A stretch of DNA of 64,000 nucleotides from Ignavibacteriota bacterium (GTDB lineage Bacteria; Bacteroidota; Ignavibacteria; Ignavibacteriales; Ignavibacteriaceae): assembly GCA_013285405.1 (NCBI GenBank), contig CP053446.1:1277985-1341984 (forward strand), given 5' to 3'. Made by a program: the position numbers and the translations under genes. Positions 1 to 64,000 of this stretch are shown here, piece by piece (position 1 is the stretch's first letter; every line of letters starts with the position of its first letter). Under the pieces are notes generated by a model. That model saw only the letters and a list, made by a program, of their open reading frames with translations, ran no database searches and was not told where the DNA came from.

Positions 1-305
1 TGAATTCTGATAACATTGGTCTAAAAAGCAGCAGTGCTTATATGATCGGTGAATTAAAAATATCGCGAGCTGTAATCCCATTAATGAAAATGCTGCATGA
101 TAGTATAGATGAAGAACTTAGAATTGCTGCTGCTCTTGCATTGTATAAAATAGGAACACCGATGGCAATAAATGCCGTGAAACAAGCTATCAGGTTTGAT
201 GCCAGCGAAAGAGTTAACAAACATTGTGCAAGATTTTATTACGACTTCTTCAAAAACAAAATTACAGATGAAGATATAAGTATGGTTGCTGCAAAACAGC
301 GCTAA
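1..305 (+). CDS. HEAT-repeat protein, C-terminal part (cut by window start)
   Basis: The frame is open from the first base and closes with TAA at 303-305, so only about 100 C-terminal residues are visible. They read as paired amphipathic helices with an LRIAAALALYKIG segment, typical of HEAT/armadillo-like repeats that act as protein-binding scaffolds. There is no catalytic motif. An ATG at 42 exists, but the frame continues upstream without a stop, so it is probably internal. A strong hairpin terminator follows at 338. The fold is moderately sure; the function cannot be told. Confidence 0.6.
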   Translation, partial: NSDNIGLKSSSAYMIGELKISRAVIPLMKMLHDSIDEELRIAAALALYKIGTPMAINAVKQAIRFDASERVNKHCARFYYDFFKNKITDEDISMVAAKQR

Positions 306-337
306 AATAAAATTTATTCTTCATCTCTTCTCCACAG

Positions 338-366
338 GCCGGGATAATTATCCTGGCTTTTTTATT
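338..366 (+). terminator. Rho-independent terminator after the HEAT-repeat gene
   Basis: A 20-base self-complementary stretch (GCCGGGATAA / TTATCCTGGC, one G-T wobble) at 338-357 is followed directly by TTTTTTATTTT. It lies 33 bases after the HEAT-repeat stop codon. Confidence 0.75.
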
Positions 367-485
367 TTAAATAAAAATATTTTCTGTTTGATTTGATTAA
401 GTGAATTTTTATATCCACTTTTGTAATGGAAATATTAATTACTAATACTGCAAACTAAAAAAATTACTCCTCGATTTTTTGTTTG

Positions 486-656
486 ATGAAGAAGAAAAGA
501 AAAAGAAACCAAACCCCGACAGAACCTAATCAATTAAGTTTCGATTTTAATATTAATATTCCGATCGAGATTCACACACCTAAATCGGACATATCAGATT
601 TAAGAAAAGAGCTTGCCTGGGAACGAAGACCAATCATTGAAATTGTAAAAAGCTAA
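486..656 (+). CDS. small basic hypothetical protein (56 aa)
   Basis: An ATG at 486 opens a 57-codon frame ending in TAA at 654-656. The product starts with a very basic MKKKRKR stretch, then has an alternating hydrophobic segment (FDFNINIPIEIH) and a DLRKELAWERRP motif. There is no strong Shine-Dalgarno sequence. It sits between the terminator at 338 and the methyltransferase at 940, 283 bases before the latter. It has ordinary codon use and a mixed composition, so it may be real. I do not recognise the family; a regulatory or nucleic-acid-binding role would be a guess. Confidence 0.4.
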   Translation: MKKKRKRNQTPTEPNQLSFDFNINIPIEIHTPKSDISDLRKELAWERRPIIEIVKS

Positions 657-939
657 AAACTTTTTTTTCTGAATTAACTCTTAACAATTTTTTTTTAATT
701 GAGGACTCCTTTCACCAAGTTAAAGTATCATTCACCCTTCGAACAACTTTTCCATAGCTTCGTGAATATTTGTCATTAAGATTTAGACCAATATTTATTC
801 AAAAAGTTATGTTTATCGCTTAAAAACGCAATATATTTTTGGTTTTGCTCAATTCTGTATTTTTAATAACCATTCATATTTTAAAACATTTTCTCTGCTG
901 AACTATGTTTAAAATATTTTTAGTACTAATTTTTACTTT

Positions 940-2178
940 ATGAATAAATCCGATTTAAATAAGTATTTAACTGATTTTAAGTTTGACACTTCGCCATCTG
1001 GTTTAAAAAAAACAAATGTTGATTGTGTTGAAATTAATGGTAATTGTGTATCAAGATTTTCTAATGAGTTCTGGACCTCTAAGCAGAGACAAAATAATTC
1101 TCTTCATGAAATTTCATATCGTGCTTGTTTTAAAGCTGAATTGCCAAATTTTTTTATTTCATTATTAACAAAAGAAAATGATGTTATTTACGATCCTTTT
1201 GCGGGAAGAGGAACAACAATAATCGAAGCAGCACTATTAAACAGGAATGTAATTGCTAATGATATAAATCCACTTAGCACAATACTTTCAAAACCACGAT
1301 TATTGATTCCATCACTTGTTGAAGTTGAAAACCGCCTGAAAAAAATAAAATTCAAACGCGGATTAAAAGCAGATATGGACCTTTCGATGTTTTATCACCC
1401 AAATACTGAATCTGAAATAATGTCATTAAGAAATTATCTGATAAGTAAAAAGAAAAACAGCAGCGAGGATTTTATTGATGAATGGATTCGTATGGTTGCA
1501 ACTAGCCGGCTGACCGGACACTCAAAAAATTTTTTTTCCGTCTATACGCTTCCTCCAAATCAGGCAGTAACATCTGAAAGACAGAAAAAAATAAATAAAC
1601 AAATAGGACAGAAGCCGGAATACAAAGACATAAAATTTATTATTCTGAAAAAGTCCCGGGATTTAACAGTTCGCCTAAATAAAAATCTTATAAACCAACT
1701 AAACAGAATCAGCAACAAAGCAATGTTTCTGAATGAAGACGCAAGATCCACTTCCGCTATTAAAAAGAACTCGATTAATTTAACAGTTACCTCGCCTCCA
1801 TTTCTGGACATTGTAAATTATGTAGAAGATAACTGGCTGCGCTGTTGGTTCAATAATATTAATGCTAAAAAGATTTCCAGGAGAATTACAATCTCAAAAA
1901 AAATAGACGAGTGGGAAAAAGTAATGCTCGAAGTTTTCAAGGAGCTTTATCGAATTACAAAACGTGGTGGTCACGTTGCTTTTGAAGTTGGTGAGATCAG
2001 AAAAGGTAAAATAAAACTCGATGAACACATTGTTCCAATCGGAATTAAAACTGGATTTGATTGTTCTGGAATTATCATTAATCAACAGAAATTTACAAAG
2101 ACTGCAAATATCTGGGGTGTGAATAATAATACTGTGGGAACAAACACTAATAGGATTGTGCTGTTCAGGAAAGATTGA
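940..2178 (+). CDS. site-specific DNA methyltransferase (N4-cytosine/N6-adenine type), orphan
   Basis: This 412-residue protein probably transfers a methyl group from S-adenosylmethionine to an exocyclic amino group of DNA. The SAM-binding motif DPFAGRGTT is at residues 85-93, followed by ANDINPLS at 106-113. The catalytic motif TSPPF is at 284-288. A conserved-looking LHEISYRACFK segment at 55-65 precedes motif I. Motif order is SAM site first, catalytic motif second, with about 190 residues between that could hold target recognition. No restriction endonuclease lies next to it, so it looks solitary: epigenetic, protective, or a relic of a restriction system. The family is fairly sure; the target base and site are unknown. 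Confidence 0.8.
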   Translation: MNKSDLNKYLTDFKFDTSPSGLKKTNVDCVEINGNCVSRFSNEFWTSKQRQNNSLHEISYRACFKAELPNFFISLLTKENDVIYDPFAGRGTTIIEAALLNRNVIANDINPLSTILSKPRLLIPSLVEVENRLKKIKFKRGLKADMDLSMFYHPNTESEIMSLRNYLISKKKNSSEDFIDEWIRMVATSRLTGHSKNFFSVYTLPPNQAVTSERQKKINKQIGQKPEYKDIKFIILKKSRDLTVRLNKNLINQLNRISNKAMFLNEDARSTSAIKKNSINLTVTSPPFLDIVNYVEDNWLRCWFNNINAKKISRRITISKKIDEWEKVMLEVFKELYRITKRGGHVAFEVGEIRKGKIKLDEHIVPIGIKTGFDCSGIIINQQKFTKTANIWGVNNNTVGTNTNRIVLFRKD

Positions 2179-2499
2179 GTTAAAATAAAAAAAGCCGTCT
2201 CAAAAGTCTCGTTTTATCAACCTTAATTTGTTTCTCCTTCTGAATAAATACTTTCGGCAAAATGAATCATTATAATAGAATCTTATTTTACATTAAAATC
2301 AAACTATGAGATTCCCCTCACAATCTTATTGAAACGGGATAACAGATCTGAGATAGTCTTATTTCATTTGTGTTGTGACAGAATTCAGAACACTGAAAAT
2401 TCATTGCTGTTTATCAACAAGCCATTTTATTTCCATACAAAAGTTTTCGTTAATTTAAAACCACAATTAAAATACTTTTTGACTTTTTAATAAAGTATT
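2179..2499. other. 321-bp intergenic region without a recognisable gene
   Basis: The region is AT-rich with no open frame of useful length. It starts with an AAAAAAGCCGTCTCAAAAG string that resembles half a terminator or an old insertion-sequence end, but I found no partner for it. The promoter for the sensor kinase at 2500 presumably lies near the right end. Confidence 0.4.
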
Positions 2500-4224
2500 G
2501 TGAAAAAAACAGACCTTCATTCAGTCTATAAATTCATACTAGCTATTATTATAATAGTTAATATTGAATTACAAGCCTCCGAACCAAATGAGAATATTTT
2601 AACTTCTTCTAATAACGCAATACATTTAGATTTTTGGCAAATTGTTAAAGACAAAGAACCAACTAAACCGCTTCCATTATTTCCGGATTCATTATGGCAA
2701 TCATTTGATTCATATATAAATGATGATTTGTTCTCTAAAGGTAATTGGGTTTTAAAGACTACAATAAACATTGCTGATTCTCTGGATGGCAACACTGTAA
2801 TTGGTTTGTTCCCATTAAACTTTATTACTGCCTACGAAATTTTCTGGGATGGAATCAAGCTATCCGAAAATGGAAAAATTGGAATAAATATAAATGATGA
2901 AATTGCCGGCGATTATAACTTTAATCTTGCATTACCTAATAATCTTTTAACGAGAGGAAAACATACTCTTATCTTTCGAATATCAAACCATAGGGATTAC
3001 TCATCGTGGAAATGGTTCTATGGTTATATGGTTATTGGTAAGTATGATTACTTGTTACATCGCATAGCCCGGTTATATTATCAGGCATTTTTTATAACAG
3101 GTATTTTATTTATTCCTTTTCTGTTCAATTCATTTTTATACTTTGCAAGGAAAAGAAAAACAGAGCACTTACTGTTTGGGTTGATTTGCTTTATAGTAAT
3201 CTTAGATTCGATAACAATGCTGATTCCAACTTTAATTGAAACAAAAACCACTTTTGTGTACTTGCAATATTATAGTTATCAGTTGATCACACTTTTTTTT
3301 ACTGTTCTTTTTCCTACTTTTTTTATTTACTTATTTTTCCTTCCTAAAAAAACTATTGCAGTAGTTGTTACGATAACTCTTCTCATCTTTTTCTTTTTTA
3401 CTAACATCGAAAACCTCTTTAACATAATGTCACTAACGGTACTAATTATTAGCAGTATAATAACAATATGGGCTTTATTTAAACGGCGTGACGAAAGTTT
3501 AATTATTCTTATAGGCATTATAGCAGCCTGGACAGCTTACTTTTTCAATTTTGCATTCGCTGGATTGGCAACAACTATGGTTGTTTGTACAACTTTTTCT
3601 ATAGCAAGACAGTTTGCAAGAAAGGAAAAAACTGAAAAAGAAGCACAACTTAAATCAGCACGGTTGGAAAATGAATTGTTAAAGAAGAATATCAATCCAC
3701 ATTTTGTATTAAATACTTTAACTTCAATAATTGCTTGGTTAAGAAAAGATTCTGCATCAGCCATAAAATTAATTGAAGCACTTGCTGAAGAGTTTAGAAT
3801 GATAAATCAAGTATCCGCGTTAAAACTTATTCCTATCACACAAGAAATTGATTTGTGCAATGCTCATCTTAAAATTATGAGTTACAGAAAAGGAGCTGAC
3901 TATAAATTAGAAACAATTGATGTTGATGAAAAAGACATTATACCACCAATGGTTTTTCATACACTTGTTGAAAACGGGTTAACTCATGGATATGATAATA
4001 AAACTGCCGGAACTTTTAAGTTACAGACAATAAAAAATTCAGAATCAATAAAATATATACTTTCGAATGATGGCAGCTTTAATTTAGAAGACATCAAAGG
4101 CTCAACTGGTTTTGGGGTAAAGTATATTAAAAGCAGATTGGAAGAAAGTTATCCCGGTAAATGGAATTTCTATTCAAATAAATCTGATGAAGGCTGGGAA
4201 TCAATAATAGAGATTAGAAATTGA
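2500..4224 (+). CDS. LytS-type membrane sensor histidine kinase
   Basis: This 574-residue protein likely senses an extracellular or periplasmic signal and phosphorylates the response regulator encoded one base downstream. A signal-peptide-like N-terminus is followed by a periplasmic domain of about 190 residues rich in aromatic beta strands, then about seven membrane segments (roughly 195-380). This resembles the 7TMR-DISM architecture. The kinase core has the His_kinase-family motif NPHFVLNTL with the phospho-acceptor His near residue 401, and a VENGLTHGY N-box near 490. The start shown is GTG; no nearby ATG fits better. The ligand cannot be inferred. Confidence 0.85.
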   Translation: MKKTDLHSVYKFILAIIIIVNIELQASEPNENILTSSNNAIHLDFWQIVKDKEPTKPLPLFPDSLWQSFDSYINDDLFSKGNWVLKTTINIADSLDGNTVIGLFPLNFITAYEIFWDGIKLSENGKIGININDEIAGDYNFNLALPNNLLTRGKHTLIFRISNHRDYSSWKWFYGYMVIGKYDYLLHRIARLYYQAFFITGILFIPFLFNSFLYFARKRKTEHLLFGLICFIVILDSITMLIPTLIETKTTFVYLQYYSYQLITLFFTVLFPTFFIYLFFLPKKTIAVVVTITLLIFFFFTNIENLFNIMSLTVLIISSIITIWALFKRRDESLIILIGIIAAWTAYFFNFAFAGLATTMVVCTTFSIARQFARKEKTEKEAQLKSARLENELLKKNINPHFVLNTLTSIIAWLRKDSASAIKLIEALAEEFRMINQVSALKLIPITQEIDLCNAHLKIMSYRKGADYKLETIDVDEKDIIPPMVFHTLVENGLTHGYDNKTAGTFKLQTIKNSESIKYILSNDGSFNLEDIKGSTGFGVKYIKSRLEESYPGKWNFYSNKSDEGWESIIEIRN

Positions 4225-4225
4225 T

Positions 4226-4924
4226 ATGAGAATTTTAATTGTTGAAGATGAAAGACCAACTGCTGAAGATATAAAATTTCTCGTCGGACAGATTCTGAAC
4301 AATGAAATTACTTCCATTCACATAGAAACTTCGCTGGATAGTGCTATGTTCTATTTAAAAGAAAAGCCTGTGGATGTTTTACTTTTAGATTTAAATCTTA
4401 ATTCTAAAGATGGATTTCAGTTGCTTAAACAAGTTGTAAGCCAATCATTCCATACAATAGTTATTTCTGCAAATATTAACAGAGCGATTGAAGCATTTGA
4501 ATACGGAGTTTTAGATTTCATACCAAAACCTTATAACATAGAAAGATTAAAAGCAGCTTTCCAAAGATTAAAATCAAGCCACGCATTAGATGGTCATTCG
4601 ATAAAATATCTTACTGTTAAAAAAGGATTTGAAATAAAAGTTATTCCACTTGATGATATAAAATATTTTAAATCTGCAAACATTTATGTTGAACTCCACT
4701 TACTTAACAATCAAGTTGTTATCTATGATAAATCCATAAAGCGACTTATTCCATTATTACCCGCAAATTATTATCGTATTCACAAATCTTTCATTGTTGA
4801 TCGAAATAATGTTGAATCGATTCAATCTCTTGGCGGCGGGAAATATTGGGCAATATTAAAGAGCGGAGAAAGATTGCCAATCAGTCGTCAAAAAATTAAT
4901 TTGTTGAGGAACATTGGTGTTTGA
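4226..4924 (+). CDS. LytTR-family response regulator
   Basis: The 232-residue product has an N-terminal receiver domain with acidic pocket residues E7/D8, phospho-acceptor D55 (in LLLDLNLNS) and K101 in FIPKPYN. From about residue 128 a LytTR DNA-binding domain follows, with YFKSANIYVELH and the terminal YYRIHKSFIVDRNNV pattern. Its start is one base after the stop of the kinase gene, so the two are translationally coupled and form a pair. The colinear genes at 5144-10025 are plausible targets, but no repeated LytTR site was confirmed. Confidence 0.9.
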   Translation: MRILIVEDERPTAEDIKFLVGQILNNEITSIHIETSLDSAMFYLKEKPVDVLLLDLNLNSKDGFQLLKQVVSQSFHTIVISANINRAIEAFEYGVLDFIPKPYNIERLKAAFQRLKSSHALDGHSIKYLTVKKGFEIKVIPLDDIKYFKSANIYVELHLLNNQVVIYDKSIKRLIPLLPANYYRIHKSFIVDRNNVESIQSLGGGKYWAILKSGERLPISRQKINLLRNIGV

Positions 4925-5143
4925 ATTAGTTTCCATTCGGCAATAATTAAGATTTTTACTTTCCAAAATTTTCTCCACATAACAGCAATAAGTGCATTTC
5001 ACAAGGTACTGGTGCACTTAACAAGAAATTTATACCCAAATTTTCTATTCGCAATTATTTTTCTCAAGGGTTTAATCAAAGTTATTATTGATTGAAACAT
5101 TAATACAGAATCAAAACATTGTTTAACTATTAGGAGAATTATT

Positions 5144-6616
5144 ATGAAAAAATTATTGCAACATTTACTTGTCATTTTAATGATGGTTATTTCATCATTT
5201 AAATTGTTTGCTCAACCTATTCCAGAAGATAGTTTGTATTTAGGACAAATACCTCCGGGAAATATTCCAATAGTCTTTAATTTGCCTGTGACAGCCGGTC
5301 ATCGGGCGTGTGAAAGAATTGCGATTACATCAGACGGCAAGGAAATATATTATGGTGAACTTAATACGTACCCGGCTTCCAGTTACAGAATAAAATATTT
5401 TAAATACCAGGATAACAGGTGGCAGGGTCCTGAAAATTTATTTGAAGGTTTTATGGCTCCAAAGTTATCACCTGATGATAGTATTATATACCTTCAGGAT
5501 AACACTTTTCACGCGTACTACTCAAAAAGATTAAGCACTGGCTGGAGCGTTCCTGTTCGTTTGATATCACAAAATCTCAAGACACACTATCTGCAGAAAT
5601 CTGAGATGGATAATTTTTATGTATCAAGCTATTATGAAGGCTCAACTTCAGACGGCGAGATATGCAAATTAATAATGGAAAACGGAGATACAGTTTTTCA
5701 AAATTTAGGCAGACCATTAAATAGTTCTTTACAGGAAAATGATTTTTTAATTGCCGCTGACGAATCATATTTAATAGTCTCCAGAACACCAAACGGCGGA
5801 ACAGCAGATATGTATTTAAGTTTTAAGAATGAGAATGGTAAATGGACAAATCCTAAAAAATTAGAGGAACCAATTAATACCCCAGGCTTTAATTGGGAAT
5901 ACGGTCAATTTATTTCTAATGACGGCAAGTATTTGTTCTTTACTTCAGGAGGATTAAGCTGGCCGTCATATTATACTTACTGGATTAAGATTGATAATAT
6001 TATTGATAGCCTGAGACAGACAAACTACTCTCCATACCTAAACTATCAAATTCCAAATCAAACGGATTCTGTTGGTTATAATTTTAATTATACGTTTCCG
6101 GATTCAACATTTATTGATGATGATGGAAATAATACATTAACCTATTCCGCTACGTTGAGTAATGGCAATCCTCTTCCATCATGGTTAAGTTTTGATTCAA
6201 TCACTAAAACTTTTTTTGGAACTCCAACAAGTTCGGGCAACTATTCTATAAAAGTAACTGCAGCAGATACAGCTAATGCCAAAGCTTTTTGTACATTCAG
6301 TCTTAATATCGAAAATCCTGTAACTGATATTAATGACGACAAACAAAGAATAAATGATTTTCAACTATATCAGAATTATCCTAATCCGTTTAATCCAAGC
6401 ACAAAAATAAGCTGGCAGTCTTCAGTCAGTAGTTGGCAAACGCTTAAAGTTTATGATGTACTAGGTAAAGAAGTTGCGTCTTTAGTTGATGAGTTTAAGC
6501 CAGCAGGAAATTATGAAATCGAATTTGATGCAAGAAATATTTCAAGCGGAATTTACTTTTATGAGTTGAAGACAAATACTTTTTGTGATCAGAAAAAGAT
6601 GATCGTGATTAAATAA
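5144..6616 (+). CDS. T9SS-exported beta-propeller protein with Ig-like domain
   Basis: The 490-residue protein carries a signal peptide (cleavage near FKLFAQP, residue 24), then WD40/PD40-like propeller blades (for example AADESYLIVSRT, ISNDGKYLFFTS). A putative-Ig domain follows around 290-385 (LPSWLSFDSITKTFFGTP). The last 80 residues are a type A T9SS sorting domain (YQNYPNPFNPSTKISW to the KKMIVIK end), so it is probably exported and surface-attached or released. RBS AGGAG lies well placed before ATG 5144. The C-terminal domain has a short in-frame repeat insertion at 6416-6432. Cargo status is sure; the function is not known. Confidence 0.85.
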   Translation: MKKLLQHLLVILMMVISSFKLFAQPIPEDSLYLGQIPPGNIPIVFNLPVTAGHRACERIAITSDGKEIYYGELNTYPASSYRIKYFKYQDNRWQGPENLFEGFMAPKLSPDDSIIYLQDNTFHAYYSKRLSTGWSVPVRLISQNLKTHYLQKSEMDNFYVSSYYEGSTSDGEICKLIMENGDTVFQNLGRPLNSSLQENDFLIAADESYLIVSRTPNGGTADMYLSFKNENGKWTNPKKLEEPINTPGFNWEYGQFISNDGKYLFFTSGGLSWPSYYTYWIKIDNIIDSLRQTNYSPYLNYQIPNQTDSVGYNFNYTFPDSTFIDDDGNNTLTYSATLSNGNPLPSWLSFDSITKTFFGTPTSSGNYSIKVTAADTANAKAFCTFSLNIENPVTDINDDKQRINDFQLYQNYPNPFNPSTKISWQSSVSSWQTLKVYDVLGKEVASLVDEFKPAGNYEIEFDARNISSGIYFYELKTNTFCDQKKMIVIK

Positions 6617-6659
6617 AGTTAAAAACTAAAAGACAATAACTATTAAGGAAAAAGATTAT

Positions 6660-7109
6660 ATGAAAACAATTAATAAAACAGGATTGCATATTTTGTTTTG
6701 GATAGCAATACCTTTGATTGTACTTTACTTCAAATGGGCAGCGCAAGATACAACAACCTTGCCTGGATTGGCAGTTCCTGAATCAGAAAGCTTTTTAGGA
6801 GTTGTTAAGACTAATATCGATGTAATTGTTGTATCATTATTAGGTTCAATCCCAGCATTTTATTGGTCGCTATATTGTTTAACTCCAAAGCTATTATTTA
6901 AAACTAACTATATTAAAATTTCCCTTTACACTCTTGGATTAGCAATTTATTATTTGATTGTGAGCTTAATAACTGAACTAATATTCCTTGTGTACTTTTT
7001 CTTCGGAACTCCTTATGCAATAAAAGTTTTAGCGCCAATGATTTTACTCTCAGCGTTAAGTGGAACTTTGTTCGCTTTTAAAGAAAAACTTCGTTCAAAT
7101 AACGTATAA
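6660..7109 (+). CDS. small membrane protein resembling a LytS-kinase membrane module
   Basis: The 149 residues form about four transmembrane helices. The opening (GLHILFWIAIPL), the central PAFYWSLYCLTPKLL and the following helices look like the N-terminal membrane half of Bacteroidetes-type LytS kinases, but the protein ends at LRSNNV with no coiled coil or kinase. It starts 43 bases after the T9SS cargo gene and appears cotranscribed with the genes that follow. It could be a stand-alone signalling partner or a kinase remnant. This resemblance is from memory of the family, not from an alignment. Confidence 0.65.
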   Translation: MKTINKTGLHILFWIAIPLIVLYFKWAAQDTTTLPGLAVPESESFLGVVKTNIDVIVVSLLGSIPAFYWSLYCLTPKLLFKTNYIKISLYTLGLAIYYLIVSLITELIFLVYFFFGTPYAIKVLAPMILLSALSGTLFAFKEKLRSNNV

Positions 7110-7169
7110 GTAAATTTTATTAAATAAGTAAAAAAATATTTTATGAATAAATGAATTAAGTGAGTTACT

Positions 7170-7829
7170 ATGAACAATAAACATAATAGTATTGATTACG
7201 TAAAAAGAATTGGTACGGGAATATCTTTAATAATATTTCCACTGATTTTTGTTTTTGCATTCGCTGGACATCCTAATCTTTTCAATCCTAAATTCTTGGA
7301 ACCAACAGAACTCATCAAACGAGTGCATAATAATTATCTTCTCCATTTTGGTCACGCATTAGTAACCCTTTGCACAGGTTTACTTGTCGTTGTTGCAATA
7401 CACTTTATGAATAAACTAAAAAATACCACTAATGAATGGTGGGGATTCATTGGTGGTGTGATAGCAATTCTCGGAGCGTTAATTTTAGCAGTTGATAAAG
7501 GTGCTCTGTGCTTAACAATAAGTGCTATAGATACTTTACCTGAAAACGAATTTATTAATATGAATCTTGGTTTGCTTGCAATGTTTGAAAAAAAAGGATG
7601 GCTGATTTTGATAAATGGATTAATGCTGCTACCTATAGGTTTTATTATTCAAGCAGTTGGTTTACTTAAATCCAGAAGCATGGCAATTTGGCAATGTATA
7701 TTATTTTTAATTGCAATGCTTTTCATAGGAACTCCTGATGGTGTTGAAATAATTAATTTAACAGCATCTACTTTAATGGCAATTGCATTAATTCCTTATG
7801 GTTTTAGCTTAATCCTAAATAAGCAATAG
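7170..7829 (+). CDS. multi-pass membrane protein of unknown function (219 aa)
   Basis: Six hydrophobic segments are spread over the length, with loops containing HNNYLLHFGHA and IDTLPENEFINMNLGLLAMFEKKGW. No transport or catalytic signature is recognisable. It sits 60 bases after the previous membrane gene and 55 bases before the oxidoreductase at 7885, all on one strand, suggesting one operon. I do not recognise the family. Confidence 0.65.
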   Translation: MNNKHNSIDYVKRIGTGISLIIFPLIFVFAFAGHPNLFNPKFLEPTELIKRVHNNYLLHFGHALVTLCTGLLVVVAIHFMNKLKNTTNEWWGFIGGVIAILGALILAVDKGALCLTISAIDTLPENEFINMNLGLLAMFEKKGWLILINGLMLLPIGFIIQAVGLLKSRSMAIWQCILFLIAMLFIGTPDGVEIINLTASTLMAIALIPYGFSLILNKQ

Positions 7830-7884
7830 CATTAATATTTTTTAATTCTGTTATAACTGAAATGATTTGAATATAAAGGAAGCA

Positions 7885-8808
7885 ATGAAAGCAATAGTCT
7901 GTAAAAAATCTGGTTCACCAGAAGTTCTAAAACTTGCAGAGTTAGAACGACCAATACCAAAACAAAATGAAGTTCTTATAAAAGTAATCGCTTCATCAGT
8001 AACAAGAGGTGATGTTAATCTTAGAAAAATATCCCGATTCATTCTTATTCCGTTAGGATTTTTATTTGGATTTAAACCTATGAAAGTAACAGGAGTTGAA
8101 TTTGCTGGTATTGTTGAAGCAATTGGTTCAGATGTAAAACTTTTCACTAAAGGTGACCAGGTTTACGGGACTACAACAGGATTGCAGTTTGGTGCAAATG
8201 CTGAATATGTGTGCGTTCCTGAAAAATCGAAGAAGTGTGTCATTGTTAAAAAACCTGATAATATTTCTTTTATAGATGCGGCAGTAATCCCTGTTGGCGG
8301 AATGACAGCTCTTCACATATTACAAAAAGTAAATATTAATCCAGGATGCAGAATACTTATTTATGGTGCTTCAGGATCGGTAGGAACTTATGCTATTCAA
8401 CTTGCAAAATATTTTGGTGCAGAAGTAACGGCAGTTTCCAGTACAAATAATATCGAAATGGTAAAATCAATTGGAACTGATTATGTAATTGATTATCACA
8501 ATGAAGATTTTAGAAAAAGTATAACAACTTATGATGTTATATTCGATGCGGTTGGAAAGATAACTCAATCTTCTTGTAAAAAAGTATTAAAGAAAAATGG
8601 ACACTTTCTTTCAGTAAAATATCCCACAAAAGAAAAAACCGAGTATATGATTTTTTTGAGTGATCTGATTCAAAAAGGAAAACTTAAACCTGTTATTGAT
8701 AGATCGTACACTCTGGATAAAGTTAAAGATGCTCATTACTATGTTGAACAGGGACATAAAAAAGGAAATGTGGTAATTACAGTAGAAAAATCGTTCGAGA
8801 CTAGTTAA
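7885..8808 (+). CDS. zinc-independent NAD(P)-dependent alcohol dehydrogenase/quinone oxidoreductase (MDR family)
   Basis: The 307-residue product follows the medium-chain dehydrogenase pattern: a GroES-like N-domain (GVEFAGIVEAIGSDV), a GGMTALHIL helix and a Rossmann domain with IYGASGSVGTYAIQLAKYFGAEVTAV-type nucleotide binding near residue 160. The structural and catalytic zinc cysteines are absent, as in quinone oxidoreductases. I start it at ATG 7885, which has AAAGGA six bases upstream, rather than the TTG at 7867. It is colinear with its neighbours. A decayed copy of its 3' end lies at 10072-10130. The substrate is unknown. Confidence 0.85.
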   Translation: MKAIVCKKSGSPEVLKLAELERPIPKQNEVLIKVIASSVTRGDVNLRKISRFILIPLGFLFGFKPMKVTGVEFAGIVEAIGSDVKLFTKGDQVYGTTTGLQFGANAEYVCVPEKSKKCVIVKKPDNISFIDAAVIPVGGMTALHILQKVNINPGCRILIYGASGSVGTYAIQLAKYFGAEVTAVSSTNNIEMVKSIGTDYVIDYHNEDFRKSITTYDVIFDAVGKITQSSCKKVLKKNGHFLSVKYPTKEKTEYMIFLSDLIQKGKLKPVIDRSYTLDKVKDAHYYVEQGHKKGNVVITVEKSFETS

Positions 8809-8827
8809 TAATTTCGGAAAGTAAATA

Positions 8828-9247
8828 ATGTTTAGGGAAACCAAAATTTTTAAAATCGGTTTAATAGCCGGAATAATCATTTGTATTAGCGCAGTTACAA
8901 TGGTGCCTGTAGTTGGTAATCAGATGGACGAAGCATTAGCAAAATTTAATTTACCTCCGCTTAGTTTAAGTGCAATGATATTTTTTCTTTTTGTTTCACT
9001 TTCACTTGGTGTAACGTTGATGTGGTTGTATGCTACTATGCTTCCTCGTTTTAAACATCGAAAGAGAACCGCAGTAATAGCCGCTATCGTTTTATGGTTT
9101 CCCGGAAATTGCTTACCTAATTTAGCTAATGTTTTTTATGGATTTATGCCTGTTGGACTAACGGTAATTGGAATCGTTTGGGGTCTCGGTGAACTCTTAA
9201 TTGCCGGGCTAATCGGTAGTTTGTTATATAAGGAAAATAGTAATTAG
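8828..9247 (+). CDS. four-helix membrane protein of unknown function (139 aa)
   Basis: Four predicted membrane helices are evident (residues about 10-30, 46-70, 80-100 and 105-132), linked by short loops such as YATMLPRFKHRKR. There is no signal peptide cleavage site or enzyme motif. It begins 19 bases after the dehydrogenase stop, so it is very likely in the same transcript. I do not recognise a named family; a role linked to the operon's redox enzymes is only context. Confidence 0.65.
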   Translation: MFRETKIFKIGLIAGIIICISAVTMVPVVGNQMDEALAKFNLPPLSLSAMIFFLFVSLSLGVTLMWLYATMLPRFKHRKRTAVIAAIVLWFPGNCLPNLANVFYGFMPVGLTVIGIVWGLGELLIAGLIGSLLYKENSN

Positions 9248-9293
9248 TGAATTAGATCATACTTACAAAGTTCAAAAGTTTAGGAAAATATTT

Positions 9294-10025
9294 ATGAAAG
9301 TATTAGTTATCAGTGCTACCGGGGCAACAGGTCGATTGGTTGTTAAACATTTGCTGGATATAAATATTAATGTCAAAGCTGTTGCACGCAATAAAAGCGT
9401 TCTATTAAATGAGTTTAAAAGTAATGATCTTTTAGAAATTATAATAGGAAACATTTCTGAATTTGATTTGAATAAAAACCTTGAATTGATAAATGATTGT
9501 GATTCCATTGTTTGCTGTCTTGGACATAATATTTCTTTAAAAGGAATTATCGGGAAGCCAAGAATGTTAGTGAGAGATTCTATAAAAAATATTTGTACTG
9601 CAATTGAAAGCAGTAAAAAGGATAAAGTAAAACTTATCTTAATGAACACAACAGCTAATATGAATAGAAAATTAAAAGAGAGTTATTCTTATAAAGATAA
9701 AATTGTGCTTTCACTATTAACATTTTTTCTACCACCACATAAAGATAATGTTGGAGCAGCATCTTATTTATCAAATGTTATTGATGAATATAATTCTAAA
9801 ATTGAATGGATAGCCGTACGACCTGATACTCTGATAAATGAAGAGAAAGTAAGTGAATACGAAATTATGGAATCACCAAAAAGAAGTCCTGTTTTTGATG
9901 CTGGAAAAACAAGCAGAATAAATGTTGCTCATTTTATAGTTGAGTTGTTACATCATAATGAGTTATGGAATTTATGGAAATTCAAAATGCCGGTTATTTA
10001 TAATAAGCCAAATCAAAAAAATTAA
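9294..10025 (+). CDS. NAD(P)-binding Rossmann-fold protein (NmrA/SDR-like)
   Basis: The 243-residue product opens with the dinucleotide-binding motif VISATGATGRLVVKHLL, continues with AVARN at the end of strand 2, and has CCLGH near residue 77, as in NAD(P)H-binding reductases of the atypical short-chain class. The usual YxxxK catalytic pair is not obvious, so it may act as a sensor or a reductase of flavin/quinone type. It ends the colinear run starting at 5144, with a 46-base gap before it. The fold is sure, the reaction is not. Confidence 0.75.
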   Translation: MKVLVISATGATGRLVVKHLLDININVKAVARNKSVLLNEFKSNDLLEIIIGNISEFDLNKNLELINDCDSIVCCLGHNISLKGIIGKPRMLVRDSIKNICTAIESSKKDKVKLILMNTTANMNRKLKESYSYKDKIVLSLLTFFLPPHKDNVGAASYLSNVIDEYNSKIEWIAVRPDTLINEEKVSEYEIMESPKRSPVFDAGKTSRINVAHFIVELLHHNELWNLWKFKMPVIYNKPNQKN

Positions 10026-10071
10026 TCCTTTGAAGAATAGAATTTATTCTTTCTGTTTAATTATGAAAATT

Positions 10072-10130
10072 CATAAGTATGTTGAACTATGACATAAAAA
10101 AGGAAATGTTGCAATTACAGTAAATAAAAA
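10072..10130 (+). pseudogene. fragment of an MDR dehydrogenase 3' end
   Basis: The stretch closely matches the 3' end of the intact dehydrogenase gene (bases 8742-8790). Translated, it gives YVEL-stop-HKKGNVAITV against YVEQGHKKGNVVITV in the intact gene. The in-frame stop and the lack of anything upstream show a dead remnant, probably from an earlier tandem copy. It lies between the last operon gene and the terminator at 10128. Confidence 0.75.
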
Positions 10131-10158
10131 ATCCTTCTCAAATGAGAAGGATTTTTCT
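10128..10158. terminator. bidirectional terminator between the operon and tRNA-fMet
   Basis: AATCCTTCTC (10130-10139), a 4-base loop and GAGAAGGATT (10144-10153) pair perfectly over ten bases. A-rich sequence precedes and TTTCTTT follows, so it can stop the plus-strand operon and the minus-strand tRNA transcript. Confidence 0.8.
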
Positions 10159-10162
10159 TTAG

Positions 10163-10235
<73 letters not shown>

Positions 10236-10396
10236 ATGTAATTTCTTTTTTATTTTTCTCTCGAGGGTTTCTGTCGGCTCCGAGCTACTCCGGCTTTTGC
10301 CGGACTCCAACCCCCGATGTAATTTCTTTTTATTTTTCTCTCGAGGGTTTCTGTCGGCTCCGAGCTACTCCGGCTTTTGCCGGACTCCAACCCGCG
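10236..10396 (-). repeat. two tandem ~80-bp repeats imitating the 5' part of the adjacent tRNA-fMet
   Basis: Copy 1 (10236-10316) and copy 2 (10317-10396) are almost identical. Read in the tRNA direction each begins CGSGGGTTGGAG, contains a TCCGG-CAAA-AGCCGGA hairpin, then GTAGCTCGG, GCCGACAGAAACC and an AT-rich spacer ending TTACAT. The CGCGGG-TGGAG and GTAGCTCG blocks match the tRNA's acceptor strand and D-arm in the same order. The repeats end exactly at the tRNA's first base, on its 5' side. Confidence 0.85.
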
Positions 10397-10485
10397 ATGT
10401 AATATTTGTAAAACTAATTTTTTTCAAATTCAAAATTGGAGTGCAAATATAACCATTCATCCCTGCGATGTCAATTAAATAAACC

Positions 10486-10755
10486 TTAGCCATCAATATT
10501 GTTAAAGCTTGATGTAATCCCATCAATAGCCTGTGAACGAACGTGAATTTCATTCAGTTTCTGAATTAAACGAAGAATAACTTTCCTCTTTTCTTCAATA
10601 AGTTCATCCATAAAAGTTTTTACTTCAGGCATATTACACTCGGCTATAACACTTTCATAGTATTTCACGATAGCTGTTTCTTTACGTAGAGCTTCGTTTA
10701 GACTTGCGCATGTGTTCTTACAAGCGTGCTGGCAGTTAAATCCAAGTTCTGACAT
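10486..10755 (-). CDS. small helical protein with N-terminal cysteines (89 aa)
   Basis: The product is almost entirely helical, with an N-terminal CQHACKNTCASL cluster and a YYESVIAECNMPEVKTFMDELIEEKRK segment reminiscent of short rubrerythrin/ferritin-like helical hairpins. It begins 20 bases after the korC-like gene and is probably the last gene of that operon. Metal or iron-sulphur binding by the cysteines is possible but not shown. The family is not recognised with certainty. Confidence 0.65.
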   Translation of the reverse strand: MSELGFNCQHACKNTCASLNEALRKETAIVKYYESVIAECNMPEVKTFMDELIEEKRKVILRLIQKLNEIHVRSQAIDGITSSFNNIDG

Positions 10756-10775
10756 TGTTATTCCTCATGGTTAAA

Positions 10776-11339
10776 TTATGCTGTTGTTGTCTCTTTTAAG
10801 TTGGCAAGCTCTTTTCCTTTTTTAAGTGCTTGCTCATTAACAGGTATCAGGTGATGCCTGTGTTCTGGTAATGCTTTTTTAAGTGCGCTCACAATTGTTT
10901 CTATTTTTACAATCGGTCTTTTCTCAAGAAATGCGCCGACCATTATCATATTTGCTACCTGTTTTGCTTTAAGTTTATCGGCTTCTTCAATTGCAGGTAT
11001 GCAGATAATATCAATATCATCTCTTGTCGGAGGACGAATTATTGTTGATTGTTCATAGAGGAGTACTCCTCCCGGTTTTACTGCTTTCTCAAATTTATCA
11101 AGTGATGGCTGATTAAGAACGATGGCTGAATCAAATTTCGTAATGATGGGTGAGCTTATTCTTGCATCGGAAACAATAACAATACAATTTGCCGTTCCAC
11201 CGCGCATTTCAGGACCATAAGATGGCATCCAGCTTACTTCTTTTCCTTCAATCATTCCAGAGTAAGCGATGATGCTTCCCATTGAAAGGACTCCCTGTCC
11301 TCCAAAACCAGCACATATAATTTCATGTTCTTGTCGCAT
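10776..11339 (-). CDS. korC: 2-oxoacid:ferredoxin oxidoreductase, gamma subunit
   Basis: The 187-residue protein opens with EIICAGFGGQGVLSMGSIIAYSG and has WMPSYGPEMRGGTANC, both diagnostic for the gamma subunit of the pyruvate/2-oxoglutarate:ferredoxin oxidoreductase family. With the alpha, beta and delta genes just upstream it completes a four-subunit enzyme that interconverts a 2-oxoacid plus CoA with an acyl-CoA and CO2, using ferredoxin. In reductive-TCA organisms the 2-oxoglutarate version can run as a carboxylase. Substrate choice (2-oxoglutarate versus other) is inferred from overall style. It begins 33 bases after the beta subunit. Confidence 0.9.
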   Translation of the reverse strand: MRQEHEIICAGFGGQGVLSMGSIIAYSGMIEGKEVSWMPSYGPEMRGGTANCIVIVSDARISSPIITKFDSAIVLNQPSLDKFEKAVKPGGVLLYEQSTIIRPPTRDDIDIICIPAIEEADKLKAKQVANMIMVGAFLEKRPIVKIETIVSALKKALPEHRHHLIPVNEQALKKGKELANLKETTTA

Positions 11340-11372
11340 TTTAATATCCTGTTTTTTCTTTTAGAAAAACTT

Positions 11373-12170
11373 TTAAACTTTTTCCGGAACTTTAAGATCA
11401 CCAAGCGGATAAACTGGAAACATTGTTTCCTCAAGATATTTGTTTGATTCGATTGGTGTCATTCTCCAGCCGGATGGACAGTTTGAAACTACTTCAACAA
11501 AACAAGTTCCTTTTCCTTCTTTTTGAAATTGGAAAGATTTTTCGATTGCTTTCTTCAGTTTCCTAACTGCGCCTGGAGTGTGAACTGCTTGCCGAGTTAC
11601 ATAGTAAGCACCGGGCAATTGAACAAGCAGGTCTGCAATTTTTATAGGATGTCCAACCGATTTAACATCGCGTCCATAAGGTGATGTAGTAGTAACCTGT
11701 CCGGGCAATGAGGTCGGAGCCATTTGCCCGCCGGTCATTCCATAAATTCCGTTATTGATGAACAACATCAGGATGTTCTCTCCTCTGTTAACTGTATGAA
11801 TTGTTTCTGCTGTACCGATTGCTGCAAGATCGCCATCTCCCTGGTACGAGAAAACATAACGATCTGGTAAAACTCTTTTTATTCCTGTTGCAACAGCACT
11901 TGCTCTTCCATGAGCAGCTTCCTGCATATCAACATTCATATAGTGATATGCAAAAACAGAACAGCCAACAGGAGCAACCCCTATCGTTTTATCCTGAATG
12001 TCTAACTCTGCAACAACTTCCATCAAAACTCTATGAACAACGCTGTGTCCACAACCGGGGCAATAATGGAATGGAGTATCTGTAAGTGTTTCCATCGGTC
12101 TGCAATAGACCATTTCCATTCCTTCTGCATCCGGCGGAAAATCTAAATTTGTTGGTCTTTCTATTGACAT
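11373..12170 (-). CDS. korB: 2-oxoacid:ferredoxin oxidoreductase, beta subunit (TPP-binding)
   Basis: The 265-residue subunit carries thiamine diphosphate and part of the iron-sulphur path. YCPGCGHSVVHRVL (about residues 37-50) holds the CxxC typical of this subunit. The TPP/Mg motif runs from YQGDGDLAAIGTAE to NNGIYGMTGGQ (about 113-145). Its length matches the family. It is 24 bases after korA and before korC in the same direction, so the complex is made from one transcript. Confidence 0.93.
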   Translation of the reverse strand: MSIERPTNLDFPPDAEGMEMVYCRPMETLTDTPFHYCPGCGHSVVHRVLMEVVAELDIQDKTIGVAPVGCSVFAYHYMNVDMQEAAHGRASAVATGIKRVLPDRYVFSYQGDGDLAAIGTAETIHTVNRGENILMLFINNGIYGMTGGQMAPTSLPGQVTTTSPYGRDVKSVGHPIKIADLLVQLPGAYYVTRQAVHTPGAVRKLKKAIEKSFQFQKEGKGTCFVEVVSNCPSGWRMTPIESNKYLEETMFPVYPLGDLKVPEKV

Positions 12171-12194
12171 TATTTAATCTCCTATTAAACTCTT

Positions 12195-13295
12195 TTAATC
12201 TTGAAGAACATTTTTATTGTCCAGAATTGATTCTATTTCATTAAGCACATCATCCGGTGATGGAATCATTCCGCCCATTCTTCCTGTAAAGTGAACCGGT
12301 ACTTTTCCTTCAACTGCTAATCGTACATCTTCAACCATTTGTCCTGCATTCATTTCTACCGACATTATAAAATCAACCTGATCAGCAAGCTCATTTAATT
12401 TTTTATATGGAAAAGGATAAAGAGTAATTGGTCTGAGCAATCCAATCTTTATTCCTTTTTCTCTTCCGAGGTCAACTGTTTTCTGACAAATACGTGACGA
12501 CAATCCAAAAGCAACGAGAAGAATTTCTGCATCCTTTGTTTTAATTTCTTCAAATCTTACTTCATCCTTTTCAATCTTCCTGTATTTTTCCTGAAGCTGA
12601 AGATTTACCTGTTCCATCTCTTCCGGTTTAATAAAGAGTGAAGTTATGATATTGTGATCTCTTTCTTTTGTTTTGCCTGTAGTTGCCCAGGGTGTTGCAA
12701 CTTTTTTTAATGAGCCCTCTTCAGGAAGAATAACTTTTTCCATCATCTGTCCAAGAGCACCATCAGTTAAAATCATTGCAGGATTTCTGTACTTTTCTGC
12801 AAGACGAAATCCATCAAAAACAAAGTCAGCCATTTCCTGAACTGAAGCAGGAGCTAAAACAATCAGATGATAATCTCCGTGTCCACCGCCCTTTACTGCC
12901 TGAAAATAATCTCCCTGTGATGGTTGAATTGTTCCCAATCCAGGACCACCACGAACAACATTCACAACCAAACAAGGAAGTTGAGCAGAAGCAATATATG
13001 ACAACCCTTCCTGCATTAAACTAATTCCGGGACCTGATGAAGAAGTCATAACTCTTGCACCGGCACCTGCAGCTCCGTAAATCATATTGATCGAGGCAAT
13101 TTCGCTTTCAGCCTGAAGAACAAGTCCGTGACGTTTTGGAATTTCTCTTTCAAGATATTCCAGAACTTCTGATTGCGGCGTAATCGGGTATCCAAAGTAC
13201 GCGTCAATGTCAGCACGAATAGCAGCTTCGGCAAGTGCTTCGTTGCCTTTCATTAGTTTTGCTTCATCAATTTTGTTTTTTTTCTCTTCCATCAT
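12195..13295 (-). CDS. korA: 2-oxoacid:ferredoxin oxidoreductase, alpha subunit
   Basis: The 366-residue subunit has the pyrimidine-binding domain typical of this family: GNEALAEAAIRADIDAYFGYP near the N-terminus, the SEIASINMIYGAAGAGARVMTSSSGPG stretch around 63-90 given here only by its key GAAxAGxRxxTxSSGPG pattern, and a C-terminal domain with FGLSSRICQK. Two adjacent ATG codons start it; AAAGG precedes both. It follows korD by 33 bases. The lack of the gamma domain fusion agrees with the separate korC gene. Confidence 0.92.
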   Translation of the reverse strand: MMEEKKNKIDEAKLMKGNEALAEAAIRADIDAYFGYPITPQSEVLEYLEREIPKRHGLVLQAESEIASINMIYGAAGAGARVMTSSSGPGISLMQEGLSYIASAQLPCLVVNVVRGGPGLGTIQPSQGDYFQAVKGGGHGDYHLIVLAPASVQEMADFVFDGFRLAEKYRNPAMILTDGALGQMMEKVILPEEGSLKKVATPWATTGKTKERDHNIITSLFIKPEEMEQVNLQLQEKYRKIEKDEVRFEEIKTKDAEILLVAFGLSSRICQKTVDLGREKGIKIGLLRPITLYPFPYKKLNELADQVDFIMSVEMNAGQMVEDVRLAVEGKVPVHFTGRMGGMIPSPDDVLNEIESILDNKNVLQD

Positions 13296-13328
13296 AAAAC
13301 CTTTAAGTATTTTTCTTGTTAGATGAAC

Positions 13329-13571
13329 TTATTCTTTTAGTGCTACTTTTTTTGCAGGCTTTGGCTGTCTGTAAACTGTGATTGCTGCTTCAGGACAAAC
13401 GAGCGCACAATTAACACAGCCTGTACATTTATCTTCCAGCAATTCAACGAAGCGATAGCCTTTTTCATTAAATTGCTGTGAAAGACGCAGACCATCTTGC
13501 GGGCATGCAATTATACAAAGTTCGCAGCCCTTGCAAATTACTCCGTTAATTTTTACGGTTCCTTTAATCAT
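13329..13571 (-). CDS. korD: 2-oxoacid:ferredoxin oxidoreductase, delta subunit (2x[4Fe-4S] ferredoxin)
   Basis: The 80-residue protein has two classical CxxCxxCxxxCP motifs, CKGCELCIIACP and CTGCVNCALVCP, binding two [4Fe-4S] clusters. It relays electrons from the TPP site to free ferredoxin. As the first gene of the kor run, it sets the order D-A-B-C. The 278 bases upstream contain no gene and should hold the operon promoter. Confidence 0.9.
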   Translation of the reverse strand: MIKGTVKINGVICKGCELCIIACPQDGLRLSQQFNEKGYRFVELLEDKCTGCVNCALVCPEAAITVYRQPKPAKKVALKE

Positions 13572-13849
13572 TGTTTAACTTTCTTATAAAATTGAATTAT
13601 TTATTATAAAGGAATTTTGACAACATATATGCCATCGGAACTCCTTATCTTAAAAGGATTTTAGGCTAAAAAGGCTTAGGTAATTTTCAGTTTTAAGAAG
13701 ATAGGAGAATGGGGTCTTCCTAATTTCGAGAAGTAAAATAACTTGGTTTAAGCAACTATTAAGAAAGCAAAATTAAGTATTAGAGATGAAATCTTTTGAA
13801 AAGATGCTATCTCTTTTTTGTCAAGCATCTATTCGATATTGACCTGAAG

Positions 13850-14785
13850 TCAGCCTCTGTTTGTTCTCACCATTCTCGAATATAGAGAAAGTTTCGGATC
13901 GAATAAAAATTTCAACCAAAGTTTACACCATGATTTATGATAGACAAGGTTATCATAAAACTCTGGCGCTGTTTTTTTTAATAGCGGAAGTTTGTTCCAT
14001 GGCACGGATGGAAAATCATGATGCTCGTTGTGATAACCAACATTCAACGATGGAATATTCATCGGACCATAATAACTGTAAGTTTCCTGTGGTGGTGCAA
14101 CAAGAAAATGTTCCTGTATCCATCTTGCACCAAGCGGATGAAGACCAATTGAGAAAATGAGAGAGAAGACCAGATACAAAAAAGCAATCCAGCCGAAGTA
14201 ATAAATAATTACTGCATCAACTGCAAAGACAACAATCCAGTTGATAATTACCCAGGAATTCATAAATTCAATTTCTTTGAGACGCATTGTTCTGAATACC
14301 TGAAAGAATGGAAAGAAAAGTTCCCAAAGCATTTTCCCGATGAATGTATTCCCAATAAGTTTTGCTTCCCACTTGCTGGCGAGATCCGCATCAAGATAAT
14401 AATCTCCCTGGAATGAATGGTGCTTCAGGTGATATGATTTGAATGAAACATAACTCGGAACTACTTTCGGCAGGTCGGCAATAATTCCGAAAACTGTGTT
14501 GAGCGTTCTGTTCTTAAAAATCAAATTGTGAGATGCTTCGTGAATCAGCACAAAAAGATTATGATCAGCAAAAGCACCGATTAAAAATGCAACGATAATT
14601 GTCAGCCACCACGCCTGATCGGCGAGCAGGTAAGCAATTACAAATTGCAGAGCCACAACAATAATTGTAATCACAGCACTGATAGGATTCTTGCCAATCA
14701 GATTTCTAACTTCCGGATGTGCTTTTAGAATTTGTTTCGTTCTTTCCTTGTGCGGTTCCGGTTTATCTGAATATTGAAAGTCCAT
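13850..14785 (-). CDS. fatty acid desaturase resembling sphingolipid delta-4 desaturase
   Basis: The 311-residue membrane protein has the three His boxes of di-iron desaturases: HEASHN, HLKHH and HNEHH. The context of the last box (NVGYHNEHHDFP), the YDNLVYHKSW tail with YSRM, and an N-terminal HPEVRNLIGKNP segment recall dihydroceramide delta-4 desaturase (DEGS/DES1) and its Lipid_DES N-terminal motif more than ordinary bacterial acyl desaturases. About four to six membrane helices separate the boxes. It would introduce a double bond or hydroxyl into a long-chain base or acyl chain. The family is sure, the ceramide substrate is inferred. It is transcribed alone. Confidence 0.85.
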   Translation of the reverse strand: MDFQYSDKPEPHKERTKQILKAHPEVRNLIGKNPISAVITIIVVALQFVIAYLLADQAWWLTIIVAFLIGAFADHNLFVLIHEASHNLIFKNRTLNTVFGIIADLPKVVPSYVSFKSYHLKHHSFQGDYYLDADLASKWEAKLIGNTFIGKMLWELFFPFFQVFRTMRLKEIEFMNSWVIINWIVVFAVDAVIIYYFGWIAFLYLVFSLIFSIGLHPLGARWIQEHFLVAPPQETYSYYGPMNIPSLNVGYHNEHHDFPSVPWNKLPLLKKTAPEFYDNLVYHKSWCKLWLKFLFDPKLSLYSRMVRTNRG

Positions 14786-14975
14786 TTTTTATTCTTGTTG
14801 TTTCATCTAACAAAACAAATGTAAATAAAACCACATAAGGAACAAACAATAGATAGCAACTAATATTTTTTCTTATTTGTTAAAACGCCGTTAAAAATCC
14901 CAATCCAATCTTACCGTATTTATCTAAAAAGTAATAAGGTAGTAAGAATGATTCGCTGAGAATTAGTGGTAACTA

Positions 14976-15695
14976 TTATCTTTTCAAAGCAACGATTACA
15001 AAATACCGGGGCAGTAATTCCTTAACTGGGGCGACTACAGACGAAGTTTTGATATCTGGATTACCAAATAGCGTATAAATAATTTTTCTAATGTATCTGT
15101 TCCTGTAAACTTTTTTTCGCTGTCTTTGTCCGTACAAATTATTTTTATCTGTCGAAAAGCCATTCTCGTTCAATAATAGTAGTAATTCTTCAGGAATAAA
15201 TTCCTGAATATGAAATTCATTTGAGGGTTTATCGTTGAGTGAATTACAATTTGGTGATGTAACAGGGCGATTTGGCGATGAAATAAGTAATGTCCCTCCG
15301 GAATCAAGCAGGTTGTAAAGGTTTATAATTGCTGCTTTGTAGTTTTTGATATGCTCGATCGTTTCAAAGCAGCTTATCAGATCAAATTTCCTTTCAAATC
15401 TGAAAGTACAAATATCGCCAATTGAATACCCAATCTGTTCCGATGCATAATTGTCTTTTGCGTATTTGATTAGCTTATTGTTGATATCAGCACCAAAATA
15501 ATTTTTCGCTCCGGCTTGAATGAACATTGGTCCGGCATAACCAACACCGCAGGCAATATCAAGAATAGATTTATCCTTAACAAAATTGCAAGCGAATTTA
15601 TATCGCTCAAGATGATCTGCTTCTATTCTTTCCCCTGATTTTCCCGGGATGAAATATTCACCTGTAAAGCTCAGAGAGTTATCGGAGTTAGTCAT
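14976..15695 (-). CDS. class I SAM-dependent methyltransferase
   Basis: The 239-residue product has SAM motif I ILDIACGVGYAGP, the acidic GADINNK after strand 2, and FDLISCFETIEHIKNYKAAI as in Methyltransf_11/23 enzymes. The N-terminal GEYFIPGKSGERIEADHLERY segment occurs in methyltransferases acting on sugars or polyketide-like glycans, so a surface glycan substrate is possible. It stands alone between the desaturase and the divergent hydrogenase-regulator gene. Confidence 0.8.
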   Translation of the reverse strand: MTNSDNSLSFTGEYFIPGKSGERIEADHLERYKFACNFVKDKSILDIACGVGYAGPMFIQAGAKNYFGADINNKLIKYAKDNYASEQIGYSIGDICTFRFERKFDLISCFETIEHIKNYKAAIINLYNLLDSGGTLLISSPNRPVTSPNCNSLNDKPSNEFHIQEFIPEELLLLLNENGFSTDKNNLYGQRQRKKVYRNRYIRKIIYTLFGNPDIKTSSVVAPVKELLPRYFVIVALKR

Positions 15696-15839
15696 TTCTT
15701 AAATAATTTTCTTAATAAATTTTCTTCATAATGTAACTTATTTTGTATGCAAAACTAAATCAAATGTCTGATAACAATCAAAGAATATTTTTTCATAATT
15801 TTGATATATCAATTCACATAACTTTTCAGGGAGATGGAT

Positions 15840-16100
15840 ATGAAAACAATTCTTTTAATTCTCATTGGCAAAAGAAAAGATGCTGCCGTAAAAGTTCAGC
15901 AAATACTTACTGCATGGGGCTGTAATATTAAAACGCGTCTTGGTATTCACGACGGAGTGCTGGAAAATTGTTCTGATACAGGATTACTTATTCTCGAACT
16001 TGTTGGGAAGAAGGAAGACAATAAAGAAATTGCCCGGAAAGTTGCTTTAATCACGGGTGTGTCCTCGCAGCTTGTTGAGCTCTCATCACCTTCAGAATAA
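15840..16100 (+). CDS. TM1266-type ACT-domain protein, putative [FeFe]-hydrogenase system regulator
   Basis: The 86 residues fold as a single ferredoxin-like ACT/NikR-C type domain: TILLILIGKRKDAAVKVQQIL, then IKTRLGIHDGV and TGLLILELVG. This matches the small proteins found beside iron-only hydrogenase genes and described as putative hydrogenase-system regulators. I prefer ATG 15840, with AGGGAG six bases upstream, over the ATG at 15834 inside that ribosome site. It converges with the histidine kinase at 16127 and lies 1.6 kb from hydA, which supports the call. Confidence 0.75.
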   Translation: MKTILLILIGKRKDAAVKVQQILTAWGCNIKTRLGIHDGVLENCSDTGLLILELVGKKEDNKEIARKVALITGVSSQLVELSSPSE

Positions 16101-16126
16101 TTGGCTGAAAAAATTTTAAATTTATT

Positions 16127-17563
16127 TTAACTGCTGATTTTCAGAGCAGGCGGAGAATTGTTTTTTTCTTTTTTATCAAACGGCAGTTCTATTGTAAAAC
16201 AAGAGCCTGAATGATCTCTTGTTGCCATCCTTGAAGGACTTAAAACATTAATTGTACCTTCGTGTCTTTCAATAATTCTCTTCACAACAGAGAGTCCAAG
16301 TCCGGAACCTTCAGAGACAATCTTCCTCACATTGTTCGCACGATAAAAATCTTTAAAGATTTTAGGCAGTTCATTTTCGGGAATTCCAACACCATCATCA
16401 CATACTTCGATAAAAAGATTTTTACTGTTAGAATTTATTATTACTTCAACATTGCCTCCATCAACTCCGTATTTAATCGCATTCCCGATAAGATTCGAGA
16501 TGGCAATATCTAATAAGAATTTATCGCCCCTGATTTTGACTTTCTTCTCTCTATTGTCAAACAGTTTTAATTTTATCAGATGCGCATCTGCCGAGGCTTT
16601 CCTTCTTTTAATTACACCGGAAACTATTTCAAAAATTTCAAGTTCTTCTTCGTCATACTGATCATACAAAGTCAGCTTGGAAACATTGAGCACATCGTTT
16701 ATCATTTGAATACCTTCATCGGTTCTGTGTTTTGCTCTTACCAACTTTTCCTCGATTGTTTCATCAATTGGACCGAGAAATTTCTGTAAAATAATGTCAA
16801 TGTATGAAGCTACTGCAACTATGGGTGTTTTTATTTCGTGCACAATTCCCATTATATATTTTTGTTTTTCTTTCTCGGCAGCATTTATTTTTTTCATCGA
16901 ATCAACAAGATCTTTTTCGCGTTTATAAAGCTGCCGCGCCATTCCATTCGCAAGGTAAACGCTCACGAATATCACAAAGGCAAAAGTAAAAAGAAACGCA
17001 CTTATGTAATGCAAATTATTATACAACGGAAAACTCAATAGTCCATCAATTGAATGATGAACAATTAATTGCGAGTATTCGAGAATCGTCAGAGTAGAAA
17101 AACCAAGAACAAAAACAGCAGCCATTGTATATACCAACACACCCGGCAGAATTAAACTTCCGATTATCACGAGAAAGACAAATTGCATGTAAAGCGGAGA
17201 TTCAATACTGCCGGTAAAATAAACAAGCAGCAACAATGCAATTAAATCGAGAATCATCTGCAGTAATGCAATGTATAACGGATTGAATCTTTCAAAATCT
17301 AACAGCACATACTTTCTCAAACGATGAAGCAATGCATTATAAAATAAAATGGATGCGATAATGCTTACTCCGGCTGATAGCTGAGTTTCAGAATAATTTA
17401 TTTTGAAGATGAATGTTGTGATGAAAAGAAAAGCACTCAGCAATATTACGATTCCATATCGCAATTTAATGAACCAGAGATTTCTTCTGCGGATTGCTTC
17501 CCAGAATTCATTCTGATCCCGTGCCCAGTCGGGCACCATGCTCATCATTAGTTTATTGAACAA
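16127..17563 (-). CDS. membrane sensor histidine kinase next to the hydrogenase genes
   Basis: The 478-residue protein has six membrane helices (about residues 30-210) without a large extracellular domain, then a HisKA domain with IVHEIKTPIVAV (His near 242). An HATPase_c domain follows with N-box LIGNAIKYG, DDGVGIPENE and GSGLGLSVVKRI. The start shown is TTG; an in-frame ATG lies five codons in. It follows hydA in the same direction after a 172-base gap. The single-domain receiver at 21328, at the other end of the hydrogenase genes, is a candidate partner. It may sense a membrane redox state, but this is inferred. Confidence 0.88.
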   Translation of the reverse strand: MFNKLMMSMVPDWARDQNEFWEAIRRRNLWFIKLRYGIVILLSAFLFITTFIFKINYSETQLSAGVSIIASILFYNALLHRLRKYVLLDFERFNPLYIALLQMILDLIALLLLVYFTGSIESPLYMQFVFLVIIGSLILPGVLVYTMAAVFVLGFSTLTILEYSQLIVHHSIDGLLSFPLYNNLHYISAFLFTFAFVIFVSVYLANGMARQLYKREKDLVDSMKKINAAEKEKQKYIMGIVHEIKTPIVAVASYIDIILQKFLGPIDETIEEKLVRAKHRTDEGIQMINDVLNVSKLTLYDQYDEEELEIFEIVSGVIKRRKASADAHLIKLKLFDNREKKVKIRGDKFLLDIAISNLIGNAIKYGVDGGNVEVIINSNSKNLFIEVCDDGVGIPENELPKIFKDFYRANNVRKIVSEGSGLGLSVVKRIIERHEGTINVLSPSRMATRDHSGSCFTIELPFDKKEKNNSPPALKISS

Positions 17564-17631
17564 GTGTTTTCCGTTGCTAGTTGATTTAATTAATAACTTT
17601 ATCGCCAGTTAGAGAAATATACGGTTATACA

Positions 17632-17729
17632 GGTATAAAGGTATAGGGAAATAAAGTTTTTAAATTACAAAAGCGAAAAAGTCAAAAACTAAATTTCTAT
17701 AATATTTTATATCCTCTATACCTTATACC
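17632..17729. repeat. inverted repeat between hydA and the histidine kinase
   Basis: GGTATAAAGGTATAG (17632-17646) and CTATACCTTATACC (17716-17729) pair over 14 bases with one bulge and enclose about 69 bases. The direct GGTATA repetition inside each arm suggests a small mobile repeat more than a terminator, although it sits directly 3' of the hydA stop. Confidence 0.5.
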
Positions 17730-17735
17730 GAACCT

Positions 17736-19649
17736 CTATGCAATATACTTACCACGCTTTACATAATGAGTATGAAGAAGTTTGTGTGAAAGATGTCCAC
17801 ATGGTCCGTCTGTTAAGAACTCATCATATATTTCAACCACGTGACGATTCTCGTGAGACTTTCTTACAGGTAAAGATTTATCTTCATCGTAAATTGCTTT
17901 TGCTCTGAGCATTCGAATCTCAGGTGTAGTTGGAATCGGTTGACCACCGCCTCCGATACATCCGCCCGGACAAGCCATAAACTCGATGAAGTGACATTCG
18001 CTGAACTTTCCGCCAGCTTTAATGTCATCCATTATTTTTTTTGCGTTAGCGGTTCCATGTGCCACAGCAATTTTCAGTGTTGCGCCTTTAAGCCAATTCC
18101 AATCAGGAATAAGATGAGCAATTAATTTTGGTACCGGTCCAACTTCATTAATCGGAAGCTCTGCATATTTTATTCCTTCAAATCCTCTGACAGAAATAAT
18201 ATCTGCATCAGCGAAGATGTTTTCAATTTTCTTTCCAGTAACAAATTCAACAACTGTTCTTAATGCAGCTTCCATCACACCACCTGTTGCACCAAAAATT
18301 AATCCGGCACCTGATGCTTCTCCAAACGGATCATCAAAATTTGAACGAGGCATTTCGGGTAAATAAATTCCGGCTTCTTTTATCATCTGTGCGAGTTCTC
18401 TCGTCGTCAGACCGTAATCAACATCTTTAAATCCTGAATCATTCATCTCTGGTCTGTTACATTCGAACTTTTTTGCTGAACAAGGCATTACTGCAACTGA
18501 AACAATGTCTTTCGGATCAATTCCTTTTTTCTCTGCATAAAAAGTTTTAATAAGCGCACCAAACATTTGCTGAGGTGATTTTGCTGAACTAAGATTATCA
18601 ACATACTCAGGATAAAAATGTTCAAGATATTTTACCCATCCGGGCGAACACGAAGTAAATTGAGGAAGAGCAACCTGCTCTTTTTTAACGAGTGCTTTAT
18701 ACAATCTTTGAATTAGTTCAGTACCTTCTTCAAATATTGTAAGATCCGCGCTGAAGTTTGTATCAAAGACAACATCAAAACCTATTCGTTTTAATGCTGT
18801 ATTCATTTCGCCTGTAAGTGAAGTTCCTGGTTCCATCCCAAATTCTTCGCAGATTGCTGCTCTTGGTGATGGAGCGGTTTGAATAACAACATGTTTTTTA
18901 GGATTATCTATCGCAGCCCAGATTTCATCGCGTGGATCATTAGCACGAAGCGCACCGGTTGGACAACGGTTTATACATTGTCCGCAGTTAATACAAATAA
19001 CTTCTGCCAGCGGCTTATCCCAGAAAGTTCCGATGTGAGTATTATGACCTCTTTCAATTGCTTCAAGCGCACCAACTTCCTGAAGATCAATACAGGTTCT
19101 CACACACCTTTTACAGAGAACACATTTATCCATGTCTCTTATTACAGAATAAGATGAGTTATCAACTTCATATCTTGGATTTTCGATATGCCCGAAATTG
19201 TAATGATCAATACCATACTCTTTTGCCAACGACTGCAGTTCGCAATTATTGTTTCTGACGCAGGAATAACATTCGCCATAATGTTCGCTTAAAAGCAAAT
19301 CAAGAATATGTTTTCTTGCTCTTCTTACTGCATTAGTTGTAGTTTTAATTTTGATCGGAGCAGTAATCGGGAATGCACATGATGCCTGGAGTGTTCTCAT
19401 TCCTTCAACTTCCACAACACAGATCCGGCAAACACCGGCAACACATAAATCTTCATGATGACAAAGAGTAGGAATATGGATTTGGTTTTGTCTGCAAGCC
19501 TCAAGAATTGTTGTTCCAAGAGGAACCGAAACTTTCTTTTCATTTATTTCGATTGATACTGTTCCACCGATGTATTCTGGGTTTTCAGGTTTTTCAACTA
19601 CAAGAGATTTTTGACTTACCGGGGCTCTTAATGTTTTCTTATTTCCCAT
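17736..19649 (-). CDS. hydA: [FeFe]-hydrogenase catalytic subunit (HndD/HydA type)
   Basis: The 637-residue subunit reduces protons or oxidises H2 at the H-cluster. N-terminally there are a [2Fe-2S] domain (residues about 25-100), a His-Cys3 [4Fe-4S] motif (HYGECYSCVRNNNC) and two ferredoxin clusters (CVLCKRCVRTC and CINCGQCINRCP). The H-cluster motifs are TSCSPGW (332-338), VMPCSAKKFE (from 387) and ACPGGCIGGGGQ (near 558). The C-terminal small domain ends HTHYVKRGKY. I start at the ATG with GGAGGA upstream, giving an 11-base overlap with the NuoF-like gene; the longer frame up to 19751 would lie inside that gene. Confidence 0.95.
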   Translation of the reverse strand: MGNKKTLRAPVSQKSLVVEKPENPEYIGGTVSIEINEKKVSVPLGTTILEACRQNQIHIPTLCHHEDLCVAGVCRICVVEVEGMRTLQASCAFPITAPIKIKTTTNAVRRARKHILDLLLSEHYGECYSCVRNNNCELQSLAKEYGIDHYNFGHIENPRYEVDNSSYSVIRDMDKCVLCKRCVRTCIDLQEVGALEAIERGHNTHIGTFWDKPLAEVICINCGQCINRCPTGALRANDPRDEIWAAIDNPKKHVVIQTAPSPRAAICEEFGMEPGTSLTGEMNTALKRIGFDVVFDTNFSADLTIFEEGTELIQRLYKALVKKEQVALPQFTSCSPGWVKYLEHFYPEYVDNLSSAKSPQQMFGALIKTFYAEKKGIDPKDIVSVAVMPCSAKKFECNRPEMNDSGFKDVDYGLTTRELAQMIKEAGIYLPEMPRSNFDDPFGEASGAGLIFGATGGVMEAALRTVVEFVTGKKIENIFADADIISVRGFEGIKYAELPINEVGPVPKLIAHLIPDWNWLKGATLKIAVAHGTANAKKIMDDIKAGGKFSECHFIEFMACPGGCIGGGGQPIPTTPEIRMLRAKAIYDEDKSLPVRKSHENRHVVEIYDEFLTDGPCGHLSHKLLHTHYVKRGKYIA

Positions 19650-20853
19650 TTCTTCCTCCGTTGCCAGTATTGAATATTTCTTCCTTAAAATTTTCAAGAA
19701 TTGATATAAACGGATTCGGACTTGACTGACCCAATCCGCATTTGGATGCAAGCTGCATTGTTTTACCGAGATCTTTTAATTTATTAATGTAGGCAAAAGT
19801 ATATTCGCCTTTCTCAATCATTTCTATTCCTTCGAGAAGTTTTACATTTCCGATTCTGCAGGGAGTGCATTGTCCGCATGATTCATCAACAAAAAATTCC
19901 ATAAAGTTTTTTAACACGTGAAGCATATCTCGGCTCTCGTTGAATATCATAATCGAGCCGCCTGTTGCGACATCTTCGTAAGCTACAGTTCTGCTGAACT
20001 GTGATTTTGGAACGCAGTGACCTGAAGCTCCGCCGATTTGAACAGCTTTCGTATTCTTTGCGCCAACAATTTCAAGAAGTTCTGAAATTTTTATTCCCCA
20101 CGGGAGTTCATAAACGCCGGGCTTTTCACAATCGCCTGAAATTGAAAACAATTTTGAACCTGAAGATTTATCAGTTCCGAATTTTGCAAACCAACTTCCG
20201 CTTTTTACAACAATGTGACTTATTGCTGCAAGTGTTTCAACATTATTAACAGATGTTGGTCTTCCAAGATAGCCGGTATTAATTGGATACGGTGGTCTGT
20301 TTCGTGGTTCGCCCCGATGACCTTCCAACGATTCAATCAACGCAGTTTCTTCACCGCATACATAAGCACCCGAACCAAGAAATACTTCAATATCAAAACT
20401 AAATTCTTTATCACCTAAAATATTTTTTCCAAGAAGATTGTCCTTCCTCATAACCTCAAGATAATCTTCAAGCGGTTTTAAGAGATACTCATACTCACCA
20501 CGCAGATAAACAATTCCCTTTTGCGCACCAATTGTATATCCGCCGACAACCATTCCATCAAAAACTAATTCAGGATATTCCATCAGAAGCACTCTGTCTT
20601 TGAATGTTCCTGGTTCACCTTCATCAGCATTACAGACAAGAAATTTTTCGTCTGATTTTGCTGCTGCTGTCAGCATCCATTTTGTTGATGTTGGAAATCC
20701 GGCACCGCCTCTTCCTTTTAGTTTTGAATCTTTCAATTCAAATAAAATATCTTCACGGGTCATTGATAAAGCTTTTCTGATTGCATCTCCTCTTTTGTAT
20801 TCAGAGAAGATAACCGGACCGGTTCTTTTCACTTTGATTGTTTCCATAATCAC
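19639..20853 (-). CDS. hydB: NuoF-like NAD(H)/FMN subunit of the hydrogenase
   Basis: The 404-residue subunit binds NAD(H) and FMN (GRGGAGFPTSTKW, CNADEGEPGTFKDR, GAYVCGEETALIESLEG) and one [4Fe-4S] cluster (ESCGQCTPCRIG). It is shorter than HydB/HndC proteins that also carry a thioredoxin-like [2Fe-2S] domain and a C-terminal ferredoxin; here both extensions are missing. It would link H2 turnover to NAD(H), alone or with ferredoxin by bifurcation. The GTG shown overlaps the stop of the upstream gene; an ATG two codons later is equally possible. The symbol is by analogy. Confidence 0.9.
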   Translation of the reverse strand: MIMETIKVKRTGPVIFSEYKRGDAIRKALSMTREDILFELKDSKLKGRGGAGFPTSTKWMLTAAAKSDEKFLVCNADEGEPGTFKDRVLLMEYPELVFDGMVVGGYTIGAQKGIVYLRGEYEYLLKPLEDYLEVMRKDNLLGKNILGDKEFSFDIEVFLGSGAYVCGEETALIESLEGHRGEPRNRPPYPINTGYLGRPTSVNNVETLAAISHIVVKSGSWFAKFGTDKSSGSKLFSISGDCEKPGVYELPWGIKISELLEIVGAKNTKAVQIGGASGHCVPKSQFSRTVAYEDVATGGSIMIFNESRDMLHVLKNFMEFFVDESCGQCTPCRIGNVKLLEGIEMIEKGEYTFAYINKLKDLGKTMQLASKCGLGQSSPNPFISILENFKEEIFNTGNGGRNGK

Positions 20854-21323
20854 TTCACCTTTCCGAGAAGTTCAACAGCTTTTTCAGGTGTAACATGAAG
20901 AAAAACCTGATCGTTAATTGCCATCGCAGGTCCCATATCGCACAAGCCGAGACAGTTAGCATACTCAACTGTAAACTTATTGTCTTTAGTTGTTCCGCCA
21001 ATTTCAATTCCGAGTTCGCGCTCAATAGCTTTAACAAGTCCATTCTTCCCTTTCATATTGCAGGATATTGTCTGGCAGATACGAACAAGATTTCTTCCTT
21101 TAGGATTTGAATTAAGAAATGCGAAGAAGGAAATTACGCTGTACACTTCCACCGGATGAATGTGCAAAAGTCTTGCAACTTCCTGCTGCGCAAATTCAGA
21201 TATGTGTCTGTGTTTCTTTTGAATTTCGTGAAGTATCATCAGCAAAGCCGAGCGATCATTCCCGTATTTATTTATATAGCTCTCTATTTCTTCGGAGAGA
21301 GCATTTTTTTCAGCAACTAACAT
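20850..21323 (-). CDS. hydC: NuoE-like [2Fe-2S] subunit of the hydrogenase
   Basis: This 157-residue protein is a thioredoxin-fold [2Fe-2S] subunit: an N-terminal helical bundle (SALLMILHEIQKKHRHIS) and four cysteines in two pairs, RICQTISCNMKG and CLGLCDMGP. With the NuoF-like and HydA subunits it forms the HydABC/HndACD core. It overlaps the next gene and starts four bases after the receiver gene, so the four are probably one transcript. Confidence 0.92.
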   Translation of the reverse strand: MLVAEKNALSEEIESYINKYGNDRSALLMILHEIQKKHRHISEFAQQEVARLLHIHPVEVYSVISFFAFLNSNPKGRNLVRICQTISCNMKGKNGLVKAIERELGIEIGGTTKDNKFTVEYANCLGLCDMGPAMAINDQVFLHVTPEKAVELLGKVK

Positions 21324-21327
21324 TTAC

Positions 21328-21708
21328 TCACTCCTTGTAATGTAATTGTAAAAGTTTTTCTACTTTGTCAATTAAAGTGTCCGGAGAAATTGGTTTCTCT
21401 ATGAACTCATCTACAGGAACCATTTCTCCCGCGGCAAACTCAAGCCCCAATGCTTTTGATACTGATGTGTACATAATTATCGGTATCTCAAGTTTTTCTT
21501 TTCTGAATTTCTGCGCGAGAAAGAAACCGTCATCAGGTTCATTCATCATCACATCAAGAATAATTAAATCCGGTTTTTTATTTTTGACTATTTTATATCC
21601 GTCATCCGGATTATCTGCTGTGATCACTTCATATCCTTTTGCTGAAAGAACGAGACTACTCGCATCGAGAATATCGTGATCGTCATCAATTACCGCTATG
21701 AGTGCCAT
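21328..21708 (-). CDS. single-domain response regulator (receiver only)
   Basis: The 126-residue protein is a bare CheY-like receiver: DDDHD acidic pocket at 8-12, LIILDVMMNEPDDGF with the phospho-acceptor Asp near 54, MYTSVSKA with the conserved Thr/Ser, and FIEKPISP with the Lys near 107. No output domain is present, so it would act by protein contact or in a phosphorelay. It is the first gene of the hydrogenase transcript, four bases before hydC. Confidence 0.9.
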   Translation of the reverse strand: MALIAVIDDDHDILDASSLVLSAKGYEVITADNPDDGYKIVKNKKPDLIILDVMMNEPDDGFFLAQKFRKEKLEIPIIMYTSVSKALGLEFAAGEMVPVDEFIEKPISPDTLIDKVEKLLQLHYKE

Positions 21709-21952
21709 AATATTGCCCCATTGTTAATATTTGTGTTCAATTTAAGCTAATGCAGATACGCATATTAAATGCCATTATCGACAAAAAATCAATCTTGATT
21801 TCTGTGAAATAAAGCGATTAAAAATGTTTTGATAAAGCTTGTTTTCTTATTTATTGGAAGGTTTATTTCTCAAAAGAGAAAAGTAATTTTGTTTTTTTAT
21901 TTGGTGATTGGCAAGAGTTGATGAACGTGAATTCAGGTGTTCCGATATAGCA

Positions 21953-21983
21953 GAGATGACACCTTTTTTATAGATGTCATCTC
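21953..21983. repeat. hairpin downstream of the frameshifted T9SS gene
   Basis: GAGATGACA (21953-21961) and TGTCATCTC (21975-21983) pair perfectly with a 13-base loop. It lies just 3' of the minus-strand gene ending at 22002. There is no T-run after the stem on that strand, so it is a weak terminator or one of the intergenic hairpins of this block. Confidence 0.5.
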
Positions 21984-22001
21984 TTATAAGCTTCGTTTAC
22001 A

Positions 22002-22973
22002 TTATTTCAGTAGCACCATCTTATTAACATTTACATAATCGTTAACATTCAACCTGTAAATGTAAACACCACTTGCAAGTGAACTGGCATTGAAGTTTAC
22101 CTCGAACTTCCCAACTTCTTTAAACTCGTCCACGAGTGTTGTTATTTCGTTTCCAAGTATGTCATAGATTTTTAGTGTTACATTACCTGCTTTTGGTATC
22201 TGGAATTTGATTGTCGTTGTTGGATTAAATGGGTTGGGGTAATTCTGGGATAGCTCATAAGACTTTATTACTTCACCGCCTGAATAACTAATTTGTTTGA
22301 TGGTTGTCTTTCCAAGCACTGACTCATTAGCAAAAATTCTGGATAAAGAATATTCTGATTCGAAGTTATTATCCAGAACAAGTTTTAATCTTGCTGTTCT
22401 GTTGCCAATTCCCTGTGTATTTACCTGATATGAAATGTTATTATACTGATAAAGATTATTCTGAGTATAAGTTACATCATCATATTCGCCAATGGTTTGT
22501 CCCGTAACATCATCAATGAGCAATACTTTGAAGTTGATGAATCTATCACCAGTAATTGCCTGAACCGCAGAAACGGAATCATTAAGCCCGTACTGTACAC
22601 TATAAAGAAATGATGAATTGTCAGACAGAGTAATTGTCTCAGTTATCAGACACTGATTGATAGAATTAAGATTGTTGACGTCTAATGTATCTGGTATTTC
22701 TATAAAATTAATTGTTTGACCATCAACTTCTATATCTCCCAGAGCAAAGTAAAATTCAGAGCTATCCACTGTAACAATGCCCTCTCTTCCCGATGAGAAG
22801 AAGTTATTTGTTATTTTGTGAGATTGATAATAACTGTCAAGATTATTACTCCGTTCAAAGTAATATGGAACACCAGTATTATGCTCATAAGTTATACAAT
22901 ACATATTTGTATTAGTTGTACCATTGCTTACCTGAACCTGCTGTCCGGTGACATCGTCAAGCAATCTTACTGT
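22002..22973 (-). pseudogene. 3' part of a frameshifted T9SS-exported protein gene
   Basis: This frame continues the protein of 22957-25323 after a one-base shift: TVRLLDDVTGQQVQV joins logically to ADNTLN at about 22970. It encodes about 323 residues: a beta-rich domain with a second LIDDVTGQTIGEYDD copy, then a complete type A T9SS sorting domain (SQNYPNPFNPTTTIKF, LASGVYIYRL, NKMVLLK). The frame is open further upstream to 23282, but that part only overlaps the coding frame of the first half and has no sense. With both halves joined, the product would have about 1,110 residues. Confidence 0.75.
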
Positions 22974-25323
22974 TAAGAGTATTATCGGCAAACCATATTT
23001 GACTATTGTTCTCACTCCAGGCAAAAGCATAATAAGTATTTGTTGAATTTTTATTAATATTCGGAGAAGAAACATTGTTACCAAATTGCCAGAAAGTTGT
23101 TTGTCCTGGACGCCTGAAAAGTACTCTATACTGCGGGAATGCATCAACTTCATTTTCTTCTTCATAATAAACCATCCTATAGCCAACCCAGCATACACGT
23201 GCAGTGGTGCCCATTGAAATAATAGATGGATTGTAATGCTCTGTAAATCCTGTATTGTTTGAACAAACATAAGGATTGCCACCAGACATAAGTGAACCTG
23301 TTCTCGTTTGTCCGTAGCGATAATGATATTTAATCTGGTTATTTTCCTGATATACTATGTGAAAGTAATTATAACCGCTATAAACATCGTCACCAATTGT
23401 TGGGTGAATTGAATTTACACCAGTCGTTGGAATCATTACCCATTTTTGAGTTGGATTGTACCAGGTTAATTGCCAACCATACAATCCGTTTAGCCAGCCG
23501 AACGAATAATACAAACCTGCTTGTGTTGGATCATCGCCGCCTTCAGGCAAGTAGCCTGGTACTTTATATGCAATCAGGAAGTCCCATTCCTGTGCAAGTG
23601 AAATAACGGGTTCAGCATTCATTTGACTATACTCACCGGGTGAGTGCGTAAATGATACAACATCATACCTGAATTGACCTGCTCTTGGTGCACCGTCAAT
23701 GTAAACATCCACAACAACTTTAGACCCGGTTGAAGTTGTACACTGATAAGCGATTAGCACAACATCTGTTCCGGAGCCGGGTGGTAAATAATCAATTGAG
23801 ACCTGCTTGGGGTTATCTGAATTAATTGGTTGACCACCTACAATATCCCAGGTTGTGCCACCGTTTGTACTTCTCTCGTACCATAATGCACCCATACTGA
23901 TGTAAACATTATGCAAATGCCCGTTATCTGTTCTTACAAATTTTTTCTGGCTGTTGAAATCGTATGCCGTAATATCATTCGAGAGTTGTGCGCCTTTGAG
24001 GTTTGCAGTAATAGTTGTGTTAGTAGTCGAAAGAAAAACAACATTTGTAGATTTACCGTTAGGAGATTCTACAAACAATTTGGCTGGATCATATTCCCAG
24101 CTACGCCATACAAATTGATGAGTTCTCCCAGTCTGTGATAAATTTATATCGTGAGGAGCTGAATAAATTGAATAATATGGTCTACCAGATATAATCGATT
24201 GATTAAGAAAAGTACCTTTGTATTCACTTCCTGTGCCTGAACCAGTATTAGGATTAAAAGGAGAATTAACCCATTCATAAATTGCATCTGAACCTAAGTT
24301 CTTAAAACCGTATTGATCCTGATAGTTTGTTGGATCATTAAAGTTAATAAACCACGGGTCTCTGAATTTTAATTTACCAGCATCAATATTGTTTACTTCT
24401 ACAAGTTTATTTTTGACCGTGATATTGGAATTCGTTGACTTAAAATTAGAAGTCAAAAAATCAGTATTTTCATTAATATTAAACACCTGATGGTTTTTAA
24501 CATCATTGTCCTCATTCCAATTATTATACTTTTCATTGCTTATTACTTTTCGAGATCCTCTTAAGGCTTTTTCTCGATTTAACTCCCAAGAAAAGTCTTT
24601 CGGCACAGAAAATCTATCCCAATCACCATTAGGAACATATATATCAACTGAATCAACGGAACTTGTACCCGATAATTTTTGATCAACCGTAACAATTTGG
24701 TGAGGTAGGTCCCAAACAATTGTTAGCTCTATGCATGGAACTTCTGTTGTATTTGGAGCGTCACTATCGTATTTATATACCGTCCACCAAGGATGCGGAC
24801 TTGATTCGGGATCCAATTTAATTCCAAGGGTTAAAAAATATTCTCCCGATGAAATAGCATTTTGTACTGCATTGAACAAATTTCCAGATGTAAAAGTTTG
24901 ATCAAATGAAACAACTCCATTATTTGGGATCAAATCTGCTGTAAAAACTCTATTTCCTGTATTAAAATTATTATAGAAACTTCCACTTCCCCAGTACATA
25001 TTAAGATTATGTATTGCAAACTTAAAGTGTTCGGTTCCTGACCTTGCCGCTTTGAATCTCAATCTTACAGATGATAGTTGAGCATCAGTTGGTATATCAT
25101 TATTACTCCACTCCCAAAAATTTGTATTTCTATAAAATACAGAGGGTGGACCGTTATTAACACCAACGTAATGCCAACCCCAACCGTGAACCTGACCATC
25201 AATCTTCCATTGTGTCGTGAAAAGATCTTCGAAAACAGGTCCATAAGAATAAGGGCCTTGTGCCACAATTTGAGTGAAGGAAAATAAAGTTATAATAAAT
25301 AATATTTTGACATATGTTCTCAT
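22957..25323 (-). CDS. exported propeller-like protein, 5' part of a frameshifted gene
   Basis: The 788-residue frame begins with a signal peptide (ending IVAQGP), then a DNRLRE-like beta domain (LRFKAARSGTEHFKF) and long stretches with BNR/sialidase-like or YD-like blades (WYERSTNGGTTWDIV, HNVYISMGALW). It stops at TGA 22957 without a sorting domain, which is found in the next frame (22002-22973). Either the gene is interrupted, the base count is wrong, or translation shifts by +1. Its 3' half has the same codon style. No enzyme activity is recognisable. Confidence 0.8.
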   Translation of the reverse strand: MRTYVKILFIITLFSFTQIVAQGPYSYGPVFEDLFTTQWKIDGQVHGWGWHYVGVNNGPPSVFYRNTNFWEWSNNDIPTDAQLSSVRLRFKAARSGTEHFKFAIHNLNMYWGSGSFYNNFNTGNRVFTADLIPNNGVVSFDQTFTSGNLFNAVQNAISSGEYFLTLGIKLDPESSPHPWWTVYKYDSDAPNTTEVPCIELTIVWDLPHQIVTVDQKLSGTSSVDSVDIYVPNGDWDRFSVPKDFSWELNREKALRGSRKVISNEKYNNWNEDNDVKNHQVFNINENTDFLTSNFKSTNSNITVKNKLVEVNNIDAGKLKFRDPWFINFNDPTNYQDQYGFKNLGSDAIYEWVNSPFNPNTGSGTGSEYKGTFLNQSIISGRPYYSIYSAPHDINLSQTGRTHQFVWRSWEYDPAKLFVESPNGKSTNVVFLSTTNTTITANLKGAQLSNDITAYDFNSQKKFVRTDNGHLHNVYISMGALWYERSTNGGTTWDIVGGQPINSDNPKQVSIDYLPPGSGTDVVLIAYQCTTSTGSKVVVDVYIDGAPRAGQFRYDVVSFTHSPGEYSQMNAEPVISLAQEWDFLIAYKVPGYLPEGGDDPTQAGLYYSFGWLNGLYGWQLTWYNPTQKWVMIPTTGVNSIHPTIGDDVYSGYNYFHIVYQENNQIKYHYRYGQTRTGSLMSGGNPYVCSNNTGFTEHYNPSIISMGTTARVCWVGYRMVYYEEENEVDAFPQYRVLFRRPGQTTFWQFGNNVSSPNINKNSTNTYYAFAWSENNSQIWFADNTLNSKIA

Positions 25324-25446
25324 TTTAAATCTCCAATAATTTTAAATATGAACTTTTAATTCTATTGTTTATTTTTCATGTGCAAACAAAAAAGCATAAC
25401 TCACTTTGGTGAGTAATTGGATAGGCTAATTTGTATGCATTTATGG

Positions 25447-25470
25447 GCAGTGGTGCTGCAACATCACTGC
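25447..25470. repeat. hairpin between lipoprotein gene and T9SS gene
   Basis: GCAGTGGTG and CATCACTGC pair over nine bases (one G-T) with a 6-base loop. It is 3' of the minus-strand lipoprotein gene ending at 25517. It lacks a T-run on that strand, so its role as terminator is uncertain. Confidence 0.4.
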
Positions 25471-25516
25471 TCATTTTATATTTAAGGGCGGTGCTCTTTC
25501 CATCATAAGCTATTAT

Positions 25517-26842
25517 TCATCTCTTTCCAGTTGTGATTACTGCTTTACTTTGTTCAGTACCTACAGCAACCGTAATATCAGTACTTACGTCAATTGCATA
25601 ATAGGCGCCGAATGAAAGCAATGGGTCTTGATATTCAGTCTTCCAGTTTTTACCGTTAAAATGTATTACTTTTCCATATGCTCCAACACCTGTAACATCA
25701 TTAATATTGTTACCTCTTATTGCATATATGGAAAAACTAGTAATGTCTTGAGGTTTATTTCTCCAGAGCAAATCAGATAAGTAGTGTTTTTGATAGACTC
25801 CACTTCCGGTAACATAATATTGCTTCTTAAATTTGAACCAGAGTGCTCTTAACGGCTGGTAGAGTGGCTCATCAGAAACTATTTCAAGTCTATTCTGTAA
25901 TATTCTAATTATTTTTCGATCGGGATTATGATAATAGTCGGATGCGACAGCTAGTATTTCCCAATCTTCACTTTCCCCATATAAATCTCCCCAAATGTCA
26001 TATATTGTTAAATCCGTTATTGTTCCCATTCTCCACCAAAGGGTTCCATTAAATCTGACTATTGTTCCATTGCTTCCAACAGCATAAAGATCATTACTCG
26101 ATGTTCCCCAAATTTTATTTATAGAAAATGAAACCGGCATACAATGGGTTTCCACTTGGGTCATTCCATCCAATCTTGCAACTTGGTCTCCATACATCGA
26201 AATCCAAATATCATTTTCATTAAAAACAATAATTGAACTGGCAGGATATGGAACCATAATATTGGGATTCGCACATCCTGCGTAAAACATAACTCTTAGA
26301 AGTTCCCATTTATTTCCGTCCCATTGCACAGCGTTATATGCGTGAGGATCAGGTTGTCCAAGCGAATCATTCATATATATTTCACCTACAGCGATAATAT
26401 TATTTTCATTAATTATTGCAACATCACGAAGTACACTGCTGCTGTGCTCGCCAAATGTCCACGTCTGCCAGGTAAAGTTATGACTGGTGGTGTCCATCGT
26501 TGTAACACTAAGCTCGTTGCTGGATACTTGATGCTGGATACTGGATACTTGATAGTGATAGTTCTTGTTTGGTAAAAGAGAGTCAATGTATAATAGTGAG
26601 TCTTGAGTTTTGAGATTTATGATCTGAGATTTTGTTTCACCAGTCGGATTAGTTTGTTTTAAAGTTATGGCAGCTGGAAGTTGAAGGTTAATGGTGCTTA
26701 ATTTAATCCAGGCTTCTATACAGGAAACGTCTTCAAGAATTAAATTGATACTTTGATTTTCGTTAGGTGGTTCGGTTATATCACAAGCTCTTAGCAGTAA
26801 GCCAAGAGTAATTACTAATACACCAATTATTGCCCGTCTCAT
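25517..26842 (-). CDS. probable lipoprotein with Fn3-like and propeller domains
   Basis: The 441-residue product has a signal peptide ending at a lipobox-like LLRAC (Cys near residue 19), an Fn3-like domain (IDSLLPNKNYHYQV) and a C-terminal region of repeated strands: VGEIYMNDSLG, YNAVQWDGNKW, IWGTSSNDLYAVGSNGTIVRFNG. This suits a beta-propeller exposed on the outer membrane. A short DNA repeat has been inserted in frame at 26519-26555, between the Fn3 strands (HYQVSSIQHQVSSNE). It is upstream of the frameshifted gene on the same strand. Its function is not known. Confidence 0.75.
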   Translation of the reverse strand: MRRAIIGVLVITLGLLLRACDITEPPNENQSINLILEDVSCIEAWIKLSTINLQLPAAITLKQTNPTGETKSQIINLKTQDSLLYIDSLLPNKNYHYQVSSIQHQVSSNELSVTTMDTTSHNFTWQTWTFGEHSSSVLRDVAIINENNIIAVGEIYMNDSLGQPDPHAYNAVQWDGNKWELLRVMFYAGCANPNIMVPYPASSIIVFNENDIWISMYGDQVARLDGMTQVETHCMPVSFSINKIWGTSSNDLYAVGSNGTIVRFNGTLWWRMGTITDLTIYDIWGDLYGESEDWEILAVASDYYHNPDRKIIRILQNRLEIVSDEPLYQPLRALWFKFKKQYYVTGSGVYQKHYLSDLLWRNKPQDITSFSIYAIRGNNINDVTGVGAYGKVIHFNGKNWKTEYQDPLLSFGAYYAIDVSTDITVAVGTEQSKAVITTGKR

Positions 26843-27166
26843 TTTCTTCTCCTAAAAACTAATAGTTATTTAGTCTTAATTTAATCTTACACCGTGAGGA
26901 TTACCAATATTTAAACTGCAAAAATTGTTCCTGTAAATAAAATTGAAAAGGAAAGTGAATATCAAATCAGAAGGTAAAATTTTTATGTGGTGCTGTTCAA
27001 ATATTTCCGAATCGGAAATAATTATTTTCCTTGGTTGAGAAAAGTTTTTTGAAAAAATTATTTTACATTTAGGAAGTGTTAACGACTATGAAATTACAAG
27101 TTCTTGCTATGTTAGAACTGGTACTTAAGAAATATTTTACCGATTAATTCAAAAAGGAAAATTCTC
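26843..27166. other. 324-bp region between divergent genes, no gene seen
   Basis: This AT-rich stretch separates the minus-strand lipoprotein gene from the plus-strand acyltransferase gene and must hold both promoters. The only clear element is AAAAAGGA at 27151-27158, a ribosome site for the gene that follows. Confidence 0.5.
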
Positions 27167-28294
27167 CTGAAACAAAAAGTTCGCTACACATTTATTGATC
27201 TGCTTCGCGGCTGGTCAATCATACTAATGATTGAACCACATGTGTTCAATACCTTCCTGCTTCCTGAATTAAAGCAGACAGGATGGTTCGGGGTTGTCAG
27301 TTTCATAAACGGATTGATAGCACCGGCATTTCTTTTTGTTTCGGGATTTGTATTCGAGATTTCTTCAGGCAGTAAGCTTGATGATATGCGGAAGTTCAAG
27401 CTTCCATTCTGGAAAAAACTCTGGAGAATAATTTCAATTATACTCATCGGTTATGCTCTTCATCTTCCATATAAATCACTTTCAAAAATTATTAATAAAG
27501 CAACACCTGAACAGCTTCAACAATTTTATTCTGTTAATGTGCTTCATTGTATTGGTGTTGGACTTCTAGTTTTGTTTGTGCTGAGATTAATTATCCGTTC
27601 AGATAAAATTTATCACTATACATTACTCGGATTGACAATTGCTGTAACGGCGGTATCACCAATGTTTTGGAAAACAGAATTTACAACCTTCCTGCATCCT
27701 GTATTTGCAAATTATTTCAACAGACTGAATGGTTCTCTTTTTCCTGTTTTTCCCTGGCTCAACTTTATACTTGCCGGTGCGATCTTCTCAAAATATTTTC
27801 TTGCTGCAGCAGCAAAGGATAAAGAGAAAAAATTTATAAGTGCTGTTACATTAATCGGGATAATTATGTTGTTCTCCGGACACTTGTTCTACTCCGGAAT
27901 ATTCCCCGGATCGCTAACATCAATTCTTCCCAATCCAGTATTTTTTATTGAAAGACTTGGTTATGTTTTATTCTTTACAGCAGTTTGCTGGTATTATAAT
28001 AATTGGAGAAACGTGACTAAATCATTTGTGCTTGATGCAAGCCGTGAATCGCTTTTAATTTACTGGTTACATTTGCTGGTAATTTACAGTTCAACGTTCG
28101 GGAAAAGTCTGGCGAATTATCTTGGCCCGAATCTGAAATTAATTGAGTGTATTGGTGTAACATTGGCGCTGATGGTTTTAATGATACTGGTTGCAAAACT
28201 CTGGGTCTGGACAAAAATGAAATTTCCGAAATACGCTGGCAAAGCTGCGTGGGCAATTATGGGAATTCTGTTTATGATTTTTTTATTTGGTTAA
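27167..28294 (+). CDS. DUF1624/HGSNAT-like membrane acyltransferase
   Basis: The protein has about ten membrane helices and the opening pattern FIDLLRGWSIILMIEPHVFN, typical of DUF1624 proteins related to heparan-alpha-glucosaminide N-acetyltransferase, which pass acetyl groups across a membrane to sugars. That conserved opening lies upstream of the first in-frame ATG (27227). Back to the stop at 27113 there is no ATG, GTG or TTG, only a CTG at 27167, eight bases after AAAAGGA, and some ATT codons. I place the start at CTG as best guess (375 aa). Later motifs include SLFPVFPWLNFILAG and LIYWLHLLVIY. Confidence 0.78.
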   Translation: MKQKVRYTFIDLLRGWSIILMIEPHVFNTFLLPELKQTGWFGVVSFINGLIAPAFLFVSGFVFEISSGSKLDDMRKFKLPFWKKLWRIISIILIGYALHLPYKSLSKIINKATPEQLQQFYSVNVLHCIGVGLLVLFVLRLIIRSDKIYHYTLLGLTIAVTAVSPMFWKTEFTTFLHPVFANYFNRLNGSLFPVFPWLNFILAGAIFSKYFLAAAAKDKEKKFISAVTLIGIIMLFSGHLFYSGIFPGSLTSILPNPVFFIERLGYVLFFTAVCWYYNNWRNVTKSFVLDASRESLLIYWLHLLVIYSSTFGKSLANYLGPNLKLIECIGVTLALMVLMILVAKLWVWTKMKFPKYAGKAAWAIMGILFMIFLFG

Positions 28295-28312
28295 TATTTA
28301 AGAGTGAACAAT

Positions 28313-28341
28313 GTGAGACTCACCTTTGAGGTGAGTCTCAC
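28313..28341. terminator. perfect 13-bp hairpin between convergent genes
   Basis: GTGAGACTCACCT, loop TTG, AGGTGAGTCTCAC. It sits between the 3' ends of the acyltransferase and the minus-strand C25-like gene. An almost identical hairpin is at 33534-33561 behind another T9SS gene, so the element is repeated. T-runs nearby are weak. Confidence 0.6.
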
Positions 28342-28356
28342 CTGAAATTTTTGTAA

Positions 28357-29778
28357 TTACTTCATTAAAATCATCTTTTTTACCGAGACATAATCTTGTG
28401 CCTGCAGTTGATACAAATAAACTCCGCTTGCTAACCTCGATGCATTAAAGTTTACTTCGTGATAACCGGATTCCATTTCTTTATCCATTATTGTTTCAAC
28501 CAACTGCCCGAGTGAGTTATAAACATTTATCTTTACTTTGCTTTCAATCGGCAACGCAAACTTAATCGTTGTTGTTGGGTTAAAAGGATTCGGATAATTT
28601 TGATGTAATACAAAATTCTGAGGCACTTGATAAATGAATTCAGAACCGGCTGTAGTTTCATATTTAGGAAATAATGAGGGATCACCCCATAAATTACACA
28701 CTCGAATTGTATAGCCTGGTGGGCTATATAAATTACGAATATAATTGATTGATTCTCCTATACAATTTCTATCTGAACCAAATAAATAATTTGAAAGGTT
28801 TATTAATATACTTCCGTATTGACCCGCGAATACTAAACCAACAGGTGCACAGACAGCGACAGAAGCCTCATTATCCAATAAAAGCTTATCAGCAAAGCCT
28901 TGCGCAAAATTATCTGAATTAAAAAATTGTCTTAAATAGAAAAACGTAATAAAATTTGCAGGGTTATTGTTAAATAACTGTACATCTCCTGTATCAAGAA
29001 TATTTTCATATCCAAACTGAGTATTTTTAGTATTACCTATTAGCCAAAGTGAATTGGTTCCTTTTACATTTATGAAATTAATAATCGAATCTTTATTTCC
29101 GTAATAAGCTGAAGTATCACTATCTGTATAGTAAATATGGTTTGAAAAATACTCAGGATAGTTTTCGATAATATGAAATGTAGTTTCTCTAAATAAAGAG
29201 ATGTAACTACTATCATAATCATGATAGACAAATAAATTTCTATTCATCCAAGGCATAAACAATGTGTCTAATTCATATGATATCACTTTACCAAAATAGT
29301 TCGATAATTCATCAATATCTATTGCCGGTACCCTGCCAATTGAAAATATTGATATTGTTGTGTCAGAAGAATATTTATTTAATGAATAATAATAATCCGT
29401 ATACGCTGTATCTATGATGCTGCCGAATTGCAAAATATCTTCAAAATTTGGTAGTTTATTTAAATTGCCCACTAATAAATAATACTTCGGTTTCGGTTCT
29501 TCCCAGAATGTTCCTGCAAAACTGATAAAATCCCTGAAGTTATCCTGCGGTGCTGCACTCGAATCGAATTCAGCAAAGATTTGAGTTGTGTCGACTATTA
29601 GAGTTCTGAAATCTCTTACTGTTTCTTTATGCTGCCTGAACGGTTCACACGCATTTACAAATTCAGGAATTGTTATGATGATATAATCGTACTGGTTTGT
29701 TGTATCGCGGAGAGTTATTGATTGAGAGTACAATGCTGAAAATGAAATCAGCAGCAGAAAAAATGTTATACTTTTCAT
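28357..29778 (-). CDS. T9SS-exported C25-like protein, catalytic motifs degenerate (copy 1)
   Basis: The 473-residue product has a signal peptide, a domain shaped like gingipain-type C25 peptidases (YDYIIITIPEFVNACEPFRQHKE, PKYYLLVGNLNKLPN, IGRVPAIDIDELSNYFGK given by their key LIIT...HK, LLVGD-like and IGR patterns), and a type A sorting domain. Where active members have GHG the sequence reads WLIGNTKN, and no Cys stands at the second catalytic position, so peptidase activity is unlikely. RBS GAGG precedes ATG 29778. It is a tandem paralogue of the gene at 29955. Confidence 0.8.
   Translation of the reverse strand: MKSITFFLLLISFSALYSQSITLRDTTNQYDYIIITIPEFVNACEPFRQHKETVRDFRTLIVDTTQIFAEFDSSAAPQDNFRDFISFAGTFWEEPKPKYYLLVGNLNKLPNFEDILQFGSIIDTAYTDYYYSLNKYSSDTTISIFSIGRVPAIDIDELSNYFGKVISYELDTLFMPWMNRNLFVYHDYDSSYISLFRETTFHIIENYPEYFSNHIYYTDSDTSAYYGNKDSIINFINVKGTNSLWLIGNTKNTQFGYENILDTGDVQLFNNNPANFITFFYLRQFFNSDNFAQGFADKLLLDNEASVAVCAPVGLVFAGQYGSILINLSNYLFGSDRNCIGESINYIRNLYSPPGYTIRVCNLWGDPSLFPKYETTAGSEFIYQVPQNFVLHQNYPNPFNPTTTIKFALPIESKVKINVYNSLGQLVETIMDKEMESGYHEVNFNASRLASGVYLYQLQAQDYVSVKKMILMK
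28375..28615 (-). repeat. sorting-domain DNA repeat, copy A
   Basis: The 3' end of this gene is nearly identical at DNA level to 29970-30205 and 31565-31800, the 3' ends of the next two genes, over at least the first 150 bases. All three encode the same type A sorting domain. Confidence 0.8.
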
Positions 29779-29817
29779 CTTATTACCTCATTTAATAGTT
29801 ATTGAAAGAAAGGTAAA

Positions 29818-29990
29818 ATTATTTGAAGCGCAAACTCCTCTTTTTGTTTGTTAGAAACGTCAGAAAAAATATTTTATCTGTCAAGTCTTATTTTGTAGAC
29901 CAACATTAACAATTGAAAAGGGCAAGTCAACGACTTGCCCCTACAAATTTACATTTACTTAATAAGCAGCATCTTTTTTACTGAGACATA
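29818..29990 (-). repeat. duplicated intergenic segment, copy 1
   Basis: The sequence between the two C25-like genes matches 31402-31575 with few differences, including the common stretch around the GACTTGCCC hairpin and the adjoining gene ends. It marks a tandem duplication of gene plus spacer. Confidence 0.8.
29920..29940. terminator. GGGCAAGTC/GACTTGCCC hairpin
   Basis: A perfect 9-bp stem with loop AAC, 15 bases 3' of the minus-strand gene ending at 29955. The same hairpin is at 31514-31534 behind the next gene. It has no strong T-run. Confidence 0.55.
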
Positions 29991-31373
29991 ATCTTGTGCC
30001 TGCAGTTGATACAAATAAACTCCGCTTGCTAACCTCGATGCATTAAAGTTTACTTCGTGATAACCGGATTCCATTTCTTTATCCATTATTGTTTCAACCA
30101 ACTGCCCGAGTGAGTTGAAAACATTTATCTTTACTCTGCTATCTAGAGGCAAGGCAAACTTTATTGTAGTTGTTGGATTGAACGGGTTGGGATAGTTTTG
30201 GTAAAGCAAAAAACCTTGAGGAATTTCATCTGTAACATTTTCAACACCAACTGTTGTATCATATTTTAAATGAAGCGATGGGTCTGCCCAGAGGTTTGTG
30301 ATCAATTTCATATAACCGTACAGTCCACCGGATGGAATTAAATTGTCTAGAGCAAAAGTTTCTCCAATTGAATGAATTCCTGGATCAAAGAGTCTTTCCG
30401 CAATCTCCCGACGCATTACATTTCCAATCCCCCAAAAGGCTGTTCCAACAAACGCGGAACCACCGAGTGATCCGGCATCTTGAAGTACAAGCATTTCTTT
30501 GGTCAAATTTGTATTCGTCTCTAGGATTGAGTGTTGAGGCCCTACAAATACCGTAAAAAAGTATTTGGGTTCATTATCAAAGCCTTGAATATCATTAAGA
30601 TTAAAATAATCAGATGAAATAAAGAATGAATCGGAATTTTCACCTTCAAACCAAATAACTGCACAACCTTCATTATTTACAAAATTGATAATGGAATCTT
30701 TATTACCATAATATGTCGAACTAGTATCATCAAGAATAAAATATGATCTCATATAGGCAGGTAATATTTCATTAGCTAAGTACTGAGCTGCTTGATAGAA
30801 ACCATAAATTGTATCGCTATGACAAATGAATAGATTATTATTCATCCAGCCTAGAAGTGTGTTATTACTTTCATACTCAATTACTTTAGAAAAATAGTTG
30901 CTCAACTCGTTTGAATTTTTTGATGGAATCCTCCCTATATAAAAGTCGGTAGTTGTGGTATCATTATCATAAACATTCGAACCATAATAATAGTCAGAGT
31001 TGAAAAATGTATAAGGAGGAACTTGAGATTGAATTGAAAAATTAGGAACGTCGATTACAGTTCCTGCAATTAAAAAGAATTTCGGTCTTGGTTCTTTCCA
31101 GAAAGTTCCTGCATAGCTGATGAAATCTCTTATATTATCCTGAGGTGTTGCACTTGAATCAAACTCAGCATAAATCTGAGCCGTATCAACAATAAGTGTT
31201 CTGAAATCTCTCACTGTTTCTTTGTGCTGCTTAAATGGTCCGCACACATCTACAAATTCGGGAACTGTTATGATGATATAATCGTATTGGTTTGTGGTAT
31301 CTCGCAGAGTAACCGTCTGTGAATGTAGATTAGAAAAAGTAACGAGCAGAAGAAAAAATGTTATGCTTTTCAT
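29955..31373 (-). CDS. T9SS-exported C25-like protein, catalytic motifs degenerate (copy 2)
   Basis: This 472-residue protein is a paralogue of the product of 28357-29778: nearly the same signal peptide and first 100 residues (FRTLIVDTAQIYAEFDSSATP, PRPKFFLIAG), a diverged middle, and the same sorting domain. At the position of the C25 catalytic GHG it reads WFEGENSD, and the expected catalytic Cys is missing. ATG 31373 follows AGAGG at good spacing; an ATG at 31397 is upstream of that site. It may be an exported binding or structural protein built on a dead peptidase fold. Confidence 0.8.
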   Translation of the reverse strand: MKSITFFLLLVTFSNLHSQTVTLRDTTNQYDYIIITVPEFVDVCGPFKQHKETVRDFRTLIVDTAQIYAEFDSSATPQDNIRDFISYAGTFWKEPRPKFFLIAGTVIDVPNFSIQSQVPPYTFFNSDYYYGSNVYDNDTTTTDFYIGRIPSKNSNELSNYFSKVIEYESNNTLLGWMNNNLFICHSDTIYGFYQAAQYLANEILPAYMRSYFILDDTSSTYYGNKDSIINFVNNEGCAVIWFEGENSDSFFISSDYFNLNDIQGFDNEPKYFFTVFVGPQHSILETNTNLTKEMLVLQDAGSLGGSAFVGTAFWGIGNVMRREIAERLFDPGIHSIGETFALDNLIPSGGLYGYMKLITNLWADPSLHLKYDTTVGVENVTDEIPQGFLLYQNYPNPFNPTTTIKFALPLDSRVKINVFNSLGQLVETIMDKEMESGYHEVNFNASRLASGVYLYQLQAQDYVSVKKMLLIK

Positions 31374-31401
31374 CTTATTACCTCTTTTAATAGTCATGAA
31401 A

Positions 31402-31575
31402 GAAAGGTAAAATTATTTGATGCGCGAACTCCTCTTTTTATTTGTTAGAAACGTCAGAAAAAATATTTTATCTGTCAAGTCTTATTTTGTAGACCAACAT
31501 TAACAATTGAAAAGGGCAAGTCAACGACTTGCCCCTACAAATTTACATTTACTTAATAAGCAGCATCTTTTTTAC
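31402..31575 (-). repeat. duplicated intergenic segment, copy 2
   Basis: Near-identical to 29818-29990, including the conserved hairpin at 31514-31534 and the flanking 3' end of the beta-helix gene. Confidence 0.8.
31514..31534. terminator. GGGCAAGTC/GACTTGCCC hairpin, second copy
   Basis: Same 21-base hairpin as at 29920, located 15 bases 3' of the gene ending at 31549. Confidence 0.55.
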
Positions 31576-33363
31576 TGAGACATAATCTTGTGCCTGTAGC
31601 TGATACAAATAAACTCCGCTTGCTAACCTCGACGCATTAAAGTTTACTTCGTGATAACCGGATTCCATTTCTTTATCAACTAATGTTTCAACCAACTGCC
31701 CAAGCGAGTTATAGACATTAATCTTTACTTTGCTTTCAATCGGCAACGCAAACTTAATCGTTGTAGTTGGATTAAACGGGTTAGGATAGTTTTGATACAA
31801 CACAAAATCTATTGGCGAAGAAATATTAACTTCAACAACCTGACTGTAAGTAGAACTTCCATCAAAATCAATCTGCTTCAACCTGTATGTATATTGTCCC
31901 GGTTCGGTAATCTTATCCATATAAATATAATTTGTTATCTCTGTTGTTGTTCCTCTTCCTTCAACAAATGAAATCTGTGTCCAATCCATTTGATTTTTGA
32001 CTTTTGATTTTTGACTTCGTTCTATTTCAAATCCACTATTGTTCGTCTCAGTTGCTGTCTGCCAGTTCAGAACAACTTCATCATTCAGATATTTAGCAGT
32101 GAATGATGTAAGTTCAACAGGAATTGAACTTGAAAACGGAATAAAGATTACCAATCCCAGCGTACTGTCATCTTTAAAATGATAAATATGATTTTCAATT
32201 GATAATGAATCGTAAACTTCCCAATCATTATTCTGTGCATAAATAGTCTCTTCAGTATTATTGTATAAGTCATAAACATCCGTTCCCTGGATATTTCCGG
32301 AAATAATATTTCTTCCATCGTCGGTTGTGTCTGTATTTTCAATGTTGCCAAGATTTACTTGCGGACCCGGTTGCCCGGCAATTCCAACTTGAATAGTAAT
32401 TCCCCACCAGTTGCTGGAAATTTTATTCCGCGTAATTATTGGAGTTATAACTGCTGTGCCGTAAACATTTATTCCGCTGCCCGATGTCATTACATCAGAA
32501 TTAATATTGTTATCGTAAATATTATTACTATGAATATAACTTGTATTTGAGTAAGCGCCCTGCAATGCTATTCCAAAACTGTTGTTGTAAATTTCGTTAT
32601 GCGCAATTTCAGATGAAGAAGATGATCCGGATAATAATGTTGCGATACTTATTCCGCCTGTTTTGTTGAACATACCTCCGACAATTGTATTATATCTGAT
32701 AATTGGCGAATTGTTTCCCTGTGTCCCGGCAGAAATTTGATTCTTTGCGCTTGTGTTTTGCGAATTGTTATTTATCAGATGGTTGTATTCTATCAGAGGT
32801 GAACAACCCGTTGTCATAGTAATTCCGTATTCATAACTTCTTTCAATTCTATTATGAGTTATTATAGGATGAGAATCGCTGGATAAGTTTGCGCCTCTTC
32901 TGCATTTCCAGAGATATGTATGACTTAAAGTTGGACTCGCTCCCAGGCATCTCAACCCATAATATGCATATTCAATTTTTGCATAGCTGATGATGCAAGC
33001 AGAGTCAACGGAAGATTCCCTGAAATAAAATCCGTTAAATGATCCGCCGAGTGAGTCCTGTACTGATGCAGAAAATCTTATTGTATCTGCTGGTGTACCA
33101 ACCGAAAGGAACTTCCCATATATCTCAAAACCTGAAGCAGACCCAGAAAATGCTACAACTGATCCGGGAAGAATATAAATCCTGTCTGTTGCTGAAACCG
33201 TAACTTTGTTATTAATTGTATAGTTTGGAAATGTTCCCGTAACCGTCCCGCCAGAGTTTGTAACAAGATCATCGAGGTTCCAATTTATTCCTGTGTTGGG
33301 TGTGATATATTGTGCAAGAATTTGTGTTGATATCAAACAAAATAGTATAAATAATTTTTTCAT
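31549..33363 (-). CDS. T9SS-exported right-handed beta-helix protein
   Basis: The 604-residue protein has a signal peptide (ILAQYITPN), then about 300 residues of parallel beta-helix coils with the NosD/pectate-lyase pattern (HNRIERSYEYGITMTTG, IYNNSFGIALQGAYSN, ITRNKISSNWWGITIQ). A VELTSFTA Fn3-like spacer and a type A sorting domain follow. Such folds bind or cleave polysaccharides, but catalytic residues are not identifiable. A small repeat is inserted in frame at 31990-32017 (RSQKSKVKNQ). It precedes the two C25-like paralogues on the same strand. Confidence 0.85.
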   Translation of the reverse strand: MKKLFILFCLISTQILAQYITPNTGINWNLDDLVTNSGGTVTGTFPNYTINNKVTVSATDRIYILPGSVVAFSGSASGFEIYGKFLSVGTPADTIRFSASVQDSLGGSFNGFYFRESSVDSACIISYAKIEYAYYGLRCLGASPTLSHTYLWKCRRGANLSSDSHPIITHNRIERSYEYGITMTTGCSPLIEYNHLINNNSQNTSAKNQISAGTQGNNSPIIRYNTIVGGMFNKTGGISIATLLSGSSSSSEIAHNEIYNNSFGIALQGAYSNTSYIHSNNIYDNNINSDVMTSGSGINVYGTAVITPIITRNKISSNWWGITIQVGIAGQPGPQVNLGNIENTDTTDDGRNIISGNIQGTDVYDLYNNTEETIYAQNNDWEVYDSLSIENHIYHFKDDSTLGLVIFIPFSSSIPVELTSFTAKYLNDEVVLNWQTATETNNSGFEIERSQKSKVKNQMDWTQISFVEGRGTTTEITNYIYMDKITEPGQYTYRLKQIDFDGSSTYSQVVEVNISSPIDFVLYQNYPNPFNPTTTIKFALPIESKVKINVYNSLGQLVETLVDKEMESGYHEVNFNASRLASGVYLYQLQAQDYVSVKKMLLIK

Positions 33364-33534
33364 TTCTGCTCCTCTCTTTTTATTAAACTAATATTGCACA
33401 ATAAGTTAATCATAATAAAGAAGTTTGAAAAATTTCATTTGGTCTGCATTCTTTAATTTTATAGTAATGATTCGAAAAAATCCCAAACTGTTGTTTTTGA
33501 GTGGGATAAACAAAAGATTGATTTGATTATAATG

Positions 33535-33561
33535 TGAGACTCACCTTTGAGGTGAGTCTCA
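33535..33561. terminator. GTGAGACTCACC hairpin, second copy
   Basis: A 12-bp perfect stem with loop TTG, 15 bases 3' of the minus-strand C25 gene ending at 33576. It is the same element as at 28313-28341. Confidence 0.55.
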
Positions 33562-33575
33562 ACTGCACCTGAAAA

Positions 33576-36500
33576 TTATTTCAGCAGGATCATCTTCTTA
33601 ATCGATAAAAAGTTATTTGATTCCAACCGATACATATATATTCCGCTCGCTAACTTCGATGCGTCAAAGTTCACTTCGTATCTTCCGGCTTTCTGTTCAT
33701 TGTTTACCAATGTTGTAACTTCCTCGCCAAGTAGATTGTAAACTGACAGCTTTACAAATCCATCTTCAGATAAAGAATACTTTATCGTTGTTGATGGATT
33801 GAACGGATTCGGATAGTTCTGTTCAAGCGAATATACCAGTGGTATTTCAACTTCAACTTTTACTTCTTCTGAATAAGTAACTGTCCCATCAAAATCAATC
33901 TGTTTCAATCTGTATGTATATTCTCCTGCATCAAGTTTTGAATCAACAAATGAATATGATTTGGGTTCTGTTGTTGTTCCGAAACCCGCAGCGTATCCGG
34001 CATTCTGCCATTCTTTATTATTCCCGGCTGATCGGAGAATCTCAAATCCCTGGTTATTCGTTTCTGTTGCAGTTGTCCACTTCAAATGAACTTCGCCATT
34101 TTCAGATGCTGCAGTAAACGAAGTAAGCTCAACAGGAACTATGCTTGTTATCTTCATCGCAACAGGGATAATTAATTCTGGATTTATTGGATCGTTGCTC
34201 GTGATTTTCATATCCATTGAATAATAGCCGCTGTCAAGTCCTTCCGTAATAAAATTAAGAAGAACGGCAATTGAATTTCCATTGTAAACCGTTCCTTGCA
34301 TATTTTGTGCTGTCAGCCAGTCTGGTTCTGCAGAAAACTGAAGTGCAAGATTGTTCTGCACATAATTTGCGTTGTAAGCTACCTGGAGTCCGTCTGTTCC
34401 GTTTGGATTTTCTATTCCAACGGTTGCGGAGTTAAGCGTTGCGTTCATATTATTATAGTAGATTACTATCTTGCCGCTTGAATGGAGTACAACTTGAAAT
34501 GTGAGAGAGCCTGTTCCTGAATATTTCTGCCAGTTAGTAAATTGAATGGTGAATTTGTTGCTATCCTGTTGATAATGAACAGTACCTTGGGTTCGCCCAT
34601 CTAAATCGTCCCAGAAAGGAGCGATATATTCATTTGGAATTGAACTGTTCGGTATTCCTGTATTAGAATAAATATTTGTGTTTAATGTATTGAACATAAT
34701 TATACCATTGGTGCTGACATAAACCTGTGTCTTTGTATTTCCGTAATATTTAAAATTAAAGCCTAACGGAAATGGACCAGCATATCCTTCTTCTTTTGGA
34801 TCAAATGTTCCGGTAGGAATCCAATTGGTAACAAGAGTTCCTGTGGTTGAAATATTATTCCACACGTAAGTTGGACCACCCGGTTCGTTACTATCAATCC
34901 ATTCATATCCAAAAAGATCCGGTCCGCCTGAACCCCGCGAGCTGCTTCCATTGTTCAAAACGGGATTATCTTTTGTTTCATTTACAATGCCTGATTCATT
35001 TAACTGAACAATTCTTGTAATTATCTGCCCGGGAAATGTATTATTAGTTAGCTCAACTTCGTAATCGAGTGTTGAATTTACAGAAGTTGTATTAAGTATC
35101 ATCACTGAATCAGTATGAGATGTATTTGGCAGTAGTGGACAATACATAGAATCAGGAGTCACTGTAATTTGTGGAGACCCCCAGGTTGTCAATACAGTTA
35201 CATTTGACATCACAGATTTATTTCCCCAGAGATCAAAAGCTTTTATTGCAAAGTAATATTGCGTACTGAAATTAAGATTGTGAAGAGTGTAACTTTTTGG
35301 TGTTCCTGATGTATCTGGTCCGCCTGCAACCATCATCTGTGGAGCATTTTCAAAATCATTATTTGTAACAATCGGTGTTGTTGAGTATCGCAGGTCATAA
35401 CTGACAATACCAAGAAATGAAGAATCCAATGGTGCTGTCCAGTTTAAATTAATTGAATTTGAAGTCGGATCAATTGCCGCCAGATCAGTTATTTGTGCTG
35501 GTGCAATTGTATCAGGCGTTACTCCCATTGTAAGCAGCATTGTACAGTCGCCAAAAATATTATACTGCTCCATTAATTTCAGACCCTCACCGGAGCTTCC
35601 GCCCCAAAGATCCATCGCGTGCATCAAACCGTTAAAAGAAATACCGCCAACTGTTTGTTTTTGTCTCGTTGTTAAAAGCATCATACCGTGGTTTTGCATA
35701 TCACAAGGTGGAACCCAGCTTGCATTTGTTGATGAACCATAAACTGCGATCGCACCTCTTGGTGTTGACATACTGCCTGTTCTTATCCAGGCTTCTTCCA
35801 TACATTCACTCATTGTAAAATCACCGTTCAAACAGGCAACATCAATGATGAAAGGATTTTTATATCCATTAGAAAGCTGATGAATGGCTGAATTACCAAA
35901 TCCTGTTGTACTCCACGATGTTCCTGATCCATGCCCGATATAATTGAGAACACTTCTTCCATTATTAATTGCATTTGTAACCTGCGATGATGTCGCACCC
36001 GGATCGTAAATCTGATCAACCTGTGTGAAATACATATTGTTCATTAACATATCTCTCAACAGGTTTGCGCGCTGCCAATCGGGCGGACTTCCTTCATTGC
36101 TTGCAACACCCGTTCCTTTTAAATACCATGCCGCATCGGGACCAGAATCCGGATATTTTTCATACCGTATCAACTTCCATAAAACATAGTCAAGGTTTTC
36201 TGCTGACGTCGGTGATATCCTTGAAATAAACGCATCCGGATAAGCATCGCTCCCGACAAGTTTAACATAACAGGGATCGGAAGGGGCTCCTTCGTATTGC
36301 CCGTTTATTGTTGGGATCTGGTTTGCTTCTCCAACTAATATTATAAAAGTTAATCCTTCGGGTGAGTTATAAAGATTCTGAATATAATTTTTAATCGCTG
36401 CCGAACCCGTTCCGGTTTGTGTGGGATATTCTGCCAGCAAAGTTGTGATGCCTCTTTCAACTTTCCAGTTGTAGAAAGGAGTTACGTTGCTTGCAAATGC

Positions 36501-37265
36501 AGTCGGATAAATTATCAGCAGTCTTCCGGTTTCTTCAAGCGGAGTGTAATCAAATTCGCCGATACCATAATTAATAAATATTGATTTATAAATTTCGTTG
36601 AAATCTCTATCAACTGCTTCCAGTGGATTTTTCCTTATGAATGAATTTACAGATTGCATACTGTAATCGTTAAAAACTTCCACAACAATTCGTTTGCATA
36701 TCTTCAGTTTCCCTTCTGCAGGATTGTACTGCATCGGGTTGAACTGGATTGTCTGCCCGCGCAAATCACGAACGATGTAAGGAACATCAAGCTGAATGTT
36801 TTCTGCTGGATACCAACTGTTTGTTGTATAGAATTCACTGAACTCAAATGGTACTGAATCAGGATCAATATTCCTTGTGAAATGTCCTTTTGATGGCATG
36901 ACAGGAAGTGTTTCTTTAGTCTCATATTCTGCATTGATGATTGAGTAATTTGTCGCCGCAAGATCAGGAATGACAATGCTTCTTCTGTCTGCCGGAAGCT
37001 GGGGAAATCCTCTTTCCATCAGAACGATACTGCCGGGAATCTGATATTGAGAACATTCTGTCCCATTAACATCTACAGTACGTTCATCATATTGAGTAAG
37101 GATGTATTCAACTTTTGTGCTCTGAGAAGTAACGCTCAGGATATTAGTTTTTATTCCGCCGTCGTTCAACCACTGAGCAAATACGTTCAATGGAACAACA
37201 AGAACAAAGAATAAAGATGAAAGTAAAAAGCAACTTCTTGCTTTTATTCCGCTTAAATATTTCAT
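33576..37265 (-). CDS. T9SS-exported gingipain-like C25 cysteine peptidase
   Basis: The 1,229-residue protein has a signal peptide (PLNVFAQW), a C25 propeptide-like region (about 40-240), and a peptidase domain with YIGHGSGTSW (catalytic His) and FIIDVACLNGDF plus ECMEEAWIRTG (catalytic Cys). An Fn3 domain (PAQITDLAAIDPTSNSINLNW, cited by its start), a further beta domain, a VELTSFTA spacer and a type A sorting domain follow. It should cleave proteins outside the cell. Its last 543 bases are almost identical to those of the next gene (37359-37901). Confidence 0.88.
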   Translation of the reverse strand: MKYLSGIKARSCFLLSSLFFVLVVPLNVFAQWLNDGGIKTNILSVTSQSTKVEYILTQYDERTVDVNGTECSQYQIPGSIVLMERGFPQLPADRRSIVIPDLAATNYSIINAEYETKETLPVMPSKGHFTRNIDPDSVPFEFSEFYTTNSWYPAENIQLDVPYIVRDLRGQTIQFNPMQYNPAEGKLKICKRIVVEVFNDYSMQSVNSFIRKNPLEAVDRDFNEIYKSIFINYGIGEFDYTPLEETGRLLIIYPTAFASNVTPFYNWKVERGITTLLAEYPTQTGTGSAAIKNYIQNLYNSPEGLTFIILVGEANQIPTINGQYEGAPSDPCYVKLVGSDAYPDAFISRISPTSAENLDYVLWKLIRYEKYPDSGPDAAWYLKGTGVASNEGSPPDWQRANLLRDMLMNNMYFTQVDQIYDPGATSSQVTNAINNGRSVLNYIGHGSGTSWSTTGFGNSAIHQLSNGYKNPFIIDVACLNGDFTMSECMEEAWIRTGSMSTPRGAIAVYGSSTNASWVPPCDMQNHGMMLLTTRQKQTVGGISFNGLMHAMDLWGGSSGEGLKLMEQYNIFGDCTMLLTMGVTPDTIAPAQITDLAAIDPTSNSINLNWTAPLDSSFLGIVSYDLRYSTTPIVTNNDFENAPQMMVAGGPDTSGTPKSYTLHNLNFSTQYYFAIKAFDLWGNKSVMSNVTVLTTWGSPQITVTPDSMYCPLLPNTSHTDSVMILNTTSVNSTLDYEVELTNNTFPGQIITRIVQLNESGIVNETKDNPVLNNGSSSRGSGGPDLFGYEWIDSNEPGGPTYVWNNISTTGTLVTNWIPTGTFDPKEEGYAGPFPLGFNFKYYGNTKTQVYVSTNGIIMFNTLNTNIYSNTGIPNSSIPNEYIAPFWDDLDGRTQGTVHYQQDSNKFTIQFTNWQKYSGTGSLTFQVVLHSSGKIVIYYNNMNATLNSATVGIENPNGTDGLQVAYNANYVQNNLALQFSAEPDWLTAQNMQGTVYNGNSIAVLLNFITEGLDSGYYSMDMKITSNDPINPELIIPVAMKITSIVPVELTSFTAASENGEVHLKWTTATETNNQGFEILRSAGNNKEWQNAGYAAGFGTTTEPKSYSFVDSKLDAGEYTYRLKQIDFDGTVTYSEEVKVEVEIPLVYSLEQNYPNPFNPSTTIKYSLSEDGFVKLSVYNLLGEEVTTLVNNEQKAGRYEVNFDASKLASGIYMYRLESNNFLSIKKMILLK
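33601..34143 (-). repeat. 543-bp near-identical C-terminal module, copy 1
   Basis: This segment matches 37359-37901 with only two base differences that I could find and no gap (differences near 34073 and 34108). It encodes the VELTSFTA spacer and the sorting domain. The two genes are otherwise clearly diverged. Confidence 0.9.
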
Positions 37266-37333
37266 TTATCTCACCTGATTTTAATTACTAAATATTGAAC
37301 TTTGTTTTACCCTTCCTTGGGTATCATTTGGCA

Positions 37334-40330
37334 CTATTTTATTAATATCATTTTCTTTATCGATAAAAAGTTATTTGATTCCAACCGATACATATATATT
37401 CCGCTCGCTAACTTCGATGCGTCAAAGTTCACTTCGTATCTTCCGGCTTTCTGTTCATTGTTTACCAATGTTGTAACTTCCTCGCCAAGTAGATTGTAAA
37501 CTGACAGCTTTACAAATCCATCTTCAGATAAAGAATACTTTATCGTTGTTGATGGATTGAACGGATTCGGATAGTTCTGTTCAAGCGAATATACCAGTGG
37601 TATTTCAACTTCAACTTTTACTTCTTCTGAATAAGTAACTGTCCCATCAAAATCAATCTGTTTCAATCTGTATGTATATTCTCCTGCATCAAGTTTTGAA
37701 TCAACAAATGAATATGATTTGGGTTCTGTTGTTGTTCCGAAACCCGCAGCGTATCCGGCATTCTGCCATTCTTTATTATTCCCGGCTGATCGGAGAATCT
37801 CAAATCCCTGGTTATTCGTTTCTGTTGCGGTTGTCCACTTCAAATGAACTTCGCCATTTTCAGATGTTGCAGTAAACGAAGTAAGCTCAACAGGAACTAT
37901 GTAACTGAGAGTTAGGTTATCCCAATAGATATTGTCTATGTTAAACGAATATCCGTCGTACATAATTTCTATCTGAACATCGGCTGAGCCTGCTGCTGGT
38001 GTTGTAAAACTGCCAGAGATTAATGTGGGCCCAACATTTCCAGTCGGATTAGTTTCTGTATATATAGGTGTGCTTGTTGCGCCACCATCATAGGTGATTG
38101 CAACAGTTATTATTCCGCTCGGATTAGCATACCAATCCAGATAAAAATTAAATGAATAATTAATCAATTGATTGTTAGGCAGGTCTATTGGTATAGATCT
38201 GATTTTTGAAACTCCGGTAAATGAGGGAGACCAGTTCATTCGGAGTTCTGGAGGAGTTCCTCCGGCATTTGCAGAACTATATGCTGACCAGTTAGTTGTG
38301 CCAAGCGGACCTACTATTGTCCAGTTGCTCAGGTTTGGAAATGGCTCAACCCATTGAAATAAATTTGGATCCTGCATTGTCGTAAATGTCCAAACTGTTC
38401 CGGGAACAACACACGTATCATTTTTCCCTTTTACCTGCCAGCCATAAATTGTGTTGTATTCGAAAGGCTCGAATTGTGATAATGATAATGATGTAATCGG
38501 TACACCGTTATAAACCTGAACCAGATTTCCTGTTTCTCCAAACCAAACTTCTATCTGAGATGCACCTGCGCCATTTGTCCACGTTGCAGTGTTTCCGGCA
38601 ATTGGAATGTTAGTAGCTCCGTTTGACGGATTCGGATTAGCTGGTGGATCAATCGGACACGGCGGTCCCATTTCCACAACAGGCATTGAAGGATCGCCCA
38701 TCAGATTATACATTTCAACATAACGTAATGTTGTTGTTCCGGTTCCGATTATACCGCCGTAATGATTAACAAGATATATCTTTGCCATATCAAACATCGG
38801 AGTGACTCTGGTTAGTCCGTCTTCAAACATTGCTTTGAATAATCGTCTTTCAAGAATATCATCCTCATCCCAATATGAATTCACGGAAGAACCGTAAAAT
38901 GTTGATCCACCATTAGTAGTTCGTAACCATGTTTCACCAAAACATTCTGTAAGATGATATGAGCCGGTAACACACGCGAAAGAATAAACAAACGGATACC
39001 ATGAGTTAGTTAAACTTCTAACTTGCAACTGGCTTAATGGTGGTCCGTCTGCCCAGGATGTTTCCGAACCATGCCCGGAGTAAACTGCAAATATCTGATT
39101 ATCATTAAGAGCATTTATAAGCTGTGTAGTAGTTGCATTATATGTATGAGTATAAAGTTTCAGATTGGTATATCCTGCGGGACCAAAATACTGATTGATA
39201 ACATAGTTATGTGTTCCTTCTGTTATCTGGTAATTATCAGAGGAAGACATATAAATATTTTTTTTATTCAGGGTGCCAATAAAATTTTCCATAAATACGG
39301 ATTTATTAATTACATTCTGAAGCTCAGTTGTATTTGCGATTGAAAATCTGCCAATGAAAGCATCTGCAAAATAATCACCGCCTTCGAGTTGAACATAATT
39401 CACATCCGTTCTTGGCGAACCTTCGCCTGTTCCGGTCCAGGCTGGAATTTGTGCAACATCTCCTACTAACAAAACATATTCTGGTTTGGTTGACGGTTCG
39501 TTGTATCTCGTCTGAATAAAATTCTTTATTGCAGTTGTAGTTGTTCCTGTAACTGTTGTGTTAAACATATCAACCTGAAAACCTTTGCTGACTTTGTGAG
39601 TTACAAACTGCTGCATTCCTGTTTCAAATGAAGGATCTGTTATTATTAAATATTTCGATGTGAGACGAGGATCGCTCCACTCATAATTCACAAATACTTT
39701 ACTTAAAAATTGGTTGAATGTAAATGATTTATCCGTTACCGGTGAAACTGGGTTATTAAATAAAATTTCTACTGCTCCTGTGCTTGTAATATATAGTCTG
39801 TCTTCGCCCGGATTATATCTGAACGGAAAGAGTGTGATTGTAACACCTTTAACACCGCCGATTATAAATGGCTCTGATATTCTTATAAAAGACTGATCCA
39901 TGTTTCCGGTTGAGTTATAATAATTCAGATCTATTGCGAACGGTCTTTCATCTAATGAGCTTGATTTTTCCCATGGCATCTGAACGGGATAAATTTTATG
40001 CTTTAATATCATTTCAGATACGACATTGTCTTTTAATTCGAATCCAGGCTGACTTTCTGTCTGCGAAATAAAAAGATTAAAAGAAATTATCGGAAGTGCA
40101 GGAAGTCCAACCACAGGATTAACTCCATATTCGGGAATTGTTAATTGAAGGTATTCTCTCCCTTCCGCAGTAACTTGTTCGAACTGATACCCGGGCAATG
40201 AAAAATCTATATGATAACCTTGTTGTGTTTTTGTAAGGCTCACTCCATCCGGTACAGAAGCGGCTGCCATTCCGTAGATTACAAAGATGATTGTGAAAAA
40301 TAATACTGGTAAACTGTGAAAGTGTTTCAT
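37334..40330 (-). CDS. T9SS-exported gingipain-like C25 cysteine peptidase, second paralogue
   Basis: The 998-residue protein has a signal peptide, a C25 propeptide-like N-terminal region, and a peptidase domain with AVYSGHGSETSWADG (His) and VYSFACVTGSYHLTECFGE, cited by its FACVTG Cys motif. An Ig-like repeat (PPANPNPSNGATNIP), a MAM/jelly-roll-like domain (ISGSFTTPAAGSADVQIEI), and a VELTSFTA spacer with sorting domain follow. I choose ATG 40330 with GGGG upstream; a longer frame reaches 40369. It lies immediately upstream of the 33576 gene on the same strand (68-base gap). Confidence 0.87.
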   Translation of the reverse strand: MKHFHSLPVLFFTIIFVIYGMAAASVPDGVSLTKTQQGYHIDFSLPGYQFEQVTAEGREYLQLTIPEYGVNPVVGLPALPIISFNLFISQTESQPGFELKDNVVSEMILKHKIYPVQMPWEKSSSLDERPFAIDLNYYNSTGNMDQSFIRISEPFIIGGVKGVTITLFPFRYNPGEDRLYITSTGAVEILFNNPVSPVTDKSFTFNQFLSKVFVNYEWSDPRLTSKYLIITDPSFETGMQQFVTHKVSKGFQVDMFNTTVTGTTTTAIKNFIQTRYNEPSTKPEYVLLVGDVAQIPAWTGTGEGSPRTDVNYVQLEGGDYFADAFIGRFSIANTTELQNVINKSVFMENFIGTLNKKNIYMSSSDNYQITEGTHNYVINQYFGPAGYTNLKLYTHTYNATTTQLINALNDNQIFAVYSGHGSETSWADGPPLSQLQVRSLTNSWYPFVYSFACVTGSYHLTECFGETWLRTTNGGSTFYGSSVNSYWDEDDILERRLFKAMFEDGLTRVTPMFDMAKIYLVNHYGGIIGTGTTTLRYVEMYNLMGDPSMPVVEMGPPCPIDPPANPNPSNGATNIPIAGNTATWTNGAGASQIEVWFGETGNLVQVYNGVPITSLSLSQFEPFEYNTIYGWQVKGKNDTCVVPGTVWTFTTMQDPNLFQWVEPFPNLSNWTIVGPLGTTNWSAYSSANAGGTPPELRMNWSPSFTGVSKIRSIPIDLPNNQLINYSFNFYLDWYANPSGIITVAITYDGGATSTPIYTETNPTGNVGPTLISGSFTTPAAGSADVQIEIMYDGYSFNIDNIYWDNLTLSYIVPVELTSFTATSENGEVHLKWTTATETNNQGFEILRSAGNNKEWQNAGYAAGFGTTTEPKSYSFVDSKLDAGEYTYRLKQIDFDGTVTYSEEVKVEVEIPLVYSLEQNYPNPFNPSTTIKYSLSEDGFVKLSVYNLLGEEVTTLVNNEQKAGRYEVNFDASKLASGIYMYRLESNNFLSIKKMILIK
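37359..37901 (-). repeat. 543-bp near-identical C-terminal module, copy 2
   Basis: Partner of 33601-34143. Identity starts within the last codons of the gene and stops abruptly at the beginning of the VELTSFTA spacer, at a domain boundary. Confidence 0.9.
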
Positions 40331-40786
40331 TCTAACCCCATCGAGAAAAGTTTTAAAAATTGCGGACACTGATTAACGAACAAATAAGTAAATATTTTAT
40401 TTAGCAAATTTAAAGTGAATTATTATCACATCTCTACACACAAAACAACAGTTGCTAAAAGTAAAATTAAATTGAATCAGGGAACACTGATATTTACTGC
40501 GTCAGCACAATTAGAAAAAATTTCTTTTGTCTCATATTTCTTATGAAGTACTGATAGTCATTGATTTCAAAAATGCTGACCTTATAAGGAAGATGATGCT
40601 ATATGCAGAAAAATAAATTTTCCGTGTCTTGATCAACACGCAATTTTCTTCTGCCAGGCATCCCGAAATAGTAAGTCTGTTCACTTCACTCTTATAAATA
40701 TTTGCTAATTGTCAATAAACTTTATAATATTTGGATGTTCTTTTAATTAACAAATATCTATAATAAAATCTACTACCGGAGGCATA
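40331..40786. other. 456-bp region between divergent genes, no gene seen
   Basis: No open frame or RNA structure could be supported. It holds the promoters of the C25 gene (minus) and the small exported protein (plus). Confidence 0.45.
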
Positions 40787-41215
40787 ATGTTTAAGCTATC
40801 AATTTCTGTCCTTTTTCTTTCCTCGTTGTTCCTTTTTTCAACATCTTCATTGGCACAATCCGATGAGGCTCCACATGTTATTCATATCCAGACAAGTAAA
40901 TTAACAGAGCTGGGAGATGATGCCGAAGCATTTGGAGATATGTTAAGAAGACAGTCCGAAATCTTTAATAAGGATCCAAGACTTATTAACTCTAATGTTG
41001 CCAGACACTATTGGGGCAATGATAGTCGTGATCTTGTAATCATAAATGAATTTAAAAATATGGATGACCTGGAATCCTTCTATAATGATATTAACTCAAT
41101 GCTTGAAAAAGGAATGACTAAAGAACAGTTTGACAAAGACAATGAGTTATGGAACAAACACGTGGGTATGCATTCTGATGAGGTTTATTCTGCAGTTCGT
41201 GGTACGAAAAAATAA
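40787..41215 (+). CDS. small periplasmic protein, possible dimeric alpha/beta-barrel fold (142 aa)
   Basis: A signal peptide (SSLAQSDE) is followed by about 118 residues: HVIHIQTSKLTELGDDAEAF, LVIINEFKNMDDLESFYNDI (cited by their style) and a C-terminal helix. This resembles NIPSNAP/ABM-type dimeric barrel proteins. GGAGG stands seven bases before ATG 40787. It is transcribed alone. A protein of similar design is encoded at 49988-50449. No function can be assigned. Confidence 0.7.
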   Translation: MFKLSISVLFLSSLFLFSTSSLAQSDEAPHVIHIQTSKLTELGDDAEAFGDMLRRQSEIFNKDPRLINSNVARHYWGNDSRDLVIINEFKNMDDLESFYNDINSMLEKGMTKEQFDKDNELWNKHVGMHSDEVYSAVRGTKK

Positions 41216-41299
41216 AATATTTTGTCTAAATTCGATGGAGTGCTGTAGTATAATTCGCTGCCGCACTTTTTTATTTTACACCTGCTATCCTTTTACATT

Positions 41300-41677
41300 T
41301 TACTCCCTATCCGCAGAATTATCATGATTTAGCCGTTCGAGCGAAAGTGCTACTTCGAATATTCTGCTGCATCCGGGAAGAATCCAATCTTCATTCAACG
41401 AGTCTTTCACTTTAATATTTATTTTGTCCGGAAGATTTTGTTTCTTTTGAATTTCTGCGGAAAGTAGTTCGAAAAGATCAAGGATCTTTTTCATTCCACT
41501 CATGAATCTGCTTCCGAGCATAGAGTTTAAATTTCGACTTAGTGCTAAAAATTCTTTTTGAATATGGATACAACTCACAAGAATTTCGTACTTATCTTCT
41601 TCGTCGCAGTAATTAATGCACCAGCCGCAAGATTCGGTGCAACCGGCAAGAGCTTTTATTAATGAAATGTCTTCCAC
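41300..41677 (-). CDS. cysteine-bearing helical hypothetical protein (125 aa)
   Basis: The product starts with helical sequence holding CTESCGWCINYC (Cys 13, 17, 20, 24) and SCIHIQKEF, then two longer helices and a late Cys (LPGCSR). The spacing recalls four-helix-bundle metal-binding (Csp/DUF326-type) proteins, but it is too weak for a call. It converges with the small exported protein at 40787. Confidence 0.5.
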   Translation of the reverse strand: MEDISLIKALAGCTESCGWCINYCDEEDKYEILVSCIHIQKEFLALSRNLNSMLGSRFMSGMKKILDLFELLSAEIQKKQNLPDKINIKVKDSLNEDWILPGCSRIFEVALSLERLNHDNSADRE

Positions 41678-41840
41678 TTTGTTTAGATTTTGTTTATTTC
41701 TGATTTATATATAAAACTATTCTGAAGAAATAACAACTCAATCTTGCTGAAAATCTGAACGTTTGTATTATAATACACAAAGAAAGTAAATTGTTGTAAT
41801 AAAGTTTATTCGATCTTCTATAAAAAGTTATTTGAAGAAT

Positions 41841-43568
41841 ATGCAACTAAAAATTCCAAATATGGTCAAAGTCCTGTTCTCTGTATTAATGTTTCTAATG
41901 ATTCACCTTTCCTGCAGTAAACAAAATCAACCCGTAACATCAGATAATGGGATGGTTGTTTCAGTAAGCTCTTATGCGTCTCAAGTTGGTGTTGAAGTTA
42001 TGAAGAAAGGTGGAAATGCAATTGATGCTGCCGTTGCAGTTGGATTTGCACTTGCAGTTACATATCCGTCTGCGGGCAATTTGGGCGGAGGTGGATTTAT
42101 GGTTATTCATCTTGTTGACGGAACTAACACTGCGATTGATTTTCGTGAAAAAGCTCCAATCTCAGCACACAGAGAAATGTTCTTAAATGATAACAAGGAA
42201 TTTATTCCAAAGTTAAGTCAGAGGGGAACAACTTCGGCTGGAGTTCCGGGAAGTGTTGCCGGTTTACTTTATGCACTCGATAAATACGGAACGTTGTCTC
42301 TCGCAGAAGTAATTCAGCCTGCAATCGATCTGGCAAGAAACGGCTGGAAAATTGAGAGAAGAGATTCAATTTATTTCAGTAACACCATTTCGCGGTTCTC
42401 AATGTATCCATCATCAATGAAAATATTTACAAAGGACAGCGTGCCATATTCAACCGGAGAATTGTTTGTTCAGAAAGACCTTTCTCGGACTCTTGAACAA
42501 ATAAAAGAAAACGGCATTGACGGATTTTATAAAGGAAGAGTCGCTGAACTTTTAGTCCAACAGGTTTCTTCAATGGGTGGATACATAACTCTCACTGATC
42601 TTGAAAAATATCAACCGGTTGAAAGAGAGCCAGTAATCGGAACTTATCGTGGCTACGAAATTGTTTCAATGCCGCCGCCAAGTTCAGGAGGAATTGCTCT
42701 TGTCGAAATGCTGAACATTCTTGAAAATTATAATTTGTCCGACGAAGATTGGCAAAGTTCAACCTACATTCATCATCTTGTTGAAGCAATGAAGTACGCT
42801 TATGCGGACAGAACTTATCATCTCGGCGATGACGATTTTTATCCTGTGCCGAAAGATCAACTGACATCAAAAGGATATGCAAAAACTATCTTTGAAAGAA
42901 TTGAACAGAATAAAAATAAAGCTGTCCTTTCTTCAGAAATAAAAAATTATGAAGTCAAACAAGTTTACGAGAGTACTGAAACTACTCATTACTCAGTCTA
43001 TGATTCTTATGGAAATGCAATTAGTGTTACTACAACTATTAACTCGTCATTTGGTTCCGGAATCGTAGTTGAAGGTGCAGGTTTTCTTTTAAATAATGAA
43101 ATGGATGACTTCAGCGGAAAGCCCGGAGTAATGAATCAATTTGGTTTGCTCGGAACAGAAGCAAATTCAATTCAGCCTGAAAAAAGAATGCTCAGTTCAA
43201 TGACACCAACTATCATTCTTGAAGATAACAAACCCTTCATTATAATTGGTTCACCTGGCGGTTCACAAATTATTACAACTGTTCTTCAAGTAATTCTAAA
43301 CTGTATTGATTACGATATGAATATCCGCGAAGCGATTGAAGCACCGAGATTTCATCATCAGTGGATGCCGGATTCAATATTTTATGAACAGAAAACTTTA
43401 ACACCTGAACTAAGAAATAAATTAACCGCATTGGGTTATCATTTTCATGATGAAGGTGCTGACAAGCGGCGAATCGGAATTGCCGAGGGAATAATGATCG
43501 ATCAAAAAAATAAAATTATTTACGGTGCTTCAGATCCTCGTGGTGGCGGATTAGCTATGGGATATTAA
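41841..43568 (+). CDS. ggt: gamma-glutamyltransferase
   Basis: The 575-residue precursor would cleave gamma-glutamyl bonds of glutathione and similar peptides in the periplasm or outer membrane. After a signal peptide with lipobox-like HLSC, the large-subunit motifs GGNAIDAAVAVGFAL and GNLGGGGFMVI and the FREKAPISA active-site Arg follow. The autoprocessing nucleophile is Thr381 in TETTHYSVYD, and PPPSSGGIAL and the LSSMTPTI stretch match the family. Full family length, so a self-cleaving active enzyme is expected. I use ATG 41841 rather than the TTG at 41832. It is transcribed alone. Confidence 0.93.
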   Translation: MQLKIPNMVKVLFSVLMFLMIHLSCSKQNQPVTSDNGMVVSVSSYASQVGVEVMKKGGNAIDAAVAVGFALAVTYPSAGNLGGGGFMVIHLVDGTNTAIDFREKAPISAHREMFLNDNKEFIPKLSQRGTTSAGVPGSVAGLLYALDKYGTLSLAEVIQPAIDLARNGWKIERRDSIYFSNTISRFSMYPSSMKIFTKDSVPYSTGELFVQKDLSRTLEQIKENGIDGFYKGRVAELLVQQVSSMGGYITLTDLEKYQPVEREPVIGTYRGYEIVSMPPPSSGGIALVEMLNILENYNLSDEDWQSSTYIHHLVEAMKYAYADRTYHLGDDDFYPVPKDQLTSKGYAKTIFERIEQNKNKAVLSSEIKNYEVKQVYESTETTHYSVYDSYGNAISVTTTINSSFGSGIVVEGAGFLLNNEMDDFSGKPGVMNQFGLLGTEANSIQPEKRMLSSMTPTIILEDNKPFIIIGSPGGSQIITTVLQVILNCIDYDMNIREAIEAPRFHHQWMPDSIFYEQKTLTPELRNKLTALGYHFHDEGADKRRIGIAEGIMIDQKNKIIYGASDPRGGGLAMGY

Positions 43569-43704
43569 TTGCCCGAAGTTGAATACCGGAGAAGAAGTAA
43601 AATTATGGGTGAGAGTAAGAAATTGTAATCAACATCAGGTTCAGACTGCACAATTACTTGAGGACATGATACAGCGTAACTAAGTTTACTGTTTAGAAAA
43701 CCTT

Positions 43705-44862
43705 ATGGATCAATTCAGACAAATAATCATTTACATTTTTATTATCGGTGCTGCACAGGGAGTTCAGCTTGCAGTTGTACTTTTCAGGAAAAAAGAAAAC
43801 CGACTCGCGAGCAAAATGCTGGCAATTACAATGCTGTTGTTTGCAATTGACCTCGTCGTCAGTGTTTTGTTTCTTACGGGAGATATTTTAAAAGTCCCTC
43901 AGTTAATGGGAATAGGCAGTACACTTCCTTATGTGTATGGACCGAATATTTTTATCTATACGCTGCTTTTAACAAGAAATGAAAAAATCTTTAAGCCGGT
44001 CTATTATCTTAATTACATTCCTTTTGTACTTGCACATATTTATGGCTTATTCTTTTTTTATTTCCAGCCACATTCATTCTACGAAAAATTATTTACACCA
44101 AATCCAGATGTGCCATGGCATCTTGAGTTTCTTGGCAATTTTATTCCTGTCTCTGGTATTATTTACACAGTTTTAACAATTCGCGAAGCAATGAGATACG
44201 ACAGCAGAATAAAAAATTCTTTTTCAAACATAGATAAGATTAATCTTCGCTGGCTTATGTATTTTGTAACAGGATCTGCAGCGATATGGATAATTGTGAT
44301 CCTGGTATTTGCAACAAATATTATTTATGGAGATGAAATTCGCGCAAACATTCTTATCTATATCGGAATGGCTGTGTTCATCTTTCTGATTGGATACCGG
44401 AGTTTGCGTCAACCGGAAGTTGTATTGATCGAATCTGAAAAGCCAGAACAAAAACAAATAAAAGATAAACCGGCGTCATATAAAAAATCAGGATTATCTG
44501 AAGATATAGCATCTGAATCTGTAAATAAATTGAATGCTTTAATGAAAAATGAAAAACCATTTCTTAACAGCGAACTGACTCTTTCAGATCTTGCGGCAAA
44601 GATTAATCTATCAACTCACAACCTTTCCGAAATAATTAATACAAAACTGAATCAGAATTTTTATGATTATGTGAACGGCTACCGTGTCGAAGAAGTAAAA
44701 AGATTAATTGAAAACGATTCAACCGGAAAATTTAATTTGCTCGGACTTGGGTATGATGCCGGCTTCAGCTCAAAGAGTACTTTTTATTCTGCATTTAAAA
44801 AAGTTACTGGTATCACACCTGCACAATACAGAAATGATACCCGGAAAGAAAAAGTTGCCTGA
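43705..44862 (+). CDS. AraC-family regulator with N-terminal membrane domain
   Basis: The 385-residue protein has seven or eight membrane helices over the first 240 residues, a linker, and a C-terminal AraC HTH pair ([23 protein letters not shown], cited by its LSDLA/LS pattern, and [23 protein letters not shown]). Such proteins link a membrane signal to DNA binding directly. Its target is not visible; the gene is 136 bases after ggt on the same strand but has its own start region. Confidence 0.88.
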
Positions 44863-44896
44863 ATTTTATCCCGAACTGACACACCGCTTGTATCCA

Positions 44897-45013
44897 ACCC
44901 ACCTCTAAATCTCCTCCAGGGAGGAGACTTTGTTTTTAGTTTTGTCTTTTTATTTTCTCAGTTATCTATCCCAATAAAGAGTATTGCCTCCTCCCTGGAG
45001 GTGAGGGTGGAGT
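44897..45013. repeat. 117-bp long-hairpin element, left copy
   Basis: The left arm ACCCACCTCTAAATCTCC-TCC and the right arm CCTCCCTGGAGGTGAGGGTGG are inverted relatives enclosing about 60 bases. Inside each arm a CTCC/GGAG palindrome repeats. It ends 46 bases before the DUF559 gene. A related copy follows that gene. Confidence 0.75.
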
Positions 45014-45059
45014 AGATCAAATTAAACGGGAAAAATATTTTTATTAAGTTACTGTTTAA

Positions 45060-45410
45060 ATGAAGCGAAGAAAAATAATTCCATATAATCCGAAGCTTAA
45101 AGAGTTCGCAAGAAAACTGAAAAATGACAGCACATTCACAGAAATAATGATGTGGAATTATCTGAAGAAAAAACAATTGCGTGATTTTGATTTCGACAGA
45201 CAAAGACCAATTGATAAATACATCGTTGACTTTTATTGCAAGGATCTATTCCTCGTCATCGAAATTGATGGCGAAAGCCATTACGGAAACCCTGAGAAAG
45301 ATAGAAAGAAAGATAAAAGGTTAAATGAGCTCGGTGTTAAAGTTTTACGATTCGATGATATGGAAGTAGTGCATCAACTGGACAAAGTACTCGAAAAAAT
45401 TGAAAGATGA
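45060..45410 (+). CDS. DUF559 endonuclease-like protein
   Basis: The 116-residue protein has the Vsr/PD-(D/E)XK-like fold of DUF559: a basic start, LKNDSTFTEIMMWNYLKKKQL, then FDRQRPIDKYIVDFYC with Asp57, VIEIDGESHYG with Glu68 and Asp70, and LGVKVLRFDDMEV. It would nick or cut DNA. The gene is flanked on both sides by the same type of long hairpin (44897-45013 and 45435-45560), which suggests a unit of movement. No transposase is present. Confidence 0.82.
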   Translation: MKRRKIIPYNPKLKEFARKLKNDSTFTEIMMWNYLKKKQLRDFDFDRQRPIDKYIVDFYCKDLFLVIEIDGESHYGNPEKDRKKDKRLNELGVKVLRFDDMEVVHQLDKVLEKIER

Positions 45411-45434
45411 ATTGATGAGAATGCTAAAACGTGA

Positions 45435-45560
45435 ACCCAACCAACTTCTAAATCTCCTGCGAGGAGAAGACTTTCATATCTGTTGTATCTTTTCATTAGT
45501 AAAATTGTCTATTTGAAAAAAGGAACCTTGTCCCCTCCTGGGAGGGGACGAAGGGGTGAG
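45435..45560. repeat. 126-bp long-hairpin element, right copy
   Basis: Starts ACCCAACCAACTTCTAAATC and ends GGGAGGGGACGAAGGGGTGAG. The two ends pair imperfectly, and both arms and the interior resemble the left copy in the same orientation. The element runs up to and touches the 3' end of the outer-membrane protein gene at 45563. Confidence 0.75.
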
Positions 45561-45562
45561 TT

Positions 45563-46174
45563 TCAAAACCCAAACTTGAAATCAAGATTTGATGACCAGC
45601 CGCTGAAGCTTGCATCAGAGAAATCAGCATAATTAACTCCCGCCGCAAAACGATATCCGCCTGACAAACCAAGCCCGAACCAGTTTGTGAGGTTATAATC
45701 AATTGAAGCTCCTGGTTCAGTTATAAAAAAATAATCATGACCTCCCAGATTTTCATAATCAACTCGTCCGGCACCAATCATCATCATCCCGGTTAAATAA
45801 AATCTGTCAGACAAATTGTATTTATATGTAACCTCGGCACCGCCATAGCCAAAATGAAGTTCATCCTGACCTACCTGATTAATATATGACCCTCCCAATT
45901 TATCCGGAATCAATCCATGACCGATCAGTCCAATGCTTACATTATTATTAATATTATATCCTGCTCTCATTCCACCGAAAAGTCCCCAGCCTCCATTTAA
46001 AGTCGCTGTTTTAGCAATCAGATCAGCATAGAAGTGGTTCGGATTGACGCTGCTTTGCGAAAATGAAATATCCTGTGCAGATAGCTGAAAAGTTATAAGC
46101 GCTACAAAAACAGTGATAAGAAATATTTTCCCCTTACGATTGTCCGCCTTTTGCGAATTTGAATAACTGAACAT
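45563..46174 (-). CDS. outer-membrane beta-barrel protein
   Basis: The 203 residues comprise a signal peptide (LSAQDIS) and about eight amphipathic strands with glycine/aromatic alternation (GLFGGMRAGYNINNNVSIGLIGHG, YGGAEVTYKYNLSDRFYLTG, cited by style), ending in Phe as barrel proteins do. AGGAG precedes the ATG. It is a small barrel of unknown function. Confidence 0.7.
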   Translation of the reverse strand: MFSYSNSQKADNRKGKIFLITVFVALITFQLSAQDISFSQSSVNPNHFYADLIAKTATLNGGWGLFGGMRAGYNINNNVSIGLIGHGLIPDKLGGSYINQVGQDELHFGYGGAEVTYKYNLSDRFYLTGMMMIGAGRVDYENLGGHDYFFITEPGASIDYNLTNWFGLGLSGGYRFAAGVNYADFSDASFSGWSSNLDFKFGF

Positions 46175-46326
46175 TTTAGGTCTCCTTTGTTTGTTAAAAA
46201 TTACGACCCAAAATTATTTAATACTTAAAGCGAAATCGTTCTTTCCGATGGGATAGAACTGCTATTCCGTTCTTTACTATAGGGAAGAACTGTGGTTTGT
46301 GATACAACGCATAAATCCATGTCGTC

Positions 46327-46347
46327 ATCCTGAATTTGTTTCAGGAT
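46327..46347. repeat. ATCCTGAA/TTCAGGAT hairpin repeat
   Basis: An 8-bp stem with a 5-base loop in the 295-bp gap upstream of the barrel gene, inside GTCATCCTGAATTTG...TTTCAGGATC, a repeat style common in related genomes. Nothing else is seen in this gap (46175-46469). Confidence 0.5.
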
Positions 46348-46469
46348 CGGAGTGTGTTATTGCGATCCGGCAATTGATGGAGAAGCAATCTCTGAATCTG
46401 GAAATTAATTTCTTCATTTGATATGAAATTGGGGCTTCAGACAAAAAGAGAGAAAGTAAGTTTTAATTT

Positions 46470-47291
46470 TTATTCAAATTCTTCGAAGTAGATTGGATAA
46501 TTCAAATCAGGGTTATGCTTTTTAAATCTTTTCATCGCTGTTTCGTCAAAATCAATTCCACCAAGCTTATTAATATTCGTCATTATTGTGGGTAAACAGT
46601 AGGTTTCCATCTTTTCACTTATTTGGTAAGAATCAAATCTGAATACATTCCAACCTTTAGAAGTTAAATCATTATTTCGGAGATTGTCTTTAGTTGCAAA
46701 TTCTGGATTATGATGATATCTATCGCCATCGGCTTCAATATTAATTTTTCCTTTTTTACAGTGGATTGCAAAATCAAGAAAATAAAATTTCTCATCTATC
46801 TTAACTACTTCCTGTCTTTCTGCACTTATTCCATTTCGTTTAAACTCGGCCCAAAGTCTGTCTTCAAGTCTGCTTCCATCAAACAAGTCATTAACTTCAA
46901 CAGCATTTTTGAATTTTTTATGTGTGGTTTGTATGAAAACAATTCTTCGCCATCTTCTGCTGAGAATTGGTTTTGATATTGTCTCTAACTTTTTAAAAGA
47001 GATTTTATAATAATTTCGTTTTGATTTATAATTTTCTTTTTCATCGGGAAATAATTGTTTCCGAGTGACCGTTTCTATCTTTGAAACTTTTGCATAATGA
47101 ATTATCATTTGTGGAAAATCTTTAATCGTATTTGTATAATAGAATGCAATCCACATTGGAGGCCAGCGATTTTTTATTAGTCGTTCAGCTTTATCAGTTG
47201 GGATTCGATACCAATTCTGGTTTTGAATTATTTCAAAATCAGAAAGATTGTTTACGATTCCGACTAAGAGTTCTTCAAATTTACTCATCAA
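46470..47291 (-). CDS. putative nuclease: uncharacterised N-domain plus PD-(D/E)XK-like domain
   Basis: The 273-residue protein has an N-terminal domain with WYRIP, PPMWIAFYYT and PILSRRWRRIVFIQTT (about 28-135), and a C-terminal domain with LDFAIHCKKGKINIEADGDRYH (about 170-195, cited by its Asp and ExD pattern) and GWNVFRFDS, like DUF559/Vsr-type nucleases. I recall this N-domain from uncharacterised nucleases, possibly PUA/EVE-like. It has no toxin partner. A defence or repair role is inferred. Confidence 0.65.
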   Translation of the reverse strand: MMSKFEELLVGIVNNLSDFEIIQNQNWYRIPTDKAERLIKNRWPPMWIAFYYTNTIKDFPQMIIHYAKVSKIETVTRKQLFPDEKENYKSKRNYYKISFKKLETISKPILSRRWRRIVFIQTTHKKFKNAVEVNDLFDGSRLEDRLWAEFKRNGISAERQEVVKIDEKFYFLDFAIHCKKGKINIEADGDRYHHNPEFATKDNLRNNDLTSKGWNVFRFDSYQISEKMETYCLPTIMTNINKLGGIDFDETAMKRFKKHNPDLNYPIYFEEFE

Positions 47292-47386
47292 CGAAATATT
47301 TTTTGTAAATTATAAATGAAAATTAATAATCAATCTTATGAATTCCTTTTATTTCAATAACCATTCCATAGTTAGCTCAGAATAAT

Positions 47387-47491
47387 ATGAATCGTGCTCT
47401 CTATTCTGACACAATAAATAATTTTCAAGTTACTTCTATTGATGAAATTATCGGTAAAATTTCTTCGGGTAGTGAATTCGCTTGCAAGTAA
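47387..47491 (+). pseudogene. 5' remnant of a DUF2075-like gene
   Basis: A 34-codon frame reads NRALYSDTINNFQVTSIDEI and then GKISSGSEFACK before a stop. The N-terminus resembles that of DUF2075/GIY-YIG helicase-like proteins, as I recall them, but it ends where the HigB frame begins. A deletion seems to have fused the start of one accessory gene to the next. Confidence 0.4.
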
Positions 47492-47775
47492 TATCAATTA
47501 AAACACTGAAAGATTTCTGGAAAAAGCACCTGGATAGTGAACAGCCGTTAAGAGCATGGTACTCTGAAGCACGAAAAGCCGAATAGAAAAAACCGGTTGA
47601 TATAACCAAACATTACAGGTCAGCCAGCGTTCTGACTAATAACCGGATTGTTTTTAATATAAAAGGAAATGACTACAGAATGATCGTTGCAATTAATTAC
47701 AACTATAAAATCATTTATGTCAGGTTTATTGGTACACATAAAGAATATGACAAAATAAACGCAAAGGAAATTTAA
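47482..47775 (+). pseudogene. higB: HigB-family toxin gene with in-frame stop
   Basis: Read from TTG 47482 to TAA 47775, the frame encodes a HigB-type mRNA interferase of 97 codons: ISIKTLKDFWKKHLDSE, ARKAE-stop-KKPVDITKHYRSAS, NNRIVFNIKGNDYRMI, YVRFIGTHKEYDKI. The codon after KAE is TAG where the family usually has Trp (TGG). One base change would explain the inactive toxin. The antitoxin gene follows one base after the stop and is intact. Confidence 0.8.
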
Positions 47776-47776
47776 G

Positions 47777-48127
47777 ATGAAAATCAACCCTATTAAAACA
47801 AAAAAGGACTACGAAGCAGCGCTTAAAAAAATAGATCAGCTTTTCGATGCAAAGCCAAACACAAATGACGGTGACTTGCTTGAAGTTCTGGTCACACTTG
47901 TTGAAGCCTATGAACAAAAGCACTATAAAATTTTTCTACCCGATCCTGTTGAGGCGATTAAATTCAGAATGGAACAAATAGGTTTAAAACAATCCGACAT
48001 CGCAGATATAATCGGTGGGAAAAACAGAGCATCAGAAATTCTAAATAGGAAAAGAGAGCTTACCGCAGATATGATGCGAAAACTTCACAAGAAATTTAAC
48101 ATTCCTGCTGATTCATTATTAGCTTAA
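47777..48127 (+). CDS. higA: HigA-family antitoxin
   Basis: The 116-residue protein has an N-terminal helical region (MKINPIKTKKDYEAALKKID) and a C-terminal helix-turn-helix (MEQIGLKQSDIADIIGGKNRASEILN, cited by its LKQSDIA and ASEIL core) as in HigA/XRE antitoxins of reverse-order higBA operons. It neutralises HigB and represses its own promoter. It starts one base after the broken toxin frame. Confidence 0.88.
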   Translation: MKINPIKTKKDYEAALKKIDQLFDAKPNTNDGDLLEVLVTLVEAYEQKHYKIFLPDPVEAIKFRMEQIGLKQSDIADIIGGKNRASEILNRKRELTADMMRKLHKKFNIPADSLLA

Positions 48128-48340
48128 TTCCTTGCACAATATAGAATAAATTGGAATTGCAGAAATTTAATTTGTTTTCTCAAAAGGCGGAACTTCAATC
48201 GCCGCAAAAAATATAAGAATACTCCGTATGAGGCATAACTTAAGGAAGTCAGATCCGTCTACACTTCGTTTCGCCGGACAGGTAAGATTTTAAGTTTGAC
48301 TCCAATATTCTTTTCGTAGAGTTGTGTTTCGCTTTTATTC

Positions 48341-49030
48341 TTATTTCGGATAGTTATAAGTTCCGAACCAGGAATAAGCTTTTTTTAATTTACCTTTGTT
48401 TGAAATCTCATTAACGAAATCCGGATCCATTAAACCCTCGCCACCAAAAAATCCCCGCCTTTCATAACAAATTAATTTTTCTGATTTAATCAATTCAAGA
48501 TATTCATTTGCCTTCTTCACCCATTCTTCATAAGTCTCCAGTTCTTTGTGATCATATAGCATATGAAAATGAGGAAAACCAAAACCAACTGTTAAATCTT
48601 CATAGTCTCCCCACGCTGTCGAAACCCATATTGACGGATTTCCAGGATAAGGAGACGGCCACTCAATAGTGAATCTTTCCCCCCATTCTTTTTCATTTAC
48701 AGCAAGCATCAACCAGACGGGAAATTGTTTGTAGATTTCAAACAGAATATCTTTTGCAATCTGATCAAGTTTGTCAAAATTTAGATTTGAACCTAATCTA
48801 GCAATCTCTTTCTCAAGAGGGACAAGGTTCTTTTCTGGAAAAAGATCTGAAGCCGAAAAAACAACTTCGTCAGATTTAATCCTGCAGTCATACTCTTTTA
48901 TGTTATTTAAAAAAAAGATTTTTGCTGCTTCCCTTGTACCTTCAGCATCGATGTATTTAATATTCGGTTTGTCAAAATAAACATCTCCAACAAAGTGAAC
49001 TATGTGTCTGCGTTTTTCTTTCTCAAACAA
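48341..49030 (-). CDS. hypothetical protein (229 aa)
   Basis: A soluble-looking protein without signal peptide. Notable stretches are WPSPYPGNPSIWVSTAWGDYE, VGFGFPHFHMLYDHKELETYEEW (cited by composition) and YERRGFFGGEGLMDP. I do not recognise the family; the acidic and aromatic nature recalls immunity proteins, but there is no toxin next to it. It is transcribed alone. Confidence 0.6.
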   Translation of the reverse strand: MFEKEKRRHIVHFVGDVYFDKPNIKYIDAEGTREAAKIFFLNNIKEYDCRIKSDEVVFSASDLFPEKNLVPLEKEIARLGSNLNFDKLDQIAKDILFEIYKQFPVWLMLAVNEKEWGERFTIEWPSPYPGNPSIWVSTAWGDYEDLTVGFGFPHFHMLYDHKELETYEEWVKKANEYLELIKSEKLICYERRGFFGGEGLMDPDFVNEISNKGKLKKAYSWFGTYNYPK

Positions 49031-49387
49031 AATATAATTCCTTCTATAAAATGATTGACTGGAAGCAATAATATAAAAATTAGAGTGTTAAAATGTCATC
49101 ATTTTGTAAAATCAAATCGTATGTGGTAAAATTTCAAAAAACAGGACAAAACACTTTCCTTACCTCTTTTCTTTTTTTCATAGATTCCTGCTTTCACGGT
49201 AATGACAATACAGGAAGATTTTTTTTCGGAGTTGAGATTCTTTCGGTTGTTTCCCTCCCTCAGAATGACACTTCGTCACTTCGACAGAGCTTTTCCTGAG
49301 ATTATAGAAGGACTCAGGAATTCAATAGATAAATAAAAAAGCCTTCCGTTTTTCAGAAGGCTTTTATCAACAAAAAATTTTAATTCT
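49031..49387. other. intergenic region with decayed small repeats
   Basis: The 357 bases contain ATTCCTGCTTTCACGGTAATGA near 49183-49205 (a degraded hairpin repeat normally ending CAGGAATGAC) and CCCTCAGAATGACACTTCG near 49257, another repeat-like string. A terminator is at 49337. A short plus-strand frame (49093-49299) across these repeats looks accidental. Confidence 0.5.
49337..49365. terminator. bidirectional terminator downstream of the DUF4234 gene
   Basis: AAAAGCCTTC, a 9-base loop and GAAGGCTTTT. A-run and T-run lie on either side. It is 23 bases 3' of the minus-strand DUF4234 gene. Confidence 0.75.
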
Positions 49388-49726
49388 CTATACACTAATT
49401 GCCGGTATCTGTTCAGCTTTCTTGTTCATTTCGTTCTGAACAATAAACCAGACTGCCGGTGAAAAGACGAGCCATAATACAAACAGCAGCCATTTGTTAA
49501 AATGATCTGGTGAAATTTTTTCATAGAGCTCGGAGAATTTATAATACGAATAGAAAGCTCCGAATGGAATGAAAAGTAAAATCGTCCACAGTCCCGGCGA
49601 AGCATTGGCATCCTTACCAACAAATTTCATTTCTTCAGAGATTTTAAAGAACCAGTAAATTGCATAAATCCCAAAGGTTATTATCACCAGCCCTACTTGT
49701 CCGAGCATGTTTCTTTTTTTTATCAT
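49388..49726 (-). CDS. DUF4234-like membrane protein
   Basis: The 112 residues form three membrane helices with the opening KKRNMLGQVGLVIITFGIYAIYWFFKISEEM (key pattern: ITFGIYAIYWFFK), typical of DUF4234, and a basic tail. I use ATG 49726, preceded by GGGAGG, rather than 49747. The function of the family is unknown. Confidence 0.75.
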   Translation of the reverse strand: MIKKRNMLGQVGLVIITFGIYAIYWFFKISEEMKFVGKDANASPGLWTILLFIPFGAFYSYYKFSELYEKISPDHFNKWLLFVLWLVFSPAVWFIVQNEMNKKAEQIPAISV

Positions 49727-49944
49727 AAGATTTTCCTCCCAAAACATTGATGAATAAATTGAATATTTAATAATTCAGATAATAAAAAGCATCTCTGCAT
49801 AAAAAATACTGAGGATGATTTGATAATCAAATTTTTGTTGTAATCTTTTTTGTTGGTTTACAGACTTGCAGAATAATATTCCCGAAAAGAGATATTCAGA
49901 ATTCTTTGTACGGGGTAATTCATAATGATAGCCTTGAAAAATCC

Positions 49945-49974
49945 GGGAACAGGTTGTGAATTTTGCCTGTTCCC
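49945..49974. terminator. hairpin after the exported protein gene
   Basis: GGGAACAGG and CCTGTTCCC pair perfectly around a 12-base loop, 14 bases 3' of the minus-strand gene ending at 49988; GGATTTTT follows on that strand. Confidence 0.65.
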
Positions 49975-49987
49975 TTTAAACTAAAAA

Positions 49988-50449
49988 TTATTTTTTCAGG
50001 GAAATTTCTCTCATCAGTTTGGTACCAAGCAGAGTTCTTATATCATCATAATTAGTAATTGTCATTTCATAATCGTCTCCCATTTTATCTCTTATTTTCT
50101 TCTCAATTGCATCGAACTTTGCATCTCTTTGCTCATCAGGATCAAAGGCAGCGAGGTTCTTGTTTTCTATCATCAGGAGAAGATCGAAGTCATCTTCATT
50201 CGCTGGATTTCCTTGCAAAATTTTATAGGAAAGAATCAGTCCTTCCTTTTTAGCTTCATCCATATTGGCAACCCATGTGTTTGCCAATCCTTTTAAATAA
50301 TCCTCACTTTTATTAGCGCTTGTTCTTACAAAAGTAAGTGACCAGACTGTTCCCTCTTTGTATAAGTCTTCCTCCTGTGCAGAAATTTGTTCGAAAGAAA
50401 ATAGGAATAGAACAGTCATCAAGACAGAAAAATACAACACACTTTTCAT
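49988..50449 (-). CDS. small periplasmic protein (153 aa)
   Basis: A signal peptide (ISAQEED) precedes a domain with VWSLTFVRTSANKSEDYLKGL, FDLLLMIENKNLAAF (cited by style) and ANTWVANMDEAKKEGLILSYK. Size and design are like the 40787 product (strand-helix repeats suited to a dimeric alpha/beta barrel). No active site is visible. It has its own terminator and is transcribed alone. Confidence 0.68.
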   Translation of the reverse strand: MKSVLYFSVLMTVLFLFSFEQISAQEEDLYKEGTVWSLTFVRTSANKSEDYLKGLANTWVANMDEAKKEGLILSYKILQGNPANEDDFDLLLMIENKNLAAFDPDEQRDAKFDAIEKKIRDKMGDDYEMTITNYDDIRTLLGTKLMREISLKK

Positions 50450-50776
50450 AAAGGCTCCTTAGTTGTTTGATTGATTGATAATATGTTAATGGTATGAAAA
50501 AACATTAACCTCCGTAGTGATATTATGGATATTTAAAGATATTATCAAAAGACTAAAAGGTATGATTAAGTTTAATCTTTCCTTGTTGTGCCGGTCTGAT
50601 AAATTTTGAAGAAGAAGGGTACAAGCCTATCCGAATGATAACGGTGTTGACAAATGAAATACACATTACTTTCATTTCAACCCGAAAAAATCAAATTAAG
50701 TTTTCCATCTTATAAAATTTTATTAGCTTGACTCTACTCTTATAATTTCATTTCACTCTAATATATTGGGAGGACT
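50450..50776. other. 327-bp region between divergent genes, no gene seen
   Basis: No frame or structured RNA could be supported, and no glycine-riboswitch-like core was noticed upstream of the symporter. Promoters for both neighbours must lie here. GGGAGG at 50768-50773 is the ribosome site of the symporter. Confidence 0.45.
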
Positions 50777-52123
50777 ATGGAAGTTTTTGAATCTGTTCTC
50801 ACACAGATAAGCGATATGCTTTGGGGTTATCCAATAATAATTCTTCTGTTCGGCACACACCTTTTTCTTACATTCCGTTTAAAATTTATTCAAAGGTTCA
50901 TCGGCAAAGCAATAAAAATTTCTCTCCGAAGAGATAAAGAAGGAAAAGGAGACATAAGTCAGTTTGGTGCTTTAACAACCGCGCTTGCTGCAACAATCGG
51001 AACAGGAAATATTGTCGGAGTTGCAACTGCTGTTGCTGCCGGAGGTCCCGGTGCAGTTTTGTGGATGTGGTTAACAGGAGTTTTTGGAATCGCAACGAAA
51101 TATAGTGAAGCACTTCTATCGGTGAAGTATCGTATAAAAATGCCGGATGGTTCAATGGCTGGCGGACCGATGTATGTTATTGAAAGAGGGTTGAATCAAA
51201 AATGGCTGGCGGTTTTATTTGCTGCATTCACATCGGTAACTGCTTTTGGAATTGGTAATATGGTTCAGGCAAATTCTATTTCTTTGCTTGCACAGGAATC
51301 TTTTCAGATTCCAATGTGGGTAACCGGATTAATTTTAACTGTGCTGACTGCAATAGTAATTATTGGTGGAATAAAATCCATCGCCAGAGTTTGTGAAGGA
51401 TTGATTCCTTTTATGGCTATCACTTATGTTCTCGGCTGTTTGATAATTCTCTTTATGAATCTTGAAGGAATACCGAACACAATTTCATTAATATTCAATT
51501 CGGCTTTTACAGGACAAGCGGCAATCGGCGGATTTATTGGTGCAGGTATGAAAGAAGCAATGCGTTACGGAATTGCACGAGGATTATTTTCAAATGAATC
51601 TGGATTAGGAAGCGCACCAATTGTTGCTGCCGCTGCACAGACCAAAAATCCAATTCGCCAGGCGTTGGTTTCATCAACCGGAACTTTCTGGGATACAGTT
51701 GTAGTGTGTGCAATGACAGGTCTTGTGATTGTAAATTCAAATGAATGGATGGAAGGATTATCCGGGGCGGCTTTAACAAATCAGGCATTCAGAGATTTTC
51801 ATATCATCGGTCCGATTGTTCTTACACTCGGACTACTTACATTTGTTTTCTCAACAATTCTTGGCTGGTCATATTATGGTGAGAAAGCTGCTGAATATTT
51901 ATTCGGAAGCAAAGTTATTAAGCCATATAGATATCTGTGGGTTATTTTTGTGATGATTGGATCCGTCCTCTCATTAAATATTGTCTGGACATTTGCAGAT
52001 ATCACAAATGCATTGATGGCGCTACCGAATCTTGTTTCGTTAATCTTTCTGAGCAAAGTAATCGTTAATGAAACACAAAAATATTTATGGAGCGGAAATC
52101 TTGAGCAGGAAAATGATGAATAG
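50777..52123 (+). CDS. alanine/glycine:cation symporter (AGCS family)
   Basis: The 448-residue protein has 10-11 membrane helices and the AGCS signatures QFGALTTALAATIGTGNIVGVA (core: TIGTGNIVG), GGPGAVLWMW, GGPMYVIERGL and RGLFSNESGLGSAPI. It imports alanine or glycine with Na+ or H+. The C-terminus ends YLWSGNLEQENDE. A copy of this C-terminal end with downstream DNA recurs at 55240-55433, and a remnant of the epimerase 3' end follows the present gene at 52146. Confidence 0.93.
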   Translation: MEVFESVLTQISDMLWGYPIIILLFGTHLFLTFRLKFIQRFIGKAIKISLRRDKEGKGDISQFGALTTALAATIGTGNIVGVATAVAAGGPGAVLWMWLTGVFGIATKYSEALLSVKYRIKMPDGSMAGGPMYVIERGLNQKWLAVLFAAFTSVTAFGIGNMVQANSISLLAQESFQIPMWVTGLILTVLTAIVIIGGIKSIARVCEGLIPFMAITYVLGCLIILFMNLEGIPNTISLIFNSAFTGQAAIGGFIGAGMKEAMRYGIARGLFSNESGLGSAPIVAAAAQTKNPIRQALVSSTGTFWDTVVVCAMTGLVIVNSNEWMEGLSGAALTNQAFRDFHIIGPIVLTLGLLTFVFSTILGWSYYGEKAAEYLFGSKVIKPYRYLWVIFVMIGSVLSLNIVWTFADITNALMALPNLVSLIFLSKVIVNETQKYLWSGNLEQENDE

Positions 52124-52250
52124 ATATTTTTATTTAAATTATTTTTTAATATCCGGCTAATTCGCTATCTGCAATAATTTTGGTGGACTTTAAGATTTTT
52201 AATCTTTGTGATTGTTTTTGAATCTTTGAAGGATTTTTCAACCCTGTTAA
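52079..52250. repeat. duplicated gene-junction segment, copy 1
   Basis: This segment, covering the end of the symporter gene and a decayed epimerase 3' end, matches 55263-55433 over most of its length (identical run around TTTTATTTAAATTATTTTTT). The two copies flank the 52253-55230 block in direct orientation. Confidence 0.85.
52146..52250 (-). pseudogene. 3' remnant of a second epimerase gene
   Basis: On the minus strand the sequence reads SQRLKILKSTKIIADSELAGY-stop, matching SQRLKILTSTKLADSELAGY at the end of the intact epimerase (55329). The upstream part is missing, as the cytochrome gene begins there. Confidence 0.75.
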
Positions 52251-52252
52251 AA

Positions 52253-52756
52253 TCATTTTGATTTACACGGTTCGCCAAACAGCTTAATTCGATTTGCATA
52301 AACCTGTTTTTCTGTTAAATTATTTTTATGAACCGTTTTTACTTCCTCTTCGCTAAAAGGTTTAAAGTTTTTGGGTAGAAGTTGTTTATTATTTCCCAGA
52401 TCACTCGAGATATAGTTCAACACTTTTGCAATTTGTTTGTCATTTAAAATTCCACCCCATGCAGGCATCGAAATTCCTTTATCATACGCTACATTATTAA
52501 CACATATTTTTCCATTTAAGCCAAATAGTACAACCTCTATTAAATATTTACGACCATGTTTGTTACTTATTAATTCCGGAACATGGCCTACATGCGGTGG
52601 ATAGAAACCTTTTACTCCAGCACCGCTATCCAAATGACAACCAGAACAGTTACGATATAAATCTTTCCCGCTCAATTCATTTTTGTTTTGAAGAGCTGTA
52701 TAGCCGCACACAAGTGCGGCCGCTATTATAAAATAAAAAAGTTTCATGGATAACAT
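52253..52756 (-). CDS. exported monohaem cytochrome c
   Basis: The 167-residue protein has an N-terminal signal or anchor and one CxxCH haem site (CSGCH, Cys37/Cys40/His41) with a likely axial Met97 in SMPAWGG, as in class I cytochromes c used as small periplasmic electron carriers. Its tail is extended (KQVYANRIKLFGEPCKSK). The start may be ATG 52756 or the one three codons in. It follows the DUF5602-like gene by 27 bases. Confidence 0.85.
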   Translation of the reverse strand: MLSMKLFYFIIAAALVCGYTALQNKNELSGKDLYRNCSGCHLDSGAGVKGFYPPHVGHVPELISNKHGRKYLIEVVLFGLNGKICVNNVAYDKGISMPAWGGILNDKQIAKVLNYISSDLGNNKQLLPKNFKPFSEEEVKTVHKNNLTEKQVYANRIKLFGEPCKSK

Positions 52757-52783
52757 GGTATTATTAATCCTTATAGAGTTCGA

Positions 52784-53260
52784 TCAATATAGATCTTTGC
52801 CCAAAGCTTCCTTTTCAGCAGCCGCAGAGACAAGAACTAGTTCAATATGATAATGAGTTGCAGATACTCCAGGATGAGGACCACTGTAAATGAAATTCAC
52901 ATGATCTACTTTTTTATTTCCAATTTTATTCAAAACATTTTCGGCCTGATTTAAATAATTATTCTGGCTATTAAGTTTTTCTAAAGGAATCATAAAAACA
53001 ATTTTTATCAAATTACCTGATTTATCATAAGCAAGAAACGGACCTTCCGGAAGTTTTGAAGTATCCACGTATAACGTTCCTAATCCAGGAACAAAATCCG
53101 GTAATGCTCCATTTAAAGCTTTGCTGACATCTGCATATGGCGCTGGTGGTGGACTTTTTAACAGACTGCTATTATCTTTATCCTGAGCTGAACTAATATC
53201 AGGAATAATCATAAAAGTAAGTAATAGCAGTACGAACCCTAACGACATAATCTTTTTCAT
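52784..53260 (-). CDS. DUF5602-like periplasmic protein
   Basis: The 158 residues comprise a signal peptide (ISSAQDK) and a domain with GLGTLYVDTSKLPEGPFLAYD, IVFMIPLEKL and VDHVNFIYSGPHPGVSATHYHIEL, cited by their GTLYVD and HPGV.ATHYH cores. This pattern fits DUF5602/TTHB210-like proteins, whose function is unknown; the His-rich HYH segment could bind metal. It is cotranscribed with the cytochrome and divergent from the sigma factor gene. Confidence 0.75.
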   Translation of the reverse strand: MKKIMSLGFVLLLLTFMIIPDISSAQDKDNSSLLKSPPPAPYADVSKALNGALPDFVPGLGTLYVDTSKLPEGPFLAYDKSGNLIKIVFMIPLEKLNSQNNYLNQAENVLNKIGNKKVDHVNFIYSGPHPGVSATHYHIELVLVSAAAEKEALGKDLY

Positions 53261-53526
53261 TTTAAACCTCTCAAAAAAATTGATTAAATATTTTAGTTAA
53301 ATTTTAAGGACGATTCTTGGATGAAATCAAAGTTGCAAAGGTTACAAAATGAACTTTTCTCCTTTTATTTTTATTAAAAATTGGTTGGAGTTAAAATTTT
53401 ATTTGAAGAGATAATAAAACAGGCTTGAATATGAATGAAATAATAAGTCCTTAACATTTTTATACATGATTTAAATCAAAGGATTTACTAATCAATCAAA
53501 CTATATTTGTTCAAAAAGAGTTGAAT

Positions 53527-54201
53527 ATGAACGAGATATTATTAAAATCGAAAGAAACGCTTAGGCTTCAAAGTGATGAAGAGATAATCAATGAAGTTAA
53601 ATGGGGGAATGAAGAATATTTTGCTGAAATTATAAAAAGATACAATCAACGGCTATATAGAATTGCAATCAGTTTTGGAATTGATGATGATGATTGTGAT
53701 GAGGTTCTGCAGTTAACTTATATTTCTGCTTATGAAAAACTTAGTCAATTCCGTGGAGATGCCAGGTTCTTCACTTGGCTTACCAGAATTCTCATAAACG
53801 AATGTCTCATGCTAAAGCGAAAAAATAAGAAAGTTATTCATCTAACTGAGGACAAGGCTGTAACTATTTCTGACTCTGTTCATCTTAATCCTATAGAAAG
53901 TCTTATGGAGAAAGAAAGAAAAGAAATACTTGAAAATGCCATCCGGAGTTTGCCGGAAAAATACAAATCCGTGTATATGTTAAAAGAAGTAGAGGGATTG
54001 AGTGTTCTGGAAACTTCAGAAGTTTTAGCAATTTCTGAAGTAAATGTAAAGGTCAGATTGCATCGCGCAAGATCTATGTTAAAAAATGTTATCAGTGAAG
54101 TTGCTGACGTATCGACCTTGTTCAGTTTCGGCAATGAAAGATGCGACAGAATAAATAATAAGATAATGGATTATATAAGAACGCAGGAGAATAAAACTTA
54201 G
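53527..54201 (+). CDS. ECF-type RNA polymerase sigma factor
   Basis: The 224-residue protein has sigma region 2 (FAEIIKRYNQRLYRIAIS, DCDEVLQLTYISAYEKL, RFFTWLTRILINECLM) and region 4 (LPEKYKSVYMLKEVEGLS, VNVKVRLHRARSML). It directs transcription of a small regulon. I use ATG 53527 with AAAGAG upstream; the TTG at 53521 is less likely. No anti-sigma gene is adjacent. Candidate targets are the divergent DUF5602/cytochrome pair and the OsmC gene. Confidence 0.92.
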   Translation: MNEILLKSKETLRLQSDEEIINEVKWGNEEYFAEIIKRYNQRLYRIAISFGIDDDDCDEVLQLTYISAYEKLSQFRGDARFFTWLTRILINECLMLKRKNKKVIHLTEDKAVTISDSVHLNPIESLMEKERKEILENAIRSLPEKYKSVYMLKEVEGLSVLETSEVLAISEVNVKVRLHRARSMLKNVISEVADVSTLFSFGNERCDRINNKIMDYIRTQENKT

Positions 54202-54734
54202 TATTTTTGTAATTCATATTCCACATCCAAAAGTTATTCTCATTATTTCTAATAAAAACCTTTCCTAAATCATCCATTCAACATATCTCTCAAAATTATT
54301 TTGCGTCGAATGAATTACAAAATAAATTCAAACTTGAAAAATATAATTGAATAAGAATCGAATTAATAAAAATGAATTTTTGTTTCTTAGTAGATATTCA
54401 TTAGCGATAGTACGACAAGCGGAATATTAATGACTGCTAATTTAAAAATTAGTTTTTCAGAATCTTCATCTTGTTGACCTAAGTCATTGTTAACTGAAAT
54501 TTGTTTGAATATGTTATCTTAGATTTTAAATAAAACTGTGAATTACTTCTGAAAATTGAAAGGTTAACACAATCCAGGCTTTGGTGTTTGGTTAAAAAAT
54601 TTCATATGAAGTTTTTCAACTTTTTAGAGTTAAAGTTTGATGTGCTTTTTTCTATCTATAATTACAAGCACATTGAATGAATAGCTGTAATGGCTAAATA
54701 TAAATAAAGTACAAAAACATAGGAGAAATAAATC
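54202..54734. other. 533-bp gap, no gene seen
   Basis: AT-rich, no frame above 30 codons that looks coding, and no strong hairpin. It must contain the OsmC promoter near its right end; AGGAG stands nine bases before ATG 54735. Confidence 0.45.
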
Positions 54735-55181
54735 ATGTCAAAAAGAAAAGGAACAGCAGAGTGGAATGGTAATTTCAAAAACGGTAAAGGCAAAGTTAAA
54801 TTTGGTTCGTTCGAAGGAGATTATTCTTTCAAATCACGTTTTGAAAATGGTGCTGGCACAAATCCTGAAGAAATGATTGCTGCAGCACACGCCGGGTGTT
54901 TCTCAATGGCTCTTTCCAAAGATTTGTCAGACAAAGGATATGAACCAAAGAAAATACAAACAACCGCCGAAGTAAGTATTGAAATTTTGAAGCAGGGACC
55001 CAGAATCACTCTGATTGAATTAAATACTGAAGTTGATGTGCCAAATTTGAGCAAAGAGGAACTCATCAAATTTGCTGAAGGTGCAAAAAAAGACTGCCCG
55101 GTTTCTCAGGCATTAAAAGGTGTTGATATTAAATTAAATGTAAAGCTTAAAAAAGTTGCGGAAAGTTTAGTTAGTAATTAA
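54735..55181 (+). CDS. osmC: OsmC-family peroxiredoxin
   Basis: The 148-residue protein has the two redox cysteines of the OsmC subgroup: Cys55 in [13 protein letters not shown] and Cys121 in [13 protein letters not shown], plus the [13 protein letters not shown] motif. It reduces organic hydroperoxides at the expense of thiols. It is transcribed alone inside the block flanked by direct repeats. Confidence 0.92.
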
Positions 55182-55239
55182 AGTTTAAACATTTTTTTAA
55201 CCGGTCAGAAGTATATAGAATTAAAAGGAAGTAATTTAG

Positions 55240-55305
55240 CTTCTCGATAAACGAAACTAGAAGATATTTGTGGAATGGAAATCTCGATCGGGAAAATGAT
55301 GAATA
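55240..55305 (+). pseudogene. 3' remnant of a second symporter gene
   Basis: The frame reads SINETRRYLWNGNLDRENDE-stop, matching VNETQKYLWSGNLEQENDE at the end of the intact symporter (50777). Nothing upstream belongs to the gene. Confidence 0.8.
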
Positions 55306-55433
55306 AATATTTTTATTTAAATTATTTTTTAATATCCAGCTAATTCGCTATCCGCAAGTTTAGTGCTTGTTAAGATTTTTAATCTTTGTGATTTTATCTG
55401 AATTTCAGAAGATTTTTTCAGCCAGGTTAAAGT
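55263..55433. repeat. duplicated gene-junction segment, copy 2
   Basis: Direct copy of 52079-52250. Here the epimerase side is intact and the symporter side is broken, the mirror image of copy 1. Confidence 0.85.
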
Positions 55434-56390
55434 TTTTTCAAGCGCAACTTCAATTGGAGTAATTCTATAATTCAATTCTAGAACTGCTTTGCCGGAAGAT
55501 AATTTTTGACTTTGAAGCAGAAACTTCAGCCACTCTTGAGTAATCAACGGATGACTTCCCGAAAGTTTTGCTGATGTTTCAATTAACCATACTAACTTTT
55601 CTGCCATTTTACTTTTCAGATTTATTCTCAGATGTTTCTTCCCCGAAATTCTGTCTGCAATATCGTAAACATCTTTGAGGGTTTTGTTTTCGCCGCCAAG
55701 AATATAACGTTGATTAACGTAATTGCCCGAAACTGCCGAAACAATTCCTCGCGCAATATCTTCAACGAATGCCCAGTTTGAAAACTGTTCTCCACAATCG
55801 ATCAGAAATGGTAATCGATTCTTCAGGTAAAGCGAAAGAGCTTTCGTCGCTCCGTTTGCATCGGTCAGCGAACCAATACCGAACACACTTGCCGGATAAA
55901 TTATTGTATAATGCAGGTTTTTATCGGAGTAATCTTTGACAAGCTGTTCAGCCATTGCTTTCGATTCCGCATAATCACTAAAACATTTTTTAGGTCTCAC
56001 TAATGAATCTTCACCAATAACGGGCATAGGTACATAAGTACACGCGGACAGACTTGATGTAAAAATAAATCGTTTCACTCTACACTGCTTTGCTGCTTTG
56101 AGCAGGTTTTCAGTTCCACGATAATTTATAGTGTAAAAATCTTCTGGGTGTTTTGATGTGGTTTGCACTAAAGCTGCAAGATGAATGATAACATCACAGT
56201 TTTCCGTTGCTCTGATAATAGCGTCAGCATCATTAATATTCCCCTCATAAATATTTAACCCGGGATGATTTGAATTAAATATTTTTGATTTGTCTCTTAC
56301 CAGAACGTTCACAGATTGTCCTTCGTAAATCAAATATTTGAGAACATAACTGCCGATAAAACCCGTGCTGCCAGTTAGTAATATTTTCAT
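55329..56390 (-). CDS. NAD-dependent epimerase/dehydratase (extended SDR)
   Basis: The 353-residue protein has the NAD-binding motif ILLTGSTGFIGSYVLKYL, the CDVIIHLAA segment and the YAESKAMAEQLVKDY catalytic pattern (Tyr-x3-Lys) of extended short-chain dehydrogenases. These act on nucleotide sugars, dihydroflavonol-like or steroid-like compounds; the substrate is open. I use ATG 56390 with AAAGGA six bases ahead, 20 bases after the stop of the lipoprotein gene, so the two are probably cotranscribed. Confidence 0.85.
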   Translation of the reverse strand: MKILLTGSTGFIGSYVLKYLIYEGQSVNVLVRDKSKIFNSNHPGLNIYEGNINDADAIIRATENCDVIIHLAALVQTTSKHPEDFYTINYRGTENLLKAAKQCRVKRFIFTSSLSACTYVPMPVIGEDSLVRPKKCFSDYAESKAMAEQLVKDYSDKNLHYTIIYPASVFGIGSLTDANGATKALSLYLKNRLPFLIDCGEQFSNWAFVEDIARGIVSAVSGNYVNQRYILGGENKTLKDVYDIADRISGKKHLRINLKSKMAEKLVWLIETSAKLSGSHPLITQEWLKFLLQSQKLSSGKAVLELNYRITPIEVALEKTLTWLKKSSEIQIKSQRLKILTSTKLADSELAGY

Positions 56391-56410
56391 TTTAATTCCT
56401 TTCACTATTA

Positions 56411-57520
56411 CTAACATGGAATATTGAAGTAATTTAATACAACACACGGATCTAGATTAAAGTAAGATAATAAATCTATAATTTCCTGAACTCCTAAATT
56501 CAGATGATGATACAACAAATCTATAATCTCTTCAATACTGAATCCTGCTTCGTACAATATTTCAACAGTTACAGGAATAGTAAGATTATAGACTATAATC
56601 AAAATATCCGCAATGTTTTCAATATTCACATTGAGCTGCTTTAAAAGTGAAGTTGTAGCTTCTGCAGAATAATGGAAATAATCTTTCAGTACAATTCCAA
56701 TTTGTTCGTAGCTATATTGAAGTTCAATAAGCACTTCAGTTATTTCGCTAACGTCATAATCTTTTTCTTCAAGCAGCTGAGTCATTTGTAATGTGGAAAG
56801 ATTGTATAAATCTTTTAACACATTTAGCACTTGAATAACCGGAAAACCATTATCTGATAAAAATTGGAAAACTTCTGAAGCCGAAGAGTTATAAATTGTT
56901 CGTAGTGCATCTGCTATTTCAGAGGCTGTGCATTCGGCTTCAAGAATTAAAATTTTTACGTCTTCTTTGGTTAGCTGAAAATTATTTATAAGAACTTTAA
57001 TTACTTCTGTGGAGTTGTCACCAACGTCTTTAAGTATTATCAGGATAAGTTTTTGGTTTTCCTTAAAAGTATTTTTAAGAATTTGAACTTTACTTTCAAT
57101 ATTCACAACCTTTTGCAGAAAATATTTCAGATCTTCCCGGCGCGTTTTTAATTCATCCGCATATTCAGATAAAATTAACTCAGCAATATCGGCTTCGGTT
57201 TTATTTTTCAGAATTTCAATTAGTATTGGTTCAGCTAACCTTGAATTGTATTCGTAAGCAATGTGAATGGCTTTAACCACATCACTTACGGAATAGCCGG
57301 CATTATACAATGATTTAAGAAGCACATTATCATCAAAACTGAACTCTCTGTCAATGGTTATTGCTGCTTCAACAACTTCAACTCCCTGATTGAACAATTC
57401 AACAGTTCGTTTGTTAAGTTTTTCGTTATCATTTATAGGAGGTGTAACAACCTCATCTTCGCTGCATCCGATTATTAAGAGGATTAACAGCAACATTGCT
57501 AAAAATAAAATGTTTTTCAT
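56411..57520 (-). CDS. alpha-solenoid lipoprotein
   Basis: The 369-residue protein has a signal peptide with lipobox LIIGC, then about ten degenerate repeats of about 33 residues, each a helix-turn-helix with a pattern like xxIAxxLxxxYxxSxxxxxxLLxxxGYxxxxVxxVLK (examples: ASEIADALRTIYN, VSEITEVLIELQYS, IENIADILIIVYN, IEEIIDLLYHH). This should form an elongated solenoid on the outer membrane. I chose ATG 57520, preceded by AAAGG; a longer frame reaches 57586. I do not know a family with this exact repeat. Confidence 0.75.
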   Translation of the reverse strand: MKNILFLAMLLLILLIIGCSEDEVVTPPINDNEKLNKRTVELFNQGVEVVEAAITIDREFSFDDNVLLKSLYNAGYSVSDVVKAIHIAYEYNSRLAEPILIEILKNKTEADIAELILSEYADELKTRREDLKYFLQKVVNIESKVQILKNTFKENQKLILIILKDVGDNSTEVIKVLINNFQLTKEDVKILILEAECTASEIADALRTIYNSSASEVFQFLSDNGFPVIQVLNVLKDLYNLSTLQMTQLLEEKDYDVSEITEVLIELQYSYEQIGIVLKDYFHYSAEATTSLLKQLNVNIENIADILIIVYNLTIPVTVEILYEAGFSIEEIIDLLYHHLNLGVQEIIDLLSYFNLDPCVVLNYFNIPC

Positions 57521-57699
57521 TTTAATCACCTTTCTTTTGTTTGATTCTATCCTAAAACTATGTTGTACAATGCGGGGTTGTGTCATTATATTGTCAAAGA
57601 ATTGTCATTTGTTGGAAGACCTTCCGCAAAAAACAATATTGTGATAAGATGAATAATTATTATTTTGTTAAGAGAATTTCAGATTTGGAGTGATATAGA

Positions 57700-60600
57700 A
57701 TGATCGTAATAATAAAAAATAAATCACTAATTACTATTGCAATTTTATTTATAAGTCTGTTTCAATTAAGACTTGAGGCACAAACACATTTTTCTCAGAC
57801 AAATTTTAAAAATAATTCTGTTTCATATTCCTCTGATCAGCCATTTGCATCATATTGGTTTCCACTTGAAATTTTAAGCTGGTCACCTTCAACTGATCCG
57901 GATGCACCATACAATCGTTCCGGTGTTCCATTAAAAAATAAATTCGTTGATACATTATTAATTATAAATTCTAACTCAAGAGTAAATGAAGCAAGAGTAA
58001 ATCCGTTGTCAGCGTTTGCACCAACGAGTGATAATCCTTCACAGGGTTCTTTGAATATTAATTATTATTCTTTCAGTTACTGGCAGTACGTTGACCGGCT
58101 TGTATTCTGGGGTGGTTCTGCCGGCGAAGGATTAATTCTTGCACCAAATTCTACTTTAATTGATGCAGCACATCGCAATGGAGTAAAAATTTTGGGAAAT
58201 GTTTTCTTTCCTCCGACTGTTTACGGGGGACAGTTTCAATGGGTGAATGATTTTCTCCAGAAAAATGGAAATACTTTTCCTGTTGCTGATAAATTAATTG
58301 AAGTGGCAGAATATTATGGATTCGATGGATGGTTCATTAACCAGGAAACTGCTGGCGGCAATTCTCAGACAGCAATTAATATGAGAGATTTTATGATTTA
58401 CTTCCAGGAAAATTCTGATCTTGAAATTGAATGGTACGATGCGATGACAGAAAATGGCAGCGTCTCCTGGCAAAATCAGCTTAACTCACTAAACGACTGG
58501 TTCTTTCAATGGGGTGATACTCTTGTTTCCGAAACAATGTTTTTAAATTTTTGGTGGAACTCAACCGGATTAAACAATTCAAGAACACTCGCTCAGAGTT
58601 TGAACAGAAATGAGTTCGACTTATTTGCGGGAATTGATGTTGAAGCAAACGGATATAATTCAAGCATAAACTGGTCAGCACTTTTCCCGAATAATCTTCC
58701 TCATGTAACATCACTTGGAATTTACAGACCTGATTGGTGTTATAATTCTTCAACAAGTCTTGCAGACTACTATAATCGTTCAAGTATTTTCTGGGTTGGA
58801 TGGAATCACGATCCGGGCAACACAACAACATCAAATAACTGGAAGGGTATCGCCAATTATATTCCAGATAATACTCCGATTACTGAAATTCCGTTTGTCA
58901 CCAATTTTTGTACCGGGCAAGGTTATGATTTCTACATCAATGGAGAAAAATTATCTTATCCTGAATTATCGGCAACCGGATGGAACAATCTGTCACTTCA
59001 GGATGTTCTTCCTTCGTGGCGATGGATAGTTCAAAGCAGCGGAATAAAATTAATTCCTGAATTTGATTTTACTGATGCATATTACGGCGGGAACTGTCTA
59101 AAAATTTCCGGAAATCTTTCAAGCGATAATCTGATAAAACTTTATCATACAAATTGTTTAGTTTCTTCGGATACAAAAATTGATCTCGCATTTAAAACTG
59201 GAGCTATTGGTTCAACAAATATGAAAGTCGGATTGGCATTTGAAAACGATCCATCATCATTTACTTTTTTTGATATTGGGAATACAACTTCCGCAGACTG
59301 GAATTTAAAAACTATTGATATTGGTTCATTCAGTGGACAAAAAATTTCTGTTGTTGCTTTATTTTTTACCGGCGGTTTTGGAAGCGGCTACCAAATCAAA
59401 ATCGGAAGGATGAGTATTTATAATGGCTCGATTGACATTCCGGATCCGCCAGCAAATCTTTTCATAGAAAATAAAGTTGATGAGCAAGGATTTGTAACTT
59501 TAAGATTGCGCTGGGATCATTCAACAAGTGAAGTCTATTATTATAATATATTCAGAAGAAATCAGGATAGCTCATTAACATATCTTGGCGGAACAGCAAA
59601 CAATGCATACTTCGTTCCATTTATTAAATATGAACCGGGAGACAGTTCAGTATCTGTTCTTGTTCAAACTATCGGTAACGAGTTTGGTGAATCTCCTTTT
59701 GCCGAAACTTCATTCGAATGGTTTTCTCCACCGGGAATTGCAATCAATCCTTCTCCTGAAGATGGAGATACTGTTTTAGTTCGCAATCCAACTCTTGGGT
59801 GGACTCCGGGAAACGGTTCTTCATCGTTCGATATTTTTCTCGGAACAACTAATCCTCCGCAATTTATTCTCAACACAACTTCAAATTCTTTTCAGACTGA
59901 ATTATTAAATTCAAACACGACCTATTACTGGAGAATCGATTGTAAAAATCAATACTATACTACACAAGGAGATGTTTGGAGTTTTACAACAGGAATTTCA
60001 ATTGCAGATACAAATGGATTTGCGCTTCAGTTTGATGGAACTGATGATCTGTTGAATTGCGGTAACGGAAGTTCATTGCAAATAACAGGAAATAAAATTA
60101 CTCTCGAAGCATATATAAATGTGAATGAATTTAAAAGTCAGCCATTTGCAGGAAGTGTAATTGTAAAAGATCAGGGATCAAATAGTTCCGGATACATGAT
60201 ACGATGTGGAGGAAATGGTATTATTAATTTTAATATTGGTAACGGAAGTTGGCATGAAATTAATACTTCCGCTAATGCTGTTCTGTTGAATCAATGGCAT
60301 CACGTCGCTTCAACTTATGATGGAACAAATATGAAAATTTATGTTGATGGTGAACTAAAAGCTCAGTCAAATTTATCATTTACAATTGGCAATGCTAATA
60401 ACAGCAATCTATTGATTGGTGAATCGCCCGGCTTTCCAGGAAGAGTATTCAATGGAAAAATTGATGAAGTAAGAATCTGGAATGTTGCACGATCACAATC
60501 TCAGATCATAAATACGATGAACACAATTTTATCTTCTGAATATTATTCGTCTCCTGACAGTGGGCTTGTTGGTTACTGGAGACTGGATGAAGGAACAGGA

Positions 60601-61104
60601 CAAACAGCAGAAGATTTTTCTTTCTTTGCAAACAATGCAACTCTGGGTTCAACATTAAATCCTGATTTAAACGATCCATCCTGGGTTGAAGCAAATATTC
60701 TGATTGTAAATGTTAAAGATGAAATTAAAAATAATTCCATTCCAACTGAATTTAGTTTATCACAAAACTTTCCGAATCCATTTAATCCTTCAACAAAAAT
60801 AAGATTCACAATCCCAGCCTCATCCTTAAATCCCTTCTCCAAAGGAGAAGGGACTTTTGTAATCCTTAAAGTTTATGACATTCTCGGAAACGAAGTTGCA
60901 ACATTAGTTAATGAAGAAAAGACCGCAGGAAGTTACGAAGTTGAATTCGGTGGTCATTCTGACGAAGGTCAGAACCTGCCTGCCGGTAGGCAAGGTCTCG
61001 CAAGTGGAGTTTATTTCTATCAGCTAATAGTCTCGGCTGGGCGAAGCCCAGACAGAAAAGCTGGCACATTCATTCAAACAAAGAAGATGGTTCTTATCAG
61101 ATAA
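57700..61104 (+). CDS. T9SS-exported GH85 endo-beta-N-acetylglucosaminidase with LamG domain
   Basis: The 1,134-residue protein has a signal peptide, then a GH85-like catalytic domain (SYWFPLEILSWSP, DRLVFWGGSAGEGL, VKILGNVFFPPTVYGG, YGFDGWFINQE with likely catalytic Asn214 and Glu216). This enzyme class cleaves the chitobiose core of N-glycans. Fn3-like modules and a laminin-G-like domain (FALQFDGTDDLLNC from about 774) follow, then a type A sorting domain. Three palindromic elements are inserted in frame in the last 100 residues. The arylamine N-acetyltransferase gene starts at the next base. Confidence 0.85.
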   Translation: MIVIIKNKSLITIAILFISLFQLRLEAQTHFSQTNFKNNSVSYSSDQPFASYWFPLEILSWSPSTDPDAPYNRSGVPLKNKFVDTLLIINSNSRVNEARVNPLSAFAPTSDNPSQGSLNINYYSFSYWQYVDRLVFWGGSAGEGLILAPNSTLIDAAHRNGVKILGNVFFPPTVYGGQFQWVNDFLQKNGNTFPVADKLIEVAEYYGFDGWFINQETAGGNSQTAINMRDFMIYFQENSDLEIEWYDAMTENGSVSWQNQLNSLNDWFFQWGDTLVSETMFLNFWWNSTGLNNSRTLAQSLNRNEFDLFAGIDVEANGYNSSINWSALFPNNLPHVTSLGIYRPDWCYNSSTSLADYYNRSSIFWVGWNHDPGNTTTSNNWKGIANYIPDNTPITEIPFVTNFCTGQGYDFYINGEKLSYPELSATGWNNLSLQDVLPSWRWIVQSSGIKLIPEFDFTDAYYGGNCLKISGNLSSDNLIKLYHTNCLVSSDTKIDLAFKTGAIGSTNMKVGLAFENDPSSFTFFDIGNTTSADWNLKTIDIGSFSGQKISVVALFFTGGFGSGYQIKIGRMSIYNGSIDIPDPPANLFIENKVDEQGFVTLRLRWDHSTSEVYYYNIFRRNQDSSLTYLGGTANNAYFVPFIKYEPGDSSVSVLVQTIGNEFGESPFAETSFEWFSPPGIAINPSPEDGDTVLVRNPTLGWTPGNGSSSFDIFLGTTNPPQFILNTTSNSFQTELLNSNTTYYWRIDCKNQYYTTQGDVWSFTTGISIADTNGFALQFDGTDDLLNCGNGSSLQITGNKITLEAYINVNEFKSQPFAGSVIVKDQGSNSSGYMIRCGGNGIINFNIGNGSWHEINTSANAVLLNQWHHVASTYDGTNMKIYVDGELKAQSNLSFTIGNANNSNLLIGESPGFPGRVFNGKIDEVRIWNVARSQSQIINTMNTILSSEYYSSPDSGLVGYWRLDEGTGQTAEDFSFFANNATLGSTLNPDLNDPSWVEANILIVNVKDEIKNNSIPTEFSLSQNFPNPFNPSTKIRFTIPASSLNPFSKGEGTFVILKVYDILGNEVATLVNEEKTAGSYEVEFGGHSDEGQNLPAGRQGLASGVYFYQLIVSAGRSPDRKAGTFIQTKKMVLIR
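60819..60857 (+). repeat. intragenic palindromic element 1
   Basis: CCCTTCTCC-AAA-GGAGAAGGG (60832-60852) with flanks CCTTAAAT and ACTTTT. It adds about 12 residues (LNPFSKGEG) in frame between the FTIP strand and ILKVYD of the sorting domain. The CTAAATC/CTTAAATC-plus-palindrome design resembles the hairpin element around the DUF559 gene. Confidence 0.75.
60975..60994 (+). repeat. intragenic palindromic element 2
   Basis: TGCCTGCC/GGTAGGCA near-palindrome (stem 60977-60992, one G-T) inside CCTGCCTGCCGGTAGGCAAGG. It encodes NLPAGRQGL in the loop before the LASGVYFYQL strand. Confidence 0.75.
61037..61051 (+). repeat. intragenic palindromic element 3
   Basis: CTGGGC-GAA-GCCCAG, followed by ACAGAAAAG. 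It encodes AGRSPDRKAG between the LIVS strand and the TFIQTKKMVLIR end. Confidence 0.7.
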
Positions 61105-61860
61105 ATGGATATAAATTTGTATTTAAATAGAATTGATGTTAGAAAAATAATGGAACCTTCTCTTGCGTTTTTAACTGAACTTCAAAATCATCATCTTCTC
61201 TCCATTCCTTTTGAAGATCTCGACATTCCAAATCGCTCAAGAATTGAACTTGACCTGAATAAATTATACAACAAAATAATTTTAACCGGACGTGGAGGTT
61301 TTTGTTATGAACTTAACGGACTCTTCTACTGGCTGTTAACTTCGCTTGGATTCAAAGTTGATATGCTTTCTGCCCGCGTGTTCAATTCAAAGACTGGAGA
61401 TTTAGGTCCGGAGTATGATCACATGACTCTTCTTGTTCATCTAGATAAAAATTATTTGGTTGATGTTGGTTTCGGTGATTCGTTCAGAAATCCGATTGCC
61501 TTTCCTGATGGAGAAACCGATGACATTAGTGGTAGTTACAGAATTTTTCAAATCGAAAATAATCTGTTTGAACTTCAGAGAAAGGATAACGATTCTTTTT
61601 CAAAGCAGTATAGTTTTACAACAATACCTCGAAAACTTTCTGATTATAACGCAATGTGTGTGTTCCAGCAAGACAGTCCGACTTCACATTTCAGAACAAG
61701 AATGTTATGCACAATTGCTACTGAGTCCGGACGGATTACTTTAAGCGATAACTCGTTAACTATTACAAATAATGGCAAAAAGATAATTGAGAAATTTACT
61801 GACGAAGATAAATTTTATTCTCTGCTAAAAGCTTATTTTAAAATTGAATTAGCTAAATAA
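61105..61860 (+). CDS. nat: arylamine N-acetyltransferase
   Basis: The 251-residue cytosolic enzyme moves an acetyl (or other acyl) group from CoA to arylamines, hydrazines or similar. The Cys-His-Asp triad is visible: Cys67 in GRGGFCYELNG, His106 in YDHMTLLVH and Asp120 in YLVDVGFGD. Length and positions match the family. The ATG follows the stop of the GH85 gene without a gap, so it is translated from the same message. Confidence 0.93.
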   Translation: MDINLYLNRIDVRKIMEPSLAFLTELQNHHLLSIPFEDLDIPNRSRIELDLNKLYNKIILTGRGGFCYELNGLFYWLLTSLGFKVDMLSARVFNSKTGDLGPEYDHMTLLVHLDKNYLVDVGFGDSFRNPIAFPDGETDDISGSYRIFQIENNLFELQRKDNDSFSKQYSFTTIPRKLSDYNAMCVFQQDSPTSHFRTRMLCTIATESGRITLSDNSLTITNNGKKIIEKFTDEDKFYSLLKAYFKIELAK

Positions 61861-62027
61861 AAATATTTTATCGAATAATCTGCCACAAAACATTGAACGT
61901 TCACTTTCTTCTATTAACAACACATCATCAAAAACATCCGCTTGTAAAGTAATCGTGGGGTTTCTACGTCGCAGGATTTAGCTTTAAATCAGAAATCATA
62001 AAAACTTAAAGTTAACAGAGGTGTAAA

Positions 62028-62441
62028 ATGAAAAAGGCTTTAATAATAATACAGAATAAGAACAATACAACTCGAAGGTTTGGCGAAGAAATCGCCGAGT
62101 TCTTATTCAAAAGAGGTCTCGCTGCTGAACTTATCCCGATTAACAGTTTCGAGCCTCGAAAGCTTGACGGTGCAGATTATTTATTATTAGGTGGATGGGG
62201 GAATGGATTAATCTTTTCAAAGACAGATAATGAATGGATTAACTTTGTTAATCGATTACCTTCGCTTAACGGAATAAAGACTGCTTTTTTTACTACCTAT
62301 AAAATATTTCCGGGAACAATATTTAAAAAGATGAAAAAATATTTGAAAGGAAAAACAGATGAAGTTACTTATGACTTTAAATCAAGAGATGGTTATCTGT
62401 CAGTTTCTGACAAGCTGGATCTGAACGATTTTATCAGATAG
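62028..62441 (+). CDS. flavodoxin-like protein
   Basis: The 137-residue protein has the fold pattern of flavodoxins: ALIIIQNKNNTTRRFGEEIAEFLFKRG with an N-terminal Asn/Thr-rich phosphate loop, YLLLGGWGNGLIFSKTDNEW and IKTAFFTTYKIFPG (cited by their cores). FMN binding is likely but the loop is not canonical. It is 168 bases after nat and is followed by a terminator. Confidence 0.75.
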   Translation: MKKALIIIQNKNNTTRRFGEEIAEFLFKRGLAAELIPINSFEPRKLDGADYLLLGGWGNGLIFSKTDNEWINFVNRLPSLNGIKTAFFTTYKIFPGTIFKKMKKYLKGKTDEVTYDFKSRDGYLSVSDKLDLNDFIR

Positions 62442-62486
62442 AATTTTGTAAAATATTCCTGATTGAGAATGTGTTAGTTAGCAAAG

Positions 62487-62510
62487 TCCCCGTTCATGCG
62501 GGGATTTTTT
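62487..62510 (+). terminator. Rho-independent terminator after the flavodoxin-like gene
   Basis: TCCCCG, loop TTCATG, CGGGGA, then TTTTTT; 46 bases after the stop codon. Confidence 0.8.
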
Positions 62511-62549
62511 AATTGGAGATGAAACCAAATATTTTAACTCCGGAATAAA

Positions 62550-63752
62550 TTAAACTTGCTTGTTCTTTTTCTCAATCTCTACAACTTTATTACGACTATA
62601 ATCCATCACTCCAATCATCAAACCTGCTGTAGTGATTACTGCCCCAATAATCTGATAAACGGTTACTTCTCTGCCGAACAATATCATTATAAAAGGTAAG
62701 ATTGCAAGGTATATGTTAGTATATGGAACCCAGAAATGTGCAGCAAATTTCGAAAGCTTGAAAAATCCAAAACTGTAAATGTATCCTGTTAATCCTGCAG
62801 CTACCACAAACAAAATTGGCAGCCAATTATTCGGAATAATACTTCCTTCGAACAAAGAGAAAAACCTGCTGTATCCGGTTGACTTGATTATTTCTTTAAT
62901 CGATTCTTCTTCATCATTGCTGATATTTTCTCTCAACGTATATTCTGAGTTGGACAATGTATAAAAATTCAAAAGTGATTCTTTTTCGTGTCCAACTGTG
63001 TTGGCGAGAATTCTTTCTTCAAACTCTTCTTTGTTCACAACAGCAGGCATATTTGCATTCAATACATTTCCGATTATCGGCATTATAAAAATTGCTGTGG
63101 TAATAAATATCATTTTCCAGATCTCTCTCCAGAAAACAAGTGCATTCGGTCCGACGCCTGGTAGAGCTGTCTGTACTGTTTTATTGTTCAAAGTGTGTTG
63201 TGAAAGCATGCATCCATTAATTACTATTATCCAGATAATCGCAGTTTCATCAAAAACATTTTTCGAGCTTTCGCTTAACCCGACTATAAATGGAAAATAT
63301 GGCATTGACAAGCCTGCTATCACAAGCGTAATTCCAATCCAGTGTTCTTTTCTGATTGGCGCATTAAATAAAAGTTTTCCAAAGAATGGAAGAAATGCAA
63401 GATAAATACTTACATACGGCGCAAATACATGTGGTGAATAATATCGTGGTAAATAAAAGAAACCGATATTTTCAATTACTCCGGTGAACGCGCAGATAAT
63501 AATTGTAACCAGCGACAAAGAACCCGGCCAAAGGAATTTAGCTTTTTTCCCACGAAGCAGTTCTATTGTTATTGCAACTGCTGCCCAGGCAAGTTTTGAT
63601 AGTTCTCTCCACCAGGTCATAACCCCGGGAGAGACATCAATTTTTTTTCCTCCGGTAAAATCGGGTTGGTTCCCCATCCAGTTTAAAAGATATTGACCGC
63701 TAAGCCCTCCGTTGATAATCAGAAGCCAGACAACTAAAACAATCCACTCCAC
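62550..63752 (-). CDS. EamA/DMT-type membrane transporter
   Basis: The 400-residue protein has ten membrane helices in two EamA-like halves: the first with VFAPYVSIYLAFLPFFGKLLF and WIGITLVIAGL, the second with FWVPYTNIYLAILPFIMILFG and QIIGAVITTAGLMIG. The halves are separated by a loop of about 100 residues rich in Glu and Asn. It probably exports or imports a metabolite. It ends with a basic KVVEIEKKNKQV tail. The substrate is unknown. Confidence 0.82.
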   Translation of the reverse strand: MEWIVLVVWLLIINGGLSGQYLLNWMGNQPDFTGGKKIDVSPGVMTWWRELSKLAWAAVAITIELLRGKKAKFLWPGSLSLVTIIICAFTGVIENIGFFYLPRYYSPHVFAPYVSIYLAFLPFFGKLLFNAPIRKEHWIGITLVIAGLSMPYFPFIVGLSESSKNVFDETAIIWIIVINGCMLSQHTLNNKTVQTALPGVGPNALVFWREIWKMIFITTAIFIMPIIGNVLNANMPAVVNKEEFEERILANTVGHEKESLLNFYTLSNSEYTLRENISNDEEESIKEIIKSTGYSRFFSLFEGSIIPNNWLPILFVVAAGLTGYIYSFGFFKLSKFAAHFWVPYTNIYLAILPFIMILFGREVTVYQIIGAVITTAGLMIGVMDYSRNKVVEIEKKNKQV

Positions 63753-63801
63753 AGAATATTATCTCACTTGGCTCATTAAATTTGATCAATCAGAAAGAAA
63801 A

Positions 63802-64000
63802 TCATTTTAGCTCTTTCAGCCAATTCTGTGCAAACTCCCGGCTAGCTTCGGTTGTTTCTTTTCCGGCTCTGTAACATTGTTTCCATAAATAATTTTTGTA
63901 TTCGTACTCTTGTTTTACAAATTTGGTTAGATCTTTATCAATGGCTGTCTGAGCATTAAAATCAACGCCATTTGTTTGTTCAAGAAATGATTCAAGCCAT
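63802..64000 (-). CDS. hypothetical protein, C-terminal part (cut by window end)
   Basis: From the window end the minus-strand frame is open for about 65 codons: WLESFLEQTNGVDFNAQ, then FVKQEYEYKNYLWKQCYRAG and FAQNWLKELK before TGA at 63802-63804. It is helical and without known motif. It lies 50 bases before the transporter gene and reads in the same direction. Confidence 0.6.
   Translation of the reverse strand, partial: WLESFLEQTNGVDFNAQTAIDKDLTKFVKQEYEYKNYLWKQCYRAGKETTEASREFAQNWLKELK

Follow-up and report, generated by a model that had tools for sequence, protein, structure and literature searches.

Palindromic elements carried in frame within genes are best known in Rickettsia and Wolbachia. 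In these genera several families occur in frame in the genes of conserved proteins, at exposed sites, and differing families can be found near one site in orthologues (PMC2229807, PMC3767692); the unit length of the Rickettsia elements (RPEs) is 105-146 bp (PMC2229807). Among other small repeats, REPs are palindromes of 20-40 bp that are present in many copies, some of them intragenic in other species (PMC3733652), MITEs such as ERIC and Correia are small non-autonomous repeats able to fuse in frame to genes (PMC2229807), and PARCELs are mobile palindromic coding sequences found in surface proteins (PMC2996958). A literature search, for which subscription journals were partly out of reach, turned up no paper that reports palindromes inside sorting domains, and the palindrome sequences themselves, used as queries, returned unrelated papers, probably by way of primers.

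The palindromes described here resemble RPEs in being multi-copy and in lying in frame inside the genes of conserved proteins (palindrome B, below, in valS, purL, ABC-F, dnaN and gltX). They differ in unit length (about 15-50 nt, and 21 nt for B, vs 105-146 bp), in that one domain family hosts many copies of many families, and in belonging to another phylum. These elements work like RPEs but are too short for the RPE class. Their size and their repetition within the genome recall REPs, which, however, are mostly extragenic and tagged with GTAG or CGTC; by eye, none of the four palindromes (A, f, B and C) bears either tag, and other palindromes closely flank the RAYT-like genes found in this genome. 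With MITEs they share the nature of small non-autonomous repeats and the fusion in frame to genes, but MITEs are longer and several come with a target duplication, whereas B has none in valS. PARCELs are likewise mobile palindromic coding DNA in surface proteins, but consist of tandem 25-residue amphipathic repeats, in contrast to the single, unrelated inserts seen here.

The GH85 gene and its sorting domain

The window, i.e. the whole stretch of DNA analysed (64,000 nt), is taken from an Ignavibacteriota genome of 3.86 Mb that forms a single contig. The product of the open reading frame at 57700-61104 matches Glyco_hydro_85 (6.3e-83), GH85_C and Laminin_G_3 (1.7e-30) in Pfam, and its closest named orthologues come from Ignavibacteriaceae MAGs. 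In the tail of the protein the Pfam scan gave FlgD_ig alone, below the cut-off. The tail was found by a profile built from C-terminal sorting domains (CTDs) of plain length, and this profile and an AlphaFold2 model identify it as a type A sorting domain (the Ig-like domain with seven strands at the C-terminus, of the TIGR04183/PF18962 kind). No known RNA family was found in 57000-62000. The features are as follows.

57700..61104, + strand: GH85 endo-beta-N-acetylglucosaminidase with a laminin-G domain and a C-terminal T9SS sorting domain (open reading frame; Pfam matches)
60732..61101, + strand: type A sorting domain (CTD) with 7 predicted strands, site of all four palindromes (plain-length CTD profile; AlphaFold2 model, pLDDT 79)
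60831..60853, + strand: palindrome A, TCCCTTCTCC-AAA-GGAGAAGGGA, loop beta2-beta3, peptide SLNPFSKGEGT (sequence)
60957..60974, + strand: palindrome f, TTCTGAC-GAAG-GTCAGAA, loop beta5-beta6, peptide HSDEGQN (sequence)
60975..60995, + strand: palindrome B, 21-nt unit CCTGCCTGCCGGTAGGCAAGG, immediately 3' of f, peptide NLPAGRQG (unit defined by the valS empty site)
61030..61053, + strand: palindrome C, GTCTCGGCTGGGCGAAGCCCAGAC, loop beta6-beta7, peptide VSAGRSPD (sequence; recurrence of the core in CTDs)

All palindromes of the gene are in frame and fall within about its last 125 codons. The initial annotation had placed three of them correctly and in frame but missed f, which abuts B on its upstream side, so that the number is four; it had also given A a stem of 9 bp, where a perfect stem of 10 bp is found. 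The core of B (TGCCTGCC/GGTAGGCA, 60977-60992) has one mismatch in its stem, and that of C (CTGGGC-GAA-GCCCAG, 61037-61051) is part of a longer imperfect stem (61030-61053). That the inserts occupy loops between strands of one domain, as had been proposed, is borne out by the model (pLDDT 79), which has seven strands and places the inserts between strands 2-3, 5-6 and 6-7 (strand bounds 22-28/42-49, 67-73/93-102 and 93-102/113-122), with confidence lowered there; in this model the third-loop insert touches the ends of its bordering strands. The remaining CTDs found in the window are without inserts, in agreement with what had been said of the sister domains. Elsewhere in the window (33576-40369) are two neighbouring peptidases of the C25 (gingipain-like) family, which have propeptide and Por sorting domains and CTDs free of inserts.

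Inserts in sorting domains of the genome and of the order

Type A sorting domains number at least 215 in the genome. Across 227 CTD alignments, drawn from 0.66 Mb of stretches around CTDs, 119 insertions of at least 3 residues were found, all of them in three loops: beta2-beta3 (36), beta5-beta6 (55) and beta6-beta7 (28), hereafter loops 1 to 3. None of this size was found in the CTD core of the 227 alignments, nor in loop beta3-beta4. This map fits mutational data from Porphyromonas gingivalis, where loop beta3-beta4 and the C-terminus of the CTD are essential, and where RgpB with eleven residues in place of three in loop beta5-beta6 was unaffected in export, cleavage and activity (PMC11285876). 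We infer that the inserts are tolerated by the protein rather than useful to it.

An insert belonging to a named palindrome family is present in 68 of 224 CTDs (about 30%) and absent from about 70%. The hairpin census was scored on length-matched windows and on distinct loops because a mirror repeat, probably in the CTCC-AAA-GGAG family, had muddied it; background rates outside CTDs came from about 0.69 Mb of CTD-surrounding stretches together with pattern searches. Of the distinct long loops, 21/52 contain a strong palindrome for loop 2 (vs 3.2% of length-matched coding windows) and 11/30 for loop 1 (vs 2.8%), while in loop 3 the signal is weak at the chosen threshold (4/25 vs 4.4%). These counts are to be read with the non-independence of CTD copies in mind, and the family labels were assigned after the data had been inspected.

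At least 12 unrelated palindrome families, with units of about 15-50 nt, make up the inserts. They include CTCC-AAA-GGAG, GTCATTGCGAG..GAAGCAATC, CCCTGAGCGAAGTCGAAGGG, GTCATTCTGACGAAGGTCAGAATC and GTCATTCCGGC..GTCCGGAATC, as well as TCCGCC..GGCGGA, CCGATCAGGCTCGG, CAGGACTCCAGTCCTG, CCTTCGACAGGCTCAGG, GTCTCGGCTGGGCGAAGCCCAGAC and others. Several are largely or wholly confined to CTDs: CCTTCGACARGCTCAGG has 5 exact copies in the genome, 5/5 in CTDs, f occurs at 10 sites, 9 of them in CTDs, and the three exact cores of C all lie at the same CTD loop, where stems related to C (GTCTCGTCTTTGCAAAGCAAAGACG) also occur. Palindrome A has a single further exact copy, likewise inside a CTD; it lies at L002:1501-1521 (contig position 1344081), in the same loop of a protein encoded about 5 kb downstream of the GH85 gene.

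Palindromes also sit within palindromes. TCCGCCAATGGCGGA is lodged at the tip of f, TCCGGCAATTGCCGGA takes the place of the tip of GTCATTGCGA..GAAGCAATC (giving GTCATTGCGA[TCCGGCAATTGCCGGA]GAAGCAATC), and B is found within GTAGGGGACGAA..TTCGTCCCCTAC in a CTD loop of another genus. At locus L270 an f-like unit occupies the tip of GTCATTACGA..GAAGCAATC. The apparent start of a TPR-like protein lies just upstream of that outer palindrome (L270:950-1050; contig position 2889785), and the nested palindromes there possibly form an N-terminal extension of this protein. In loop 2, B occurs in at least three different contexts (following f, following a GTCATTCCGG unit, and alone), and a 54-nt composite of f and B is nearly identical in 7 CTDs.

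Orthologues differ at these sites. In one GH85 orthologue (L067:1476-4829) loop 2 of the CTD contains TCCGCCATAGGCGGA followed by CTCCGGCGGAG, which replace f and B, while two others (L068, L069) have no palindrome; four further best-hit pairs show differing loops. Many genera of the order have CTDs in which these three loops carry palindromes, some shared and some different, the rows having been picked with a profile that favours inserts, from which no rate is derivable.

Palindrome B and its empty site

The core of B is present in 18 exact and 8 one-mismatch copies genome-wide. Nine of the 18 exact cores are in CTDs, although CTDs make up only about 1.7% of the genome. Other copies lie in frame in the genes for ValS, PurL and an ABC-F ATPase (names read from the sequence). 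For valS the congener G002 provides the empty site, AAGCTGCCGATTGTCGG, against the filled AAGCTGCCGA[CCTTGCCTGCCGGCAGGCAGG]TTGTAGG. The insert is exactly 21 nt long with clean borders, and at this one site there is no target-site duplication. The same 21-mer was present in 7 of 296 sampled genomes of the phylum, and lies in frame in DnaN, in a genome from outside the class, and in GltX, in other genera. The 21-nt rather than the 20-nt form is found at 13/15 coding but 2/10 non-coding sites (Fisher p 0.0024, by a hand count in which CTD copies are not independent), which suggests that selection for frame is reflected in this bias. At a separate site, L019:1490-1520 (contig position 2347198), B ends in GGCAGGAG shortly 5' of the ATG of an amidohydrolase-like gene, for which it may supply the ribosome-binding site.

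The view that small, mobile, RPE-like repeats lie in the loops of export tags was put forward in the initial annotation, and it gains support from the genome-wide recurrence of the families and from the valS empty site. The idea of loops as safe sites is likewise upheld, the same three loops being used across the order by many different palindromes, and the comparison of GH85 orthologues turned out as expected, with inserts either missing or replaced by another palindrome. The opposite picture, of ancestral inserts maintained as protein sequence and not as DNA palindromes, is contradicted by these data. The elements are indeed present in exported proteins but are not restricted to them, given B in ValS, PurL, ABC-F, DnaN and GltX.

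Origin and spread of the inserts

The inserts are probably copies of short palindromic elements, mobile but non-autonomous, that selection has sorted into the tolerant loops of CTDs. This reading draws on the recurrence of the families, their exclusive use of three loops, their absence or replacement in orthologues, the 21-nt insert in valS and the nesting of one palindrome in another. Elements would insert at many places in the genome, presumably by transposition through a responsible enzyme, and selection would retain those copies whose length and frame leave the protein working. Copies would survive preferentially in the CTD, with loops beta2-beta3, beta5-beta6 and beta6-beta7 accepting extra residues at presumably little cost or benefit to the protein, and the number of these domains (>215 per genome) would favour it further. 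An element that has entered one CTD could then reach others through recombination between similar domains, which probably adds to the spread, in a share that we can only infer.

The inserts lie scattered over a quick tree of CTD core DNA, built from a short alignment, on which the 10 carriers of f require 10 changes and the 16 carriers of CTCC-AAA-GGAG require 9. Insert DNA is mostly closer between carriers than the 45 nt on each side, as in f+B (identity 0.93 in the insert vs 0.80 and 0.62 in the flanks); in the GTCATTCCGG and CAAGCCCGGAATGAC families a gapless comparison found inserts no more similar than their flanks. Carriers of C share an identity of 0.90 between loops 2 and 3 vs 0.61 before loop 1, and the raised identity beside this family fits local gene conversion. 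Part of the CTD copies may therefore stem from recombination and not from fresh insertion, and our conclusion is that both routes, insertion and recombination, are at work.

A check of four Y1-transposase genes linked neither a transposase nor any other mobiliser to the families. RAYT transposases were rejected as mobilisers, the close flanks of the four Y1_Tnp genes being without these families; some 1-1.5 kb from one of these genes there is B both as a plain copy and within a GTCATTGCGAG unit. The four RAYT-like genes (L189, L190, L191 and L192; contig positions 2835452, 2635065, 2547697 and 2374616) show a REPtron-like arrangement, each being flanked by palindromes of its own type (AGCCCCGTGCT, ACCCAATTTCTT, CCTCAACCT and TGAGACTCACCT).

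An appreciable but rather doubtful possibility is that palindromes entered CTDs rarely and that ectopic recombination (gene conversion) accounts for most of their spread, with the CTD family as their vehicle. The 54-nt composite that is almost unchanged in 7 CTDs, the three exact C cores at one position amid raised neighbouring identity (0.90), and the scatter of inserts across the CTD tree would all be explained in this way. Yet identity falls at the insert borders in most families, the same loops are common to at least 12 unrelated families, B occupies loop 2 in at least three contexts, and its copies in valS, purL, ABC-F, dnaN and gltX are beyond the reach of recombination between CTDs. These housekeeping copies, which lie mid-gene, also make it unlikely that a function maintains the inserts, either as RNA hairpins close to the message's 3' end (stability, translation) or as peptides that tune secretion or anchoring. 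The CTD is the final part of each gene, and the inserts fold well as RNA (A, B and C outscore dinucleotide shuffles, with z of -3.6, -2.3 and -2.8), as such a function would have it; but the insert peptides are mutually unrelated, orthologues differ, and most CTDs do without inserts.

It is very improbable that the hairpins were formed locally by mutation at stalled replication or by template switching and never moved. The exchange of palindrome tips for other palindromes (GTCATTGCGA[TCCGGCAATTGCCGGA]GAAGCAATC, and the L270 site) and the compensating stem variation at a single site (CTGGGC/GCCCAG vs CTTTGC/GCAAAG) could be read in this sense, but identical sequences stand at unrelated loci, in other genera and even in another class. 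Chance, with short stems in one gene being seen since they were sought, has a negligible place. At least 3 stems of at least 6 bp are found in about 4% of codon-shuffled copies of the GH85 tail, so it is the long stems and their recurrence, rather than their being three in number, that carry the significance; the summed hairpin score of the 414-nt GH85 stretch was matched by 0 of 1500 codon shuffles and by 0 of 156 insert-free CTDs (330-nt stretches), and the genome-wide recurrence of the sequences refutes chance.

Returning to mobile elements sorted into tolerant loops, we tentatively suggest, as a possibility on the doubtful side, that CTDs may form a shared refuge and relay, in which more than 12 unrelated families would persist, travel between secretion tags across the order and enter loops as well as each other's tips, by a route independent of the resident RAYTs. 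Peptides such as NLPAGRQG, SVTLSEVEGS and DPSTGSGQ, when met in predicted proteins, reflect DNA repeats and not conserved protein motifs. The many filled and empty sites offer material for working out how elements of about 20 nt move, and a family of more than 215 copies of one domain in a single genome amounts to a natural saturation experiment on the loop tolerance of the T9SS sorting domain.
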